DNA of 64,000 nucleotides from Rhodocytophaga rosea (lineage in GTDB: Bacteria; Bacteroidota; Bacteroidia; Cytophagales; 172606-1): contig NZ_CP048222.1 in assembly GCF_010119975.1 (NCBI RefSeq), positions 8,346,501 through 8,410,500 of the forward strand. Reading direction: 5' to 3'. Position 1 is the stretch's first letter. The number at the start of each line of letters is the position of its first letter. A model generated the notes under the pieces. The model saw nothing but the letters and a program-made list of their open reading frames with translations, ran no database searches and was not told the origin of the DNA. This document shows positions 1 to 64,000 of this stretch, piece after piece. The position numbers were made by a program, and so were the translations under genes.

Positions 1-503
1 GAAGTGATATCCACCACAAAATCAGGTTTAATATACCGGTCCTGTATGAAATGATACATGGCTTTTGGCCGCCAGGCTTCCTGTAACTGATTATCCCGGT
101 AAGTAATTATTTTTTTAAGGCCAGATAAAAAGCAGGCATCTACCTCCAGTTGAGCACCTTTTCCATGATCCGGATGACGGTCTTCTATGGCATTGAGCAG
201 CACAATTTCCGGCTGATAGGCACGAATGGCAGCAATTAGCTCCATCTGATGAAAACGGTCATTCTGAAAAAAGCCGTCGGCAAAATTCATATTCTCCCGT
301 ACATCCAGGCTGAGTAGTTTGCTGGCTTCTGCCGCTTCTTCTTTTCTGGTTTCCGGAGTCCCTCTGGTCCCTAATTCACCCCTCGTCAAATCAATTACAC
401 CTACTTTGTGGCCCAGGGATTTATGCAGCAATAAGGTGCCGGCACAGGAAAGTTCTACATCGTCGGGATGGGAGGCAATCGCCAGAATATCAAGTTTAAT
501 CAT
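1..503 (-). CDS. bshB1: Bacillithiol biosynthesis deacetylase BshB1 (C-terminus cut off by window edge)
   Basis: PIG-L/LmbE-type zinc deacetylase. BshB1 removes the acetyl group from GlcNAc-malate in bacillithiol synthesis. The first 167 residues are present, starting at ATG 501-503; members of the family are usually about 240 residues, so the C-terminal third lies outside the window. The metal-binding motif HPDD begins at residue 12, followed by VELSCAGTL, and a second motif RHPDHG is visible near residue 114. The strict GTRGTPE segment is typical of the family. It lies 92 bp downstream of the M23 peptidase gene on the same strand and may be read from the same transcript. Assignment to BshB1 rather than another LmbE protein rests on overall resemblance. 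Confidence 0.88.
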   Translation of the reverse strand, partial: MIKLDILAIASHPDDVELSCAGTLLLHKSLGHKVGVIDLTRGELGTRGTPETRKEEAAEASKLLSLDVRENMNFADGFFQNDRFHQMELIAAIRAYQPEIVLLNAIEDRHPDHGKGAQLEVDACFLSGLKKIITYRDNQLQEAWRPKAMYHFIQDRYIKPDFVVDIT

Positions 504-595
504 AGGTAGTGGTGATAGACCTGGCAATTATTGGGTAAAAGCCAGAATATAGCAAGTATAGCAACAATCTGCTTGTTTTTTATACAAATACCTGA

Positions 596-1633
596 TTATT
601 TAACCCGAAGCCTTCGTCCTGTTTTGAGAAGTGTCCGGGTGGAAATGCGGTTGATTTTACACAGGTACGAGACTGATACACCATATCTGCGGGCTATTTT
701 CCCCAGGTTATCGCCAGACCGCACTGTATGGTACACCGTTCGCCGGACAACCGCTTTTTTCTGGGTACCAAAATAGGCAAAATGTTCCGGTGTGAGGGTA
801 AATATCTGGGACTTTAGTTTGTTATTATCAAAATCGTAGATATTAATGGGATTGATGGCATTGCCCTGGTAGCGGATTTCCATATGCAAATGTGGCCCCG
901 AACTTCGCCCGGTACTGCCTCCGAGCCCAATCGTATCCCCGGCTTTTACCAGTTGCCCCACTTCCACATCCTGCCGGCTCAGGTGGCCATATAACGTTTC
1001 CAGTCCATTATAATGCCTGAGCAAGACATAGTTTCCCCAGCCACTGGCATCAAACCGGACAATACGTACGATCCCATCAAAGGCTGCCCTTACCGGATCG
1101 CCAGTGTTCAGGTCGAGGTCGGTACCATAGTGCCAGCGGTATCCCCGGAAACCAAAATTAGAGTTTACCTGTGCCGAAGCCAGGGGAGGCGACCACATCT
1201 GCCCTTTTGCCTCATCATACAAATTTATGACGACTGTATCTTCAAACTTGGTAGGATCAATTTTGTAGGGGTTTACATTTCTGGAATCCCAGATGGAATA
1301 ATATTCAGCTACCTTTACCCAGACACAATCTACCTTGATTTCTTCCGCAACTTCCACAACACTCAAAGTACCTTCATCAGCGGTCGTGGTATCTTCACTT
1401 ACAATAGACGGTACTTTTACCGGCGCATAATCTGAGAAAGACTCGTCCATTTCAGATTCAACCGGGGGTTCTTCCTCTGCAGGAGGCGTTGTTTCTTCTT
1501 TTGGGGGTTCTTTTTTGGGTTCCGGTGCTTTAATCTTTACCGGATTTTTGAATCTTTTTCTTTCCTGTGCATGCACCTGTCCGGTGAGCGAAATGCATAC
1601 AAACAAGGTAAGTATATATAAGAATAAACGCAT
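596..1633 (-). CDS. Secreted M23 family metallopeptidase with C-terminal LysM domain
   Basis: 345-residue cell-wall peptidase. A signal peptide covers residues 1-22 (cleavage after VHA). Residues 30-65 are a Pro/Glu/Lys-rich spacer. The LytM/M23 domain runs from about 155 to 262 and has all zinc and catalytic positions: H168 and D172 in HYGTDLD, H217 in YGHLS and the HLH pair 248-250. A LysM peptidoglycan-binding domain occupies about 300-345 (YHTVRSGDNLGKIARRYGVS). Because the catalytic residues are intact, this should be an active endopeptidase acting on cross-links in the periplasm, not a degenerate EnvC-type activator. It is followed by bshB1 on the same strand. The exact peptide bond cut cannot be told from sequence. 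Confidence 0.93.
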   Translation of the reverse strand: MRLFLYILTLFVCISLTGQVHAQERKRFKNPVKIKAPEPKKEPPKEETTPPAEEEPPVESEMDESFSDYAPVKVPSIVSEDTTTADEGTLSVVEVAEEIKVDCVWVKVAEYYSIWDSRNVNPYKIDPTKFEDTVVINLYDEAKGQMWSPPLASAQVNSNFGFRGYRWHYGTDLDLNTGDPVRAAFDGIVRIVRFDASGWGNYVLLRHYNGLETLYGHLSRQDVEVGQLVKAGDTIGLGGSTGRSSGPHLHMEIRYQGNAINPINIYDFDNNKLKSQIFTLTPEHFAYFGTQKKAVVRRTVYHTVRSGDNLGKIARRYGVSVSYLCKINRISTRTLLKTGRRLRVK

Positions 1634-2188
1634 TTGTTACTGGGTTGAAAGCGATACAAATTAAAAATTACGGCTGGCCACAGGATACCTACACTTTTGG
1701 CAGATAAGGGTTGTGATAGACCGTAATTTCAAAATTTTGCTTCTACATTAAATTAATAGTACTAAGTATTAGAATTCTTCAATGCTTATGCTAGTATACA
1801 AATAATAATCGGTTATGAAAATTCATCAAATCCCTGCCTTTCTTAACCATTTATTCAGCTATGAATAGTGCTCAGGTTCTGGCTTAAAACGCAAAAATCC
1901 TGTATGGCTATATTCACCATTTTGTATCATTTTCAAAGTTGCGTAAAAATACCTGTCCAACCAACAAAAAACTGCTATTCCCCGACAAAATACTCTGGAA
2001 ATAAAGTAAGAAAATGACCGATAAATCCCATTTAAAAAAGCTTATTGCAGCTTCCGGTAAAAAAGATTTGAACATAAAACCGCCATACATACAGGCTAGC
2101 ATTATTTCTGTAGCAATACCCGGCACATAGTAACACAGAATATTTTTTCTGCTTGTGTACTTTCTTACCCTAAACACCCACCTGTTGC
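1634..2188. other. Intergenic region without a supported gene
   Basis: This 555-bp stretch separates divergent M23 peptidase and MutS-family genes and should hold both promoters. An 87-codon minus-strand open frame (1914-2177) has no signal peptide, domain or typical codon pattern and I do not accept it. No convincing terminator, repeat or RNA was seen. Confidence 0.5.
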
Positions 2189-3517
2189 ATGAGTTTTCAT
2201 ATTGACACCCAAACTAAAAAAGACCTGCAATTATTTGATGAAGGCAGAAAAAGTCATTCTGTTTTTTCATACTTTAACCATACCAGAACCAAAGGTGGAA
2301 AAGCACTGCTCTACCAGATGATGTTGGCTCCCCTCAACGAGGAAAAGGTACTTACAGACAGGCAAAATGCTATACGTTTTTTTGGGGAAAACCAGGTAGA
2401 AATCGGTATCGATTACCACCGAATAGATATGATTGAGTATTACCTGAATCTGAATGTAACCGTATTGAAAAATAATCCTTTGGATGCCTGTATCAAACAT
2501 GTATCAGCCCAGCTCCGGCCGGATAACAACTATTACCTCATTCAGACAGGCATTGAACATCTGATTTATCTTTTCCGGCACCTGCACCAGTTTATCGCTT
2601 CTACAGAAAAAACAGGAATGCCAGCGTTAATACTGGAGCAATTCAGCCAGATAGAAGCCTTTTTGCAGGAACCAATGATTCAAACGCTGGTTCAAACGAA
2701 GAGTAAACTCAGTTTTTTACAAATCAGCCAGTATGATCATTTGCTGAGAAAAAAGTTTAAACCCCAGCTGTTTTCCCTGCTCGACCATTTGTATCAATTT
2801 GACGTATTTGAGACCGTTGCCAGGATCGCCAGACAGAAATCTCTCACTTTTCCGGAATATGTATCTGCTGCCCAGCCGCAGGTAACTATTCAGGGATTAT
2901 TTCACCCTTTGCTGGAAAATCCGGTTTTAAACGATATTGAAATTAGTAGTACGGCCAATCTGTTTTTTCTTACCGGTCCGAATATGGCTGGCAAATCTAC
3001 TTTTCTCAAATCCCTGGGACTTTCCATCTACCTGGCACATATTGGTTTTCCGGTTCCGGCCAGCTATATGCAAACCAGCCTTTACAATGGGTTGATTACC
3101 ACTATTAATCTTGCAGATAGTATGCAACTGGGATACAGCCATTTTTACAGTGAGGTAAAACGGGTGAAAGAAACTGCTTTAATGATTAAGGAAAACAAAA
3201 GTGTGTTTGTTATTTTTGATGAATTATTCAGAGGTACCAATGTAAAAGATGCCCTGGACGCTTCACTGCTGGTGATTTCTGCTTTTGCAAAAATTAAAAC
3301 CTGTTCGTTTTTTGTATCTACCCACCTGACAGAAGTAGCCAAAGAACTGCCTGATCCATCAACCATTTGTTTCAAATATTTTGAATCTTCGCTGATCGGC
3401 AACAAACCAGTATACAGCTATAAACTTCAGGATGGAATTTCTGAAGAACGGCTGGGTATATTGATTGTACAGAATGAAAAGATCACCGAAATTCTGGATT
3501 CTATTGGGCAGAAATAG
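2189..3517 (+). CDS. Short MutS-family ATPase lacking the mismatch-recognition domain
   Basis: 442-residue MutS-related protein. It has a helical lever-like region (about 25-215) and a complete ATPase domain (about 230-430) with Walker A GPNMAGKST (263-271), a Walker B ending in FDE (343-345) and the conserved STHL histidine (379). Canonical MutS1 is about 850 residues with N-terminal mismatch-binding (domain I) and connector (domain II) modules; both are absent here. There is also no C-terminal Smr nuclease, so it is not a usual MutS2. Short MutS-like proteins of this size are common in Bacteroidota, with no settled function that I know of. The ATG at 2189 is the only good start. It converges on the permease gene with a 1-bp gap. 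Confidence 0.85.
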   Translation: MSFHIDTQTKKDLQLFDEGRKSHSVFSYFNHTRTKGGKALLYQMMLAPLNEEKVLTDRQNAIRFFGENQVEIGIDYHRIDMIEYYLNLNVTVLKNNPLDACIKHVSAQLRPDNNYYLIQTGIEHLIYLFRHLHQFIASTEKTGMPALILEQFSQIEAFLQEPMIQTLVQTKSKLSFLQISQYDHLLRKKFKPQLFSLLDHLYQFDVFETVARIARQKSLTFPEYVSAAQPQVTIQGLFHPLLENPVLNDIEISSTANLFFLTGPNMAGKSTFLKSLGLSIYLAHIGFPVPASYMQTSLYNGLITTINLADSMQLGYSHFYSEVKRVKETALMIKENKSVFVIFDELFRGTNVKDALDASLLVISAFAKIKTCSFFVSTHLTEVAKELPDPSTICFKYFESSLIGNKPVYSYKLQDGISEERLGILIVQNEKITEILDSIGQK

Positions 3518-3518
3518 T

Positions 3519-5027
3519 TTAAACTATATTTTTTTTCCAGGATAAGTAAAAAGGCAGACCTGTCAGAATTAAAAATAAACCAGTGAGGCTCTGCAAAGGC
3601 CGCTCCAGAAGAGAAACCGTAACCAGAGCGATACAGCACAATACAAATAAGGCTGGCAGCACCGGATAACCAATGGCTTTGTAGGGACGAGGCGCATCCG
3701 GCATTTTTCTCCGCAATACAAATACACCAAAAGCCCCGGCACCATAAAAAATAAAGGCGGCAAAAATTAGCATATCGGTGAGTTGATCAAAGCTGCCGGA
3801 AAATACCAGGATGCACGACCAGGTACATTGCATGAGTAAAGCTATGGAAGGCGTTTTGTAAACCGGATGACAGTAGGCTGCTTTTTTAAAGAATAACCCA
3901 TCTTTAGCCATCGCAAAATATACCCTGGACGTGGATAAAATGCTACTATTAGTACTCCCGAAAGTAGCCAGCAAAATTAGTGTAGATATGAATGTTATTC
4001 CACTCAAACTTAATATAGACGGTGTATCTTGATGTGCAATACCAAAGAAATTTTCGGCTGATGTTGCAATTTTTTTTACAACCTCCACTGCTGCAATCGT
4101 ATTAGGTGTATTAAACACAGCTATCATTTCGTCGATAGGCATTACATAGAGATAGGTAAAATTAATAAGCAGGTAAATACCAGTTACCAGACTTACGCCT
4201 ATGCCCAGTGCCAAAGGAATGGTCCGTTTGGGGTTCTTTACTTCGCCTCCCAGAAAACTCAGGTTATTCCATCCATCATACGCCCAGAAAGCACTTACCA
4301 TAGCCGTAAACATGGCTCCCAGCAGTCCACTGGTAGAAGTATTGACCCTGGAAATGTCAAAACCGGAAGCGTTGGTCGCTATATTGTCCATACTTCCGCC
4401 ACTGATAGTGAGGCCCAGAATAACAATAGTGAATATACACAGTACGACTGAAGAAGTGAATACAGCACTTACTGAACTCCCATATTTTACACCCCGGTAG
4501 TTCACCGTAGTAAGCAAACACAGCAGGCAAACCGTGAGTATTTTCACACCAAAATTCTTTAGCGGATAGATCACACCAAAAAGGCTGAATGCTTCCAGTT
4601 CCGGACTGAGTTGTGGCAAAGGAACCAGGGTGTTGACCGAGTGGGCAAATACATAGGCAATAGATGCCTGGGAAGCAGACTGGATCACGGCAAAACATGC
4701 CCAGCCATACAAAAAAGCAAACATTTTCCCATACATCCGCCTGAAATACACATACTGCCCTCCCGGTTCGGCAATCAAACCGGCAATTTCTGCATTGGTG
4801 AGCGAACCCATCAAAGTAACTATTCCGGCCAGCAGCCATGCCAGTAATACCAGCCCAGGTGATTGCAGGCCATCAGACATAGGCGCTATTTTCTTAAATA
4901 CACCAGAACCAATCATGGAACTCATCACGACCGTAACCGCTGCAAATACGCCGATGTGCCGGAGTAATCCTGACTGATGAGTGGTTTGGGTGTCTTTCTC
5001 CGGGAAAGTTTCTGGTTTGGTAAGCAT
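3519..5027 (-). CDS. APC superfamily amino acid permease
   Basis: 502-residue integral membrane protein with about 12 predicted hydrophobic segments, starting near residue 27. The first helix carries the unwound substrate-site motif SMIGSGVF (residues about 37-44), typical of the LAT/YfnA branch of APC transporters, and the EPGGQYVYFRR loop after helix 2 is also characteristic. It probably moves neutral or cationic amino acids across the inner membrane; the substrate cannot be given. It is monocistronic: convergent with the MutS-family gene (1-bp gap) and with a free upstream region that includes a near-perfect palindrome. Confidence 0.9.
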   Translation of the reverse strand: MLTKPETFPEKDTQTTHQSGLLRHIGVFAAVTVVMSSMIGSGVFKKIAPMSDGLQSPGLVLLAWLLAGIVTLMGSLTNAEIAGLIAEPGGQYVYFRRMYGKMFAFLYGWACFAVIQSASQASIAYVFAHSVNTLVPLPQLSPELEAFSLFGVIYPLKNFGVKILTVCLLCLLTTVNYRGVKYGSSVSAVFTSSVVLCIFTIVILGLTISGGSMDNIATNASGFDISRVNTSTSGLLGAMFTAMVSAFWAYDGWNNLSFLGGEVKNPKRTIPLALGIGVSLVTGIYLLINFTYLYVMPIDEMIAVFNTPNTIAAVEVVKKIATSAENFFGIAHQDTPSILSLSGITFISTLILLATFGSTNSSILSTSRVYFAMAKDGLFFKKAAYCHPVYKTPSIALLMQCTWSCILVFSGSFDQLTDMLIFAAFIFYGAGAFGVFVLRRKMPDAPRPYKAIGYPVLPALFVLCCIALVTVSLLERPLQSLTGLFLILTGLPFYLSWKKNIV

Positions 5028-5360
5028 AGTTAGCTGTCAATGGTCTGTAGTAAACTGTACAAAATACAAATTATTTGTATTCGTGCATGCTGAAGAGGAG
5101 GAATATCTGCCTTTTGACCAGGAGAAGAAGCATTTCTGGTTATTCTATATTCAGAACAAAACGCTATTCTTTGACATATATCCACAATGTAAAAGATCAG
5201 TAAAGTAGTCCTACAACATTAATATCCTAAACTGGTATTACAAAAATAATATGATTTAACGAGCTGTAATTTATTAGAATAACATAGAAACAATACATTC
5301 TACAAATCTTTCATATATTATATTTAAGAGTTATACTCAGGCAAGCAAGACGACACAACA
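5028..5360. other. Intergenic region between divergent permease and membrane-protein genes
   Basis: AT-rich 333-bp spacer. The only clear structure is the palindrome at 5063-5081 described separately. A 75-codon plus-strand open frame (4981-5208) overlaps the start of the permease and does not look like a gene. Confidence 0.4.
5063..5081. promoter_or_regulatory. Perfect 9-bp palindrome upstream of the permease gene (possible operator)
   Basis: AATACAAAT and ATTTGTATT face each other around a single T, 36-54 bp upstream of the permease start codon on the minus strand. The position suits a repressor or activator site, but AT-rich palindromes arise by chance and no regulator gene is adjacent. 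Confidence 0.3.
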
Positions 5361-5891
5361 TTGACAAAATTTAAGACAAATATCTTTGAAACTGCACTTG
5401 CGGTACTGACATTATTAAGTATTGTTGGGCTTTGCTTTTATTTTTATGAATTAATAAACCCTGATCCTACCCAAGACAATCCATTTAAAACATTTGATAA
5501 TAATCCCGGAATAATAAAAATTTCAATTGCATCACTTATTGCCAGAACTATTTTTATTATTTGCTTTTGCTACTTAGTAGTTGATAAATTTAAACAGGAC
5601 AATAAAATAATAACCGTTTACCTTTTTATTGCTCTGACAATAGGCTTTCTTCAATGGTATGAACTTTACTATGGTTCGACATTTTATTATGGAGAAGTTA
5701 GAGATAAACAAGGATTAAGATTTCCTCTTTTAGCTTCGTTTATGGTGACACTTGCAATTTGGAGAATCAATTACACAAAGACGCAAAATCGCAACCTGAT
5801 AATAAAGTTAGTATTGACGGGACTAATTAACTTTGGGCTTTATTTTCTTTGGACACAAGTTAATGAACCCTGGAATTTATGGCAATCTTGA
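5361..5891 (+). CDS. Hypothetical four-helix membrane protein, AT-rich
   Basis: 176 residues starting at a TTG codon; no in-frame ATG lies close by. Four hydrophobic segments are visible (about 9-30, 55-75, 82-100 and 145-162), separated by short Lys/Asn/Asp-rich loops, so it should be an inner-membrane protein. I recognise no family. Base composition is visibly AT-richer than the neighbouring permease, and it is flanked on both sides by several hundred bases without genes, which together suggest acquisition. No partner gene is adjacent. Confidence 0.6.
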   Translation: MTKFKTNIFETALAVLTLLSIVGLCFYFYELINPDPTQDNPFKTFDNNPGIIKISIASLIARTIFIICFCYLVVDKFKQDNKIITVYLFIALTIGFLQWYELYYGSTFYYGEVRDKQGLRFPLLASFMVTLAIWRINYTKTQNRNLIIKLVLTGLINFGLYFLWTQVNEPWNLWQS

Positions 5892-6274
5892 CTACAAAAA
5901 TATAAATTCAAAGCCGGACTGATTACAACTTAGGTTTTGTGGTAGATAGGCTAACATGCAAAATTAGAGCTAAACACTACGATTGCAGGCTTTGCCATGA
6001 GTTAAAATCAACATCAGATATGGACGTTAGTTAGAAACTAAACGACTCTTCCATTCATATAAACCTTGACAATTTAGTTTGTTTCGACAACAATACGTTT
6101 TTATTCTTTTATACAGTTCTAATCCTGGCAGACCAGCCCTATTTGTCCGACACCAAAGAAGTTAACCATCTTCGGCATTTCCACTTCCACAATTATTCTT
6201 TGTAAATATATTCTCCATATTTTAATAAGACTATATTATTCATGGTTTCACTTTTTTTCTGATAATTTGTGTAT
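5892..6274. other. Gene-free spacer before the metal ATPase
   Basis: About 380 AT-rich bases with stop codons in all frames and no credible gene. The piece around 5996-6030 resembles the ends of small accessory gene cassettes (GGACGTTAG motif), but no recombination site can be drawn. The promoter of the metal ATPase must lie near the right end. Confidence 0.35.
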
Positions 6275-8809
6275 ATGGAAAAGACCCGGATAAATCTAGA
6301 CATTCTTTTGCCTGAAGTGCCAGATGAAAGAGATGAATGTGTAAACCGCATCATCAAATCTCTTGCATATAAACGAGGCATTGATCATGTGCATATCGTC
6401 CCCGAAAAAGAAAACAAAAAGGCACAGCTTTGCTTCCACTACAATCCCGATGAAATATCAATTAATAAAGTAGAACAGTTAGCAAAGCAGGCAGGTGCAG
6501 AAATAACAGAACATTATGGTCATTTGCTGATCGAAACGTCAGGTATTCGCCATCCCCGTCATGCCAGGATAATAGAAGCAAGCATAAGGAAGAACAAAGG
6601 AATCCAGAATGTTTCTGTTTCTGGCACAGGGTTCATTCAACTGGAGTTCAATAAGGAAGCCACTTCAGCAGAAATAATTAATCAGCAACTCAAAGACGAA
6701 GGGCTGACAATAACTGAGATTGAGGACTTTCATTGGCACGAATCCAAAGAAACTGCAGTATCAAAAGAAGTACCGGCACATCAACATACAGAACACGACC
6801 ATGATCACAATCACGATCATGCCCATAATCATGATCACGGCCATGACCATGCAGCAACCGGACATACCCATTCACACAGCGGCATATTTGGAGAAAAAAC
6901 AGAATTACTATTTGCCATTATTTGCGGTGCTTTGCTAGGTATTGGTTTCGGCTTATCATTCATCAAAGGCTTATCTCAATATGTGTCCATTGGCCTTTAC
7001 ATCGGCGCTTACTTCTTTGGCGGCTTCTACACAACCAAGGAAGCAATAGAAGGCATCAGCAAAGGAGAGTTTGAAATAGATTTTTTGATGCTTGTGGCTG
7101 CCATTGGTGCGGCTTTTTTAGGGCTATGGGCAGAAGGTGCATTGTTATTGTTCCTTTTCAGCCTCGGTCATTCTTTGGAACATTATGCCATGGAAAAAGC
7201 AAAAAAATCGATTGCTGCCTTAACAGAATTAGCGCCTAAAACTGCTTTATTAAAAACCGGAAACGACTTGAACGAAGTAAAGATTGAAGAACTGAAACCA
7301 GGGGATATAATTGTAGTAAAACCAAATTCAAAAATTTCAGCAGACGGCATAATTGTAAAAGGCAATAGCAGTATTAACCAGGCACCCATCACCGGCGAGA
7401 GTGTGCCGGTTGACAAGATGCCGGTTGAAGACCCCAATGTGGATATTGCGCAGGCTGATAAACTGGATGCCGCCTACAAAGTGTTTGCAGGTTCAATAAA
7501 CGGCAGTAAAAATTTAGAAATTAAAGTCACCAAAGTTGCCGCCGACAGTACCATAGCAAGGTTGGTAAAAATGGTGAACGAAGCACAAACACAAAAATCG
7601 CCAACACAAAACTTTACTGATAAGCTGGAAAAATATTATGTTCCTTCCGTGCTCCTATTAGTAGTGCTTTTATTATTTGCATTCTTAGTAAAAGATGAAC
7701 CTTTCAGTGCAAGTTTTTACAGGGCAATGGCAGTATTAGTAGCAGCTAGTCCATGCGCTTTAGCTATATCCACACCAAGTGCTGTATTGAGCGCTGTGGC
7801 AAGAGCAGCAAGAGGTGGCGTATTAATTAAAGGAGGTAAACCATTGGAGGCATTAGGTTCACTTACAGCCATCGCATTTGATAAAACAGGTACATTAACG
7901 GAAGGCAAACCAAAGCTCACCGGCGTTTATCTGCTCAATGAAATATCAGAAGAAGAGTTACTGCACATGATTATTGCTGTTGAAAAACTAAGTGACCATC
8001 CTCTGGCAGCAGCTATTGTAAAAGGAGGCACAGAAAAATTAAACAAAGACGTTCCGGCAGCATCCAATTTACAAGCAATACCAGGCCGGGGAATCAAAGC
8101 CGATTATCAAAGCAATACCATCCATATAGGCAACAAAGAATTGTTTACAGAAAAAAATGACCAGCTACCGGACGGTATAAAAACACAGGTAGAAGATTTA
8201 GAAAGAAAAGGAAATACAACCATGCTTGTTCAGCAGAACGGCCAGTTCAAAGGTATCATAACGCTGATGGACATGGCAAGAGGAGATGCAAAAGAAACAT
8301 TGGCTCAGTTACATAAATTAGGCATTCGTAAAATGATTATGCTTACAGGAGATAACCAGAAAGTAGCAGAAGCGATTGCTAAGGAAATCGGAATTACCGA
8401 TGCCTGGGGAAACCTGATGCCTGAACAAAAAGTAGAAGCGATTGAAAAACTAAAAATCAGCGAAAAGCAAGTAGCAATGGTTGGTGATGGCGTAAACGAT
8501 GCACCGGCTATGGCAAAGAGTACGGTGGGCATTGCAATGGGTGCAGCTGGTTCGGATGTGGCACTGGAAACGGCAGACATTGCACTGATGGCAGATAAAT
8601 TAGAGAACCTTCCTTTCGCAATAGGATTAAGTAAAAAAGCCCATCGTATCATCAAACAGAACTTAGTTATCAGTCTTGGAATGGTTGTGATATTGATACC
8701 CCTTACCATTTTAGGAATTGCTCATATAGGTCCGGCCGTAATAGGACATGAAGGCTCAACTCTGATAGTTGTATTTAATGCATTGAGATTGCTGGCATAC
8801 AAAAAGTGA
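6275..8809 (+). CDS. P1B-4-type heavy-metal-translocating ATPase with His-rich linker
   Basis: 844-residue metal efflux pump. ATG 6275 is preferred over the GTG two codons upstream. Positions below count from that GTG. Two ferredoxin-like HMA-type repeats (about 5-80 and 85-155) lack the usual CxxC. A linker at 171-203 is extremely rich in His and Asp (HDHDHNHDHAHNHDH). Six membrane helices follow. Catalytic motifs are intact: ITGES 374-378, phosphorylation site DKTGT from D538, MLTGDN and GDGVNDAP. The transmembrane metal motif is SPC (494-496), not CPC, and the last helix has HEGST (827-831); SPC with HEG(G/S)T defines subgroup P1B-4, known for Co(II), Fe(II) or Zn(II) export (CoaT, CtpD, PfeT). 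It will often be annotated CadA/ZntA, which the motifs do not support. No metal regulator is adjacent. Confidence 0.92.
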   Translation: MEKTRINLDILLPEVPDERDECVNRIIKSLAYKRGIDHVHIVPEKENKKAQLCFHYNPDEISINKVEQLAKQAGAEITEHYGHLLIETSGIRHPRHARIIEASIRKNKGIQNVSVSGTGFIQLEFNKEATSAEIINQQLKDEGLTITEIEDFHWHESKETAVSKEVPAHQHTEHDHDHNHDHAHNHDHGHDHAATGHTHSHSGIFGEKTELLFAIICGALLGIGFGLSFIKGLSQYVSIGLYIGAYFFGGFYTTKEAIEGISKGEFEIDFLMLVAAIGAAFLGLWAEGALLLFLFSLGHSLEHYAMEKAKKSIAALTELAPKTALLKTGNDLNEVKIEELKPGDIIVVKPNSKISADGIIVKGNSSINQAPITGESVPVDKMPVEDPNVDIAQADKLDAAYKVFAGSINGSKNLEIKVTKVAADSTIARLVKMVNEAQTQKSPTQNFTDKLEKYYVPSVLLLVVLLLFAFLVKDEPFSASFYRAMAVLVAASPCALAISTPSAVLSAVARAARGGVLIKGGKPLEALGSLTAIAFDKTGTLTEGKPKLTGVYLLNEISEEELLHMIIAVEKLSDHPLAAAIVKGGTEKLNKDVPAASNLQAIPGRGIKADYQSNTIHIGNKELFTEKNDQLPDGIKTQVEDLERKGNTTMLVQQNGQFKGIITLMDMARGDAKETLAQLHKLGIRKMIMLTGDNQKVAEAIAKEIGITDAWGNLMPEQKVEAIEKLKISEKQVAMVGDGVNDAPAMAKSTVGIAMGAAGSDVALETADIALMADKLENLPFAIGLSKKAHRIIKQNLVISLGMVVILIPLTILGIAHIGPAVIGHEGSTLIVVFNALRLLAYKK

Positions 8810-9001
8810 TGCATTTATAACGGAAAGGATTTTAATAAAGTAAATTGATGAAGAAGTAAGAGGAAGTATATTGAAAGGAGCCCTTTCATCATACTTAATA
8901 GGTTCCGAAACAGAAAAACCGGCAGGTACATCTGCAAGTTATAATCCATAAACCATCATATCAAATACCTGCGTAGAACAAGGATATTTATTCAAATACA
9001 C

Positions 9002-9032
9002 TTTGTATTTCAAAGTACTTTTAATACCTTTA
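9002..9032 (+). promoter_or_regulatory. Bacteroidota-type promoter candidate for the 68-residue membrane protein
   Basis: TTTG (9002-9005) is followed after 19 bp by TACCTTTA (9025-9032), one mismatch from the -7 consensus TAnnTTTG. It would start transcription about 33 bases before the ATG at 9072. Confidence 0.45.
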
Positions 9033-9071
9033 TAATTCAAATGATTTTAGAAATTTTAATTCGTATCAATC

Positions 9072-9278
9072 ATGAAAAACAAAATAGGTATCATTATCGG
9101 TTTTATCTTAGGGGTTGCCGGCTTCCTGCTGATGTTCAAAATAATATTCCTTAATAATATAACTCCGGAAGATGAGCTGGCTCCAGGAATTGTAGTTCTG
9201 ATTTCTGTACTGAATGGATTGTTATTTGCTTATATAGGTTCTCTGATTCAGAACTATTTTGTAAAGAAGAGGGCTTAA
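9072..9278 (+). CDS. Small two-helix membrane protein
   Basis: 68 residues with two hydrophobic helices (about 5-27 and 39-61) joined by an acidic loop NNITPEDELAPG, and a basic KKRA tail that would sit in the cytoplasm. A good promoter candidate lies just upstream and the start ATG is unambiguous. No family is recognised. It stands alone between the metal ATPase and the remnant at 9283-9551. Confidence 0.6.
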   Translation: MKNKIGIIIGFILGVAGFLLMFKIIFLNNITPEDELAPGIVVLISVLNGLLFAYIGSLIQNYFVKKRA

Positions 9279-9282
9279 TTGT

Positions 9283-9551
9283 ATTTACATTTTTATTTCT
9301 GCATGTTTTCCTGGACGATAAATACAGCAGAATATACTGGATTTTCGGCCATGCAACTTGACGAATAAATCTTCATTTTTGTCCGTTATCAGCAGCGGTT
9401 TTCGCAGAAGTGATTCAATTAAAATCAAACGCCAGGCTCAGCATTATAAATTCTCACACCTGCTCAAAGTTTCCAACATAATCTGAGTAAACTTCCTGCA
9501 CACTCAATTCAACAGTATTTAATTCTTCTTGATAAAAATCTCATTCAACTT
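9283..9551 (-). pseudogene. Possible decayed remnant of a PIN-like (DUF5615-type) gene
   Basis: The minus strand has pieces in different frames that resemble one protein: ELSVQEVYSDYVGNFEQ in one frame, then KPLLITDKNEDLFVKL followed by a hydrophobic strand and RPGKHAEIK in another. The second piece looks like the LLITxDKDFGEL core of DUF5615 PIN-like proteins, which are often toxins of toxin-antitoxin pairs. Stop codons interrupt both. This is a resemblance by eye only. Confidence 0.22.
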
Positions 9552-10616
9552 CTACATGAGATTGACAAATCTGTTTATTGCTTGTGCCAGCCGGAAAATA
9601 TCATCCGGTGTATGGAGACTATTAATTACTACCCGGGTAACAAGTTTGCTTTCGGGAGAAGGATAGGGAAAACTGGAAATCAGGATATTATTTTCTTTCA
9701 GGTACGTAGCAAGCGTATTCTCTCTGGTATAAAATACGGGATAATCCGGAAAATATTCAAATAAGCCAGTATTTGAAATGAAGCTTTCAAACTGCCGGAT
9801 ATTGGCAAACAGTTTTTGCCGTTCCTGCTGATAAAGATTTTCTGAGCGCAGAAAAGTGTACAGATAGGCTGGAATGACAGGTGAACTTCCACCAAAAAAA
9901 GGGTTTCGTTTGAATGTTTCTACGGTTGCTCTATCCGATAAAACTACACCTCCGGGAATCCCGAATGCTTTTCCAAACGAACTCACTACAATAGGCCGGA
10001 TATGCTTATATGCGATCAGTTCCTGAAAGATGCCTGCTCCGTTCTTTCCAGTTATGCCAAATCCATGTGAATCATCCACAACCAGGGTAATGGATTTATC
10101 TGTTGGCAAGTGCTGTAACCAGTCAAAACTATACCGTTTGGCTTGTAAAGGATCTAGCGAATTGGTGAGAATCACAATGTTTGCATCAGACATACTCGTT
10201 AATACATCCATTATTATATCTACCCACTGCTGGTAATCGCCGTCAAAAAAATCATCGGCACTGCGCCACAAGGCCGGATGAGTTCTGGGAGCATACATTA
10301 ACATTCCGGTATTTTCCAGCAGGCGAACCACCATTTGTCCGGTTAAAAATCCGGATGATAAAGTTACTGCAGCTTCTGCACCAGTAAGCTGGGACAAATA
10401 GGCTTCTGCTTCCTGATAAACCTGCAATTGCAAGTTAGATATTCTGGAACTGGCGTAATTGGTACCATACCTGGCCATTCCTTCCTGCAAGAAGCTGCTG
10501 AACACCTCGTTTTTTGCCATTCCCAGGTAAGAAGTTCCGCTGCAATACAAAAACTCTTTTCCCTCCACAAGTATGGTGCGGTCGGGAAGATGATCTATAT
10601 AGAGGGTTTCTTTCAA
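9552..10616 (-). CDS. PLP-dependent aminotransferase, 8-amino-7-oxononanoate synthase-like
   Basis: 354-residue fold-type I PLP enzyme of the alpha-oxoamine synthase branch (BioF, Kbl, SPT). The cofactor aspartate is in VVDDSHGFG (residues 179-187) and the Schiff-base lysine is K216 in SSFGKAFG. GTNYASSRISN (51-61) matches the substrate-entry loop of BioF-like proteins. At 354 residues it is somewhat shorter than BioF (about 385), mostly at the N-terminus. There is no biotin gene next to it, so the reaction (biotin, sphingolipid or another oxoamine) is open. Confidence 0.85.
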   Translation of the reverse strand: MKETLYIDHLPDRTILVEGKEFLYCSGTSYLGMAKNEVFSSFLQEGMARYGTNYASSRISNLQLQVYQEAEAYLSQLTGAEAAVTLSSGFLTGQMVVRLLENTGMLMYAPRTHPALWRSADDFFDGDYQQWVDIIMDVLTSMSDANIVILTNSLDPLQAKRYSFDWLQHLPTDKSITLVVDDSHGFGITGKNGAGIFQELIAYKHIRPIVVSSFGKAFGIPGGVVLSDRATVETFKRNPFFGGSSPVIPAYLYTFLRSENLYQQERQKLFANIRQFESFISNTGLFEYFPDYPVFYTRENTLATYLKENNILISSFPYPSPESKLVTRVVINSLHTPDDIFRLAQAINRFVNLM

Positions 10617-10664
10617 GGCGAACCTAATGCGGATATACTATAATAAGTAGGAATTTATATTATT

Positions 10665-11156
10665 TTACTCAGAAGACCATCCGTTGGCATTAGAACAGGA
10701 TTCAATATTGTAAGTGGTATTTCTCTCAAACTCTTTTCCAAATCGTTTTTCATAAACATCATACCCAATAAAACAAACTGATTCAGCTTCTACATCCATC
10801 GTAGCCCTGGCAGGATTTTCATTCACTTCATTATAGTATTGTTCGCCCATCCCAACAATAAAACCCCGGCAGTATAAAAACCCATCATCGGAGCCATCGG
10901 TATATTTGTGAATCTCTTCCCGGTCAATGGTATAGAGCTTTTCCTCCATGATATGGTTAAAGGCGGTGAGTTCTTGTTCAGTAAGCTTTTCTAACTGGCT
11001 TTCCATTTCCTCTACTACTTCATCATTCAGCCCAAAACTTACCCCTTCAAATAAAGAAGCTTCATTGCTTTGCAGGGCTTGCTGCCGTAATTCATCCAAT
11101 AATGGTAGATTTTGCCAGGCCGTTTCAATTATTTTCCAGAATCTTTGTTCATTCAT
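10665..11156 (-). CDS. DUF4240 domain-containing protein
   Basis: 163 residues, soluble and acidic. The opening MNEQRFWKIIETAW and the later YCRGFIVGMGEQYYNEV are the conserved blocks of DUF4240, a small family of unknown function common in accessory regions. The last part, after about residue 120, is less conserved. It is 48 bp upstream of the aminotransferase on the same strand and 83 bp downstream of the DUF4304 gene, so the three may share a transcript, though their roles look unrelated. Confidence 0.78.
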   Translation of the reverse strand: MNEQRFWKIIETAWQNLPLLDELRQQALQSNEASLFEGVSFGLNDEVVEEMESQLEKLTEQELTAFNHIMEEKLYTIDREEIHKYTDGSDDGFLYCRGFIVGMGEQYYNEVNENPARATMDVEAESVCFIGYDVYEKRFGKEFERNTTYNIESCSNANGWSSE

Positions 11157-11239
11157 ATGGGAACTATATTAAATAATACTTATATGATACAAAATGGTGG
11201 TTTATTATAAGAATCCTTTACTACTTGTAACAAAGCAAC

Positions 11240-11743
11240 TTAATTATTTTTTCCTAGTACAATATTGGAAGCCGATTTAGTCCATACCCCAAATCTACTG
11301 CTTACGGCTGATAGTATGTCGGCTTTAGTCTGATAATGATCCAAAAAAGGCAGGATTTTTTCACTCACTATTATTTTAAGTTCTTCACTCAATGCAACAC
11401 TATCGGTTTCGTTGTTTACATCCCACCATTTATCATTGCCATCTAACAACCATCCTATCCTCTTTCTGACAACACAATCAGGCTCAGAAGGAAAAGCTGG
11501 GGGCGCGGTCTTGAAATATCTTTTATAAAACTCGGGTAAGAATAAGCCTATATTAATGGTGAAATGCAGATGCTCTTTAGAGTAATAGATACTCTTTTGT
11601 AGGTTGACCATATGGCCAAACCCTTCAAAGGGTTTATAGAAATTGTTGTTCTTTTTCTTATATCCTAATGGCTTTAATATCTGATGAAAAGCATACTTTA
11701 CTATATGATTAAATTTTTCTTCTGCATTAGTCTTCATTTTCAC
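11240..11743 (-). CDS. DUF4304 domain-containing protein
   Basis: 167 residues, soluble. The N-terminal half has the pattern of DUF4304: a long helix ending in LKPLGYKKKNNNFYK, then strands with VNLQKSIYYSKEHLHFTINIGLF. The family has no known biochemical function. Its base composition is AT-rich relative to the downstream epimerase. It precedes the DUF4240 gene on the same strand and follows the epimerase gene. Confidence 0.75.
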   Translation of the reverse strand: MKMKTNAEEKFNHIVKYAFHQILKPLGYKKKNNNFYKPFEGFGHMVNLQKSIYYSKEHLHFTINIGLFLPEFYKRYFKTAPPAFPSEPDCVVRKRIGWLLDGNDKWWDVNNETDSVALSEELKIIVSEKILPFLDHYQTKADILSAVSSRFGVWTKSASNIVLGKNN

Positions 11744-11783
11744 ATTCCCTTGCTAATAATAATCTTAAGCCTTTTCTTTTAAA

Positions 11784-12797
11784 TTATTTAATCAACGCTG
11801 CGCCTGTTCCATTTACGGGCGGATAGGCAACTTTTCCATCCTGAATAGTTACGCCAGTAGCAATATCTTCTTTCAGCAACAGCGCGCCATCCATATCCAC
11901 ATAATCGAGCAGCGGCGAAAGCTGGGCAATGGCAGAAATACCTATACTGGATTCGGTCATACAACCTACCATTACTTTCATACCCAGCTCACGGGCCTGG
12001 GCGATCATGCGCCTGGCCGGGGTAAGTCCACCGCATTTTACAAGCTTGATATTAATGCCATGAAAATGACCGTAACATTTCTGTACATCGGCTTCTTCAA
12101 TACAACTTTCGTCGGCAATCACTGGCAGAACAGACAGCTGGTACACCTGCTTCATGCCTTCCAGATTACCGGCTTTCAGGGGCTGTTCAATAAATTCTAC
12201 ATTGAGCGTGGCAAAAATTCTGGCATTATTGATGGTTTCTTCTACACCCCATGCTCCATTGGCATCTACCCGGAAAACTGCATCAGTGTGTTTGCGAAGT
12301 TCTTTAATAATGGCGACATCGTCTTTGGTTCCCAGTTTTATTTTATACAAAGGCCAGGGCATTTCCTTCATTTTCGATGCCATTTTTTCTATGGAATCAA
12401 TCCCAATGGTATAATTGGTAAGTGGTACGCCTTCTGCCTGTAAACCCCACAACTGATACAGCGGCTTACCTTGCAATTTTCCATACAGATCCTGCGCAGC
12501 CATATCCAGGGCACATTGTGCAAAAGAATGTTCTTTCAGATAAGGCTGCATAAATGCCCAGAAAGATTCCGGCGTATCAAAAGAATAATTTTCAATCAAG
12601 GGACGGATATTGTCAAGTACAGCCATCATACTTTCAATCGTAACGCCGTAATAAGGGTTGGAGGTAGCTTCCCCATATCCGCTCTGGCCATCCTTCTGCA
12701 ATTCTACAATCAGGGTTTCCTGCACATCGCGGGAATCATAAGAAATAGTAAACGTATGCCGGAGGGGCAATGCAAAACGCCGCAGGATTAATTTCAT
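11784..12797 (-). CDS. Dipeptide epimerase (enolase superfamily, L-Ala-D/L-Glu epimerase type)
   Basis: 337-residue member of the muconate-lactonising subgroup. The catalytic pair is K152 and K154 in YKIKLG, the metal ligands are D178 (in VDANGAW), E204 (EFIEQPL) and D229 (VIADES), and the second acid/base lysine is K251 in NIKLVKCGG. This set is that of Ala-Glu dipeptide epimerases that recycle murein peptides. The N-terminal capping domain (1-115) is complete. It is transcribed away from the sialidase-fold gene. The exact dipeptide it prefers cannot be told. Confidence 0.88.
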   Translation of the reverse strand: MKLILRRFALPLRHTFTISYDSRDVQETLIVELQKDGQSGYGEATSNPYYGVTIESMMAVLDNIRPLIENYSFDTPESFWAFMQPYLKEHSFAQCALDMAAQDLYGKLQGKPLYQLWGLQAEGVPLTNYTIGIDSIEKMASKMKEMPWPLYKIKLGTKDDVAIIKELRKHTDAVFRVDANGAWGVEETINNARIFATLNVEFIEQPLKAGNLEGMKQVYQLSVLPVIADESCIEEADVQKCYGHFHGINIKLVKCGGLTPARRMIAQARELGMKVMVGCMTESSIGISAIAQLSPLLDYVDMDGALLLKEDIATGVTIQDGKVAYPPVNGTGAALIK

Positions 12798-12993
12798 TTG
12801 AATGCTGTTAAAGGGCTGTCATCAATGGTTCAATGCCGCAATATACAAAAGCCCGGAATCATGCAATAATCCGCGTATATAAACCATAGATTTATGCACC
12901 TGTATGTTTGATTTCTTCTATACAAGGGTAATTCAGATACAAATTTTGTCAAAATCATGTATCTTTCAGGTTGAGGAAATAAACACTTGCCAC

Positions 12994-14067
12994 ATGAGAA
13001 TTAAAACATATTACCTGGCCGTATTAAGTTTGTTTATACTATCAGCCTATGTGATCAGAGAAAATAATACAGCCATTTCCATCGCACCTGCAGGAAAGCA
13101 ACCCAGCATAGCCATTAGTCAGAAGGGCGAAATGAAAATAGTCTACGGAAAGAATGACAGCCTGTATTATACTTCGTCTGCGGATGGAAATTCATTTTCG
13201 GCACCTGCAGGTATCGCACACCTGAAAGGCTTAGGTCTGGGTATGTCGAGAGGGCCGCAGATAGCCATTACCAAAGATTTTACGGTAGTGGCTGCTGCCA
13301 GCGGTGCCGGCAATATTTATGCGTATCAACTGAACCATCAGACAAAACAATGGAGCAAGGCGATTCAAATAAATGATGTAGATACCCTGGCCAAAGAAGC
13401 CTTTGTATCCATTGCTGCCGGCGAAGATAACCAGGTATATGCTGTCTGGCTCGATTTAAGAAGTGATCGGCAAAATAAGATTTTCGGATCTGTTTCGGCA
13501 GACGGAGGAAAAACCTGGTCAGCCAATAAGCTGATCTATCAGTCTCCGGAAGGCAAAGGTTCGGTGTGTGAATGCTGCAAACCCTCGGTTACTGCTTCCG
13601 GCAAACAAGTACATATCATGTTCCGTAATTCAATAAAAGGTACCAGGGATTTGTATGTGATCAGTTCGATGGATGGTGGACGCACCTTCGGACAAGCCCA
13701 GAAATTAGGCAATGATACCTGGGTGTTGAAAGCATGCCCGATGGATGGAGGTGATCTTGCGGTAAATGCCAAGGGAAAAGTGTTAACGGTATGGCGGCGG
13801 AAAAACGAGATATTTATGGCTGAACCGGGAAAAGCGGAGCAGCGCATCAGCGAAGGAAAAACTCCTGTAGTGTCCAGAACAGCCAGTGGTGATGTGGTAG
13901 CCTGGCACAACAAGGGACAGATTCTGGTAAAAAGTACCCGGCAAGACCAAGCACAAGTTTTGGGGAATGGTACCCATCCTAAACTCATTCCTATACCTGG
14001 AAAAAACGCCGTATTTTGTGTCTGGGAGAATGAAACTGGCGTGATGGGCCAGAGAGTGGATTTATAA
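12994..14067 (+). CDS. Sialidase-fold (BNR/Asp-box) exported protein
   Basis: 357 residues from ATG 12994, chosen because the signal peptide (MRIKTYYLAVLSLFILSAYV) begins there; an upstream extension of 30 codons adds no plausible sequence. The body is a beta-propeller with two clear Asp-boxes, SADGGKTWS and SMDGGRTFG, and further S-x-D/A-x-G repeats. The segment SVCECCKPSV gives a cysteine-rich loop that some exo-alpha-sialidase-like proteins have. I do not see the arginine triad of true sialidases with confidence, so substrate and even enzymatic activity are uncertain. It lies back to back with the epimerase gene and 29 bp before a small membrane protein. Confidence 0.75.
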   Translation: MRIKTYYLAVLSLFILSAYVIRENNTAISIAPAGKQPSIAISQKGEMKIVYGKNDSLYYTSSADGNSFSAPAGIAHLKGLGLGMSRGPQIAITKDFTVVAAASGAGNIYAYQLNHQTKQWSKAIQINDVDTLAKEAFVSIAAGEDNQVYAVWLDLRSDRQNKIFGSVSADGGKTWSANKLIYQSPEGKGSVCECCKPSVTASGKQVHIMFRNSIKGTRDLYVISSMDGGRTFGQAQKLGNDTWVLKACPMDGGDLAVNAKGKVLTVWRRKNEIFMAEPGKAEQRISEGKTPVVSRTASGDVVAWHNKGQILVKSTRQDQAQVLGNGTHPKLIPIPGKNAVFCVWENETGVMGQRVDL

Positions 14068-14096
14068 GTATATTTTTTATATTTTGTAATCATTCA

Positions 14097-14450
14097 TTGT
14101 TAACATTACCTATGCTGTTTCTTCTCATCGCCCTGCTCAGTCCTGTACTGCAATTTTTCCTGCCCTGGTGGATTATTGCCATCATTGCCTTTGGTGCCGC
14201 TTACTGGAAAGCGTCTTCGGCAACTACTGCTTTTCTATCTGGATTTCTGGCCATTGTCGTCGTCTGGGTCATAAAAGCGCTATTCACCCATATTCAAACC
14301 GAAGGTATTCTCACAGCGAGAATAGCAGAACTGTTTTTCCTTCCCTCTCCTATTCTGCTGATTGCAATTACTGCTTTTATTGGCGGACTTGTAGGTGGAA
14401 TGGCAGCGTTGAGCGGGTATTTTGTAAAACAGTTGTTTGTAAAAGAATGA
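14097..14450 (+). CDS. Small hydrophobic membrane protein
   Basis: 117 residues with three to four membrane helices covering most of its length (about 5-35, 42-62, 78-110). The frame opens with TTG; ATG 14112, five codons further on, is an equally good start. Gly-rich packing FIGGLVGGMAALSGYF near the C-terminus. It follows the sialidase-fold gene by 29 bp on the same strand. Family unknown. Confidence 0.6.
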   Translation: MLTLPMLFLLIALLSPVLQFFLPWWIIAIIAFGAAYWKASSATTAFLSGFLAIVVVWVIKALFTHIQTEGILTARIAELFFLPSPILLIAITAFIGGLVGGMAALSGYFVKQLFVKE

Positions 14451-14523
14451 GCTTGTAAAAAGCTTGTTCATAAAACACTTTGCCCCGACTTGAGTTATGG
14501 CTATATAACCAAACTTTACAGCT

Positions 14524-14874
14524 ATGGCACAAGGAAAAGCAAACACCGAAATGGATGAAATTTACCAGGAATTTAAGGAACTGGTAAACATGACTCCAGG
14601 GCAAATTGAAAACCACTTAGCTACCGAAGAATCTAAGAAAGTAGGCTTTAAGGAAGAAGAAGGCGGAGAATCAGTAGGCCACCAGTCTGGCAGAAAGATC
14701 ATCCACATCAAACAGAAGAAAAAAGCCGACCTGACAGACGATGATTATGCCCACATGCGCAAAGTGACCGGCTATATCAAACGGCACTCCGCACAAAAAC
14801 CTAGCGGCGATATCAGCGATACTCCCTGGCGTTATTCTCTGATGAATTGGGGCCATGATCCGGAGAAGAAGTGA
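14524..14874 (+). CDS. DUF3140 domain-containing protein
   Basis: 116 residues, soluble, very charged. The pattern EFKELVNMTPGQIENHL, then ESVGHQSGRKI, KKKADLTDDDYAHMRKVTGYIKRH and the C-terminal DTPWRYSLMNWGHDP are the conserved blocks of DUF3140, a family thought to bind DNA by similarity to other small basic proteins but not characterised. The whole length of the family is present. An inverted repeat follows at 14944-14987 before a convergent gene. Confidence 0.85.
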   Translation: MAQGKANTEMDEIYQEFKELVNMTPGQIENHLATEESKKVGFKEEEGGESVGHQSGRKIIHIKQKKKADLTDDDYAHMRKVTGYIKRHSAQKPSGDISDTPWRYSLMNWGHDPEKK

Positions 14875-14943
14875 TGAATGTATTGGTATGATCAGAGATT
14901 GTGTGCTTAATTATTTAACAGTCATAAATTATGAGTAATGGAA

Positions 14944-14987
14944 CAAGGAATGTCGAATTTCAAGTAAAAATACTTCTTCATTCCTTG
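14944..14987. repeat. Nested inverted repeat between convergent genes
   Basis: CAAGGAATG (14944-14952) pairs with CATTCCTTG (14979-14987); inside it AAGTA (14962-14966) pairs with TACTT (14971-14975). It sits between the convergent DUF3140 gene and the 14997 gene, so it may act as a shared terminator, but there is no good T run on either side. Confidence 0.4.
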
Positions 14988-14996
14988 CTATCTCTG

Positions 14997-15353
14997 TCAA
15001 TATTTGACCTTTTGAGCCATTTCGTTCTTGAATAGTAATATAAGTGCCCACAACTGCAATAGATTTACCATAATAATTATAAAACCCGGCAAAGATCTTT
15101 GAATTTGCATTTCTAACGACATTATCAAAGAAATCAAACTGAAAATAATTAAAAATGCAAACAAGTATCTAAGCCATAAGTAACCTTTGCGAACAAGAAT
15201 TGATAGCAATAATAAAAATAGGAACACAGTCGATGCCACGATTATCTCTGCACTACTTTTTCTTCCGGTAACAATAAATGAATTTATCATTAACAGACAA
15301 ACCGCTCCAATTAACAAATTAGAAGCAAATTTATAGTCATTAACCTGTTTCAT
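14997..15353 (-). CDS. Hypothetical four-helix membrane protein
   Basis: 118 residues, four hydrophobic helices (about 12-30, 34-52, 60-82, 90-108). Ends with Lys-rich NEMAQKVKY. It lies 3 bp downstream of another small membrane protein gene on the same strand, so the two are cotranscribed and perhaps form a complex. Neither family is recognised. AT-rich codon use compared with the TPR gene upstream. Confidence 0.6.
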   Translation of the reverse strand: MKQVNDYKFASNLLIGAVCLLMINSFIVTGRKSSAEIIVASTVFLFLLLLSILVRKGYLWLRYLFAFLIIFSLISLIMSLEMQIQRSLPGFIIIMVNLLQLWALILLFKNEMAQKVKY

Positions 15354-15356
15354 AAA

Positions 15357-15755
15357 TTACTTTACTATAATAGGTTCTAACTCTGTAACAGTTATTTTTA
15401 CTTCCATAAGTTTGTAATTTGTGTATCGGTTTAGATAGTTTATGGCACAAAAAACATTGAGAGCAACAGATAGAATGATAAGCAAAAAGTCAGCTGGCGT
15501 TATAGAGTTGAAGGCTTTAATAATAAACAAAGCAACAATTAACAGGATAGATATTACTAAACTAACAAATACACTTACAATTACATATGGCTTTGCTAAC
15601 CTTTGAATGAATGGCAGTTCATATATCAGCCAAAGTATACCGGAAATAAATAGTAAAATTGAGAGAGTTTTGAAAATGCTTTTTTTTCTTTCTGATCTCT
15701 CATCAACACTTGACGGAAAAATCAGCAACTCTATTAAAAGATCAAACAATCCCAT
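15357..15755 (-). CDS. Hypothetical three-helix membrane protein
   Basis: 132 residues. A short amphipathic start (MGLFDLLIELLIFPSSVDERSERKKS) is followed by three hydrophobic helices (about 30-50, 54-78, 86-106) and a soluble C-terminal tail of about 25 residues. It lies 25 bp downstream of the TPR gene and 3 bp upstream of the second membrane-protein gene. Function unknown. Confidence 0.6.
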   Translation of the reverse strand: MGLFDLLIELLIFPSSVDERSERKKSIFKTLSILLFISGILWLIYELPFIQRLAKPYVIVSVFVSLVISILLIVALFIIKAFNSITPADFLLIILSVALNVFCAINYLNRYTNYKLMEVKITVTELEPIIVK

Positions 15756-15780
15756 ATTTTAATAATAACTTCCTACAATT

Positions 15781-17541
15781 CTACTTTGCCTGCAATGCTT
15801 CGGTGAGTTTTTCACCTGCTTCCTTGAAATCAGGCTCCAGGCGAATGGCTCTGGTAAAATCCTGGATAGCTTCATCATACTTTTTCAGCCCCATTCTGGC
15901 AACACCTCGCTGGTAATATACTACTGCTTTGTCTGGTCCACTGGAAACAAGTTCATTACAATCGGCAAGTGCATTATCAAACTGATTGAGCTCATTGTAA
16001 AAGCCAACCCTTGCCAGCAGATAAGTGTTTCGTTCTTCACTATCTAAAGCGATAGCTTTGTTTATATCAGAAATACTCTCCTGATATTCTCCCAGACTGG
16101 CCGAGGCAAATGCCCTATCGTAGTAATAAGCCGCTTTTTCAGGTCGCGCGGCAATGGCTTTATTAAAATCTTCCTGCGCTTTTTCCGGTAAGTCCATTTC
16201 GTAATACACCAGTCCACGCAGGTGATAGTAATCTTCACTTGGTTTGCCGGCGGCCAGGCTAATGGATTTGTTCACTTCATTCAAGGCTTGCATATAATTT
16301 TCGCCATAATAGTACATTCTTGCCCGGCTGAACCTACTGGAGGCTCTACTAGAATCCAGTGAAATGGATTTGTTAATTAATGCCAGTGATTCTTTCTCCC
16401 AGCCGTCTTTCTCAAACCATTTTTTGGCCCTCTGTTCATAGCCAATGGCACTTACGCTGTCTACTTGCCGGCGGGAATAATTACTTTTAAGGAGCAGGGC
16501 AGCATTTCCCAATACTTCCATCGTATCACCTTCTGCATCGAGTTTCTGGAATAACTCCGGCGTGAGGGCAAGGGCCTGTAAAAAATCCTGGGTAGCTCCT
16601 CTCCTATCCTGCTGGTCAGCTTTTACAATGGCCCGGTTATAAAAATAGGGGGCTGTTTCTTCCTGGGTTTTATCCGCAAATTGAACCGCCTGGTTAAGTG
16701 CCTGTAAAGCGGCTTTCTGGTTTTTTACTTTGTATTGAGAAAGGCCGATGTAGTAAAACAATTCCGGGTCCTGGTGTTTTTCAGGGGTAGTAAAATAGGT
16801 AAGTGCCTGGGTATATTTTTTCTGGAGGTAATACGTTAAGCCCCAGTTGAAAAAGTCATCCGGCTCTTCTATATCGCCATTCGCTACCAGTTGTTCATAA
16901 ATTTTAATTGTCTCGGTATATTTCCCGGTATTCATCAGAATAAGTGCTTTCAAACGCAGGGCATCGGCATCTTTCGGGTCGGATTGCAGATTGTGTTCCA
17001 GCGTAACCAGCGCCTGTTCATATTCATCAATACTATAAAGCGTCTGGGCTTTCTGGTAATAGGCAAAACGGCTGGGCTGCCTGGAAATAGACTTATCGTA
17101 ATACTGTAAGGCTTGTTCGTAATCCATAACCTGGTAATAGAAATAACCCAGATCACTGTAAATACTGGCATCCGAATTATCTAAGGAAAGGGCTTTTAAT
17201 AAATCTGCTTCAGCGGCCGCATAATTCTGTGTATACATTCTGGCAAGTCCCCGGTAGCGGTACAAGGTGGTATCTTCGGGGTGATGTACAAGCAGGGTAT
17301 CATAATCAGGAAGAGCTTGCTGGTAATTTCCCCTTCCGAAATTATAATAACTCCGGGCATACAAGGCATCATAATACGCCGGATTGATAGCAAGGGCTTT
17401 TTCCAGGTATTTAAAGCCTTTTTCTACTTTTCCTTTGTTAAAATAACCAACCGCTTTCTGATAAGCCTTTTCTTCAGGCTTCTGTGCTAAAAGGTGCAGG
17501 CTGCAGAAAGTAAATAATAAGAGAAACAGATATTTATACAT
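15781..17541 (-). CDS. Exported tetratricopeptide repeat protein
   Basis: 586 residues from ATG 17539-17541, chosen because a signal peptide (MYKYLFLLLFTFCSLHLLA) starts there; the open frame continues 70 codons upstream without credible protein sequence. The mature part is almost wholly TPR repeats, about 14 units of 34 residues with the W/Y-G-A-F/Y pattern (for example DYEQALQYYDKSISRQPSRF and KYDEAIQDFTRAIRLEPDF). It is likely periplasmic and binds other proteins; no catalytic domain is present. The two small membrane-protein genes follow within 25 bp. Confidence 0.85.
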   Translation of the reverse strand: MYKYLFLLLFTFCSLHLLAQKPEEKAYQKAVGYFNKGKVEKGFKYLEKALAINPAYYDALYARSYYNFGRGNYQQALPDYDTLLVHHPEDTTLYRYRGLARMYTQNYAAAEADLLKALSLDNSDASIYSDLGYFYYQVMDYEQALQYYDKSISRQPSRFAYYQKAQTLYSIDEYEQALVTLEHNLQSDPKDADALRLKALILMNTGKYTETIKIYEQLVANGDIEEPDDFFNWGLTYYLQKKYTQALTYFTTPEKHQDPELFYYIGLSQYKVKNQKAALQALNQAVQFADKTQEETAPYFYNRAIVKADQQDRRGATQDFLQALALTPELFQKLDAEGDTMEVLGNAALLLKSNYSRRQVDSVSAIGYEQRAKKWFEKDGWEKESLALINKSISLDSSRASSRFSRARMYYYGENYMQALNEVNKSISLAAGKPSEDYYHLRGLVYYEMDLPEKAQEDFNKAIAARPEKAAYYYDRAFASASLGEYQESISDINKAIALDSEERNTYLLARVGFYNELNQFDNALADCNELVSSGPDKAVVYYQRGVARMGLKKYDEAIQDFTRAIRLEPDFKEAGEKLTEALQAK

Positions 17542-17804
17542 GGCTATAACTTCAATCTGACAGCAATAAATGCTGGTATACTGGTAACGTAGAAAATTAG
17601 GATTTTTATTACAGTAACCTAAGGTAACTTGATGCATTTTCTTACAGCACTCCCAAATATAATTCAGTAGACCGACGGAGTACAATATATTGACAAGTAA
17701 AACCGTATGATTTCGATTTCCGAAGCTATTTATCTGGGATAGGATAAACAAAATTCAAACAGGCTTGTATATTTGCCTCCACTCCACCTGCAATTGTATT
17801 ACGA

Positions 17805-18347
17805 ATGCCCAAAATATTTCTTAAAAGGCCCATCAATACCAATACACTTATTGCCCTTGCTGCTTCACTTGCCAGTATTTGTGCGGTATTTATTGCCGTT
17901 TACCAGACTTATATGAGCCGACAGCAACAGTTAAATTCCGTGTGGCCTTATTTACTTACTTTCGAAAGTATGGATGAAGCCGGCATATCCAGTATAGTAG
18001 TCGCTAATTATGGTATTGGTCCGGCCATTATCGATAGTGTAGAAATAAGCTACCGGGGCAACATTTATGGTTCTCCCACAGATGTCGTTCGCGTTATTTC
18101 CAAAGAATTTAAAAAAAATGAGTATGCCATGCCATGGAGTTATACCCAGATACGCAAAGGGTATGCCATTCCGCAAGGGCATACCCTGGAGTGGATTAAA
18201 TTAAATACACCGGAGGATAATGCTATTTTCGCCAAGGAATTGCCCAACATCAAAATGGTTATTTATTACCGCTCTATTTATGATGAGCACTGGAAAAATA
18301 CTATTAATGGAGAAGAAACTGATGAACTGGTTGTAAAAATCGAATAG
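17805..18347 (+). CDS. Membrane-anchored hypothetical protein, paralogue of the gene at 58570
   Basis: 180 residues: a short cytoplasmic start, one membrane helix (about 14-35), then a soluble domain. The helix end YQTYMSRQQQLNSVWPYL, the strand VVANYGIGPAIIDSVEISYRG and the C-terminal YYRSIYDEHWK recur at matching places in the 177-residue protein encoded at 58570-59103 (YQT...QKQQYASVLPYL, LVNNGIGPAFIKDIKIHYKG, VYSSVYEEKWR). The soluble part is probably a beta-sandwich facing the periplasm. No function is known. It stands alone, downstream of the divergent TPR gene. Confidence 0.7.
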   Translation: MPKIFLKRPINTNTLIALAASLASICAVFIAVYQTYMSRQQQLNSVWPYLLTFESMDEAGISSIVVANYGIGPAIIDSVEISYRGNIYGSPTDVVRVISKEFKKNEYAMPWSYTQIRKGYAIPQGHTLEWIKLNTPEDNAIFAKELPNIKMVIYYRSIYDEHWKNTINGEETDELVVKIE

Positions 18348-18398
18348 CATCTTTTTTTGATTCTGAAGTAGTAATTTTTACAATGAAATGAAATTCTT

Positions 18399-18845
18399 AT
18401 GTATTATACTCTTTTTCTCACCATTCATTCCATCCTTCGCTGGCTAGTCCTGTCAAGTATTGTATATGCTACCATTTCGGCTTTACAGGGTTTAGTTTCC
18501 AAGCGGATGTATTCCAAATCAGATTCGATAATACGTTCGCTGGCCACTACACTTACTCATACGCAATTATTGCTTGGATTTGTATTGTATTTTATTCTGA
18601 GCCCCATTACCGGGCAGTTTATGAAGGGAAATGCCAATGGCAATGAACAGATGTGGTTTTTTGGTGCTTATCACATCGCATTGATGTTTATAGCCGTTGG
18701 CGTAATGACTACCGGAGGTTCTAAAGCTAAACGGGCAACCACAGATAGGGATAAGTTCAGGTTTACAGCTATTTCTTTTGGAATTTCGCTGTTATTGATC
18801 TTACTGGCTATTCCCTGGTTCAGGCCATTTTTCAGAGGCACGTAA
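18399..18845 (+). CDS. Four-helix membrane protein (cytochrome-b-like annotation in Bacteroidota)
   Basis: 148 residues with four membrane helices (about 3-28, 50-70, 84-105, 120-140). Histidines occur in or near helices 1, 2 and 3 (H10, H54, H92), a spacing that leads automatic pipelines to call such proteins cytochrome b-like; haem binding is not established. It is 97 bp before the DUF3817 gene on the same strand, another small membrane protein. Confidence 0.65.
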   Translation: MYYTLFLTIHSILRWLVLSSIVYATISALQGLVSKRMYSKSDSIIRSLATTLTHTQLLLGFVLYFILSPITGQFMKGNANGNEQMWFFGAYHIALMFIAVGVMTTGGSKAKRATTDRDKFRFTAISFGISLLLILLAIPWFRPFFRGT

Positions 18846-18942
18846 ATCGTTATTGTCTGGAACCTGGATTTGCCGGATGGTTAAATTTTTAATAGCATAG
18901 GCCATCAACACCTAATCACTCCAAATTCATTACTAAATATCT

Positions 18943-19257
18943 ATGTTCGATTTATTAAAAACACAAATAGGACGCTTACGGCTGCTCGCTTTTGCAGAAG
19001 GGGTTTCGTTTCTGGTCATACTTTTTATTACGATGCCCTTAAAATATTATTTCGATACCCCACAGCCCAACAAAATATTTGGCCTGGTTCACGGACTATT
19101 GTTTGTGCTTTATGTTTTCTGGGTAGTTCAAATAAAAATTGAGCAGGACTGGTCATTTAAAAAAATGGGTTTAGCGCTGCTGGCTTCCATCGTTCCCTTT
19201 GGGACTTTCTGGGCTGATGCCAGATTGTTCCGGAATCAAAATACAGAGGTCAGATAA
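18943..19257 (+). CDS. DUF3817 family membrane protein
   Basis: 104 residues. The block LRLLAFAEGVSFLVILFITMP, a following LVHGLLFVLYVF and the C-terminal SIVPFGTFWADARL are the hallmark of DUF3817, a family of three-helix integral membrane proteins of unknown function. The full family length is present. A stem-loop follows at 19261 before the convergent nadE gene. Confidence 0.9.
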   Translation: MFDLLKTQIGRLRLLAFAEGVSFLVILFITMPLKYYFDTPQPNKIFGLVHGLLFVLYVFWVVQIKIEQDWSFKKMGLALLASIVPFGTFWADARLFRNQNTEVR

Positions 19258-19260
19258 AAC

Positions 19261-19289
19261 AAAGCGATAGTTTCAACTCCATCGCTTTT
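19261..19289. terminator. Stem-loop terminator between DUF3817 gene and nadE
   Basis: AAAGCGAT (19261-19268) pairs with ATCGCTTT (19281-19288) around a 12-nt loop, followed by TTG TTT on the plus strand. It sits 4 bp after the DUF3817 stop. Stem is only 8 bp, so moderate confidence. Confidence 0.55.
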
Positions 19290-19358
19290 GTTTATAATCA
19301 AGTTGGTCAAAGAAGCACCATAATAGCTTACTATAGTCAACTTCCCAAATAACTTTTC

Positions 19359-21359
19359 CTACTTCAGTTGCCTCATTTCCTGTAACTCTTGTTCGAAGCC
19401 ACCGGACAAAATAGGGAAGCGGCACCAGGTTTTAGGGTCCAGGTTCTCGTCGTCGAGGTGAAAGGAAGGCGCATAGCGTTCCCGTTTCCACTGGTTGCGG
19501 CACCATAACCGGAAGAAGCGTTCTACATACAAATGCAACTGGTCGTTGGTGTAAATTTGTCCGAACCTGGCCTGCATGATTAATAAAACTTCCTTAGGCG
19601 TTTGTTTATCCCGAATGGCACACTTTTCTATGGCATCCAGCACTTCATAGGGCATAAGGTCGGCTTCATCGGTCTGGGTCATTTCCAACGGACGGAGTTC
19701 GGCACTGGGTTGCAGGGAATTTACTTTTTGCAAGCCTTTTATTTTTAATGTACCGGCTAGCCCTTCTTTTTCCAGCCAGACCAGCCATTTGCGCAGAAAA
19801 GCTTTATCAATACCGGCAATCGGACTGATACTTCCGGAAGTGTCTCCATCCATCGTAGCATAGCCTACTGCCGCTTCCGAACGGTTACTAGTAGATAATA
19901 ACAAGGCATTATTCAGGTTGGCCAGCATCCACACACTGGGAGAACGCACCCTGGCCTGAATATTTTGTAGGGCTATATCATCCGTTTGCCAGCTCAGGTT
20001 CCGGCCAATGCCATTTTCTATCAAGCCCACATATTGTTTCACCAAGGCATCAATGCTGATTTCAAAATACGTTACATGCAGGTCTTTAGCTAAAATTTCT
20101 GCTGAATCTCTGGTATCATCAGAGCTATTCACCGTAGACTGGTAAATACAGGTAATGAGTTTACCGGCAATGTCAGAAATTGTCTGGCAGTCCTTAATGC
20201 CTGGTATATAATCCAACTTCTGTTTAAATGCGTCCAGGCCAATGCTTTCCAGTGCAAAATGAATAGATAGGTAACACAAAGCAGAAACAGCGGAAGAATC
20301 GGCACCTCCGCTGAGAGAAATCACAAAGCCTCTCGAACGGCTTTTGCGCATGTAATCGAACAAAGCCAGAGAAACGGCCCGGGCAAACTCTTCTTCTTTC
20401 AGGTATGAACTAACTTCCCAGGCTTCCTGGGCTAAAGTTGCTGGTTCTGGCTTGATGAAAGGAAATTTAAAATCCTGGTAAACGACCCCATCTGTTTCAC
20501 CAGCAATCTGGCTGCCGGTAGCTGAGGTAAATTGTGCTTTGGTCTGGGCCTGACTTAACCGGTTAAGGTCTACATCAAGCACAGCCGCAATCAGGTCGTA
20601 ATCCCGGTAGGAGAAACGCTTGCCATACGTGAGCATTTTGCCTCCGGAAGCAATGAGCGTACTGCCATCGTAAACAGCTCTTCCAGCTTCATTTCCCAGC
20701 AAATTGGCATAAATATACCCTACACCAAATGCCCTGGAACCTTCCAGCACAAACCTGCGGCGTATTTCCATCTTTCCAAATGCAAAATGACTGGCGCTTG
20801 GGTTGAGAATAATATCCACCCCATGCCTGTATAAATCCCTTCCCGGACGGCTGGCCACCCAGGCATCTTCGCAGATTTCAAAGCCTATTTTTATTCCGCC
20901 ACAATCATAATATACATCACCCACCGGATAGTTTTTTTCTCCCACCGTAATTTCGCCTTGTACACCTTGTGGCCATGGATTGAACCAGCGGGGTTCATAA
21001 TGAATGCCATCTCCGGCTAAATAACGCTTGGCCGAAAACCCAAGAATCTGCTTATTGGCGATCAGGCAGGCGGCATTATAAATGCGGTTGAGGTATTTGA
21101 TGGGCAAGCCTACGGATACGATGATATTTTCGGTATGTTTTACTACCTCCTGCAATACCCGTAAGGACATGTCGAAGGTACCATGCGAATAAAAAGCATC
21201 TTCGCAGCCATAACCAGTGATACATAGTTCGGGCAAACAGAGCAGGCTGATATTTTGCTTTCTGGCCTCGCCAATGGCATCAATTATATGTTGTTTGTTT
21301 CTTTCCCAGTCTAAAGGAGTCTGGTTGAGAACACCAGCTGCTACTTTTATTAGTTTCAT
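19359..21359 (-). CDS. nadE: Glutamine-dependent NAD(+) synthase
   Basis: 666-residue two-domain enzyme that makes NAD from nicotinate adenine dinucleotide and ATP, taking ammonia from glutamine. The N-terminal nitrilase-type glutaminase has the triad E44 (CLPELCITGYG), K111 (SAKRYLAGDG) and C163 (GFEICEDAW). The C-terminal synthetase (about 325-640) has the PP-loop SGGADSS (350-356). Length is normal for the glutamine-dependent class. It is the last gene of a three-gene minus-strand unit, pncB-prs-nadE, with gaps of 35 and 44 bp, all dedicated to making NAD from nicotinate; the adenylyltransferase NadD is not in the window. Confidence 0.96.
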   Translation of the reverse strand: MKLIKVAAGVLNQTPLDWERNKQHIIDAIGEARKQNISLLCLPELCITGYGCEDAFYSHGTFDMSLRVLQEVVKHTENIIVSVGLPIKYLNRIYNAACLIANKQILGFSAKRYLAGDGIHYEPRWFNPWPQGVQGEITVGEKNYPVGDVYYDCGGIKIGFEICEDAWVASRPGRDLYRHGVDIILNPSASHFAFGKMEIRRRFVLEGSRAFGVGYIYANLLGNEAGRAVYDGSTLIASGGKMLTYGKRFSYRDYDLIAAVLDVDLNRLSQAQTKAQFTSATGSQIAGETDGVVYQDFKFPFIKPEPATLAQEAWEVSSYLKEEEFARAVSLALFDYMRKSRSRGFVISLSGGADSSAVSALCYLSIHFALESIGLDAFKQKLDYIPGIKDCQTISDIAGKLITCIYQSTVNSSDDTRDSAEILAKDLHVTYFEISIDALVKQYVGLIENGIGRNLSWQTDDIALQNIQARVRSPSVWMLANLNNALLLSTSNRSEAAVGYATMDGDTSGSISPIAGIDKAFLRKWLVWLEKEGLAGTLKIKGLQKVNSLQPSAELRPLEMTQTDEADLMPYEVLDAIEKCAIRDKQTPKEVLLIMQARFGQIYTNDQLHLYVERFFRLWCRNQWKRERYAPSFHLDDENLDPKTWCRFPILSGGFEQELQEMRQLK

Positions 21360-21403
21360 GAATATCGTTATTAGTTGAATATTGAATTAGCTGGAACTTG
21401 GAC

Positions 21404-22327
21404 TCAATGCTTTTCTATCTCTTCCAATAACACCCTAGCAATGGTTTTAATTTTAAGAAAGTTGTCTTTATATAGAAATACATTCGGATGGCTATCGGTA
21501 CTGACTACACATTCAAACAAACCACTAGCTTTTATCTTTTCCAGTCCGCCTTTGCTGAACAAGCCATGTGTAGTAATGGCTGCAATTTTAGCGGCACCTG
21601 CTTCTTTATAAGCTTTCGCCGCATTCACCAGCGAACCGCCCGTGCGAATCATATCATCGTAAATAATAACATATTTATCAGTTACATCGCAACTGATGGA
21701 AACAATCTGGGTATTTTCGGCATCTATCCGGCGTTTAAAAACAAAAGCACCTTGAATACCCATATCATTAGCAAGTGATTCAACCCATTTTGCCCTGCCA
21801 GCATCTGTAGAGGCGAGTATAAAATCAGTTCCTGCAATTTCATGGCAGGCTTCAATAATCACAGGTTTGGCATAGAGGTGAATGGCTTTAGTTTTCCCTT
21901 CAAAATAATAAGGCAGCCCTTCGGTATGTAAATCGAGCAAGATAACCGTATTGCCAAAATGCGTATCCGGAATGCTGGAAAGCAGGAATGCCCTGGTTTT
22001 TGCCGTTACCACTTCGCCCCGTTGAACCGCCCGTTCCATGGTAGAATAGCCAAAATAGGGAATAATTAACAGTAGTGACTGTGCCCCCAGGTGGACCAAA
22101 GTACATGCCAGGTCAAACAACTCGAGGGTATCAGCATCGGAAACCGTACCACCAACAAGCACAATGTCCCGTTCATTCACTTCTGAAATAACCCGCTGAT
22201 AGCGTTCCCCGTCCGGAAATTCTTTTACTTCAACTTCTCCCCTGTCATAATCGCCGCCCTTCAGAATGGCTTCTTGTAAATAGGTATACTTCTGGGTACT
22301 GAATATTATTTTTTTGTCAAAGCGCAT
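21404..22327 (-). CDS. Ribose-phosphate pyrophosphokinase-like enzyme linked to NAD synthesis
   Basis: 307-residue PRPP synthase homologue. Signature positions: EFPDGERY (36-43) in place of the usual FSDGE, DLHTEG from D132, an STDAGRAKW segment (173-181) resembling the catalytic flap region, and the PRPP loop YDDMIRTGGS (223-232), where canonical Prs has DDMIDTGGT. These changes mark a divergent Prs branch rather than the housekeeping enzyme. Located between pncB and nadE, it should supply PRPP directly for nicotinate phosphoribosylation. Whether it is a fully active synthase is inferred from the intact motifs. Confidence 0.85.
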   Translation of the reverse strand: MRFDKKIIFSTQKYTYLQEAILKGGDYDRGEVEVKEFPDGERYQRVISEVNERDIVLVGGTVSDADTLELFDLACTLVHLGAQSLLLIIPYFGYSTMERAVQRGEVVTAKTRAFLLSSIPDTHFGNTVILLDLHTEGLPYYFEGKTKAIHLYAKPVIIEACHEIAGTDFILASTDAGRAKWVESLANDMGIQGAFVFKRRIDAENTQIVSISCDVTDKYVIIYDDMIRTGGSLVNAAKAYKEAGAAKIAAITTHGLFSKGGLEKIKASGLFECVVSTDSHPNVFLYKDNFLKIKTIARVLLEEIEKH

Positions 22328-22362
22328 GTAAACAAGTTAATGGTCTTATTAAATGGTAATTT

Positions 22363-23853
22363 TTATACTTCTTCGGCTTCTGTTTTCAGGTTTCTGAGTT
22401 TCAGGATCAGGTTTGTTTTAAAATCATACAGGTTTTTCTCCAGACCTACCGGATAAATATGTGGATTGGCAAACCGTTTGATCCCTTCATGAAACATACT
22501 AAGTTGCCCTTGAACTCTTTCCTTTATCGCTTCAATAGGCGGCAGCTCGTATATCAACTTTCCTTCGCGGAACACAGGCACGAGCAGGTCTTCATAGGGA
22601 GCCGAATTATCCAATTTCCGGCGTTTGGTATAATCCATTGGGTCGATCATGACTGAACTGCGGTTGGAAACAAAACTTTCGGTGTCATAAATCATATCTG
22701 CAATAAACCCATTTCCATTGTGATACCGGCGAACCTGCTGAATACCGGGGGTCGAAATTTTTATTACCTGTTCGGATAGCTTGATCTTATAATCCCATTC
22801 GTCCTGATCATTTCTGATAGCCGCTAGTTTATACACCCCACCCAGTGCAGGCTGGTCGTAGGCAGTTACCAGCTTGGTACCCACTCCCCATACATTAATA
22901 GTAGCCCCCTGGTTTTTCAAACTGTTGATAATATTTTCGTCCAGGTCGTTGCTAGCCAGAATACTTGCCTCCTGAAAACCAGCCTCATCCAGTAATTTAC
23001 GGGCTTCAATACTCAAATAAGCCAGGTCACCTGAATCCAGGCGGATACCAGCCATTTTGTAGCCTTTTGCCTTGAGTTGCTTTCCCACCTGAATGGCTTT
23101 TTTTACACCTTCAATACTATCATAGGTATCTACCAGGAAAATACAGTTATTCGGCATCACTTTGGCATAGGTCTCAAACGCCTCCAGCTCTGTATCGAAT
23201 GACATAATCCAGCTATGGGCATGCGTACCTTTTACAGGAATGTTGAATAATTTACCGGCCAGTACATTAGAAGTTGCCGCACAACCGCCGATATACGCTG
23301 CCCGGCTTGCCGTTAGCCCCCCATCGATACCCTGCGCCCGCCGTAAGCCAAATTCCAGAATCGGCTCTCCTTTGGTTACCTGTACGATACGGGCAGCTTT
23401 GGTGGCGATCAGCGATTGAAAGTTGAGGATATTCAGAATAGGCGTTTCTAGTAACTGGCACTGTAATATTGGCCCTTTAATGCGCAGCATGGGTTCCTGT
23501 GGAAAAACGGCCGTTCCTTCGGGAATAGCATCTATATCGCAGGTGAACCGCAGGTTACGCAGGTATTTCAGAAAATCAGGTTCAAACAAAGGTTGATCAT
23601 CGTTTCCGGTCAGAGTATCGAGATACGCCAGATCATCTTCCGAAAACTGAAAATACTGCAGAAATTCCACTACATGTGCCAGTCCGCAGGCAATGGTATA
23701 GCCGCCCTGAAATGGATTTCTCCGGAAAAACATATTAAAAACGGCTTCTTTATCGGCCATTCCGGATTTCCAGTAGCCATAGGCCATGGTAAGTTGATAT
23801 AAATCGGTGAGGAGTGTAAGCGAATGCTGGTACAGTTGTCTGCCTTGATTCAT
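22363..23853 (-). CDS. pncB: Nicotinate phosphoribosyltransferase
   Basis: 496 residues from ATG 23851-23853; 21 upstream codons in frame are hydrophobic but unlike the family and are excluded. It forms nicotinate mononucleotide from nicotinate and PRPP with ATP hydrolysis. The N-terminus [19 protein letters not shown] and the loops [11 protein letters not shown] and [13 protein letters not shown] are characteristic, the latter carrying the histidine that is phosphorylated. First gene of the pncB-prs-nadE unit. A TTTG-N19-TACCTTAG promoter candidate lies upstream on the minus strand. Confidence 0.94.
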
Positions 23854-23983
23854 TGGGTAAAGGGTTAATGTAAATTTTACACTAAGGTAGAGACAAAAAA
23901 TAAAATTACAAATCAACCCACGATTTTATTTTTTCAATAGTTCAAAGAAGAGTCAAATTTCAATTTTTACATTATGGTTGCAC

Positions 23984-24000
23984 CGATAGCAAAACTATCG
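23984..24000. repeat. Short hairpin between tsaD and pncB
   Basis: CGATAG and CTATCG flank a CAAAA loop. It lies just after the tsaD stop on the minus strand but lacks a T run on that strand, so its role as a terminator is doubtful. Confidence 0.35.
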
Positions 24001-24019
24001 TTTGTTAACTTATGCCTAC

Positions 24020-25024
24020 TTAAAAATCCATCCTGGGCATAGGGCTGATATCCTGCGAACTAAATTCTCCAGCCATTGCCTTATAATAAGCAGCCATTGC
24101 AATCATGGCTGCATTATCCGTACAATATTCAAATTTAGGGATGTACACTCTCCAGTTGCGGTCTGCTCCTTCCAGCATGATTTGCTTGCGGAGTTCTGAA
24201 TTAGCTGAAACTCCTCCGGCAATGGCTATGTCGCGGATTCCGGTTTCCTTGGCGGCTTTAATTAATTTCTTTAACAAAATTTTCACCAGCGTGTACTGGA
24301 TACTTGCACAAATATCAGAAAGGTTATTATCTACAAATGCAGCATCTTTTGCCGTCTGGTCTCTTAAAAAATAGAGAAAAGCGGTTTTAATTCCACTGAA
24401 AGAATAACTTAATCCGGGCATATCTACCTGCGGAAACACAAATGCTTTCGGGTTTCCAGCCTGTGCATATTTGTCAATCAAAGGTCCACCCGGATAAGGA
24501 AGGTTCAATAATTTGGCTGTTTTATCAAAGGCTTCTCCTACTGCATCATCCTGGGTTTCTCCTATAATTTCCATTTTCAGATAATCATCTACCCGTACAA
24601 TCTGGGTATGTCCGCCACTTACCGTCAGGCATAGGAAAGGGAATGAAGGTTTAGGGTCATCTATAAAATGTGCCAGTATATGCGCCTGCATATGGTTGAC
24701 AGCAATGATGGGAATATTGAGCCCCAAAGCCAGTGATTTGGCGAAAGAAGCACCTACCAGTAAAGCACCCAACAAGCCCGGACCTCTGGTAAAAGCCACT
24801 GCATCTAACTGATTTTTAGTTATATTTGCTTCAGCAAGGGCTTGTGTTACTACCGGTATGATGTGCTGTTGGTGTGCCCTGGAAGCGAGTTCTGGTACCA
24901 CCCCACCATATTTGTGATGGACGGTTTGCGTAGCAATGGTATTGGATTGAATTTTGCCATTTGCCAGAACAGCCGCTGAAGTTTCGTCGCAGGAAGATTC
25001 TATGGCTAACAGGGTATAATTCAT
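24020..25024 (-). CDS. tsaD: tRNA N6-adenosine threonylcarbamoyltransferase
   Basis: 334 residues from ATG 25022-25024, the start that gives the family N-terminus MNYTLLAIESSCDET; an 11-codon upstream extension is rejected. It transfers threonylcarbamoyl to A37 of ANN-decoding tRNAs. Iron ligands H111 and H115 lie in HMQAHILAHF, the GGVVPELASRAH block and CTDNAAMIA near the C-terminus are intact. Divergent from tamB, an arrangement that is common in Cytophagales-type genomes as far as I recall. Confidence 0.96.
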   Translation of the reverse strand: MNYTLLAIESSCDETSAAVLANGKIQSNTIATQTVHHKYGGVVPELASRAHQQHIIPVVTQALAEANITKNQLDAVAFTRGPGLLGALLVGASFAKSLALGLNIPIIAVNHMQAHILAHFIDDPKPSFPFLCLTVSGGHTQIVRVDDYLKMEIIGETQDDAVGEAFDKTAKLLNLPYPGGPLIDKYAQAGNPKAFVFPQVDMPGLSYSFSGIKTAFLYFLRDQTAKDAAFVDNNLSDICASIQYTLVKILLKKLIKAAKETGIRDIAIAGGVSANSELRKQIMLEGADRNWRVYIPKFEYCTDNAAMIAMAAYYKAMAGEFSSQDISPMPRMDF

Positions 25025-25412
25025 AAGAGATGTCTGGGAGAAGAGGTCCAAGTGCAAGAAAGATATTGAATGCTAATGACTTAAATAACTATCAACAAGA
25101 AGTTTTAAGAAACAAAGATTACTTTCATTTGACAGTTCTTTATTACACGGCTCATAGTGATGGACTATAATAAATCCATTTTAAAGGCTTAATTTTAAAT
25201 AGACTGCCCGGTAATGAAATATTTTTAGAAATAACTGATTAAACTAAAATACATCAGAAATGTCTAAGAATTAGCACCTGAAAGCCGAATCATTACTTTG
25301 CAATCTGTGTTAAAGATGAGGAAAATATTCAGGTTACCTCACAAAATAATTATAATTAACACAAGTTTTATATATGGGGTTCCAGCATGTGGGTGGAACG
25401 GTAATCTAAATC
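25025..25412. other. Divergent tsaD-tamB intergenic region
   Basis: 388 bp that must hold the promoters of both genes. I see only a partial -7 element (TTACTTTG near 25288) and no terminator, repeat or RNA. No open frame of note. Confidence 0.4.
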
Positions 25413-28400
25413 ATGGCGCAAGTTATTAAAAAAGTAATCATCAGGACCCTCCTTTTCACGCTGGCATTTGTGCTGGTGCTGTTACTGGGCCTGGCGGCTG
25501 CGCTACAAATTCCTGCCATTCAAACCCTGCTGGCACAACGGGCAGCAAAAGAAGTTTCTGCTGCATTGCATTTCCCGGTAAGCATAGAGTATGTGCGTAT
25601 TGAATGGCTCGACCGTGCCTTGTTTGAGAATGTATTAATTATTGACCGGGCCAATCAGCGCATGATTGAAGTACCCGAACTATCGGTCGATTTCGAAATT
25701 GCTTCACTGCTGGCCAAAGGAAATATTAACATTGACGAGGTTATTCTCAATCAGGCAAAGGTCCGGTTGATTAAAAATAAACAGGATGGCACGCTGAATA
25801 TGGATGAATTTATCCTGGCCATTAATGACCTGACGCGTCCCAAAGATACTACCCGTACAGGCAGATCTCCTGTATTTTCCATAGACCGGGTAAACCTGGA
25901 AAATGTATTTTTCTCTTATGCCGACCTCCGAAAGGATAGCATTCGTGATGGGTTTGATTACCACCATATTGCTATAGATAGTATCAAGGCCACGGCTTAT
26001 AACTTCCGGCTCGCAGCCGATACGATTGAAATTGATGTAGATGATCTTACCGGGGTTGATGTCCATACACATTTAGATATAAAACAACTGACTACAGCCT
26101 TCCGGTATACCAAAACATCCATGCAAGCATCAGACCTGTATGCCAAAATTGGTAACAGTGTTATCCGGAATTTTGTAGCCTTTAAGTATGCTAAGCCATC
26201 AGATCTGAGTGATTTTAATAACAAGATCACCATCAATGCTCATCTGGCACAAAGCTATGTGTATTCGAAAGATCTGGCGCTGTTTGCTCCGTACCTCAAA
26301 CGCTATGATGAAAGATGGATGGTAAGCGGCGATTTTAATGGCAAAGTAACCCGTTTCCGTCTCAAAGATGCTGACCTGCGTTTTGGCAAACAAAGTATTA
26401 TTGAGGGAAATATCAGTTTTACCGGTTTGCCTAATTTTAATGAAACTTTTATTGACCTGGACTTACTCCCTTCAGTAATCGAAACTTCTGATCTGAAGCA
26501 ATACATTCCGGATGTAAATGCATACCTGCGCACCCGTAAATTCGGCCGGGTTTCCCTGAAAGGCAAATTTCTGGGCTTTCCCAATGACTTTGTAGCTAAT
26601 GGCGCTTTTGAAACTGATCTGGGAAAGATCGTATCTGATATCAACCTGAAGTTAAAAAAGGAAAGCGCCAGTTCCACCTATTCCGGACGATTAACTACTT
26701 ATGGTTTTCACATCGGAAAATTTTTAAATCAGCCAGAAGTATTACAGTTGCTGGACATGAGCGGCACTATAAAAGGGAAAGGATTTACTGTGCAGGAAGC
26801 TTCTCTCGATTTAAAAGCAAATGTAAAACGGCTGGGTGTGAACCAGTACAATTACCGGAATATTGTTGTAAATGGCAGTTTAAGCAGACAGCGTTTTAAA
26901 GGAGATGTAGCCGTAAAAGACAGTAACCTGGTATTTACGGCGAATGGAGAGGTAGATCTACGGAATAACAAAAACTTGTTTGATATTGATGCTGATCTGC
27001 AAAAAGCCAATTTACAACCTTTGCATTTTACAAATACAGAAACAAGTATAAGTACCAGACTGAATGTAAATTTCCAGGGCTTGGCCATTGATAAAATCGT
27101 AGGAGAAGCCTATTTTACTGATGCCTATATTCTGCATCAAAACCGGGATCTGATCGTAGATTCTGTCTATGTATTTTCCTCCAGAGACAGCATAGGACGC
27201 ATTCTAAATATAGATTCTGATTTCTTTTCAACCTACCTGCATGGCAATTTTGAATACAGCCAGGCTTATGAAGATGGGAAAAAGTTATTACAAGAATACC
27301 AGTTGAATTTTGATGATGCGGCTGCTGCCGAAAGCTATTACCAGCGCAAAAATAAAATCAATCAACAAAATTACCGGATGAACATTCAGGCAGATCTGAA
27401 AGATATTAATCCGCTGCTGGCTTTGTTCTACCCTCCTCTGTATATATCCAAAAAAACGCAAATAGAAGGTTCCTTTGTCAGCGGACGGGCTGCCATCGTT
27501 TCCTTTAATACCCGGATTGATTCGGTTGCCTTCAAAAATTACAAGTTTTACAACTCAGAAATAGACATTACCTCTTCCAAGCTTGCCGATAGCGCCACTG
27601 TATTGGCACAAGCTTATATCCACTCCGACCGGCAGCAACTGGGAAATGTTCCGGCTACTGAAGATTTAACGGTAGAAGCCATCTGGGGAAACAAACAGAT
27701 CGATTTTGATACCCGTATCCGCCAGACAGCTAGTACCAATTATGCCAATTTGAAGGGTGCTTTACGCTTTTTTCACAATTATCAGCAATTACAATTCAGC
27801 CCTTCCCATTTCCAGATTCTGGATAATGAATGGCACATTACCAACAATAACCTGGTCACTATTCACGGAAAAGAAATTCAGTTTAAAGACCTGACTGTAT
27901 CGAACCGCTACCAGATGATCTCTGTAAATGGTGTAGTTTCAGATTCAGCTTCTGAAGCAGTAGAACTTACCGTAAAAGACTTCAACCTGCAAACGTTAAA
28001 TCCGATCCTTGGACGTGATTTACTGGGAACAGCCAATGGTGCAGTTACAATCCGGGATATTTACCATGACTTGAACCTGCAAAGTGAATTGCAGGTAGAA
28101 GAATTTGTACTGGATAATTTTCTAATCGGTGATATAGACGGGCAAACAACCTGGGATAAAACGAATAAGCTGATCGGGGTAAAATACCATATTTTCCGGA
28201 TGGGCACCCAGATTCTCAGTCTTACCGGAAATTATGATCCGCAGGCCGAAGAAAATGCACTTAATATGCTGGCGACTTTAAATAAGACAGACCTGGAAAT
28301 ACTTGAACCCTTCTTCAAAAGCCAGGTATCCAATTTAGGAGGCAATGCCAGTGGTACACTTAAAATCACCGGCATGCTTTCCGGTCCTCTGTTGAAAGGA

Positions 28401-29975
28401 ACGGTTTTGGTGAACAATGGCCAGTTTAAGTATAATTACCTGAATACTACGTATCATTTCGATGACAAAGTGTATTTCAGTGAAAATGAAATTGGGGTAA
28501 AACAACTCCAGTTGCTGGATGATGCCAACAATGTGGCTTTTGTAAGCGGTGGGGTGTTTCATGATGGATTCCGGGATTTTGTGCTTGACCTCCGTTTCCG
28601 GATGAGGAACTTTAAAGTATTGAACACCAGTGCCAAGGACAATGATTTGTTTTATGGTACCGCTATTACTACCGGTACTGCTGAAATCCTGGGTGCGGTG
28701 AGTAACCTGAATATTTCAGCCAATGCCCTCAGTAACAAAGGTACCAAGATATATATCCCTATCAGCGGCTCCTCCAAAGGCGTTGAACAGCAGGAATACA
28801 TTAAGTTTGTAAGTAAATCCAAGCTTGCCACTGATACTACCGAGCAAATCGCCGGGCAACAGATCAACCTGAGCGGTCTAAAACTGGATTTTAATTTCGA
28901 TATCACCCCGGATGCTTATTGCGAGATCATTTTCGATCTGAAAGCCGGTGATATTATTAGGGGAAATGGCAATGGCAAAATCAAGATGCAGATCGATACC
29001 AAAGGTGATTTTACCATGTTTGGCGACTACGTCATTACAAAAGGCTTCTATAATTTTACCCTGCTGAATGCCATTAACAAAGAATTTAAGGTAAATCCTG
29101 GTAGCTCTGTCAGCTGGTCTGGAGATCCGTATGGAGGTATGTTAAATATCAAAGCCAGCTATGATCAAACTGCTTCCCTGCTTCCTATTCTGAACGACCC
29201 TACCCTGGAAGGACCTGAATACAACCGGCGCTACCCGGTAACGGTGCTTTTAAATCTTACCGGCGATCTGTTGTCGCCCGATATCGACCTGGGGATTAAG
29301 TTCAATGATTATCCGCAAAATGTTCCTTTGTTCCGTACCGCCATTCCGGCCTATGAGGCCCGTTTGCATACGGATGAGCAGGAATTAAACCGCCAGGTAT
29401 TCAGCCTGATGGTACTCCGGAAATTATCTCCGGAAGGGGCTTTCAGTGGGGTACAAGGTTCTGTGGGAAATAGCGTAAGTGAATTATTGTCAAACCAGCT
29501 CAGTTACTGGGCTTCGCAGGTAGACGAGAACCTGGAAATTGACCTGGATCTGAATGGCCTGGATGAAGATGCTTTTAATGCCTTCCAGCTTAGGTTGTCG
29601 TACTCTTTGTTTGATGGCAGGTTGAGAGTAACCAGAGACGGAAGTTTTACCAATGCCCAGAATCAATCTAATACCATGAGTGTAATTGGCGACTGGACCG
29701 TGGAATATATGCTGAGTAAAGATGGAAAATTCAGGGTGAAAATGTATAACAAAAACACCTTTAATGTATTAAATCCGAATGTTAACAATAATAATACCGT
29801 AGCCGGTTTTAGTTTGCTGCATGTGCAAAGTTTTAATACCCTGAAAGAATTGTTCATGCTTAAGAAAAAACAAGCTGAAACCCCGGAAGATCCGGCTAAA
29901 GACCTGACAGATGCCTTGCAGAATTCCAGATCCGGGCAATCCAATGCAGCGCCGGTCACTCCTGAGAAGAAGTAA
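25413..29975 (+). CDS. tamB: TamB/AsmA-like translocation and assembly module protein
   Basis: 1520-residue bridge-type protein. One N-terminal membrane helix (about 9-30) anchors it in the inner membrane. The rest is nearly all beta-strand, as in the hydrophobic-groove (RBG) superfamily of TamB and AsmA, and the last 350 residues (about 1110-1460) form the conserved DUF490/TamB domain (for example GDIIRGNGNGKIKMQIDTKG, then YPVTVLLNLTGDLLSP). It works with the outer-membrane partner TamA or TamL in outer-membrane protein insertion or phospholipid transport. A TamL-type gene is present at 50913. The C-terminal 40 residues are a Pro/Ser/Gln-rich tail. Confidence 0.93.
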   Translation: MAQVIKKVIIRTLLFTLAFVLVLLLGLAAALQIPAIQTLLAQRAAKEVSAALHFPVSIEYVRIEWLDRALFENVLIIDRANQRMIEVPELSVDFEIASLLAKGNINIDEVILNQAKVRLIKNKQDGTLNMDEFILAINDLTRPKDTTRTGRSPVFSIDRVNLENVFFSYADLRKDSIRDGFDYHHIAIDSIKATAYNFRLAADTIEIDVDDLTGVDVHTHLDIKQLTTAFRYTKTSMQASDLYAKIGNSVIRNFVAFKYAKPSDLSDFNNKITINAHLAQSYVYSKDLALFAPYLKRYDERWMVSGDFNGKVTRFRLKDADLRFGKQSIIEGNISFTGLPNFNETFIDLDLLPSVIETSDLKQYIPDVNAYLRTRKFGRVSLKGKFLGFPNDFVANGAFETDLGKIVSDINLKLKKESASSTYSGRLTTYGFHIGKFLNQPEVLQLLDMSGTIKGKGFTVQEASLDLKANVKRLGVNQYNYRNIVVNGSLSRQRFKGDVAVKDSNLVFTANGEVDLRNNKNLFDIDADLQKANLQPLHFTNTETSISTRLNVNFQGLAIDKIVGEAYFTDAYILHQNRDLIVDSVYVFSSRDSIGRILNIDSDFFSTYLHGNFEYSQAYEDGKKLLQEYQLNFDDAAAAESYYQRKNKINQQNYRMNIQADLKDINPLLALFYPPLYISKKTQIEGSFVSGRAAIVSFNTRIDSVAFKNYKFYNSEIDITSSKLADSATVLAQAYIHSDRQQLGNVPATEDLTVEAIWGNKQIDFDTRIRQTASTNYANLKGALRFFHNYQQLQFSPSHFQILDNEWHITNNNLVTIHGKEIQFKDLTVSNRYQMISVNGVVSDSASEAVELTVKDFNLQTLNPILGRDLLGTANGAVTIRDIYHDLNLQSELQVEEFVLDNFLIGDIDGQTTWDKTNKLIGVKYHIFRMGTQILSLTGNYDPQAEENALNMLATLNKTDLEILEPFFKSQVSNLGGNASGTLKITGMLSGPLLKGTVLVNNGQFKYNYLNTTYHFDDKVYFSENEIGVKQLQLLDDANNVAFVSGGVFHDGFRDFVLDLRFRMRNFKVLNTSAKDNDLFYGTAITTGTAEILGAVSNLNISANALSNKGTKIYIPISGSSKGVEQQEYIKFVSKSKLATDTTEQIAGQQINLSGLKLDFNFDITPDAYCEIIFDLKAGDIIRGNGNGKIKMQIDTKGDFTMFGDYVITKGFYNFTLLNAINKEFKVNPGSSVSWSGDPYGGMLNIKASYDQTASLLPILNDPTLEGPEYNRRYPVTVLLNLTGDLLSPDIDLGIKFNDYPQNVPLFRTAIPAYEARLHTDEQELNRQVFSLMVLRKLSPEGAFSGVQGSVGNSVSELLSNQLSYWASQVDENLEIDLDLNGLDEDAFNAFQLRLSYSLFDGRLRVTRDGSFTNAQNQSNTMSVIGDWTVEYMLSKDGKFRVKMYNKNTFNVLNPNVNNNNTVAGFSLLHVQSFNTLKELFMLKKKQAETPEDPAKDLTDALQNSRSGQSNAAPVTPEKK

Positions 29976-30054
29976 GGAGTTAGCTGATTTTTATATGGAA
30001 ATCCAGAGATTAGTTCTAATATTTGTATTCTATTAGAAACTAACCTTTATCGCT

Positions 30055-30483
30055 ATGGACAAAATACGCTTCAGCCTGGAAGACATTAAGGCCCTTGTAA
30101 AAAAATACGAAGATGTGAAAAAGAACGGGGCAGAAATGATTCATGAACTAAAAGAACTCATCAATGCCCGTCCGGAAGTAATCCAGTTGCTGGAGGCTTC
30201 CGACAAAAAGCTGTCGGTACGTTTTTTCGACCTCATATTTTATATCCAGGTAGAAATCAATTCCAGCAAGATCGGCAATGCTATTGGTAGCCTCCGGACT
30301 TATATGGATATCCCGGATGACAATGCCAGATTTATAGAAAATATGGAATTTACTTTTGATGACGGAGGCAATATCCAGCAGAAAGATGAGCTCTATATCC
30401 TTTCCCCGGAAGTGTTTCCTTACTATTTCCTCAGCAAGCTCACTGATTTTATTGTAAGCCAGCGGATTGTGATTAAGCCATAA
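30055..30483 (+). CDS. Hypothetical soluble protein
   Basis: 142 residues, no signal peptide or membrane helix. The N-terminal half is helical and rich in Lys/Glu (IKALVKKYEDVKKNG), the C-terminal half is strand-rich with FDDGGNIQQKDELYIL. No family recognised. It follows tamB by 79 bp on the same strand but there is nothing to tie it to envelope assembly. Confidence 0.65.
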   Translation: MDKIRFSLEDIKALVKKYEDVKKNGAEMIHELKELINARPEVIQLLEASDKKLSVRFFDLIFYIQVEINSSKIGNAIGSLRTYMDIPDDNARFIENMEFTFDDGGNIQQKDELYILSPEVFPYYFLSKLTDFIVSQRIVIKP

Positions 30484-30664
30484 TTTTCTATAGATGAATC
30501 GGGTTACTTTATAAAATTTAATTAATCAAGAACCAATTATATAGTTTAAAACACTTTTTTTGATAAACTATTAAAATATTCATCAAAGCAACCGTGTTTT
30601 TCGTATAACTGATTATATGACTATTACTTTTTTCCTATTCATCTATTGATTATCTGTTATACTA

Positions 30665-31111
30665 ATGAAACTACTGCCTATACAAGAATTATTACCAGAT
30701 AATCAAGATTTTATTAATCATCCGGATTGTGTGGAAAGCCTGAAACAGTCTGTAGCTTTTTATGAGAAGACAGGTTATTTTCCTCCCTGGATCGGCTATT
30801 TCGCACAGAATGAAGATACTTTGATTGGCAGTGCTTCCTTCAAAGGAGTACCTCAGAAAGGTGCAGTTGAGATTGTTTATGGTACGTTTCCGCAATACCA
30901 GCATCAAGGATTAGGTACACTTATTTGCAAAGAACTTGTCAGGCTTGCCTTAGAGGCAGATCCAACTCTGAAAATAAGAGCCAGAACGTCGCCTGAAAAA
31001 AATTATTCTACCAGAATTCTCCGGAAAAACGGGTTCGAATTATTCGGCACTTCATGGGATGAACAAGACGGACAAGTGTGGGAATGGGAATACAGATACA
31101 GAAATTCTTAG
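30665..31111 (+). CDS. GNAT family N-acetyltransferase
   Basis: 148 residues. The acetyl-CoA binding motif is QYQHQGLGTLICKEL (about 78-92, pattern Q-x-x-G-x-G), preceded by the strand GAVEIVYGTFP. The C-terminal LRKNGFELFGT is the usual end of RimI/RimJ-like proteins. The substrate is unknown. It converges on the toast-rack protein with a 6-bp gap. Confidence 0.88.
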   Translation: MKLLPIQELLPDNQDFINHPDCVESLKQSVAFYEKTGYFPPWIGYFAQNEDTLIGSASFKGVPQKGAVEIVYGTFPQYQHQGLGTLICKELVRLALEADPTLKIRARTSPEKNYSTRILRKNGFELFGTSWDEQDGQVWEWEYRYRNS

Positions 31112-31117
31112 AATCTG

Positions 31118-31897
31118 CTACTTTTCCAGTTCTAGGTTTACACTGCCTAGTCCACAATTTATTTCAATTTGTAAGGTGGATGATGTTTTTTTATATGATT
31201 CATTTACATAATACCCTTCTTCTTTTTTAAACCCTTCATGTCCAATACTGCCTAATCCATTTACCTTTACCCGTACGCCGGTTTTCCGGGGAAGCTTTAA
31301 AGTGATTTCTCCGATACCCCCATTAATTTCTGCCTCCAGGTTATTGGACCATTTACCACTCAGGTCAAGCTTCATCTCCCCTACGCCAGCATCGATATCT
31401 AATGTTGGCACTGAGGTATTAGCCAGATTGACTGTAAAATCGCCGGCACCTGCTTTCAAATGGAGTTTACTCAGCTTTGTATTGCGCAGATCAACGGTAC
31501 TTTGTCCGGCACCTACGGTTAGCTCCATATCCATAGGAATCGAGTTATTCAAACGAACCTGCCAGTCATTGCTATCACCATCGTCCATGTTTACATTTTT
31601 GCCGCCAGGTTGCTTTACAATCAGAGTTCCTTTATTATTCTGGTTAGTAAACGATATTTCAGGTTTCCATGCCTGATTAGTCATCGTAAACACACCTTCC
31701 ATTAAATGAGTGGTGGCGCCACCACTCATTTTAAGCGTACCAGCCGATTGTGTAAACTGCATCTGCACAGATGTTGCGCCTTGTGGTTCTACATTCTGGG
31801 TATATTTTTTAACACTCTGCGCAGTGGCCGGGCTGCTTAAAAAGGCCACACCTATTGAAGCAAACAGATAATAGCATAGTACATTTATTTTTTTCAT
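31118..31897 (-). CDS. Exported toast-rack domain protein
   Basis: 259 residues with a signal peptide (cleavage near ATA, residue 26). The mature part is a stack of repeated short beta-strands with Gly-Ala-Gly turns (VGAGQSTVDL, AGAGDFTVNL, AGVGEMKLDL, GGIGEITLKL, NCGLGSVNLEL), the pattern of toast_rack/LiaF-like domains. The proteins of this type are periplasmic or surface-bound and of unknown function in Bacteroidota. The C-terminal NGLGSIGHEGF block is also typical. It faces away from the ECF sigma gene 155 bp upstream. Confidence 0.75.
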   Translation of the reverse strand: MKKINVLCYYLFASIGVAFLSSPATAQSVKKYTQNVEPQGATSVQMQFTQSAGTLKMSGGATTHLMEGVFTMTNQAWKPEISFTNQNNKGTLIVKQPGGKNVNMDDGDSNDWQVRLNNSIPMDMELTVGAGQSTVDLRNTKLSKLHLKAGAGDFTVNLANTSVPTLDIDAGVGEMKLDLSGKWSNNLEAEINGGIGEITLKLPRKTGVRVKVNGLGSIGHEGFKKEEGYYVNESYKKTSSTLQIEINCGLGSVNLELEK

Positions 31898-32052
31898 AGA
31901 AAAACAATTTAGCTAAGGTGGAGGAACGAAGACAGGCATAAAACTAGCCTTGTTTATTTGTGTAAATATATACTTAGTATTGCCAGATTCCCATCCAAAA
32001 ACTTAATTTACTGATTCTTACGCATTCTACTAATTCGCTCGTTATTTACCTG

Positions 32053-32640
32053 ATGAATAATATGCCGCCTCTTTCCGATTTAGATTTACTCAGCCATATG
32101 GCCGCTGGAAATGTAAAGGCGTTTGAAACCTTATTTCACCGGTATTATTCAACGCTGTGCCAGTATGCCTACAAATTTGTAAAACATCAAGAAGTAGCCG
32201 AAGAAATTGTTTCCGGCTTGTTTGCTCAGATCTGGCAAAAACGGAATGAATTGCATATTACTTCTGCTGTACGGTCTTATTTGTTTACTTCTGTTAAACA
32301 TGCTTCTTTCAATTATCTAAAAAGCCAGTATGCGAGATTTCCTTTTCAGTCTGAAAACTTAGAAAATCAGCATCTACAAGCGCTTTCTCCGGATGATGAA
32401 CTCTCCTATCAGGAATTGCAAACCATTCTCCAACATGGTATTCAGGCATTGCCGGAAAGGTGCCGGATTATTTTTTCGCTGAGCCGGAACGCCGGGTTGA
32501 GTTATGAAGAAATTGCAGCAGAATTAGGCATTTCCAAAAAAACGGTAAAAGCCCAAATGGGAATCGCACTACATAAACTCCGCTTGTACATGGACCAGCA
32601 CTGGGATAAAATGCTGGTGGTGCTGGTAAATATTTTCTAA
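32053..32640 (+). CDS. ECF RNA polymerase sigma factor (Bacteroidota FecI type)
   Basis: 195 residues. Sigma region 2 (about 20-85) holds FETLFHRYYSTLCQYAYKFV and the -10 binding helix with QIWQKRNELH; region 4 (about 135-185) holds LPERCRIIFSLSRNAGLSYEEIAAELGISKKTVKAQ, a helix-turn-helix. It is the first gene of a sigma-FecR-STN-protein unit; the spacing to fecR is 66 bp. In this kind of system the sigma factor is held by the FecR-like anti-sigma factor until an outer-membrane signal releases it. Its targets probably include its own operon. Confidence 0.92.
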   Translation: MNNMPPLSDLDLLSHMAAGNVKAFETLFHRYYSTLCQYAYKFVKHQEVAEEIVSGLFAQIWQKRNELHITSAVRSYLFTSVKHASFNYLKSQYARFPFQSENLENQHLQALSPDDELSYQELQTILQHGIQALPERCRIIFSLSRNAGLSYEEIAAELGISKKTVKAQMGIALHKLRLYMDQHWDKMLVVLVNIF

Positions 32641-32706
32641 TTTTTTTCAACTTCCTCTTAGGCCTCTTGCCTGGCAAAATTGTCTTAGTTCTAAACAGGC
32701 AGCGAT

Positions 32707-33717
32707 ATGAATTTTGAAACCATTGCGGCTTATCTGGCAGGTGAATGCAGTTTGCAGGAAAAGCAGGAAATCGAAAACTGGCGGCAGGTAAATCCAAAGA
32801 ATGAACAGGATTTCCAGCGGTGGCAGCGCTTATGGCAGGCTTCCCAACAAACTTTAGATAAGTTTACACCTGATGCAGTCAAAGCCTGGAAGAAAGTATC
32901 TCCGGGAGAAATTCCAGTTACCAGTTTTGCAACTATCAAGCCATCTCCTGAAAGAAATCATCGAAAATTGTTTAGCTGGGTCCGGAATATTGCTGCGGTA
33001 TTACTCATTAGTGCAGCGCTTGGCTGGGGAATATGGCAAATCAATTCAAGTAGCGTAGAGTGGATAGAGAAAGCTAGCCTCCAGGAAACCAGCCAGATGA
33101 TTGTACTGGCAGACGGAACTAAAATATGGCTGAATTCGCAAAGCAAGCTACGTTATCCGGAACAATTCGATACGAATATCAGGGAAGTATTTCTGGAAGG
33201 CGAAGCTTATTTTGAAGTAGCTGAAAATGCTGAGAAACCCTTTATCATTCATTCACAAAGCAGTGTAACGCAAGTACTCGGCACAACATTCACTGTTCGC
33301 AGTTACGAAGCGGAACCTACGGTGGAAGTGAATTTACTCAGCGGAAAAGTTGCATTCAGCCTTGAGAACACTCAGCCAGACCATAAAGTAACGCTAAAAC
33401 CTGGGCAAAAAGGGGTTTTAAATAAAGCCAGACAAAAAATTACGGTTAGTGGTAATGAAAATGAGAACTTCCTGGCCTGGAAAACCGGAAAACTAGTATT
33501 TCAGGATATAGCCCTCAGAGATGCATTGCAGACCCTGGAAACGTATTATCAAATTGATTTTACAGTTACGGATTCGCTGCTATTGAATTGCCGTTTTACC
33601 GGTTCGTTTACCCAGGCTCCCCTGGAAGATGTATTACAGGTTTTTGCGTTTGGCTCTGACATCTCCTATCAGAAACAGGGAAATCAGTATATTTTATCAG
33701 GCAAAGGCTGTCAATAA
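32707..33717 (+). CDS. FecR-family anti-sigma factor
   Basis: 336 residues: a cytoplasmic helical anti-sigma domain (1-90), one membrane helix (about 96-115), a FecR domain (about 135-250) with VLADGTKIWLNSQSKLRYP and REVFLEGEAYFEV, and a C-terminal DUF4974-type subdomain (about 260-330) with LVFQDIALRDALQTLETYY. It is the full architecture of Bacteroidota FecR proteins. The next gene, which brings an STN domain, begins 4 bp after its stop, so the two are surely cotranscribed and likely to be partners: STN is the domain that binds FecR. Confidence 0.92.
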   Translation: MNFETIAAYLAGECSLQEKQEIENWRQVNPKNEQDFQRWQRLWQASQQTLDKFTPDAVKAWKKVSPGEIPVTSFATIKPSPERNHRKLFSWVRNIAAVLLISAALGWGIWQINSSSVEWIEKASLQETSQMIVLADGTKIWLNSQSKLRYPEQFDTNIREVFLEGEAYFEVAENAEKPFIIHSQSSVTQVLGTTFTVRSYEAEPTVEVNLLSGKVAFSLENTQPDHKVTLKPGQKGVLNKARQKITVSGNENENFLAWKTGKLVFQDIALRDALQTLETYYQIDFTVTDSLLLNCRFTGSFTQAPLEDVLQVFAFGSDISYQKQGNQYILSGKGCQ

Positions 33718-33721
33718 CCAC

Positions 33722-35683
33722 ATGAGAACAGCTATAGAAATAAACCTCAAAAAGTGGCTACCCAGCATTATACTGGCCTTTAGTTGCCTGATGGTTGAAC
33801 CTGCTTATGCTCAATCCTCCCTGCTTGACACCAAAGTTACGGTACACATTACAAATAAAACACTTGCAGATGTTCTGGATGAAATCAAAATCAATTATCA
33901 GATTCCTTTTTCCTATTTCAAAAACCAGCTTCCCCTACAAAAGAAGATAAACCTCCGCCTGCAAAATGAGCCCTTGGATAAACTCCTTGACCAGATAAGT
34001 TTACAAGCTGGCATTCAGTATCAGGCCATCGGCGGACAGATTGTATTGAAAGAAATGATAGAAACGCCTTTGAAGAAACCTGCTAATATAACTGGCTCAC
34101 AGCCTAAAAAACACCTCATTCCTATTTCCAAAAAGCCATCCATTCAACCAAACTCATATATCTTTTTGGCTGATAATAGCGATTTTTCAACTATCCGCCA
34201 TACTTCCAAAGAGGCTTATCTTTCAAACAAAATAAGTTTCAGAAATAATATTGCTCAGAAAGAAAATGATGAGCCGCAATTCCTCCGGTCTAATTTTGCA
34301 ACTTCAGATGCTCAAACATTGCCTGACAATAGCCGCTTTGCGCATATAACTCATCTGGACCAAGCTTTTTATATGCCAGCTAGTCAGCCTGATATCAGTA
34401 ATTTAAAGGTCATTTCGGCTGGCAATTTCCCTGCGATTCCGGCTACAAAACCTGAATTCAGGCATAGCACCCTGCAACTGGCGCTCGTTCCCGGAGTCAG
34501 CACACATGGTATTCATCCAGGCGAATACACCAATGCTGTTTCTATTAATCTACTGGCCGGATATTCTGCCGGAAACAAATTTGTGGAAATTGGTGGATTG
34601 TCTAACTTCAATCAGGATCATGTGTATGGCGTGCAAATTGGAGGTTTAGCAAATGTGGTGGGCGGGAATAAATTTGTGGGACTTACAGCGCAGGAAAAAC
34701 AGAAGCTAAAAAAGGAAAATACAGAATCGAATCTGCAGGGCTTACAGATCGCCGGGCTTACCAATATTATTGCCGGAAATGCATTTGGCTGGCAAACCAC
34801 CGGAGGCATTAATATAGTTCAGAAATCTTTACAGGGCGTACAATTTGCCGGAATTTCCAATCTGGTAAAAACCTATACTTTCGGCATACAGCTGGCTGGT
34901 ATTTCAAACGCTTCTATGGAATCGGTAGATGGGCTACAGATAGCTGGCTTGTATAATTATACAGATGGCGAATTGCATGGCATTCAGTTGAGCGCTTTCA
35001 ACCAGGCCGGGGAAATTGAAAGCAAACGTTCCCTGATTTCGGTGAATCATACCGGCTTACAACTTGGCCTGATAAATACAGCCAGACGCATGAATGGCTT
35101 TCAGGTAGGTGTTGTCAATATCGGCGGTGAGATGGCAGGTACACAGATTGGACTTATCAATCTTAATTCCGGTAAACATGGAAAAGGAATGCCGATCGGA
35201 TTATTTAACCTCAATACCAGAAATGAATTTGTCCGGCTGTATACCAGCGAACTTTTTGCCAGTAACCTGGAGATTTCAACTGGTTCCCTGAGGATACAGA
35301 ATATGGTAAGTATTGGGTACAATCTGCTGCCAGGAAATGATTTCTACAAGCCAAAATGGAGTGTCGGTTACAGTATCGGGCAGATAAAAAGGCCAGGAAA
35401 AGATTTCTTTTATAGTTATGATGCAGGAATAGCCCATGTAAATCAGCAAGGAAAACTGACGAAACAACTCAGCCTGCTTACAAGGGCAAGAGCTACTGCT
35501 GGGTATAAAATCAGTTTGAGAAAGGTAGTTTTTCATCTGTTTGGTGGAATCACGTTCAATACATTCATCGCTGATCATGACAGGAACCCCATTTCACCCG
35601 AATCTTTAAGAATATATCATACAAACAACGGCCGTTCACATCTGGAAATGTGGCCGGGTTTTGTTGCAGGCATTCATTTGTAA
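33722..35683 (+). CDS. Secreted STN-domain protein with LA_2272-like surface repeats
   Basis: 653 residues from ATG 33722, which lies 4 bp after fecR; the upstream frame (to 33629) overlaps fecR and is rejected. Signal peptide 1-30 (AYA/Q). An STN domain (about 38-109: VTVHITNKTLADVLDEIK, then LDKLLDQISLQAG) follows. Residues about 110-250 are a low-complexity linker. From about 295 to 495 there are at least nine repeats of the form G-(V/L)-Q-(I/F)-(G/A)-G-(L/I)-(A/S)-N, as in LA_2272-type surface repeat proteins. The C-terminus is strand-rich. In the usual sigma/FecR operon the STN belongs to a TonB-dependent receptor; here no plug or barrel of that kind is present, which makes it unusual. 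Outer-membrane location is inferred. Confidence 0.82.
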   Translation: MRTAIEINLKKWLPSIILAFSCLMVEPAYAQSSLLDTKVTVHITNKTLADVLDEIKINYQIPFSYFKNQLPLQKKINLRLQNEPLDKLLDQISLQAGIQYQAIGGQIVLKEMIETPLKKPANITGSQPKKHLIPISKKPSIQPNSYIFLADNSDFSTIRHTSKEAYLSNKISFRNNIAQKENDEPQFLRSNFATSDAQTLPDNSRFAHITHLDQAFYMPASQPDISNLKVISAGNFPAIPATKPEFRHSTLQLALVPGVSTHGIHPGEYTNAVSINLLAGYSAGNKFVEIGGLSNFNQDHVYGVQIGGLANVVGGNKFVGLTAQEKQKLKKENTESNLQGLQIAGLTNIIAGNAFGWQTTGGINIVQKSLQGVQFAGISNLVKTYTFGIQLAGISNASMESVDGLQIAGLYNYTDGELHGIQLSAFNQAGEIESKRSLISVNHTGLQLGLINTARRMNGFQVGVVNIGGEMAGTQIGLINLNSGKHGKGMPIGLFNLNTRNEFVRLYTSELFASNLEISTGSLRIQNMVSIGYNLLPGNDFYKPKWSVGYSIGQIKRPGKDFFYSYDAGIAHVNQQGKLTKQLSLLTRARATAGYKISLRKVVFHLFGGITFNTFIADHDRNPISPESLRIYHTNNGRSHLEMWPGFVAGIHL

Positions 35684-35914
35684 TTACAAAAAAACGGAAT
35701 ATCAGATTAGTTGCGTTCGTATGAAAAGTAATTCCCCTATACTCAATCATTGTAGATTTTGCTATGTACAGGTATTTTATTAATGATCATCCTTACAATT
35801 TATTTATCATTTGTGTAAACACCTTTCCGATCATTCGCGGGTCATTACTTAGACTTTAGGTAAAGTACGCCTGTACAAAATTTCCTTATACGTTTATTGA
35901 GATCCATACCAGCT

Positions 35915-38428
35915 ATGCTCCAACCCTGCGTTTTGAAACCGGCCATTAGGTTTATTTTCATTGGAATGTGTTTAACCTTGCTATTTTTTCCTGCCTTTTC
36001 CCAAAACATCAGCGGATTTATAAAAGATGAAAATAATAATCCAGTGGCTTTTGCCAACGTATTTGTCCGGGAACTTAATACTGGTACAGCCACAGATGCG
36101 AAGGGGTATTATTTTCTTTCCATAGATCCTGGAGTATACAACCTGGTATATTCCTCTATTGGCTACCAGCCTAAAACGATTCAGGTCATTATTTCAGATA
36201 AGCCGCTCAAACAGGATATGATATTGCCTGCTTCCAATGCCCAGTTAAATGAAGTAGTTGTAAAAGCCAGCCGCAAAGATCCGGCTTATGAAATTATTCA
36301 ACATGTGATTGACAACAAAGAAAAGTTCCTCACGCAGGTAAAAACGGCCAGAACCCAGGTATATTTGAGAGCTACAGAAGTGATTGATGTAAAGAAAAAG
36401 AAAGCTCAGGCAGATAAAGAAGAAGCGGAAGAATCCTCCAAAGAAGGCCCTCCCCTTGACCAGTTTGCCGCAGAAAAGAAAAAGGAAGAAGAACGCTTGC
36501 AACGCATCAATATGGTGGAAATGCAACTCACGCTGAATTTTCAATATCCTGATCAATATAAAGAAGAACGGACAGGCTTTAAAGCCTATGGCAGCAAAGA
36601 AGGGTTATTTATTCCGGTTTTTAATGAATCAGATTTTAACTTTTACCAGAACCTGGTATATCTGAAAGGCATTTCTGAAGTGCCTGTTATTTCACCGGTA
36701 AGTAAACTGGCTGTATTGTCGTATAAGTATAAGCTGGAAGAGGTATTGGTAGAAAATACGCAAGTCGTATATAAAATCAGGGTAACACCCCGGAAAACCG
36801 GAGATGCCACTTGCAAAGGGATTTTGTATATCAATGATAGCACCTGGAACATTAACCGGCTGGAACTCACGCTTGAAAAAGGTGGCTTGAAATTCTACGA
36901 TGCCTTTACCATTAAGCAAACGTATCAGAATATGGGTGAAGAAGTATGGATTCCATCCAGGCAGGAATTTATATACCAGACAAAAGCCGGTGCCAAATCA
37001 TTTCAGGGAAATACCGTTTGGGTGTTTACCGATTTTCAGAAAGATTATGTATTTCCTCCTAAGTTCTTCGGCAATGAAGTATCCATTACCACCAAAGAAG
37101 CATATGAAAGAGATTCTTCTTACTGGAAAAGTGCCAGGGCAGAACCACTCACAATAGACCAGCAAAAAGTGATTGCTTACCGGGATAGTGTGGAAGCCGC
37201 CCATAAAACGAAAGCATATCTGGATTCGGTGGAAACCAGATTCAATAAAATTACGGTCGGAGAAGTATTGTACCATGGCGTAGGTTTCCGGAAAGAGGCC
37301 ACTAAGCGCAATATTTACATCTCTCCCCTGTTGAGTCTGATCAATTTTGAAGTGATTGGCGGTTTCCGGCTGGGTCCGTATGTTTCGTATTTCCGCAGAT
37401 TTGAAAATGGCAGGCGCTTGTATACCTCTGCCTCTTTTTCCATCGGCCTGAAAAACACCGACTGGCAAGGCAGTATTGGCTTCTGGACCAGATATCAACC
37501 CTACCGCCTGGGCGATGTATCGGTACGTGCCGGACGGTCGTTTCATTCCATTAACAGCTTTGATGCCTACCTCAACCAGCTCCGTATTTCCAATTATATT
37601 TTGCATGAGCATGTAGATCTGTTTCACCGGATTGAACTGGTAAACGGCCTGTATTTAGGTACAGAACTAGGTTTTCATAACCGGCATTCGGTAGAAGATT
37701 ATGACCGCACATCTATCATCAACCGGGTGATTGATGAAGATGATCCCCTAGTTTTTGAAAATTACCAGGCTCTGATCAGTACTGTACGCCTGGCGTATAC
37801 GCCTAAGCAGCGGTTTATGAGCGAACCTAACCAGAAAGTAGTATTAGGCAGCAAGTTTCCTACTTTCAGCATCAGCCACCGGAGAGGCTGGAACGGCTTA
37901 TTGACGAGCGACGTAAATTTTGATTATATAGAACTAGGCATTGAACAAAACCTGCTGCTGGGTACATTGGGCAATTCCAGATATGCGCTGATGGCCGGAA
38001 AGTTTGTAAATACGAAAAACCTGCCCTATGTAGACCTGAAGCGCTTCCGCCAGTCAGACCCATATTTGTATTCCGATCCGCTCCATTCCTTCCAACTATT
38101 GGACACTTCCCTTTCAGCCACCGGGCTTTTTCTGGAAGGCCATTATATTCATCATTTCAACGGAGCCATGATCAATAACCTGCCATTGATCAAAAAAACC
38201 AAGATCCGTACGGTCGCTGGTGCCGGTGCGATGTGGATTCAGCAAAGTAATTATAGATATGAAGAAGTATTTGGAGGTATTGAGCGGATATTTAAACTCG
38301 GTGCCAGGCGAAGGCTGCGGCTAGGCGTATATGGTGTAATTTCACAAACCAATCACAGGGCTCCGGAAACAGGCTACAAAATCTCCTTCGATATTATTGA
38401 TACCTGGAAACGGGAATGGAGTTATTAA
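35915..38428 (+). CDS. DUF5686 outer-membrane protein with carboxypeptidase-like regulatory domain
   Basis: 837 residues from ATG 35915 (the TTG at 35897 is an alternative). Signal peptide to about residue 29 (AFSQ). A CarboxypepD_reg-like beta-sandwich covers about 30-115 (ISGFIKDENNNPVAFANVFV). The remainder is DUF5686: it begins with KASRKDPAYEIIQHVIDNKEKF, has a Lys/Glu-rich insertion near 165-200 and ends in an amphipathic, strand-rich barrel-like region with an aromatic last residue (REWSY). The aromatic end is typical of outer-membrane barrels. It is 231 bp after the STN protein; cotranscription is possible. Confidence 0.88.
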   Translation: MLQPCVLKPAIRFIFIGMCLTLLFFPAFSQNISGFIKDENNNPVAFANVFVRELNTGTATDAKGYYFLSIDPGVYNLVYSSIGYQPKTIQVIISDKPLKQDMILPASNAQLNEVVVKASRKDPAYEIIQHVIDNKEKFLTQVKTARTQVYLRATEVIDVKKKKAQADKEEAEESSKEGPPLDQFAAEKKKEEERLQRINMVEMQLTLNFQYPDQYKEERTGFKAYGSKEGLFIPVFNESDFNFYQNLVYLKGISEVPVISPVSKLAVLSYKYKLEEVLVENTQVVYKIRVTPRKTGDATCKGILYINDSTWNINRLELTLEKGGLKFYDAFTIKQTYQNMGEEVWIPSRQEFIYQTKAGAKSFQGNTVWVFTDFQKDYVFPPKFFGNEVSITTKEAYERDSSYWKSARAEPLTIDQQKVIAYRDSVEAAHKTKAYLDSVETRFNKITVGEVLYHGVGFRKEATKRNIYISPLLSLINFEVIGGFRLGPYVSYFRRFENGRRLYTSASFSIGLKNTDWQGSIGFWTRYQPYRLGDVSVRAGRSFHSINSFDAYLNQLRISNYILHEHVDLFHRIELVNGLYLGTELGFHNRHSVEDYDRTSIINRVIDEDDPLVFENYQALISTVRLAYTPKQRFMSEPNQKVVLGSKFPTFSISHRRGWNGLLTSDVNFDYIELGIEQNLLLGTLGNSRYALMAGKFVNTKNLPYVDLKRFRQSDPYLYSDPLHSFQLLDTSLSATGLFLEGHYIHHFNGAMINNLPLIKKTKIRTVAGAGAMWIQQSNYRYEEVFGGIERIFKLGARRRLRLGVYGVISQTNHRAPETGYKISFDIIDTWKREWSY

Positions 38429-38438
38429 TATTTCGATT

Positions 38439-38467
38439 GTTGTTAGTTGGTTGTTATTGGTTGTTAG
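38439..38467. repeat. Short degenerate tandem repeat
   Basis: Three copies of a TTGTTAKTTGG-like unit of about 10 bp follow each other after the DUF5686 stop. It has no T run and no hairpin. Confidence 0.45.
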
Positions 38468-38534
38468 GCAGACATTACGAATTAGATGCAAGGTAATGAC
38501 TAAAAATTAACAGAAATAAATTTAGCCCGTTTGA

Positions 38535-39479
38535 TTAAATACACTCATTCCGTACAGGAATATTATGGGTCTCCAGTTTTGCTTTGAGTGCAAGCCAAGT
38601 TTTATCTCTTAAAGTTCCAGCCGGATAGAGTGCCGTTCTGAAATCTTTGGTAATCATCCGCAAACAATTAGGTAAATTCCCACGTGTTTCAAATACAATT
38701 TCATGTATATCTGCCAGTCTGTATGCTTTGTTTATCCAGATCAGGTTATGATTATTTACCACAAAATAAGTCTGTGATACTTTATAATAATGCATTTGCC
38801 AGGAAAGGAAAAAGAACCAATATAAAGCAACTAACACTAAAAATAACCCTCCCCAGTCTGTCTTTAAATGATCAGTTATAATAAACGTATAGACAATCGT
38901 ACCAAATATTAGCCAAAGGCTTATTCTCTTTAATGAAAGGAACTGATTTCCTTTGAAGGTATCGAACCATTCCTGGCTGAATTCGGATGTGTGAATCTGT
39001 AGTATTTTTTTCCTGGAATAACTTTTATTATCAATTACAATCGTTTTTAAAAACGTTTTTATTTCCCATGCATTCTGATACATACTGTCATATATGTACC
39101 TGGTTTGCCCGTTACCAAATTGCAACTTGGCAGACTCCATATCATAACTAAAGAAAACTGAAAAACTTCTTTTGCCTGTAAATTCAATATGTTTCAAATC
39201 GGCCGACAAAAAAATCTCTTTATTAAATGAAATACTACTTGAATCAACCTGTATGATAGGGGCATTCTTATAATGTAAGTAAACACTATAATAGGACAAA
39301 TAATAAAATCCTATACTAAAAATGGGCACGAAATATAATTTTAGACTGAAACCATTTTCTTTATTCTCCACAAATAAAAACAGCAACAGTGTTGTGCCAA
39401 TGACAAAAAAGAAAAGGCAGGAGAAAATAATTATAAAGTAGAATTTAACTATATGTCTTCTAGAAAGTAGGGGTGTCAT
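38535..39479 (-). CDS. Hypothetical membrane protein with PH-like domains
   Basis: 314 residues. Two pairs of membrane helices (about 12-35 with 47-65, and about 187-203 with 210-230) are each followed by a soluble stretch that ends in strands like a bacterial PH domain (IQVDSSSISFNKEIFLSADLKHIEF; YFVVNNHNLIWINKAYRLADIHEIVF). The duplicated layout suggests an internal duplication. No family name can be given. It has its own transcript, convergent with DUF5686. Confidence 0.6.
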   Translation of the reverse strand: MTPLLSRRHIVKFYFIIIFSCLFFFVIGTTLLLFLFVENKENGFSLKLYFVPIFSIGFYYLSYYSVYLHYKNAPIIQVDSSSISFNKEIFLSADLKHIEFTGKRSFSVFFSYDMESAKLQFGNGQTRYIYDSMYQNAWEIKTFLKTIVIDNKSYSRKKILQIHTSEFSQEWFDTFKGNQFLSLKRISLWLIFGTIVYTFIITDHLKTDWGGLFLVLVALYWFFFLSWQMHYYKVSQTYFVVNNHNLIWINKAYRLADIHEIVFETRGNLPNCLRMITKDFRTALYPAGTLRDKTWLALKAKLETHNIPVRNECI

Positions 39480-39575
39480 AAAATGGCTTACTAATAAAGG
39501 CCTGGCAACAGCAAGTCTTTTCTGGTTTATTAAAATATCATGGGAAAGTAATCCAGCTTACATTCATGCTTTTTA

Positions 39576-40967
39576 CTAAAACCGCATGCCAATTACTAGC
39601 ACGTCATCAATCTGTTTGGTTTCTCCGCGCCAGCTATTAAAAGCCTGTTGAAGCTGTTCTTGCTGTGTAGCTATTCTTTCAGATTGGATGGATAAGAGTA
39701 GTTCCTGAAAAGGTTTATAGCGGAATTTCTTACCTTCTGGACCGCCAAACTGGTCGGCAAAACCGTCAGTAAATATATAGACAGCATCGCCAGGCAATAT
39801 TTCGAATGAATGATTGGTAAAGGGAGTTGTTTGCTTGCCAGGATACACTCCAATGGGTTGTTTGTCAGCCTTTATCTCCGTGACTTGTCCCTGCCGGATG
39901 AAATACATAGGATTAAAAGCTCCGGCATATTCCAATGTCTGTCTTTCCTGATCATAGCTGCATAAGGCAATATCCAGTCCTTCTTTGGCCTCTTCCGGAT
40001 TTCCGCTTTGTGCTAATGCCTTAATTACACCTTTTCTTAAAGTATCCAGTATCGCTCCAGGCTGAGTGATCCCTTTTTCATTTACCGTTTCGCTGAGCAG
40101 GGAACTGGCGATCATGCTCATAAATGCACCTGGCACCCCATGACCAGTACAATCAGCAGCAGCAATAACAGATTTGCCATTTTTGTGAGAAAACCAGTAA
40201 AAATCACCGCTTACAATATCTTTAGGAAGGTAGAATATAAAACTATCCGGTAAATGCTGCCGGATCAGGTCCTTTGATGGCAAAATAGCTAGCTGTATTC
40301 GTTTAGCATAATTAATACTCTGCGTAATGCTCTTATTCTTATGCTCAATTATATCTTTTTGCTCCAGCAATTGTGTATTTGTTTGCGCCAAGGCCATCCT
40401 GGCCATAATTTCTTTAATTGTGAGCGAATACCTGGTCTGAATCAATATAATGGTAAACACAGCAACTGTTGCCGTTAACATACCCCCATTTAACAAAATC
40501 TGTTCTAATGTAAGCTGGCTGAATAAAGCAAAAAAGATAATATTTGCAACGATAGATAAAACGACCATTAACACGGAATACACTGGTTTCCAGAGTACCA
40601 GCATGCCTACGCCAATAAATAAAGCAATATAGGCAAATGTATGTTTCTGAATATCCGCTGCTCCCATTACAGAATACATGTACGCGTTCTGCAGGGAAAT
40701 ACCGATTACAGGTACAAATATCAACGCTTCTGCGCTTAACCTTAATTGTTTTTTTAATATAAGCGCCAGAACCGTTAGTAAAGCAACGCCAATCCTGATG
40801 GTGAAAAAGATTTTCCAGTAAGCTGGCAATGTAAAATAATCGCCAATTACCCAAATGGGATTTAGTACAATAGCGACCCAGCAGCCAATTACATGATATT
40901 TTTGAGCTGTTTGTCTAAGCTCTTCCTGCCAGTCAGCAGAGAAGTTTAATGATACTTGTTCAGCCAT
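39576..40967 (-). CDS. Membrane-bound SpoIIE/PP2C-type serine phosphatase
   Basis: 463 residues. Six hydrophobic helices occupy about 28-195 with no extracellular domain of note, a coiled coil spans about 195-225 (LAQTNTQLLEQKDIIEHKNKS) and the phosphatase spans about 230-462. The metal-binding DCTGHGVPGAFMSMI segment and VSGDFYWF and FTDGFADQ are all present, so it should be active. Such proteins in Bacteroidota dephosphorylate anti-sigma-factor antagonists or act in stress pathways; no antagonist or kinase is adjacent. Confidence 0.88.
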   Translation of the reverse strand: MAEQVSLNFSADWQEELRQTAQKYHVIGCWVAIVLNPIWVIGDYFTLPAYWKIFFTIRIGVALLTVLALILKKQLRLSAEALIFVPVIGISLQNAYMYSVMGAADIQKHTFAYIALFIGVGMLVLWKPVYSVLMVVLSIVANIIFFALFSQLTLEQILLNGGMLTATVAVFTIILIQTRYSLTIKEIMARMALAQTNTQLLEQKDIIEHKNKSITQSINYAKRIQLAILPSKDLIRQHLPDSFIFYLPKDIVSGDFYWFSHKNGKSVIAAADCTGHGVPGAFMSMIASSLLSETVNEKGITQPGAILDTLRKGVIKALAQSGNPEEAKEGLDIALCSYDQERQTLEYAGAFNPMYFIRQGQVTEIKADKQPIGVYPGKQTTPFTNHSFEILPGDAVYIFTDGFADQFGGPEGKKFRYKPFQELLLSIQSERIATQQEQLQQAFNSWRGETKQIDDVLVIGMRF

Positions 40968-41826
40968 GTTTTGTAGGGAAAGTAACTATAGAAATTCAAC
41001 GATAAATTTCTAAAAGAGCAGATAACACTGATGCTATATGAAGTTACAAATACATATATAAGACATTGCCTTTTTATGATTCCTGTTTAGCAGGCTGGAT
41101 TCATACGCTTGTAATAAATGAGTTGTAATGCGTATAAATTAAAAAACATATGCCCGTTTTATCATGGCAATAAGAGGTTGTGAATAAATTTATTAAACCG
41201 ATCCTTCACAAATTTCAGCGATCGTTAATCATGCCCTGAATGTGGCAGAATATAATTATAGGTATGTACTAATTTTACCGAACGCAAGTGCATCACCTAC
41301 CTGTTAATGAGAGTTTCTGAGAGTATTGCCCTACAATCACAATTAAGCAATAATATATTGGGCAGTTATAATTTGCTTCAAATCTTTTGCTTAAACCAAT
41401 TCATCACAGAACCGTTTATTATAAAATATACATTCTTAGGCATATTATGTTTTGCATATAACACTCAGTAAAAATTATAATAAAAGCGCCAATGAATTGA
41501 TATAACTAACATTTAACTCAATTATAATTTATTTGGTTGATTACACATGTGTGTCATATTATTATGGAATAAACTTTTATTTCATGCTTTTATCCACAGG
41601 TAAATTTTTTATTCAAAAGATTAATTAAAACAATATTTATGAAAAAATAAATATTTAACTGTAAATCAGATATTTACAAAGAGAGAAAATAATTATAATA
41701 CAATTTTATATTTCTATATAACAACTACTGAATTGATTTAATCCAAATTTTTTTCTAACAAATAAAATAATCTAAAATTATCCTCGTTCTCATAGAGAAT
41801 TTTTAACCCTTAAATCCTTAATTACA
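40968..41826. other. Long gene-free AT-rich region
   Basis: 859 bp without an open frame of more than about 60 codons that looks coding, increasingly AT-rich toward the right (near 41460-41780). No tRNA, terminator or strong inverted repeat was seen. It is large for this genome region and must hold the promoter of the 87-residue secreted protein; it could hide an unrecognised RNA. Confidence 0.4.
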
Positions 41827-42090
41827 ATGAAAAAATTATTTTTCACCGTTGCCTTAGCGGCAGCTTTTATGACAGCACAAGCACAGGACGACACAAAATC
41901 TACATCTGGAGAGACTCAACCCAAAACTCAGACTGAAACAAGCCCAACTAAAAAGTCTGATAAAAAGATGGATAAGAGTTCAGATGATGCGAAGTCTACC
42001 TCTGGCGCAGGAACTACAACTGATACAACATTATCAGCTCCAACTACACCGGTAGATACTACCCGTAAAAAACCTGAAGATGAAGAATAG
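41827..42090 (+). CDS. Small secreted Thr/Ser/Lys-rich low-complexity protein
   Basis: 87 residues: signal peptide 1-20 (AQA/QDD), then a tail made almost only of T, S, K, D, P and E, with repeated DDTKSTSG / DDAKSTSG and pairs of threonines (TTTDTTLSAPTTPVDTT). The mature part should be disordered and is exported through Sec to the periplasm. No cysteine, so not a lipoprotein. It is a monocistronic unit between an 859-bp gene-free stretch and a perfect terminator. The combination of good signal peptide and terminator makes it a real gene although no family is known. Confidence 0.75.
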   Translation: MKKLFFTVALAAAFMTAQAQDDTKSTSGETQPKTQTETSPTKKSDKKMDKSSDDAKSTSGAGTTTDTTLSAPTTPVDTTRKKPEDEE

Positions 42091-42194
42091 GGAATTACTT
42101 GCCTGCCTGGCAGGTAAATAATTTATTGCTTTTACGGAATAGAATCTAATGCGTCAGTACCTATTAAAAGGAATAACCGTTTCTATTCTATATG

Positions 42195-42228
42195 ATACCA
42201 GATGGTAAATTACCATCTGGTATTTTTT
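42195..42228 (+). terminator. Strong intrinsic terminator after the small secreted protein
   Basis: ATACCAGATGGT (42195-42206) and its perfect complement ACCATCTGGTAT (42212-42223) form a 12-bp stem with loop AAATT, followed by a run of T (42223-42228). Confidence 0.85.
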
Positions 42229-42338
42229 CGTTTAAATCCTCACCGTTTACCATACTAGCCTGCCATAGTTTCTGAGCTTTCCTTACCTAAGGGTATTTCA
42301 ATTTGTTATATTGCCTGACATTCCCTAACGCCTGCAAT

Positions 42339-44764
42339 ATGATTTCTCAACCGAAAATTTCTGTATTTCTGATCATTCTGATAGGTGCTTGCCTCATTCA
42401 ATGTAAACAGGATGTGGACCATCAAAACAATAACCTGCCATCGTTGATGGCAGAAGTAGAAAGCATCTCTGGAAAAAAACAATATCTTGCCTCCCCATTT
42501 GTAACCGCAGGTGACAGGGTATACATGGTCGGCCATCAGGATGGGCAGTTTCCCGATTTAGGCTGGCATGTTACCGGCGAAATGGGAGGTATATGGAACC
42601 ATCCCATCAAATTAATGGACGGATTTACTGTTTCACTGCAAGCCAATGGGCAATCCTATTGCTTAGCGCAGGCAGATACTTTTGTAAATTATCCATTTGC
42701 CAATAAACATATTTATCACTCTACTCCTGCCGGAATCAGGGTGGAACGGTTTCAGTTTGTACCCGATAGCATACAGGCTATTCTTGTAGAATTCACTTTA
42801 TATAACGAATCCTCTGTAGAGAAAGAAATTGTATTTGAGTTCAATGGAATGGTCGATTTACGCCCCGTATGGCTGGGTGAACGGACGAACATGAATGATG
42901 CCGGAGATTTTTCCAGCTGGGATGAAGCAACCAAAAGTATGGTAGCCAAAGACAGCAGCAATAGCTGGTATGTAGTATATGGGTCTACCCTTTCACCTCA
43001 AAAGCACCAGATTGGTAGCCAAACGTGTGATTTTAAACGTATAGGCAAAGGCACCAATGCATCACTAAGTTACTCTTTACATATTCCTCCCAAGGGAAGT
43101 ATAAGCTTACCCATAACTATTGCTGGCTCTTACCAGTCACTGGAAGATGCAAAAGCAGCATTTGAAAAGGTTCAGAAAAATCCTGTTCAATTATTACAAC
43201 AGAAAAAAGCCAGGTACGCAACCATTGCTCAAACGGCACAATTAACGATTCCGGATAAAAATCTCGAACAAGCATTCCGGTGGGTAAAATATAATACAGA
43301 CTGGCTTGTGAGAGATGTGCCTGAAACAGGCCGGGGTTTAACAGCGGGTTTACCGGATTATCCCTGGTGGTTTGGTGCAGATAGTGAATATGCCTTACAG
43401 GGAGCCATTGCTACCGGACGAAAAGATCTGGTATACCAGACAATTGATGCGCTCTATCAGATATCCGAAAATGCGAATGGAAACGGACGCATCATTCATG
43501 AAGTTTCTACCAATGGTGCTGTATTTAATCCCGGAAACATCAATGAAACACCCCAGTTTGCTTCTCTTATCTGGTTTGTATACCAATGGACAGGCGACAA
43601 AGCTTTTTTGCAGAAATATTATCCGGTTGTAAAAAAAGGGTTAGACTGGCTGTTGAGGGAAAATGATACAGATAAAAATCTCTTGCCGGATGGTTTTGGT
43701 ATGATGGAAATTCATGGCCTAAACAGTGAAATGATAGACGTGGCAGTGTACACACAAAAGGCTTTTGCTAATGCTGCACAAATGGCGGAACTCATGGGTG
43801 AAAAAGAAATTGCCAGCTCGTATCGTAACAAGGCGGATACTTTACGCAAAAAAATCAATTCTGAATTCTGGGTACCTGAAGCCAATTCTTACGCAGATTT
43901 TGTGGGTACGGCTACACAAGCCAGTCACCTGATAAATGATGCGATTGTCCGGGCAGATACACTGAAAAAGCCATGGGCAGTGAAAGAATTACAGGAAACT
44001 AAAAATAAAGTAAAAAATTATCCGGCAACAAAAAAACAAGGTTTTGTACTCCACCATAACTGGGTTGTAAACACACCTATGGAAACTGGGATTGCCGACA
44101 CAAGTAAAGCATTATCCGCTCTAGAAACCGGAAGCCAGTTTGTAAATCCTTATGGCATGTTTGTAACCGGCATAGACCGGGATGAAAGTGCCGGTAAAGA
44201 TGAAAGCTCCTTTGCAGCTGGTAAAAAGATATTTTCATATACCGGGGCAGTTATGACCTTACCTACAGGTGTTCAGGCTATTTCTGAGAATAATTATGGT
44301 CGTCCGGATAAAGCCTTGGATTATCTGCAACGCATGACTAAAACATTTGGCTATGCCTTCCGGGGTCTATTTATGAAGTATCGCCGGATTATGGGATGAC
44401 TACACAAGCCTGGAATATTTACAGTTATGCTGTTCCAATTATAATCCAATTTTTTGGCATTAAACCCAGGGCTTTTGAAAAAACAATCTACATTCAGCCA
44501 CAGATGCCTTCCGGATGGGAAAATGCTAAGTTAAATAATAGCTTGGTAGGTGATAATTCAATCTCTATCTCTTACCAGCGTAAAGCAAATTCCCTGCAAT
44601 TTGATATAAAGCAAAGCAAATCTGACTGGAAACTAGTACTCGCTTTTCCGGCAGGGAAGTATAATCAATGGCAGGTAAATGGAAAAACAGAATCCCCTCA
44701 TACACAAGATAATTTGCAATTTTTAGAGATAAGTGGGCAAAAGGCACAATTAATTTTGAAGTAA
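42339..44764 (+). CDS. Lipoprotein glycoside hydrolase (glycogen-debranching-like, six-hairpin fold), frameshifted
   Basis: Signal peptide with lipobox LIQC puts the protein in a membrane as a lipoprotein (ATG 42339; a 12-codon TTG extension is rejected). A beta-sandwich N-terminal domain (about 30-270) precedes an (alpha/alpha)6 catalytic barrel (about 290-720) with LPDYPWWFGADSEYALQGA and MEIHGLNSEMIDVAVYTQKAF, as in amylo-alpha-1,6-glucosidase-like enzymes. The frame stops at 44399, but the next frame (to 44764) continues the protein: one extra base at CCGGGG (44360-44365) would give PGSIYEVSPDYGMTTQAWNIYSYAVPI in one reading. The full product would be about 808 residues. Substrate is unknown. 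A weak stem (44793-44805) with T7 follows as terminator. Confidence 0.75.
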
Positions 44765-44791
44765 AATTTTAGACCAGTCACTCTAAAAACC

Positions 44792-44823
44792 ACCAGATAA
44801 TCTGGTTTAAAAGGAGTTTTTTT
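44792..44823 (+). terminator. Weak terminator after the glycosidase gene
   Basis: ACCAGA/TCTGGT (44792-44806) with a TAA loop and a run of seven T at 44817-44823. The stem is only 6 bp and the T run is 10 bp away. Confidence 0.35.
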
Positions 44824-45306
44824 AGTGTTCCTTCTGGCTGTTTATTCAAAGTAAATCCATATGATTTTTAACTTTCTTTGTAGCTAATAAAGTCTTTAAG
44901 CAATTCAAAAAATAGAGGTAACTAGTATTTGAATATTTTTAGATAATAAGGCTGTTATAAATTCATTTATATTTTTTCCATTATATGTATTTAGCCTTAT
45001 TATTTATAATACAATACATATTAAGTCAATAAAAAAACCCTCATCATTTAATTTAACATCACAAGATATGTAATATATTTTCTAAACAAAAAGTCATATA
45101 ATTTCTACTGCGAATTACAAAAAGCCATGTATCATATTACTATAGTTCAATTTTTAATAGAGCTGTAAATTGCGGCTTATACTCCAAAAACCATAAATAA
45201 GGTAGGTTACTTTTTTAAAAATAATAGTATTAATCTTAAAAATCTTACATAATACAGTTTGGTAAGATATTTGAGATAAAGAAAACTATCTATAAACAGA
45301 TTTTTT
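44807..45306. other. AT-rich gene-free region
   Basis: About 500 bp, strongly AT-rich, no coding frame, no RNA or repeat recognised. It should hold the promoter for the 45307 gene. Confidence 0.4.
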
Positions 45307-45795
45307 ATGAACAACCAGGTACACAGAATCAAAACCATTGAAAAGATTAATACTTCTATTAATGAATGCCGTACAACTGAGCAGGTAGTTAGTATTGAAC
45401 AATTTCTGGATTTGTATTACAAAGTATTTCCGTTCGACCCACAATTTTTCAAGCAGGAATGGACGCTGGATACGCAGTTAAAAAACCGGAAGAAACACCT
45501 GGCTTTGCTCGATGATTCGGACTTTAGCTTAAGTGAGCAGAAAATGAGTTTACAGCGTTTGGATGCGTATGTACAGTCTGTATCTTTCAATAAATTAAGA
45601 AAAGAGTGGAAAGATCTGCGTTCACAACTCATTGGCATTGACACAAGCCGTTATCCTGCCTTGAGCGAAAACATTATTCATCTGCAATCTATGGAATATG
45701 GTAGCCTGCTGGTACAGGAAGTTCAGGATATGATCTATAAATTCAAACAGCGGATTTCCCCTCTATTTATGATGGTAAAACTTTACAACAAATAA
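45307..45795 (+). CDS. Hypothetical soluble protein
   Basis: 162 residues, helical throughout and without a signal peptide. Segments such as EQFLDLYYKVFPFDPQFFKQEW and QRLDAYVQSVSFNKLRKEWKDLR suggest a helical bundle. No family recognised. It ends at a strong bidirectional terminator facing the ViaA-like gene. Confidence 0.65.
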   Translation: MNNQVHRIKTIEKINTSINECRTTEQVVSIEQFLDLYYKVFPFDPQFFKQEWTLDTQLKNRKKHLALLDDSDFSLSEQKMSLQRLDAYVQSVSFNKLRKEWKDLRSQLIGIDTSRYPALSENIIHLQSMEYGSLLVQEVQDMIYKFKQRISPLFMMVKLYNK

Positions 45796-45819
45796 TTCAG
45801 ACGGTAACAGCTGTTTCAT

Positions 45820-45850
45820 AAAAGCCTTTACTGAAAAAGTAAAGGCTTTT
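45820..45850. terminator. Bidirectional intrinsic terminator
   Basis: AAAAGCCTTTACT (45820-45832) pairs perfectly with AGTAAAGGCTTTT (45838-45850), 13 bp, loop GAAAA. A and T runs at the ends let it serve both the gene at 45307 (+) and the gene at 45849 (-); its right end overlaps the stop of the latter. Confidence 0.85.
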
Positions 45851-47480
45851 ATGTTATTTTTTTCAGATCCTTCGCCAGTTGCCTGGCAATTTCTTTGCTT
45901 TCCGGGTCATATACCCAATAGTTGTCGAAGAGTTCTACAATGGCTGGATTTGCCTGTGTTGTAATAGTAAGGCTGTGAAAGCGGGTACCTTTTTTTTGCT
46001 CGGCTTTCATGCGTTTGATCAGTTCATCCCGCATCTCATACATAATAAAATCTGATATCATCAATACATCAGCATCTGTATAATCCCGGCTTTGGAGCAT
46101 GTTCATCGCTTCAAACATAGGTGGATGAATATCAGTACCTCCATTAAATGTCATGGAGAGAAATTTTACCACCTGGTCTAAGGAAGATTCCAGTTCAAGC
46201 AGGTTTATTGTTTGCAGGCCGGTAGAAAAAGATATCAAATAACATTTTCGTTGCTCTTTGGCGGCCATTTTTAGTATGGCAAAACAAAGCACTTTGGCAA
46301 TATATTCGGGCATTCCTTCCATAGACGCACTTGCATCCACACAGACAATAAAAGGGCCTTTTTCCTTACGCCTGGTTTTTTCCCTGATCCCTGTAGTTGT
46401 TCCTTCGCCTTTGATCATTTCCCTGCCCTGATACTGAAACGTAAGCAGATTTTTATCTGCATATTTTTTATAAAAAGCGGTCTCAGTTACCGGGTCTGCC
46501 AGCAAAACGGCTTCTGCCGGAAGCAGGTAGTTCAAATCATCACTTTCATAAATACCACCTATCTCCGATTTATGTTCACTAGTAGTACGCCAAGCAGCTT
46601 TAGATATGGCATATTCATATAATTCCTCTTCTATTTCCGTCTGGGCTTCACGCATTCGTCCCAGCAGGTCAGCCAGTTCCCGAATGGATTTTTCATTGTT
46701 GAGCAGCTGAGAATATTTTTGCAATAAATCAAAGTTTGTTTGTTTCCACAGCCCTCTCGACATATCCCAGAAACGGCCTGCTTCCATCGCAAAAGGAGCA
46801 ATCAATTCGTACATCTGCTCATATTCCTCCACTTTGGCATATAGTAATTTGGTGAATTGTTCAGCTTGTTTGTGCATTTCCTCCATTTCATAGCGCAGAC
46901 TTTTTTCGATCAGCAGTTGTTCCCATTGCTTAAGCAAATCATCCAGCAACAGGTCAATGGGAAGTTTTTCATCTGATGGAATTTGTAAGGAAGCCAGAAA
47001 TCTGGCCTTATCCCGGAAAATATCATCCAATCGTTCCTCATAAAAACTAATATCAATTTGCTCTCTGGTATAAGTTTCCTTCAGAAAATTGGTCAGGTGG
47101 TACCAGGTATCCGCATAAATCTGTAAAGGGCGGTCTTTCCAGGATTGCAGCCGGTTAAATTCATCCTGGCAGGGATTATTCTTATTAATTTCCTGTTGCG
47201 ACTTCCGCATCCATTGCAGGGTATCATGAATAATCTGGGAGGAAAGATGTTCATTGCCATTTGTTACCTTTAGCATTTTTGCATCTGAGAAAATCTGATC
47301 CAGGGCTTCTTTGAGGTAATCGAATTGAGGACTATTAAACCGGTGTGACAGGGATGGAGGCTTACGGTCTATTTTATTTTGGAGGTAATATGTAATGTAG
47401 CGTCTGGTTGGTTTATCAAAGATATTTCCAAACTCGATAAATTGTTTGTATTGTTCGTCCAGGTTTTCAACTGTTTGCAT
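45849..47480 (-). CDS. viaA: ViaA-like VWA-domain protein
   Basis: 543 residues: a long helical N-terminal part (1-350) and a C-terminal VWA domain (about 370-530). The MIDAS motif is DASAS in FIVCVDASASMEGMPEYIAKVLC, with the threonine in FNGGTDIHPP and the aspartate in VLMISDF. The order of blocks (CYLISFST, FLSMTFNGGTD, LQSRDYTDADVLMISDF, GTRFHSLTITTQANPAI) follows E. coli ViaA closely, which works with the MoxR-type AAA+ ATPase RavA. No RavA-type gene is next to it, only a small unknown gene 50 bp upstream, so its partner must be elsewhere. ViaA is 483 residues in E. coli; this one is longer at the N-terminus. Confidence 0.75.
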   Translation of the reverse strand: MQTVENLDEQYKQFIEFGNIFDKPTRRYITYYLQNKIDRKPPSLSHRFNSPQFDYLKEALDQIFSDAKMLKVTNGNEHLSSQIIHDTLQWMRKSQQEINKNNPCQDEFNRLQSWKDRPLQIYADTWYHLTNFLKETYTREQIDISFYEERLDDIFRDKARFLASLQIPSDEKLPIDLLLDDLLKQWEQLLIEKSLRYEMEEMHKQAEQFTKLLYAKVEEYEQMYELIAPFAMEAGRFWDMSRGLWKQTNFDLLQKYSQLLNNEKSIRELADLLGRMREAQTEIEEELYEYAISKAAWRTTSEHKSEIGGIYESDDLNYLLPAEAVLLADPVTETAFYKKYADKNLLTFQYQGREMIKGEGTTTGIREKTRRKEKGPFIVCVDASASMEGMPEYIAKVLCFAILKMAAKEQRKCYLISFSTGLQTINLLELESSLDQVVKFLSMTFNGGTDIHPPMFEAMNMLQSRDYTDADVLMISDFIMYEMRDELIKRMKAEQKKGTRFHSLTITTQANPAIVELFDNYWVYDPESKEIARQLAKDLKKIT

Positions 47481-47530
47481 AAATTGTAAACAGTTGAAAA
47501 CATTTTTTTGTTGATGATACCCACATAAAA

Positions 47531-48052
47531 TTACCTGTTTCCACCACTAAATATCCAGGCAATACGGCCATACATTAGTATAGCATTCAACTCCAGCATT
47601 TCCTGCTCGTTATGCACATAGCTTTGCACCACAAACTCATTTTTATTTTTTTCCTGGAATTGCAGCAGCAGTACATCATCTTCCCATATAGTCATTTCTT
47701 TCAGGTCAATTCTATAGGTTCTTCCATCCGACATGAGCAAGGTATTACGTTTCCGGTTTTGCTTCCGTATAATACCAATCAAATTCCTGGTGATTTTATT
47801 GGCGATTTTTATTTCTCCATCATAAAATCCTTTGGTCTGAAATGTAAGAGAAATATTTCTGGCAGTGAAATGAGCTTTAGAACTGGCCGGATCAAAGGCA
47901 AGCCTGCCTACTTTCTCCCCTTCTGCATCAAAAAAATCAATGTAATCATTGTATACCGTAGGCCTGTACCAGTGTGGAGCCTCTGCTGGAATGTCTTCAG
48001 GCAAAAACAAACTGGTAAAAGTTACGATCAATATGAGCAGAATGGCTTGCAA
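47531..48052 (-). CDS. Hypothetical exported protein
   Basis: 173 residues with an N-terminal hydrophobic segment (MQAILLILIVTFTSLFL) that is a signal peptide or anchor. The rest is strand-rich with YIDFFDAEGEKVGRLAFDP and SDGRTYRIDLKEMTIWEDDVLLLQFQ, which resembles a small beta-sandwich. It is 50 bp before the ViaA-like gene on the same strand and is probably cotranscribed with it. No family recognised. Confidence 0.6.
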   Translation of the reverse strand: MQAILLILIVTFTSLFLPEDIPAEAPHWYRPTVYNDYIDFFDAEGEKVGRLAFDPASSKAHFTARNISLTFQTKGFYDGEIKIANKITRNLIGIIRKQNRKRNTLLMSDGRTYRIDLKEMTIWEDDVLLLQFQEKNKNEFVVQSYVHNEQEMLELNAILMYGRIAWIFSGGNR

Positions 48053-48163
48053 AACTAATTTTTTCAGTAAATATACATATTCAAGCTATTCAATAGAAAT
48101 TATTATACCCCATTCGCATGCATTCAGAAAGTAATATTTATCAATTTTTCACTGTACTACAAT

Positions 48164-48197
48164 AAAAAAGCTGCATCTGTTTGAAGCCGCTTTTTTT
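48164..48197. terminator. Bidirectional terminator hairpin
   Basis: AAAAAAGC-T-GC (48164-48174) pairs with GC-C-GCTTTTTT (48185-48196) with a single mismatch and a 10-nt loop, ending in a run of T on the plus strand and in its complement on the minus strand. It follows the YD lipoprotein gene (minus). Confidence 0.6.
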
Positions 48198-48260
48198 CTA
48201 AATCAATAATTGATCTGTTCGTATATGTTGATACTTCCGGTTTACAGCTAATTTTTATAT

Positions 48261-49043
48261 TTACTGGCAGTCAGCATACTGATAGGTATAATTCCAGGCT
48301 GGCTCATTGTCATGTTTGTATTGTAGAGAAACAGGATAACCTTCTTTGTTATACTGATAGGTGAGCACATTTACAGATTTGCTGCCATTATTTATATGGC
48401 TGATATGGGTGATAATACCTGGATTATGTTTCATTTTAAGGGTTCCGGGCAGAAAATACCATGGTTCCACATTCTTTTTTGTATCGTAATTGCTATAGAG
48501 GGTCGTAGAAACCAGAGTTAAGCTATCTTTAAATGTCCAGTATTTGAGTTCCTGAATAATGTTGCCTTTCCAGTCATAGGTATAGGAATATTTTCTGAAT
48601 ATCGGTTCTTTTTCGCCTTCATGAATCTGCACTTCTTTAATGGCTCCTGCACCGTTTCGCACATAATCTCTGGTGAATATAAGAACAGGTCCATGGTAGT
48701 GGCGTGTTTTCACTAAAGTATTGCCTTGGTACTCATATACTATTTTCTGATCATGGTCGTCCCAGGCTTCTTTTATTTGCTTATTTGCATCATAAGACAG
48801 ATGTATGGTAGAAGATTCAGTTTCCTCTACTAAGCTGATCCCTTTTTTCAAGGTTACCAGTAAACCCTGGCTGTCGTAGGCATAGTCAATGTCTTCGTCC
48901 CAGGGCGTATTAATGTGGGAAATCCGGCAGGTAGGAGTTGGATGTTGATCTTCGTCATCTTTTAGTAATTCACAGGATGGCAGTGTAATTGTCATACAAA
49001 GCGCACTTACATATACAGCAGCTTTTGTCAGTATTGTTTTCAT
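48261..49043 (-). CDS. Lipoprotein with YD-like repeats
   Basis: 260 residues. Signal peptide with lipobox LPSC (around residue 24). The mature part is a series of short beta-hairpins of the form YDSQGLLVTLKK, YDANKQIKEAWDDHDQKIVYEYQGNTLV, YDWKGNIIQELKYW, YNKEGYPVSLQYKHD, close to YD/RHS-type repeats but shorter. It should be anchored at the outer membrane. No toxin domain is present. Function unknown; such lipoproteins are abundant in Bacteroidota. Confidence 0.75.
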   Translation of the reverse strand: MKTILTKAAVYVSALCMTITLPSCELLKDDEDQHPTPTCRISHINTPWDEDIDYAYDSQGLLVTLKKGISLVEETESSTIHLSYDANKQIKEAWDDHDQKIVYEYQGNTLVKTRHYHGPVLIFTRDYVRNGAGAIKEVQIHEGEKEPIFRKYSYTYDWKGNIIQELKYWTFKDSLTLVSTTLYSNYDTKKNVEPWYFLPGTLKMKHNPGIITHISHINNGSKSVNVLTYQYNKEGYPVSLQYKHDNEPAWNYTYQYADCQ

Positions 49044-49289
49044 TTCAATAATAAATAGGGTGTAGATGGTTGGTGTTTAAAATTCATAATACGTTGGTTT
49101 CTAGCGGCTAACAGGGGAATACTAATAGATTAATTTGAATTTAATTGTAAAGTAACCAGTACCAGTAAAATTCTTTTCTATTCTCTCTGACCCTCTGTAT
49201 ACCACAAGGGTTGCAAAGCCAATTGAAGAAAATCTATTTGCTTTTTTTGCTTAATTTGTCAAACTTACCAGACTAAATAAACTCCATCT

Positions 49290-50060
49290 GTGCCTACATT
49301 TCTGTCTACACAATCCTCTAAACGAACCCAATTATTTCTGCTTCTGGGAGGTATTTTCCTCACCAATACGATCGTAGCTGAGATTATTGGTGTTAAAATA
49401 TTTTCAGCAGAATCTCTTCTTGGAATCCCACCAGCACAGATTTCATTATTGAAAGGATTTACCCTGGATTTTAATCTTACGGCTGGTGCCGTACTATGGC
49501 CGCTGGTATTTGTTACCTCCGATGTGATTAATGAATACTTTGGACCGGCGGGTGTAAAAAAGATCAGTTACGCTACGGCTGGGTTTGTTTTATATGCCTT
49601 TGTCTTCATTTTTCTAATCACCCTGTTGCCACCGGCTGCCTTCTGGATTGATGTAAACAAAGCCACACCTACAGGTGATACCTTTGATATTAACTTTGCC
49701 TTTGGCAAGATTTTCAGGCAGGGATTGGGTATTATCATTGGTTCTTTAACTGCATTCTTGCTCGGACAATTGATTGATGCCTATGCGTTTCAATATATCC
49801 GCAAAATTACCGGCAATAAAAAAATATGGCTTCGGGCTACAGGTTCTACCCTCATTTCTCAGCTCATAGATAGTTTTGTTGTGCTTATAGTTGCTTTTTA
49901 TATTTTTGGGAACTGGTCGTTTGCGCAGGTGATATCAGTGGCTATTATTAATTACATATATAAATTCATTATGGCTATTCTGCTGACGCCTCTGCTCTAC
50001 ATTGCACACTATTGGATAGACCGTTATCTTGGGAAAGAAGAGCTTGTCAATAGTCAGTGA
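49290..50060 (+). CDS. Queuosine precursor transporter (YhhQ family)
   Basis: 256-residue inner-membrane protein starting with GTG, six predicted helices. The blocks NTIVAEIIGVKIF, VFVTSDVINEYFG and the Arg/Thr-rich RATGSTLISQLIDSFVVLIVAF are diagnostic for the YhhQ/DUF165 family, which imports preQ0/preQ1 for queuosine in tRNA. No queuosine biosynthesis gene or preQ1 riboswitch was seen upstream. It is monocistronic and converges on trmH. Confidence 0.9.
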   Translation: MPTFLSTQSSKRTQLFLLLGGIFLTNTIVAEIIGVKIFSAESLLGIPPAQISLLKGFTLDFNLTAGAVLWPLVFVTSDVINEYFGPAGVKKISYATAGFVLYAFVFIFLITLLPPAAFWIDVNKATPTGDTFDINFAFGKIFRQGLGIIIGSLTAFLLGQLIDAYAFQYIRKITGNKKIWLRATGSTLISQLIDSFVVLIVAFYIFGNWSFAQVISVAIINYIYKFIMAILLTPLLYIAHYWIDRYLGKEELVNSQ

Positions 50061-50124
50061 TAAAGTTAATAGTTGATGAGCTGAGGGTTTATGGATTAAA
50101 AGCAAAACGGACCATTAAAGAGAA

Positions 50125-50153
50125 AATCACTCAATCACTCAATCACTCAATCA
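50125..50153. repeat. 8-bp tandem repeat overlapping the end of trmH
   Basis: The unit AATCACTC occurs three times followed by AATCA. The repeat covers the stop codon of the trmH-type gene (its last codons read within it on the minus strand), so copy number changes could alter its C-terminus. Confidence 0.8.
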
Positions 50154-50902
50154 TTTCCCACTGCCCTCCTCAAATTGTCGCAGATCACGGCTGTTGCAAT
50201 CCCCACATTTAATGATTCTGCTCCTCCATACCTGGGAATATGAATTTTCTGTTTGATTAAAGGCTCTAATGCCTGACTAATGCCCTGAGATTCATTGCCC
50301 ATCACAATAAGGCCAGAGGAAGCAAACGAAACCGTGTGTACATCTATTCCATTCAGATAGGCCCCGTATACTTGCAGGTTTGCCGTATGTTGCAGATATT
50401 CGTGCAGATTACAATAATACAATTGTACCCGTGTAAACGAACCCATACTTGCGGCTATCACCTTAGGATTGTAAAAGTCAGTGGTGGATTCCGAGCAGAT
50501 AATTTTAGTAATACCATACCAGTCGGCAATCCGGATAATAGTCCCTAAATTTCCCGGGTCTTTTATTTCATCCAAAATAAGGGCATATTCGTTAGAAGTA
50601 ACAGAAAGTGGCAGATTAGGTTTACTCACCACTACCGCCAGACAAGCATTATTTGATTGAAAAACGCCTGTTTTTTCCAGTTCTTCCTGTGTCAAAATCT
50701 GTAATTCAAAACTTTGCCTGGAAAGGAGCCGTATATTTTCATTGTAAAATTCCTGGGTCGTAAACAGAACAGTGATTTGATAATCTGATGACAGTAATTC
50801 CTGCACACTCTTTGCTCCTTCCACCAGAAATGCCTGGTGCAGTTTCCGGTATTTTTTCACCTGCAGGGAATGAATCAATTTTAACCACTTTTTAGAAATC
50901 AT
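50147..50902 (-). CDS. TrmH/SpoU family RNA methyltransferase
   Basis: 251 residues from ATG 50900-50902 (a TTG two codons earlier is possible). The N-terminal substrate domain (1-95) contains FLVEGAKSVQELL; the SPOUT domain (100-250) has the knot motifs LDEIKDPGNLGTIIRIADWYG, VMGNESQGIS and PRYGGAESLNVGIATAVICDNLRR. It methylates ribose 2'-OH in rRNA or tRNA; the exact site is unknown. It is divergent from tamL, with only 10 bp between the start codons. Confidence 0.92.
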   Translation of the reverse strand: MISKKWLKLIHSLQVKKYRKLHQAFLVEGAKSVQELLSSDYQITVLFTTQEFYNENIRLLSRQSFELQILTQEELEKTGVFQSNNACLAVVVSKPNLPLSVTSNEYALILDEIKDPGNLGTIIRIADWYGITKIICSESTTDFYNPKVIAASMGSFTRVQLYYCNLHEYLQHTANLQVYGAYLNGIDVHTVSFASSGLIVMGNESQGISQALEPLIKQKIHIPRYGGAESLNVGIATAVICDNLRRAVGND

Positions 50903-50912
50903 ATACAAACCA

Positions 50913-53398
50913 TTGAGAAAGCGATATTACATTTTTCTGCACTGCCTTACAATCCTGATGCTCTCAGGCTGCCTTAATAAGGAAAAACTATTGCGTAAAA
51001 ACGAATTTTTATTGTACAGCCAGAAAATAGAAGGGAATGATAAAATAGCCACCGATGATCTGGAACCCTTCTACCGGCAACAATCCAATAAACGTATTCT
51101 GAATCTACCCATTATGCCCTACCTGTGGATCTACTATCAGGGCAGCAAGCTATATAATGAAGATAAAGTAAAGAAAAATATCGAACGGGTCAAAAACCGC
51201 TATAATGACCGGATTGCCGCTGCGGATGTAAATTCCGGAAAGTATGAACGATTGAAACACCGCCGGGACCGTAAACTCGATAAATACGAAACCCAGCTGG
51301 AAGAAGGTAATTTCTGGATGCGTATCGGAGAGCCTCCGGTTGTATTCGATTCTTTGCTCTCCAAACAGGCGGCTGAACAAATGCGTTTTTATGCCACTAC
51401 AAAAGGTTATTTTGATGCTACTTCTTCCTACTCCTTTAAACTGGATACTGCCCGAAGAACGGCCAAAGTCGTGTACAAAATTACCGAGAACCAACCCTAT
51501 AAAATTCAGGATACTTCCTATGTGGTAGACAATTCGCATATAGATAGCCTTTTGAGAGCCAGTGTAAAAAATAGCCCCATTAAACCAGGCGATATATATG
51601 ACGAAGATAACCTGAACCTGGAAAGGGAGCGTATTGATAAACTATTAAAAAACAACGGTTATTTCAACTTTAACCGGCAGTATGTGGAATACCGCATTAT
51701 AAGTGATACTGTCGTTACAGATGCATTGTTAAACAAAATTGCCAAAGATGAAGACAAATTAGTAGAAGTAGAAACGGTGGTGAACAAACCTGCTGGTCAG
51801 GCACAACACACGCTTTACAAACTGGATGATATCTATTTTACGACCGATGCTAATACACCTGGCGGGCGAATTAGAGCCGGCAGACGGGATACAGTAGAAT
51901 ATGAGGGCGTGCATTATATTGGGTATAACACCAAACGTTTTTCCAAAAAAATATTGAATGCCAAACTACTGATGCGTCCTGGCGATTTATATAGCTTGCA
52001 GCGGACTATCGAAACTCAGCGTGTACTTAGCAGCCTTGATATTTTTAAATTTGCTAATGTATATTATGATACCACTGGCAATAAATTCACCGCCAGAATC
52101 AATGCCAGCCCACTGGAGAAATATACCGTGAGTGACGAATGGGGCGTAACAGTTAGCCAGCAATTACCCGGTCCATTTGTAGACCTTACTTTTAAATCCC
52201 GCAATGTATTCGGTGGACTGGAAGTATTTGAAACGAGTGTCAGTGCCGGTATTATTGGGCAGGCCGGGTATTCGGATAACAATCAGGTATATGCCAGCCA
52301 GGAAATAAATGCAACGGCTTCGCTGGTATTTCCACAGATTTTCTTTCCAACTAAGGTTAGGTTTAAATTTAATCGCTATAGCCCCAGAACCAGGTTACTG
52401 GCAGGTTTTAATTTTAATAACCGGCCTGAATACCGGAGAGTAAACCTGAAAGCCGGTATGAACTATACCTTCCAGAAAGATATAAAACATTCCTTTACTA
52501 TTTCACCAGTAGACTTGAACCTGATTTATACCCCTTCGGTAACAGCGGAATTTGATACTACTTTAAGAAAACTAAAAGACCAAGGCAGCAATCTCTACCG
52601 TAGTTTTCAGCGCTCATTTGTTTCTAGTCTCAGCGGAACGTATACCTACAACGACAATATCACCGGCCAGACCAAAGAAGCCCGTTATATCCGGGCGTTT
52701 GCTGAATCTGGTGGAACAACATTAAATATTCTGGATTGGGCAGATCCTTCTTTTAGAGGCGACAGTTTACAAGGTGCCCAGCTGTACAGGTACTTCAAGT
52801 TAAGCAATGATTTTCGCTATTATCTCCCTGCCGGGCGTAAAAGTAGCTGGGCCTTCCGTGTAAATGTAGGTATCGCAAGACCCTATGGACAATCAACAGT
52901 ACTTCCATATGAACGCTTTTTCTTTGTAGGTGGCAGCAACAGCATCAGGGCCTGGCCCCCCGCCGTTTAGGTCCTGGCTCTGACCCAGATACATTAAATG
53001 GACAAGGTAATGTAGAATATGGAGCTAATTACCGTTTTGAACAACCAGGAGATATTTTACTGGAAACCAGTGCTGAGTACCGTTTTGATATTGTTAGCTT
53101 CTTAGAAGGTGCTGTTTTTGTAGATGCTGGTAATGTATGGATATGGAAGTCACAGTTAAATCAACCACAAGGGCAGTTCCACTGGAACCGTTTCTATAAA
53201 GAAATTGCAGTGGGTACTGGCTTTGGTCTACGCCTTGATTTCTCCTTTCTTATCCTCCGCTTCGATGTAGGTATTAAAGCGTATGATCCCGGAAAGCCTG
53301 CGGGGCAAAAGTTTATGCTCAAAAATTTATCTTTCAACCGGCCTTTTGGAGAACGTCAGCAAACGGTGCTGAATGTAGGTATTGGGTATCCATTTTAG
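50913..53398 (+). CDS. tamL: TamL: lipoprotein TamA/BamA-family outer-membrane protein, frameshifted
   Basis: Starts with TTG 50913; residues 1-20 carry a lipobox LSGC, which marks the Bacteroidota TamL variant of TamA. POTRA domains occupy about 100-400 and a 16-strand barrel follows. The frame ends at 52970 after GGSNSIRAW, yet the protein goes on in another frame (RRLGPGSDPDTLNGQGNVEYG, ending in NVGIGYPF with an aromatic last residue at 53398). One more C in the run 52956-52961 restores a product of about 828 residues. It would partner TamB, encoded at 25413. The promoter has to lie inside the divergent trmH-type gene. Confidence 0.85.
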
Positions 53399-53443
53399 TG
53401 AGCAAATTTTTCTGCCATTCTGTCATATTTAGTATAAATTACC

Positions 53444-53451
53444 TATCTTTG
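53444..53451 (+). promoter_or_regulatory. Bacteroidota -7 promoter element before miaB
   Basis: TATCTTTG matches TAnnTTTG exactly and is followed by CA, as in many housekeeping promoters of the phylum. No clean -33 TTTG was found at the expected distance. Start of transcription would be near 53458. Confidence 0.5.
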
Positions 53452-53456
53452 CAGCG

Positions 53457-53490
53457 AAGCCATTATTTTTATAATAATGGTTTTTGTTTT
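53457..53490 (+). terminator. Terminator-like hairpin in the miaB leader
   Basis: AAGCCATTATT (53457-53467) pairs with AATAATGGTTT (53473-53483), 11 bp with one G-T, loop TTTAT, followed by TTGTTTT. It can end the tamL transcript, but it also lies just downstream of the miaB promoter candidate. Confidence 0.65.
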
Positions 53491-53512
53491 TATCCCCATT
53501 TGCTATTCAATT

Positions 53513-54976
53513 ATGGAAAGACTCTTCAAAGACCTAGAAATATTAACCGAAGCCGATAAAGAAGCCTGCGAAGTGATGCGGGTTTCTGAAGAAGGGAAGA
53601 AAGCCCATGCCCGTAAATTATATATTGAGAGTTATGGCTGCCAGATGAACTTCGCCGATAGCGAAATTGTAACCTCTATTTTGCAGGAACAAGGCTTTGA
53701 TACTACGGCCGACTTCGCAAAGGCAGATATTATCTTATTGAATACCTGTGCTATACGCGACAATGCCGAGCAAAAAGTACGAAACCGCCTTAAACACCTG
53801 ACTACCGTTAAAAAAAATAAACCTGAAACGATTATTGGAGTATTAGGCTGTATGGCCGAGCGATTGAAAGCTAAATTACTTGAAGAAGAGAAGATTGTAG
53901 ATATGGTAGTGGGACCGGATGCCTACCGGGATCTGCCTAGTTTGATTGCAGAAGTTGATAGTGGACAAAAAGCAGTAAATGTATTTTTATCCCGTGAAGA
54001 AACCTATGCTGATATTACTCCTATCCGTTTGCATACCAATGGCGTAACTGCTTTTATTTCTATCATGCGGGGTTGCGATAATATGTGCTCTTTTTGTGTA
54101 GTGCCATTTACCAGAGGCCGGGAGCGCAGCCGTGATTATATGTCTATTGTTGCCGAAGCCCGTGACTTATTCAACCGGGGTTACCGGGAGGTTACTTTAC
54201 TCGGGCAAAATGTAGATTCATATAAATGGCAGGCTCCTTCTCATGAGATAGAGGGGATAAAAAATGAGGTAGTTACTTTTGCGAAACTTCTTGAAAAAAT
54301 AGCCCAGATACATCCCGACTTACGGGTTCGTTTTTCTACATCTCATCCCAAAGACATTACCGATGAGGTGCTGCATACAATGGCTGCTTACGACAATATT
54401 TGCAAATACATTCATTTACCTGCACAAAGTGGCAATACGAGGGTTCTGGAACTGATGAACCGCACTTATTCCAGAGACTGGTACCTGAACCGTGTCGAAG
54501 TTATTCGTCGTATTTTAGGGCAAGAATGTGGCATTTCTACCGATATGATCGCTGGTTTCTGCACAGAAACTGAAACAGAACACCAGGATACTTTATCGCT
54601 CATGGAAGCAGTTCAGTATGATTTTGCCTACATGTTTGCCTATTCAGAACGTCCCAATACCCCGGCAGCAAAAAAGCTCAAAGATGATGTTGCAGAGACA
54701 GTTAAGAAAAGAAGGCTGAGTGAAATTATCTCTTTGCAGCAAAGGCTTTCTCTGGAAAGAAATAAACAGGATTTAGGTAAAGTTCATAGAGTGTTGATCG
54801 AAGGATTTTCCAAAAAATCAGAAGAATACCTGTTTGGCCGCAACACTGCCAACAAAGTAGTTGTTTTCCCTAAAAAACAATATCAAAAGGGAGATTACGT
54901 CGATGTGCTTGTAACAGATTGCACAGCGGCAACGCTGTTGGGGGAAGGAATTGAAAAAATTAGCAATATCTCATAA
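53513..54976 (+). CDS. miaB: tRNA-2-methylthio-N6-dimethylallyladenosine synthase
   Basis: 487 residues from ATG 53513; the 12 in-frame codons upstream run through the leader hairpin. Radical-SAM methylthiotransferase acting on A37 of tRNA. The N-terminal cluster has three cysteines ([22 protein letters not shown]), and the radical SAM cluster is [17 protein letters not shown]-terminal TRAM domain (about 415-485) ends the protein. It heads the miaB-EBP-lptE-TPR-secG group typical of this phylum. Confidence 0.96.
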
Positions 54977-55070
54977 CAGATGTATTCGTAGCTTTTATGC
55001 TAGAATAAGTTGCCAATAAAACATACATCGACAAATAATTGAATTGACCATCTAATTAAATTGCATTCTT

Positions 55071-56333
55071 TTGGATTCTGTAGATATATTAAGCATCAAA
55101 CAAAGGTTTGGGATTATCGGTAATTCCCCCCTGCTCAATCACGCCATTCAGGTGGCGGCCCAGGTAGCTGGAACCGATATGACTGTTCTTATAACCGGTG
55201 AAAGCGGAAGCGGTAAAGAATCGTTTTCCAAAATTATCCACCAGCTCAGCAAACGTAAACACGGCCAGTTTATCGCCATTAACTGTGGGGCCATTCCCGA
55301 AGGAACTATCGATTCTGAATTGTTCGGGCATGAAAAAGGCTCATTTACTGGTGCCCATGAAGCCCGGAAAGGATATTTTGAAGTAACCGATGGCGGTACT
55401 ATCTTTCTGGATGAGATAGCTGAAATGCCATTAGGAACACAAGCCAGGCTACTTCGGGTACTGGAAAATGGAGAATTCATCCGGGTGGGTTCTTCTAAAA
55501 TCCAGAAAACAGATGTCCGGGTAGTAGCAGCTACCAACGTTAACCTCATACAGGCAGTGGAGAAAGGCAAGTTCAGGGAAGATCTGTATTACCGGTTAAA
55601 TACAGTGCCTATCTACGTTCCACCTTTACGTGAAAGAGGCAACGATATCTTGCTGTTATACAGGAAATTCGCTACAGATTTTTCTGAAAAATACCGGGTA
55701 AAACCAGTATTTCTTACCGACGAAGCTTCAGCGCTGATGTTACAATTCCGTTTTCCCGGCAATATCCGGCAGCTCAAAAATATTGTAGAGCAAATGTCTG
55801 TACTGGAGATGGAAAGGGAAATTTCCAGAGAGACACTTGAAAAATATTTGCCCATGCAGCAGGGAAGTCAAACACCGGCTTTGTTCCGTGACCATGATAT
55901 ACGGGAGAATAATTTTACGGAACGGGATATTTTGTATAAGGTGCTGTTTGATATGAAAAAAGACATGAACGACCTTAAAAAGCTGGTATACGAACTGCTG
56001 CAAAACGAAGAATCTTATAGCAATGGTGATGATGTGCTTAAAAACCACAAAGATCTGTTTGGAAGTTTGGCGAAAGATTCTACACCCGAACCAGTAGTAA
56101 ACGCACATTTGTTGCTGGAAGATGGAAAAAACAAAAATACCATAGATCTGGATAAGGTGGAAGACATTACCCATGAAACGGAAGACGATTCCTTGTCTTT
56201 AGAGAAAAAAGAGAAAGAAATGATTTTGAAAGCATTGCGTAAAAACCGGAACAAACGCAAATATGCGGCACAGGATTTGGGCATTTCCGAACGTACGCTT
56301 TACAGGAAAATTAAACAATATGAGATTGAATAG
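55071..56333 (+). CDS. Sigma54-interacting transcriptional activator (AAA+ EBP) without receiver domain
   Basis: 420 residues from TTG 55071. AAA+ domain (about 10-250) with Walker A GESGSGKE (43-50), the sigma54 contact loop GSFTGA (90-95), Walker B IFLDE (111-115) and an arginine-finger region. A middle segment (260-380) is acidic and low-complexity; a Fis-type helix-turn-helix ends it (NRNKRKYAAQDLGISERTLYRKIKQYEIE). There is no N-terminal receiver or sensor domain. The last 14 bp overlap lptE, so the two are cotranslated. Target genes are unknown; a sigma54-like site stands before groES. Confidence 0.9.
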   Translation: MDSVDILSIKQRFGIIGNSPLLNHAIQVAAQVAGTDMTVLITGESGSGKESFSKIIHQLSKRKHGQFIAINCGAIPEGTIDSELFGHEKGSFTGAHEARKGYFEVTDGGTIFLDEIAEMPLGTQARLLRVLENGEFIRVGSSKIQKTDVRVVAATNVNLIQAVEKGKFREDLYYRLNTVPIYVPPLRERGNDILLLYRKFATDFSEKYRVKPVFLTDEASALMLQFRFPGNIRQLKNIVEQMSVLEMEREISRETLEKYLPMQQGSQTPALFRDHDIRENNFTERDILYKVLFDMKKDMNDLKKLVYELLQNEESYSNGDDVLKNHKDLFGSLAKDSTPEPVVNAHLLLEDGKNKNTIDLDKVEDITHETEDDSLSLEKKEKEMILKALRKNRNKRKYAAQDLGISERTLYRKIKQYEIE

Positions 56334-56877
56334 AAATCACTGGAACCGCTTTGTATCGATCCCTTCCTTCTTTCTGCTGTTTTGTATTCTATGGTTTATT
56401 CCTATATCCGGATGTGGCGTTTATTCATTTACCGGAACTACTCTAAGTCCAGATATACAAAATATTTCTGTAGCCAATTTTCTGAATGATGTGGGTGGAG
56501 GACCGGCCAATATAAGCCAGCAATTTACCGAGCGGTTAAAAGAATACTATCAGCAGAATTCTACGCTGAAAATTGCTTCTCCTGATGGCAATGCAGATTT
56601 ACAACTGGAAGGTTCGATCATTGGCTATGATGTTACACCTATTGCACCCACACAAGGACAGAATGGACAATTAGCGGCCTTAAACAGATTGACTATTCGC
56701 GTGCAGGTAAAATTTGTCAACACAAAAAATGAAGAAGAAAATTTCGAATCGCCTTTCTCCTTTTATGCAGATTTTCCACAGGACCGAACACTTACTCAGG
56801 TAGAAAATGATCTGATCGTTGTTATTTTTGACCAGATTGTATTTGATATTTTTAACAAATCTGTTGCCAACTGGTAA
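56320..56877 (+). CDS. lptE: LptE-type LPS-assembly lipoprotein
   Basis: 185 residues from ATG 56320, inside the end of the EBP gene; a lipobox ISGC follows a hydrophobic signal, fitting the outer-membrane lipoprotein that plugs LptD. The blocks GVYSFTGTTLSPDIQNISVANFLN, QFTERLKEYYQQNSTLKI and LTQVENDLIVVIFDQIVFDIFNKSVANW are those of Bacteroidota LptE. LptD is not in the window. Confidence 0.88.
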   Translation: MRLNRNHWNRFVSIPSFFLLFCILWFIPISGCGVYSFTGTTLSPDIQNISVANFLNDVGGGPANISQQFTERLKEYYQQNSTLKIASPDGNADLQLEGSIIGYDVTPIAPTQGQNGQLAALNRLTIRVQVKFVNTKNEEENFESPFSFYADFPQDRTLTQVENDLIVVIFDQIVFDIFNKSVANW

Positions 56878-57101
56878 TTAAATAGATCTAAACTAAGGCA
56901 GCAAGCATAGCACATTAACCATCTATAAACTAAAACATTAATACATCTGTCGCTGCCAAAGCAATTATACAGTTTTATTGGTTCTACAGATACTGGGTAT
57001 CTAGTCTAAAGCGAAATTTTACAGTAAAAAGAATAAAAATTACAGATACATTTTTTTTTATAATTTTACAGTTCTGGCTGGTAACTGATTAATGCAATAT
57101 T

Positions 57102-57874
57102 GTGAATAAGGATACTTTTCTGCACTTACTTCAATCCACAACCCTGATCTCTACTTCGGATACAATTGCTCTGGAAGAAGTGGTACAGGCACATCCTTAT
57201 TGCCATCTTGCCCATTATCTGGTGGCTAAAGCACATCAGCAGCAGGAAAATGCCCAGGTCAGCGAAAAGGTAAAAAAAGCGGCCGTCTACGCAGTAAACC
57301 GGAATGTGCTGAAAAAACTATTGCTGGTAAAATTTCCCGAAGCTGCTTCTGCAACTATCTCTTCGGTAGAAAACACACCTCAGCCCATCTATCCGGTATC
57401 GCCTGAAGTGATAGAAAAGGTAGCTGAACCAGAATTAACCATTGAGCTACCTCAAATACCTTTACTTGAACAAGAACCTACACCGCCTACCATTCAGACT
57501 GAAGATAACCAGTCAGTAGTAAACAATACTGCCATTAATCCGGAAGAAACTGCCAAAGCTGAGGAATCCACGACCATAAACATCCGGAAAATTGATAAAA
57601 CGCATCAAAGTGAAATTATTGATAGTTTTATAAAAAATGAGCCCAGAATATCTTCCCTGAATAAGGGCGATAAACGACTACCAGAATCAGCACAGGATTT
57701 GTCAGAAAAAAGCATTACCCTGCCTTCGGGAATTATTAGTGAAAACCTGGCAGGAATTATGATAAAACAGGGCAAAACCGACAAAGCAATTGATATTTAT
57801 GAGAAATTAATTTTGAAATATCCCAAAAAAAGGCGTACTTTGCAGAAAAAATAGAAAACCTAAAAAAGATATAA
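57102..57874 (+). CDS. Conserved protein with C-terminal TPR, frameshifted near the end
   Basis: The start is GTG 57102. The N-terminal part (FLHLLQSTTLISTSDTIALEEVVQAHPYCHLAHYLVAKA) is the conserved block of a Bacteroidota family found between lptE and secG; a Pro/Glu-rich linker follows, and a TPR unit ends it (ENLAGIMIKQGKTDKAIDIYEKLILKYPKK). The frame closes at 57854 with an odd RRTLQKK tail. With eight A instead of seven at 57825-57831 it reads KKKAYFAEKIENLKKI and stops at 57874, which is the family C-terminus. The full product would be 257 residues. Role unknown. Confidence 0.75.
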
Positions 57875-57946
57875 AACCATTTATTGCTGAATCTACAGGC
57901 ATAATTCAATAACCTTCAAATCCGTAATTTTCTAAATTCTTATATC

Positions 57947-58318
57947 ATGTATATTATTGTTGGCTTGATCATTTTTGTTTGTGTTTTATTGATTCTGGCT
58001 GTGTTAGCCCAGAACTCTAAAGGTGGCGGTTTATCCAGCCAGTTTGCTGGTGCAGGTACCAGCCAGTTAATGGGCGTAAAACGTACCAGTGACTTACTGG
58101 AGCAGATCACCTGGGGTTTAGCCATTGCTTTGATTGTGCTTACGCTCTCTACCAGCTTCCTGCTGGATATGAGCAGTGAAGGTGGTGGCATCAATAGTGT
58201 AAACGTAGAACGTGCACAGGGAAAAGCCACAGCACCTCAGGGAGTAGTTCCGCCGGCTGGCAACAACAATGCCACTACGCCTGCTGCTACCCCCGCTCCT
58301 GCTGACAGCATTAAATAA
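57947..58318 (+). CDS. secG: Preprotein translocase subunit SecG
   Basis: 123 residues. Two membrane helices (about 2-22 and 57-76) flank the conserved cytoplasmic loop NSKGGGLSSQFAGAGTSQLMGVKRTSDLLEQITWGLA. Third membrane component of the SecYEG channel. The C-terminal tail (80-123) is a Pro/Ala/Thr-rich extension, typical of Bacteroidota SecG. It closes the miaB-lptE group and is followed by an intrinsic terminator. Confidence 0.94.
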   Translation: MYIIVGLIIFVCVLLILAVLAQNSKGGGLSSQFAGAGTSQLMGVKRTSDLLEQITWGLAIALIVLTLSTSFLLDMSSEGGGINSVNVERAQGKATAPQGVVPPAGNNNATTPAATPAPADSIK

Positions 58319-58340
58319 GGACAGATTTTATCAATTGAGA

Positions 58341-58370
58341 AAGGATGAAAAGTGTTTTCATCCTTTTTTT
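58341..58370 (+). terminator. Strong intrinsic terminator after secG
   Basis: AAGGATGAAAA (58341-58351) pairs perfectly with TTTTCATCCTT (58355-58365), loop GTG, followed by five more T. Confidence 0.88.
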
Positions 58371-58569
58371 GTGTCATATAGAAAATATATCTTGCCCATA
58401 AATACAGATATACTGATCTCAAATTAACCATATCTGTATGTTAGATATGGACCGGTTAAACTCTCCCTACTTGGTAAGCACCACATATAGTGTTACTGTA
58501 TTAACCAGTGCCTGTTATTGATTTAGAGTATATTCCTAACCACTATCAACCAATAACGATTTTTAGTAT

Positions 58570-59103
58570 ATGGCCCGTTTGAAAATCGCCAGATTCTGGG
58601 ATGCCGATAAATTCTTAAGTATATCTGCCATGCTGATCAGTGTGGGTACCTTTGCTACTTTCATCTATCAAACAAATCTGATTCAGAAACAGCAATATGC
58701 ATCTGTGTTACCTTATCTGGAAATCTGGAACTCCGGTGCCGATTCTACCAGATACAAACTTCTTCTGGTGAATAATGGAATTGGGCCTGCTTTTATTAAG
58801 GATATAAAAATCCATTATAAAGGCAAAACGTATCCTTATGATCCGATTGTTTTTTATAGTGAAGTAATCTATCCCAGCGACACTATTTCCTTTATCTCAA
58901 CGAATGTGAACAAAGGTCAGGTAGTACCGGCGGGAGAAAGGATAGAAATAGTAATTGTGAATAACTCCGTGAAGGATGCCGCCAAACTCAGACAATTATT
59001 TGGAAACCAGACAGCTAAACTTGACATAGTCTATTCTTCCGTATATGAGGAAAAATGGAGGCTCGATGGAATGGGGAAAGCCCCGGTTAAACTGGACGAT
59101 TAG
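58570..59103 (+). CDS. Membrane-anchored hypothetical protein, paralogue of the gene at 17805
   Basis: 177 residues: a membrane helix at about 15-35 and a soluble domain with LLLVNNGIGPAFIKDIKIHYKG and YSSVYEEKW. These blocks line up with those of the protein encoded at 17805-18347, 40 kb away, over the whole length but with much divergence. Both begin with a short basic N-terminus and have the same helix position. Function unknown. It stands alone between secG and a convergent gene. Confidence 0.7.
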   Translation: MARLKIARFWDADKFLSISAMLISVGTFATFIYQTNLIQKQQYASVLPYLEIWNSGADSTRYKLLLVNNGIGPAFIKDIKIHYKGKTYPYDPIVFYSEVIYPSDTISFISTNVNKGQVVPAGERIEIVIVNNSVKDAAKLRQLFGNQTAKLDIVYSSVYEEKWRLDGMGKAPVKLDD

Positions 59104-59158
59104 AAAGGGAGGATCAATTTTTTACAAAGGCAGCCTATAAACACAAGCTGCCTGTTCA

Positions 59159-59878
59159 TCAGGAATGGGATATATACTTTACCAGCAAACGTTTGGCAAT
59201 CGGTAATAGAGTTTCATCCAGCGGGCATACGATCTTTGATTCTACCAGGTAAGTGGCCGGATTTGGCAGTTGTTTGTACCGCTTGATCAGGTCAATCTTC
59301 ACATTCTCGAACGTGATGCCTATGCCTTTTTTAAACGATTCCAGAAACATGGTATGTACACCCCGGTACTTTTCGTGGGCATTCTCAAAAATGGTCATCT
59401 GGTACTGGTATATTTTGGTTTCCGTTTTATGAGGTTCACTTAAAAACATATACCCCTCATCCGGATACAAAGGAGATAGACCAATAGGTGTGATATTCAT
59501 ATTTTCCTCTACCCATTCATACATATCCTTTCCTTCATGCAGCATCTCTTTAAATTTAGGAATAGAATAGCCGATGATCTCCTCCAGGTCTGACATAAAT
59601 GCATCATCCTGCACTACTTTTTTGTAAGAGAGTGTCAGTTTCTCAAAGTCAGCTTTCGAAATCTGTTTGGGGAAATTCTCGTAGATCAGGTTTTTGTTCT
59701 CTTTGATAGAAACAAGGTTCTGGTAATGAAAAATAAGATCAGATAAATAGGGATATAATTTTTTCTGGCTGAAATTGCTTTTTACTTCCTGCAGATACGC
59801 CAGCAAAATATATTTTTTGTATTCAAAATCGATCAGCCCTTCGGTGAGCCAGTTTCTGTCTAATGTTTTCATAGGCAT
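59159..59878 (-). CDS. Conserved hypothetical protein
   Basis: 239 residues, soluble. ATG 59878 or ATG 59872 could be used; the second (MKTLDRNWLTEGLIDFEYKKYILLAYL) fits the usual start of this Bacteroidota family as I recall. It is strongly helical with a cluster of aromatic residues at the N-terminus. The adjacent divergent groESL promoter region lies 228 bp upstream. No function known. Confidence 0.7.
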   Translation of the reverse strand: MPMKTLDRNWLTEGLIDFEYKKYILLAYLQEVKSNFSQKKLYPYLSDLIFHYQNLVSIKENKNLIYENFPKQISKADFEKLTLSYKKVVQDDAFMSDLEEIIGYSIPKFKEMLHEGKDMYEWVEENMNITPIGLSPLYPDEGYMFLSEPHKTETKIYQYQMTIFENAHEKYRGVHTMFLESFKKGIGITFENVKIDLIKRYKQLPNPATYLVESKIVCPLDETLLPIAKRLLVKYISHS

Positions 59879-59997
59879 TTTAAAGGATTCTAAAGATGTA
59901 CTTTAAAATGTACAAAAATTTTGCATGTAAATCAAGCCCCTCATCTGACATATACAAAAATTTACTCTTGAAAGCACGACAAAATGTGCCGCAAAAT

Positions 59998-60012
59998 TGG
60001 CAGACTCTGTCA
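59998..60012. promoter_or_regulatory. Palindrome upstream of groES, possible activator site
   Basis: TGGCAG-ACT-CTGTCA is an imperfect inverted repeat (5 of 6 pairs). It lies about 35 bp upstream of the sigma54-like element, a usual place for an activator. CTGACA also occurs at 59945-59950. Confidence 0.3.
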
Positions 60013-60039
60013 GGTTTTATGCAAAAAACAGGTAAAAAT

Positions 60040-60061
60040 TACATTTGGCACAGGAAATGTA
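60040..60061 (+). promoter_or_regulatory. groES promoter region: overlapping TAnnTTTG and sigma54-like elements
   Basis: TACATTTG (60040-60047) fits the -7 consensus TAnnTTTG. Overlapping it, TTGGCAC (60045-60051) is a perfect sigma54 -24 half with the -12 half ATGT (60058-60061; GG-N10-GT where GG-N10-GC is the rule). No CIRCE element (TTAGCACTC-N9-GAGTGCTAA) is visible. Confidence 0.4.
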
Positions 60062-60105
60062 CAGGGGCAACACAGATTTCAATTAAATTATAAACTCCAT
60101 TTAAA

Positions 60106-60384
60106 ATGGCTAACGTAAACATTAAACCTTTAGCAGATAGAGTTCTGGTAGAACCTGCTGCCGCTGAAGAAAAAACAGCTTTTGGTATCATCATCCCTGA
60201 CACCGCTAAAGAAAAACCTCAAAGAGGACAGATCGTAGCCGTGGGCAACGGTAAAAAAGACGAACCTCTTACTGTAAAAGTAGGCGACAATGTGTTGTAT
60301 GGTAAATATTCCGGTACTGAGATCACTGTTGAGGGCAAAGAATACCTGATTATGAGAGAATCTGACATTTTTGCTGTTCTCTAG
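60106..60384 (+). CDS. groES: Co-chaperonin GroES
   Basis: 92 residues, the family length. Core blocks: [12 protein letters not shown] at the N-terminus, the mobile loop with [24 protein letters not shown] (about 27-50) and the C-terminal [14 protein letters not shown] followed by [13 protein letters not shown]. It caps GroEL and closes the folding chamber. It is 99 bp before groEL on the same strand and shares its transcript. Confidence 0.97.
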
Positions 60385-60477
60385 CCAACTACTTTTCCAG
60401 ATTATAACTAACGGTTTATAATCATTGCTCTATAAATCCCAACCGTTAACAAATCAAAAATTTAAACCAAAAATTAA

Positions 60478-62115
<1,638 letters not shown>

Positions 62116-62143
62116 GAGAACATCGTTCGATCTATTTATATAC

Positions 62144-62178
62144 AAAATCCCTGGCAGCAAGCCAGGGATTTTTGTTTT
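62144..62178 (+). terminator. Intrinsic terminator after groEL
   Basis: AAAATCCCTGGC (62144-62155) pairs perfectly with GCCAGGGATTTT (62161-62172), 12 bp, loop AGCAA, followed by TGTTTT. Confidence 0.88.
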
Positions 62179-62263
62179 ATAGCTTTTTCATTCCTATGAC
62201 TTAGATATATAGTAATTGGCTTTGTTTGAAATAGAACTTGAAAGAATTATGCTGTTAATTCCT

Positions 62264-62655
62264 CTTACGCCGTCCTTACTTTCTTTGTCATTGCTACAAA
62301 GAAAGTAATCAAAGCAAGATCTAGAAAAAACGAAGCTTCCACGCTCAGGACCTACGCATTGCCCGCTGTTTTTTCAGGCCATCACGCATGGAATTTTTGT
62401 TTTATTAAAACTTAAAAAGCTATAGGCATATTAAAGAAATTATAGACAAAGCAAGAGTGCGGCTGACGGTGCAGCAACAGTGTGGCCGGTTTTGGCCCGT
62501 GCGTAGGCCGGAGGATTGTGGACTCGGCCTATCCAGGCGTAAAAGTGGCTATGTTGCTGCTTCCACAACTACGTTGGCTTTCTTCATCTCTCGCCTCACT
62601 AGTCTTTTGTTAGTTTAATTTTGCTTGCCCAAAATAAAAGTAAAGACGGCGTAAG
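62264..62655. mobile_element. 392-bp element with about 50-bp terminal inverted repeats (MITE-like)
   Basis: The outer ends are perfect: CTTACGCCGTC (62264-62274) and its complement GACGGCGTAAG (62645-62655). The likeness goes on inward, with gaps and mismatches, for about 50 bp (62264-62314 against 62604-62655), and each end also folds into a hairpin of its own: left TTACTTTCTTTGT (62276-62288) with ACAAAGAAAGTAA (62296-62308), perfect 13 bp; right an imperfect one around loop CTTGCC (about 62624-62629). The interior has no open frame of note but a GC-rich block (62455-62550) in an otherwise AT-rich spacer. No transposase and no clear target duplication. Similar palindromic intergenic sequences are common in Cytophagales as I recall; none other is seen here. 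Confidence 0.65.
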
Positions 62656-62824
62656 TATTCTACAAATATCTCAGTTACCTAAATCAAAATCTAAATTCTT
62701 TTTACAAGTGACTAACTAAAGTTACCAGTCATCGCCTATACAATCAGTTCAGCACAAATATTTTCCCCAAACCAATTGTTTTTCAGAGATTTCTGCCATC
62801 AAACAGAGTCTTACGGAAAATAGG

Positions 62825-63790
62825 ATGAAAGCAGCTATTCACACAAGGTATGGGCCGCCAGAAGTAGTTCAGGTACAGGAAGTAGAAAAACCGGTACCTT
62901 CGGCAAGGGAGGTATTAATACAAGTATATGCCACCACCGTTAACCGTACCGACTGCGGCTTCCGGAGCGCCGAGTATTTTATTTCCAGGTTTTTCAGCGG
63001 ATTGTTCAAACCTAAGTTCCATATCCTGGGCAATGAGTTTGCCGGGGTCATTGAGTCTGTTGGCAAGGAGGTCACGCTATTTAAGCCTGGGTATAAAGTA
63101 TTTGGCTACAACGATACTACTTTTGGAGCCCATGCCCAGTATATGGTAATACCTGAAAACGGAGCCATCGCTACGATTCCCGAAGGGTTAGCTTACCAGC
63201 AAGCAGCCCCTATTCTGGAAGGTGCTCATTATGCCCTGCGCGATATCCAGGCAGCCCATATACAAGCCGGGCAACAAGTACTGGTAAATGGAGCAACCGG
63301 GGCTATTGGTTCGGCAGCCGTACAACTCATTAAACACATAGATGCCGAGGTTACAGCCGTTTGTGCTACGCCACATCTAGCATTGGTAGAATCCCTGGGT
63401 GCAGATCAGGTAATGGATTATACCAGGGAAGATTTCACCAGATTGAATAAAAAGTTTGATGTGGTATTTGATGCCGTGGGTAAAAGCACGTTCGGAAAGT
63501 GCAAACCTTTACTGAAAGAGAAAGGAATCTACATGTCCACCGAATTAGGTCCTGGTTCTCAGAATCCGTTTCTTGCGTTAATCACACCCTTTACCGGAGG
63601 GAAAAAGGTATTATTTCCTTTGCCTACCATCCACAAAGAGGATGTCCTGTTTCTGAAGAAACTGGTAGAAACAAAACAGTATACACCACTTATCGACCGC
63701 ACCTATTCTTTAGACCAGATTGTGGAAGCGTATCAATATGTGGAAACCCGGCAGAAAATTGGGAATGTGGTAATTAACGTGAACCACTAA
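62825..63790 (+). CDS. Zinc-independent MDR-family NAD(P)H dehydrogenase/quinone oxidoreductase
   Basis: 321 residues. GroES-like N-terminal domain (about 25-115) with VLIQVYATTVNRTDCGFRS and LGNEFAGVIESVGKEV; Rossmann domain (about 125-270) with the NADPH motif VNGATGAIGSAAVQL. The usual zinc ligands of alcohol dehydrogenases are absent, which places it with quinone oxidoreductase-like members that reduce quinones or enones with NADPH. It follows the repeat element and has its own promoter; nothing else links it to GroEL. Confidence 0.9.
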   Translation: MKAAIHTRYGPPEVVQVQEVEKPVPSAREVLIQVYATTVNRTDCGFRSAEYFISRFFSGLFKPKFHILGNEFAGVIESVGKEVTLFKPGYKVFGYNDTTFGAHAQYMVIPENGAIATIPEGLAYQQAAPILEGAHYALRDIQAAHIQAGQQVLVNGATGAIGSAAVQLIKHIDAEVTAVCATPHLALVESLGADQVMDYTREDFTRLNKKFDVVFDAVGKSTFGKCKPLLKEKGIYMSTELGPGSQNPFLALITPFTGGKKVLFPLPTIHKEDVLFLKKLVETKQYTPLIDRTYSLDQIVEAYQYVETRQKIGNVVINVNH

Positions 63791-64000
63791 TTGATGTATA
63801 TGTCAATCCTCACTTTTGGATGCTGAATAAAAGTAGCTTCTCAGCCTGCCATACAGGCCAAATGTGCGAAGAAAAGCATTGTAATCATTAGCATTAATTA
63901 TTAGCAAATATCCTGTATACCATTATTTTATATAAATACTAAAAGCTAATCTTATACAATTTGTGACAAATTAGAGAAGTTGTTATGCATCCCTGAAAGC

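Follow-up and report, generated by a model that had tools for sequence, protein, structure and literature searches.

Paired non-coding modules with hairpin ends in Rhodocytophaga rosea: a probably mobile, structured element and an end rule shared across phyla

The element downstream of groEL

The window (the whole 64,000-nucleotide stretch analysed, positions 8,346,501 to 8,410,500 of contig NZ_CP048222.1 of Rhodocytophaga rosea, numbered here from its first letter) carries a 392-bp non-coding element at 62264-62655. It lies between groEL upstream and an ORF resembling a zinc-type dehydrogenase downstream, both on the + strand. A terminator-like hairpin belonging to groEL itself stands ahead of the element at 62144-62172, so that read-through into the element may be low. 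A left module (L), a spacer and a right module (R) make up the element, with the inner sides of the two modules joined in a tail-to-tail pair (Table 1).

The outer inverted repeat has 19-nt arms (62264-62282 and 62637-62655) that are 95% complementary, and the left hairpin pairs 62276-62288 with 62296-62308 at 13 of 13 positions. An earlier note, made from sequence alone, had described inverted ends with a perfect outer 11 bp, a perfect 13-bp left hairpin with a 7-nt loop and an imperfect right hairpin; all three descriptions held, the last by reading of the sequence. Its claims that no transposase is encoded (the interval 62124-62824 contains no ORF reaching 60 aa) and that the composition differs from the AT-rich flank also held, GC content being 43.9% in the element, 31.4% and 32.5% in the flanks (31-33%) and 40.4% in the window. 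The interior, described as GC-rich, is so only in part: the really GC-rich portion is the R core (62456-62565, 60% GC).

This copy is degenerate, and the pairing of hairpin loops with a nearby partner sequence, described below, is missing at both of its ends. The left loop has no 5-bp partner, as in other L ends of the CATTGCT loop type, where pairing reaches 3 bp at most; the right hairpin is decayed and its loop is inverted relative to other R copies, which accounts for the loss of loop pairing there. The pseudoknot proposed below is therefore a trait of the wider family and is not shown for 62264-62655.

Table 1. Parts of the element, in window coordinates.
Feature	Positions	Strand	Description
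Whole element	62264..62655	+	L module, spacer and R module, inner sides together
Left outer tag CTTACGCCGTCC	62264..62275	+	Common to copies of the same genome, different in relatives
L terminal hairpin	62276..62308	+	13-bp stem, 7-nt loop
L purine linker	62309..62319	+	One substitution relative to the usual CAAAGAAA; its complement is the would-be third strand
L domain stem	62324..62375	+	62324-62331 with 62368-62375
L domain inner pairs	62333-62336 with 62356-62359	+	Weakly kept; alignment columns converted to window coordinates
L inner tail	62376..62406	+	GGCCATCACGCATGG and a T-rich stretch; similarity between copies stops here
Spacer separating the modules	62407..62437	+	Mostly not common to copies (by eye)
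R domain main stem and GC-rich interior	62468..62561	+	62468-62493 with about 62541-62561
Optional segment, about 40 nt	62565..62606	+	Also present, inverted, in some L modules
R terminal hairpin, imperfect	62610..62643	+	Loop inverted relative to other R copies
Right outer tag GACGGCGTAAG	62645..62655	+	

Copies in the genome and in relatives

A BLAST search of the 8.98-Mb genome with the 392 bp returned 101 pieces at 40 distinct places. The end pattern GCCGTCN{0,1}TTACTTT adds 13 places and a strict end pattern one further, for a total of 54. Since the weakest of the 40 places has an E value of 1.2e-11 and the end pattern matched 47 times against 2 for its reversed control, the number of matches is above chance, and the presence of many copies is shown. 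The BLAST matches resolve into two modules, L (query 1-143) and R (query about 174-392). Pairs occupy 8 of the 54 places (L001, which is the window copy, L002, L003, L004, L027/L044, L029, L030 and L034), always with their inner sides together; at the remaining 46 a single module is seen, although some of these were not read from end to end. Judged by eye, most spacers bear no relation to one another, but L001 and L004 have similar ones.

Searched against 59 genomes, R. rosea included, the 392 bp match six at E 1e-4: R. rosea itself, G001 of the same genus, G002 and G004 of the same family, and G055 and G058 of the same order. The G058 match is probably due to chance and by eye resembles part of an AAA-ATPase gene. 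In G001, G002 and G004 the hairpins and stems persist and the outer 11-12 bp are swapped for other sequences; the outer CTTACGCCGTC, common within R. rosea, is replaced there, and the terminal inverted repeat is therefore a genome-specific tag.

The earlier note had read the element as a non-autonomous mobile element or mobile structured RNA, a reading that a single copy without relatives or conserved ends would have refuted. None of these refutations came about, given the 54 places, the copies in one genome of the genus (G001) and two of the family (G002 and G004), and the ends conserved within R. rosea. The reading is thus supported, with two corrections: the repeated unit is the half (an L or an R module) and not a fixed 392-bp MITE, and the outer inverted repeat is genome-specific, whereas it is the hairpin and the sequence internal to it that are conserved.

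Some copies depart from this layout. Extra short hairpin-forming segments of the GGCACACAAGCTGGCTCAAAGC.. type replace part of a terminal hairpin arm at L022, L031, L044, L060, L062, L224 and L225, and such replacements occur in a same-family genome as well. The optional 40-nt segment is also seen without a module, at about 2515-2556 of L070, inside a stretch resembling an IS3-type transposase remnant.

Covariation of the stems

Both modules contain stems with compensatory changes, for which the earlier note had proposed looking. The L alignment comprises 20 sequences from four genomes, with a hand-drawn structure and without the copies that carry the 40-nt segment; 92.0% of its cells are paired, against 43-57% in slid controls. 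Ten of its 25 pairs changed on both sides, a count that none of 500 shuffles reached. The same held for four of the five measures, and on the fifth, further pair types, 25 of 500 shuffles scored as high, so that this measure is weak. The innermost L helix is itself weak (72.5% paired). For R (15 sequences, structure from RNAalifold run on the same alignment), 97.1% of cells are paired against 42-57.5% in slid controls, and 7 of 43 pairs changed on both sides, as high in 1 of 500 shuffles; covariation was matched by 0 of 500, and further pair types were not significant (261 of 500 as high).

An end rule across phyla

A hairpin-pattern scan of a species-genome collection gave at least 117 stretches, and 97 of the 117 recovered contain an accepted hairpin with an A-rich inner linker. 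All loci pooled, 158 distinct ends were found in 51 assemblies from at least four phyla: 34 Bacteroidota, 9 Bacillota, 5 Pseudomonadota, 1 Latescibacterota (a MAG), 1 of unknown phylum and 1 uncertain (Acetofilamentum), the phylum labels having been assigned here on the basis of record titles.

Two rules describe these ends, and both are shown across lineages. The first is that the loop is complementary to the bases just inside the A/T-rich linker. Such pairing reaches 5 bp or more at 40 of 99 distinct ends (permuted mean 8.8, maximum 20) and for 23 of 58 distinct loops (permuted 4.2, maximum 11); with one end per assembly, the mean is 20.6 of 51 against 4.6, maximum 12. The second is that the linker mirrors the purine arm of the hairpin. 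An arm TTTTCTT comes with the linker AAAAGAA in 28 assemblies, TTTCTTT with AAAGAAA in 23 and TTTTATT with AAAACAA in 4; along the pyrimidine run, 4 of 99 ends depart from this by inspection. An A-rich linker was a condition of acceptance, but the position of the odd base was left free. Throughout the R alignment the linker base tracks the hairpin pair except in L002, a copy with the 40-nt segment (14 of 15 rows agree). The family as a whole has the features of the proposed superfamily (hairpin, mirrored linker and loop-partner pairing), the last of which is missing from the window copy.

What could such a linker do? Read outward, it runs parallel to the purine arm and places T on A-T, C on G-C and G on T-A. 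Triples of this sort are those of the pyrimidine triple-helix motif with C+.G-C, and the G.T-A triple reportedly comes from Griffin and Dervan. Hairpin, loop partner and mirrored linker together fit a pseudoknot with a pyrimidine-motif triple helix, an inference from sequence alone.

It might be objected that the cross-phylum ends are unrelated look-alike hairpins and the superfamily an artefact of the search pattern. Interiors cannot be aligned by eye across phyla, tags differ from genome to genome, many matches come from MAGs, most of the hairpin was prescribed by the scan pattern, and the scan was incomplete. Against this, the mirror rule and the loop pairing lie outside the scan pattern and far above permutation, and the same pattern gave 0 matches in a viral contig collection. 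We consider an artefact very improbable.

Of 395 genomes sampled from the phylum, 2 have the strict end form and none matches its reversed control; the superfamily is therefore patchy, and a looser definition would raise the number. Lysobacter enzymogenes also carries such an end, on the reverse strand at 6833 of L189, and its interior is GC-rich. Similar-looking sequence outside the right hairpin (CCGCGGCT..GAGCGG) was noticed in two phyla, at L126 3650-4370 (an Oscillospiraceae MAG) and L080 4530-5080 (Mucilaginibacter).

Orientation, and RNA or DNA as the working form

Among 39 ends scored as solo in R. rosea, 26 sit between co-directional genes with transcription running from their inner to their outer side, and 1 is opposite; a further 4 have convergent neighbours and 5 divergent ones, and the last 3 overlap an ORF call. 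The bias of 26 to 1 has p about 4e-7 with the one counted. That one is the left arm of the window pair, whose decayed partner the script missed; without the window pair the score is 26 of 26. Fixed orientation to transcription in this genome is thus shown, within the limits of the test: genes were called by a simple ORF script, the three ORF-overlapping ends were excluded, some decayed hairpins were missed, L015 was paired with its own linker, and the solo list also includes L027 and L029, which are arms of pairs. The five pairs between co-directional genes (L001, L002, L003, L004 and L030) have L first and R second along transcription. In other lineages no orientation bias was observed (15 to 16), L and R not being distinguishable there.

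Wobble pairs bear on the strand. Sense-type G.U outnumber A.C by 90 to 3 in R helices and by 10 to 2 in L helices, counted on a structure fitted to the sense strand, with a few rows of the L alignment misassigned; when the antisense strand is used for the fit, sense-type wobbles number 13 and 7 versus 9 and 2. Wobbles in the loop-partner helix are neutral on strand, hairpin mismatches in sense letters (1 G.T versus 3 A.C) are neutral or against RNA, and folding energy, computed for 32 L, 19 R and 60 of 96 other-lineage ends, favours neither strand once composition is accounted for.

The main rival is a DNA-level element in which a transposase, HUH/Y1-like or other, recognises the ends as folded single-stranded DNA, as in REPs or palindrome-ended IS200/IS605 derivatives; orientation would then reflect strand exposure or selection, with no working RNA. 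In its favour are the inverted palindromes with a common tag at both ends and the strand-neutral folding energy, and the G-on-T-A triple is best known from DNA. Against it stand the 26 to 1 tracking of transcription, the excess of G.U over A.C in conserved helices and the lack of a Y1/RAYT partner: six genomes hold 29 Y1_Tnp loci, two of them overlapping, and not one has a TTACTTT..AAAGTAA hairpin within about 1.5 kb. This rival remains possible. The evidence tilts, without proof, towards RNA over DNA as the working form.

Mobility

Modules are missing at orthologous places of relatives, and this absence is shown. The module at 9472-9613 of L043 sits between a LytS-like kinase and its response regulator, a gap that measures 392 nt in R. 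rosea and about 30 nt in G001, where the module is absent. No element lies within 700 nt downstream of groEL in five relatives, in which the next gene differs; a sixth was left out for want of a groEL match. In G312 an element of about 540 bp stands between two convergent genes, and by eye none is present between the same two genes in all 12 relatives fetched from 61 genomes searched, the gap being 62-274 nt in 11 of the 12 and about 725 nt of other sequence in G497. Both the empty sites and target duplications had been put forward in the earlier note as checks. No target duplication was found by eye at pairs, and the junctions at orthologous sites are too diverged to show one. Mobility is inferred from copy number and from presence and absence, with no target duplication or enzyme found.

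Candidate vehicles and partners were also sought. Plasmids and phages hold no homologue of the 392 bp at E 0.01. An autonomous copy was rejected, since two stretches separating modules of one strand, 2 kb and 9 kb long, hold ordinary genes, and so was a reverse transcriptase partner, for which the genome has two matches with no link shown. One of the two is a retron-like reverse transcriptase ORF beside a SWIM-type gene at G000:C1:5761074-5761712 (L243), about 2.5 kb from a solo R module.

Could the modules instead be a fixed cis-acting RNA or DNA signal (an attenuator, an insulator or a structure at 3' ends) that ordinary duplication and recombination have multiplied, without being mobile? 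Their intergenic position, fixed orientation and covarying stems would suit this. However, the neighbouring genes are mutually unrelated (that they form one family was rejected, with only three weak similarities and one shared gene), which argues that the copies did not spread with genes, and modules are missing at orthologous places despite the genes being kept. This explanation seems to us very unlikely.

In two Mucilaginibacter species (L074 near 1727, L080 near 4973) an element stands just after what by eye seems the same serA-type gene, possibly through vertical inheritance of one insertion.

Proposed reading

The reading we prefer, which may as easily prove wrong as right, is that the element is mobile and structured, that it is probably transcribed, and that an enzyme yet to be identified moves it in trans. 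The element would be a pair of non-coding mobile modules, each with a stem domain followed by a terminal hairpin at the outer end and closed by a short genome-specific tag. Hairpin, loop and linker would form an H-type pseudoknot, with the linker, read outward, as third strand on the purine arm (T/U on A, C on G, G on T). The functional form would be a transcript read from inner to outer side, with the triplex in its 3' part; copies may be retained only if transcribed in that sense, and a trans-acting enzyme may recognise the folded end and spread the modules.

A functional transcript, retention by transcription sense and a trans-acting spreading enzyme are inferred only; there is no demonstration of the enzyme, of a benefit to the host, or of whether RNA or single-stranded DNA is the moving intermediate. 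Weighing against the preferred reading are the lack of loop pairing in the window copy and in CATTGCT-type L ends, the strand-neutral folding energy and loop-partner wobbles, the hairpin mismatches, the terminator-like hairpin of groEL, the lack of an orientation bias in other lineages, and the absence of a known transcript, target duplication or enzyme.

A bolder reading, which we consider unlikely, is that these are multi-phylum RNA-based mobile elements in which a telomerase-like triple-helix pseudoknot is the handle for a trans-acting enzyme copying transcribed modules back into the genome. If true, such an RNA-copying handle would explain the fixed transcription orientation, the solo modules and the exchangeable tags.

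Implications

Catalogues of intergenic palindromes have mostly treated each genome separately. The combination of hairpin, mirrored linker and loop pairing is one structural rule that ties together elements of Bacteroidota, Bacillota, Pseudomonadota and a Latescibacterota MAG. Such a rule offers a way to find and sort these elements, and it proposes a specific tertiary fold that can be tested. Should the fold serve as the handle of a mobilising enzyme, looking for that enzyme would be a well-defined task; should it be an RNA 3' structure instead, the element is a mobile regulatory part beside many unrelated genes.

Comparison with known systems

The earlier note gave no named family for the element, and this holds within Rfam and the literature searched, where no description or name was found. 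Rfam gives no gathering-score match in the window, and across nine loci the only matches above gathering are a riboswitch and a tRNA of L122, off these ends. A group II intron or other Rfam RNA was rejected, with no match to a curated family on the element. A few sub-threshold microRNA-type matches overlap hairpins of L103.

Telomerase-type triple-helix pseudoknots offer a structural analogy only, with no homology claimed. The telomerase-type pseudoknot is of the H type, with a U-rich linker forming U.A-U and C.G-C triples.

MITEs and bcr1-type repeats are likewise short, non-coding, intergenic and structured, without an ORF. Terminal inverted repeats together with no ORF, as in MITEs, are seen in the paired form only, most places having one module. 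Unlike in MITEs, the halves occur alone and the ends carry a mirrored linker; a target duplication was sought by eye at pairs and an autonomous parent in two spans, neither being found.

The betaproteobacterial repeat element (BRE) is an intergenic repeat of Bordetella and Polaromonas with traits of a mobile element, adjoining small RNAs (Hot et al., 2011, PMC3110155). That likeness is shared, but BRE differs in its size of 75-91 bp and its often tandem habit, with 69% GC in Bordetella (PMC3110155); the Polaromonas ends of the present family may or may not belong to it.

CGTC-tagged REPs (Di Nocera et al., 2013, PMC3733652) are also intergenic palindromes that form inverted dimers without a known dedicated transposase, and a GCCGTC tag stands beside the hairpin in R. 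rosea. Their stems of 8-9 bp and loops of 4-5 nt are smaller than those of the element, whose stems measure 13-14 bp and loops 6-8 nt (13 bp and 7 nt in the window). GCCGTC is the tag in R. rosea, other tags taking its place in relatives and other phyla, and to the tagged hairpin of the REPs the element adds a linker, a stem domain and a loop partner.
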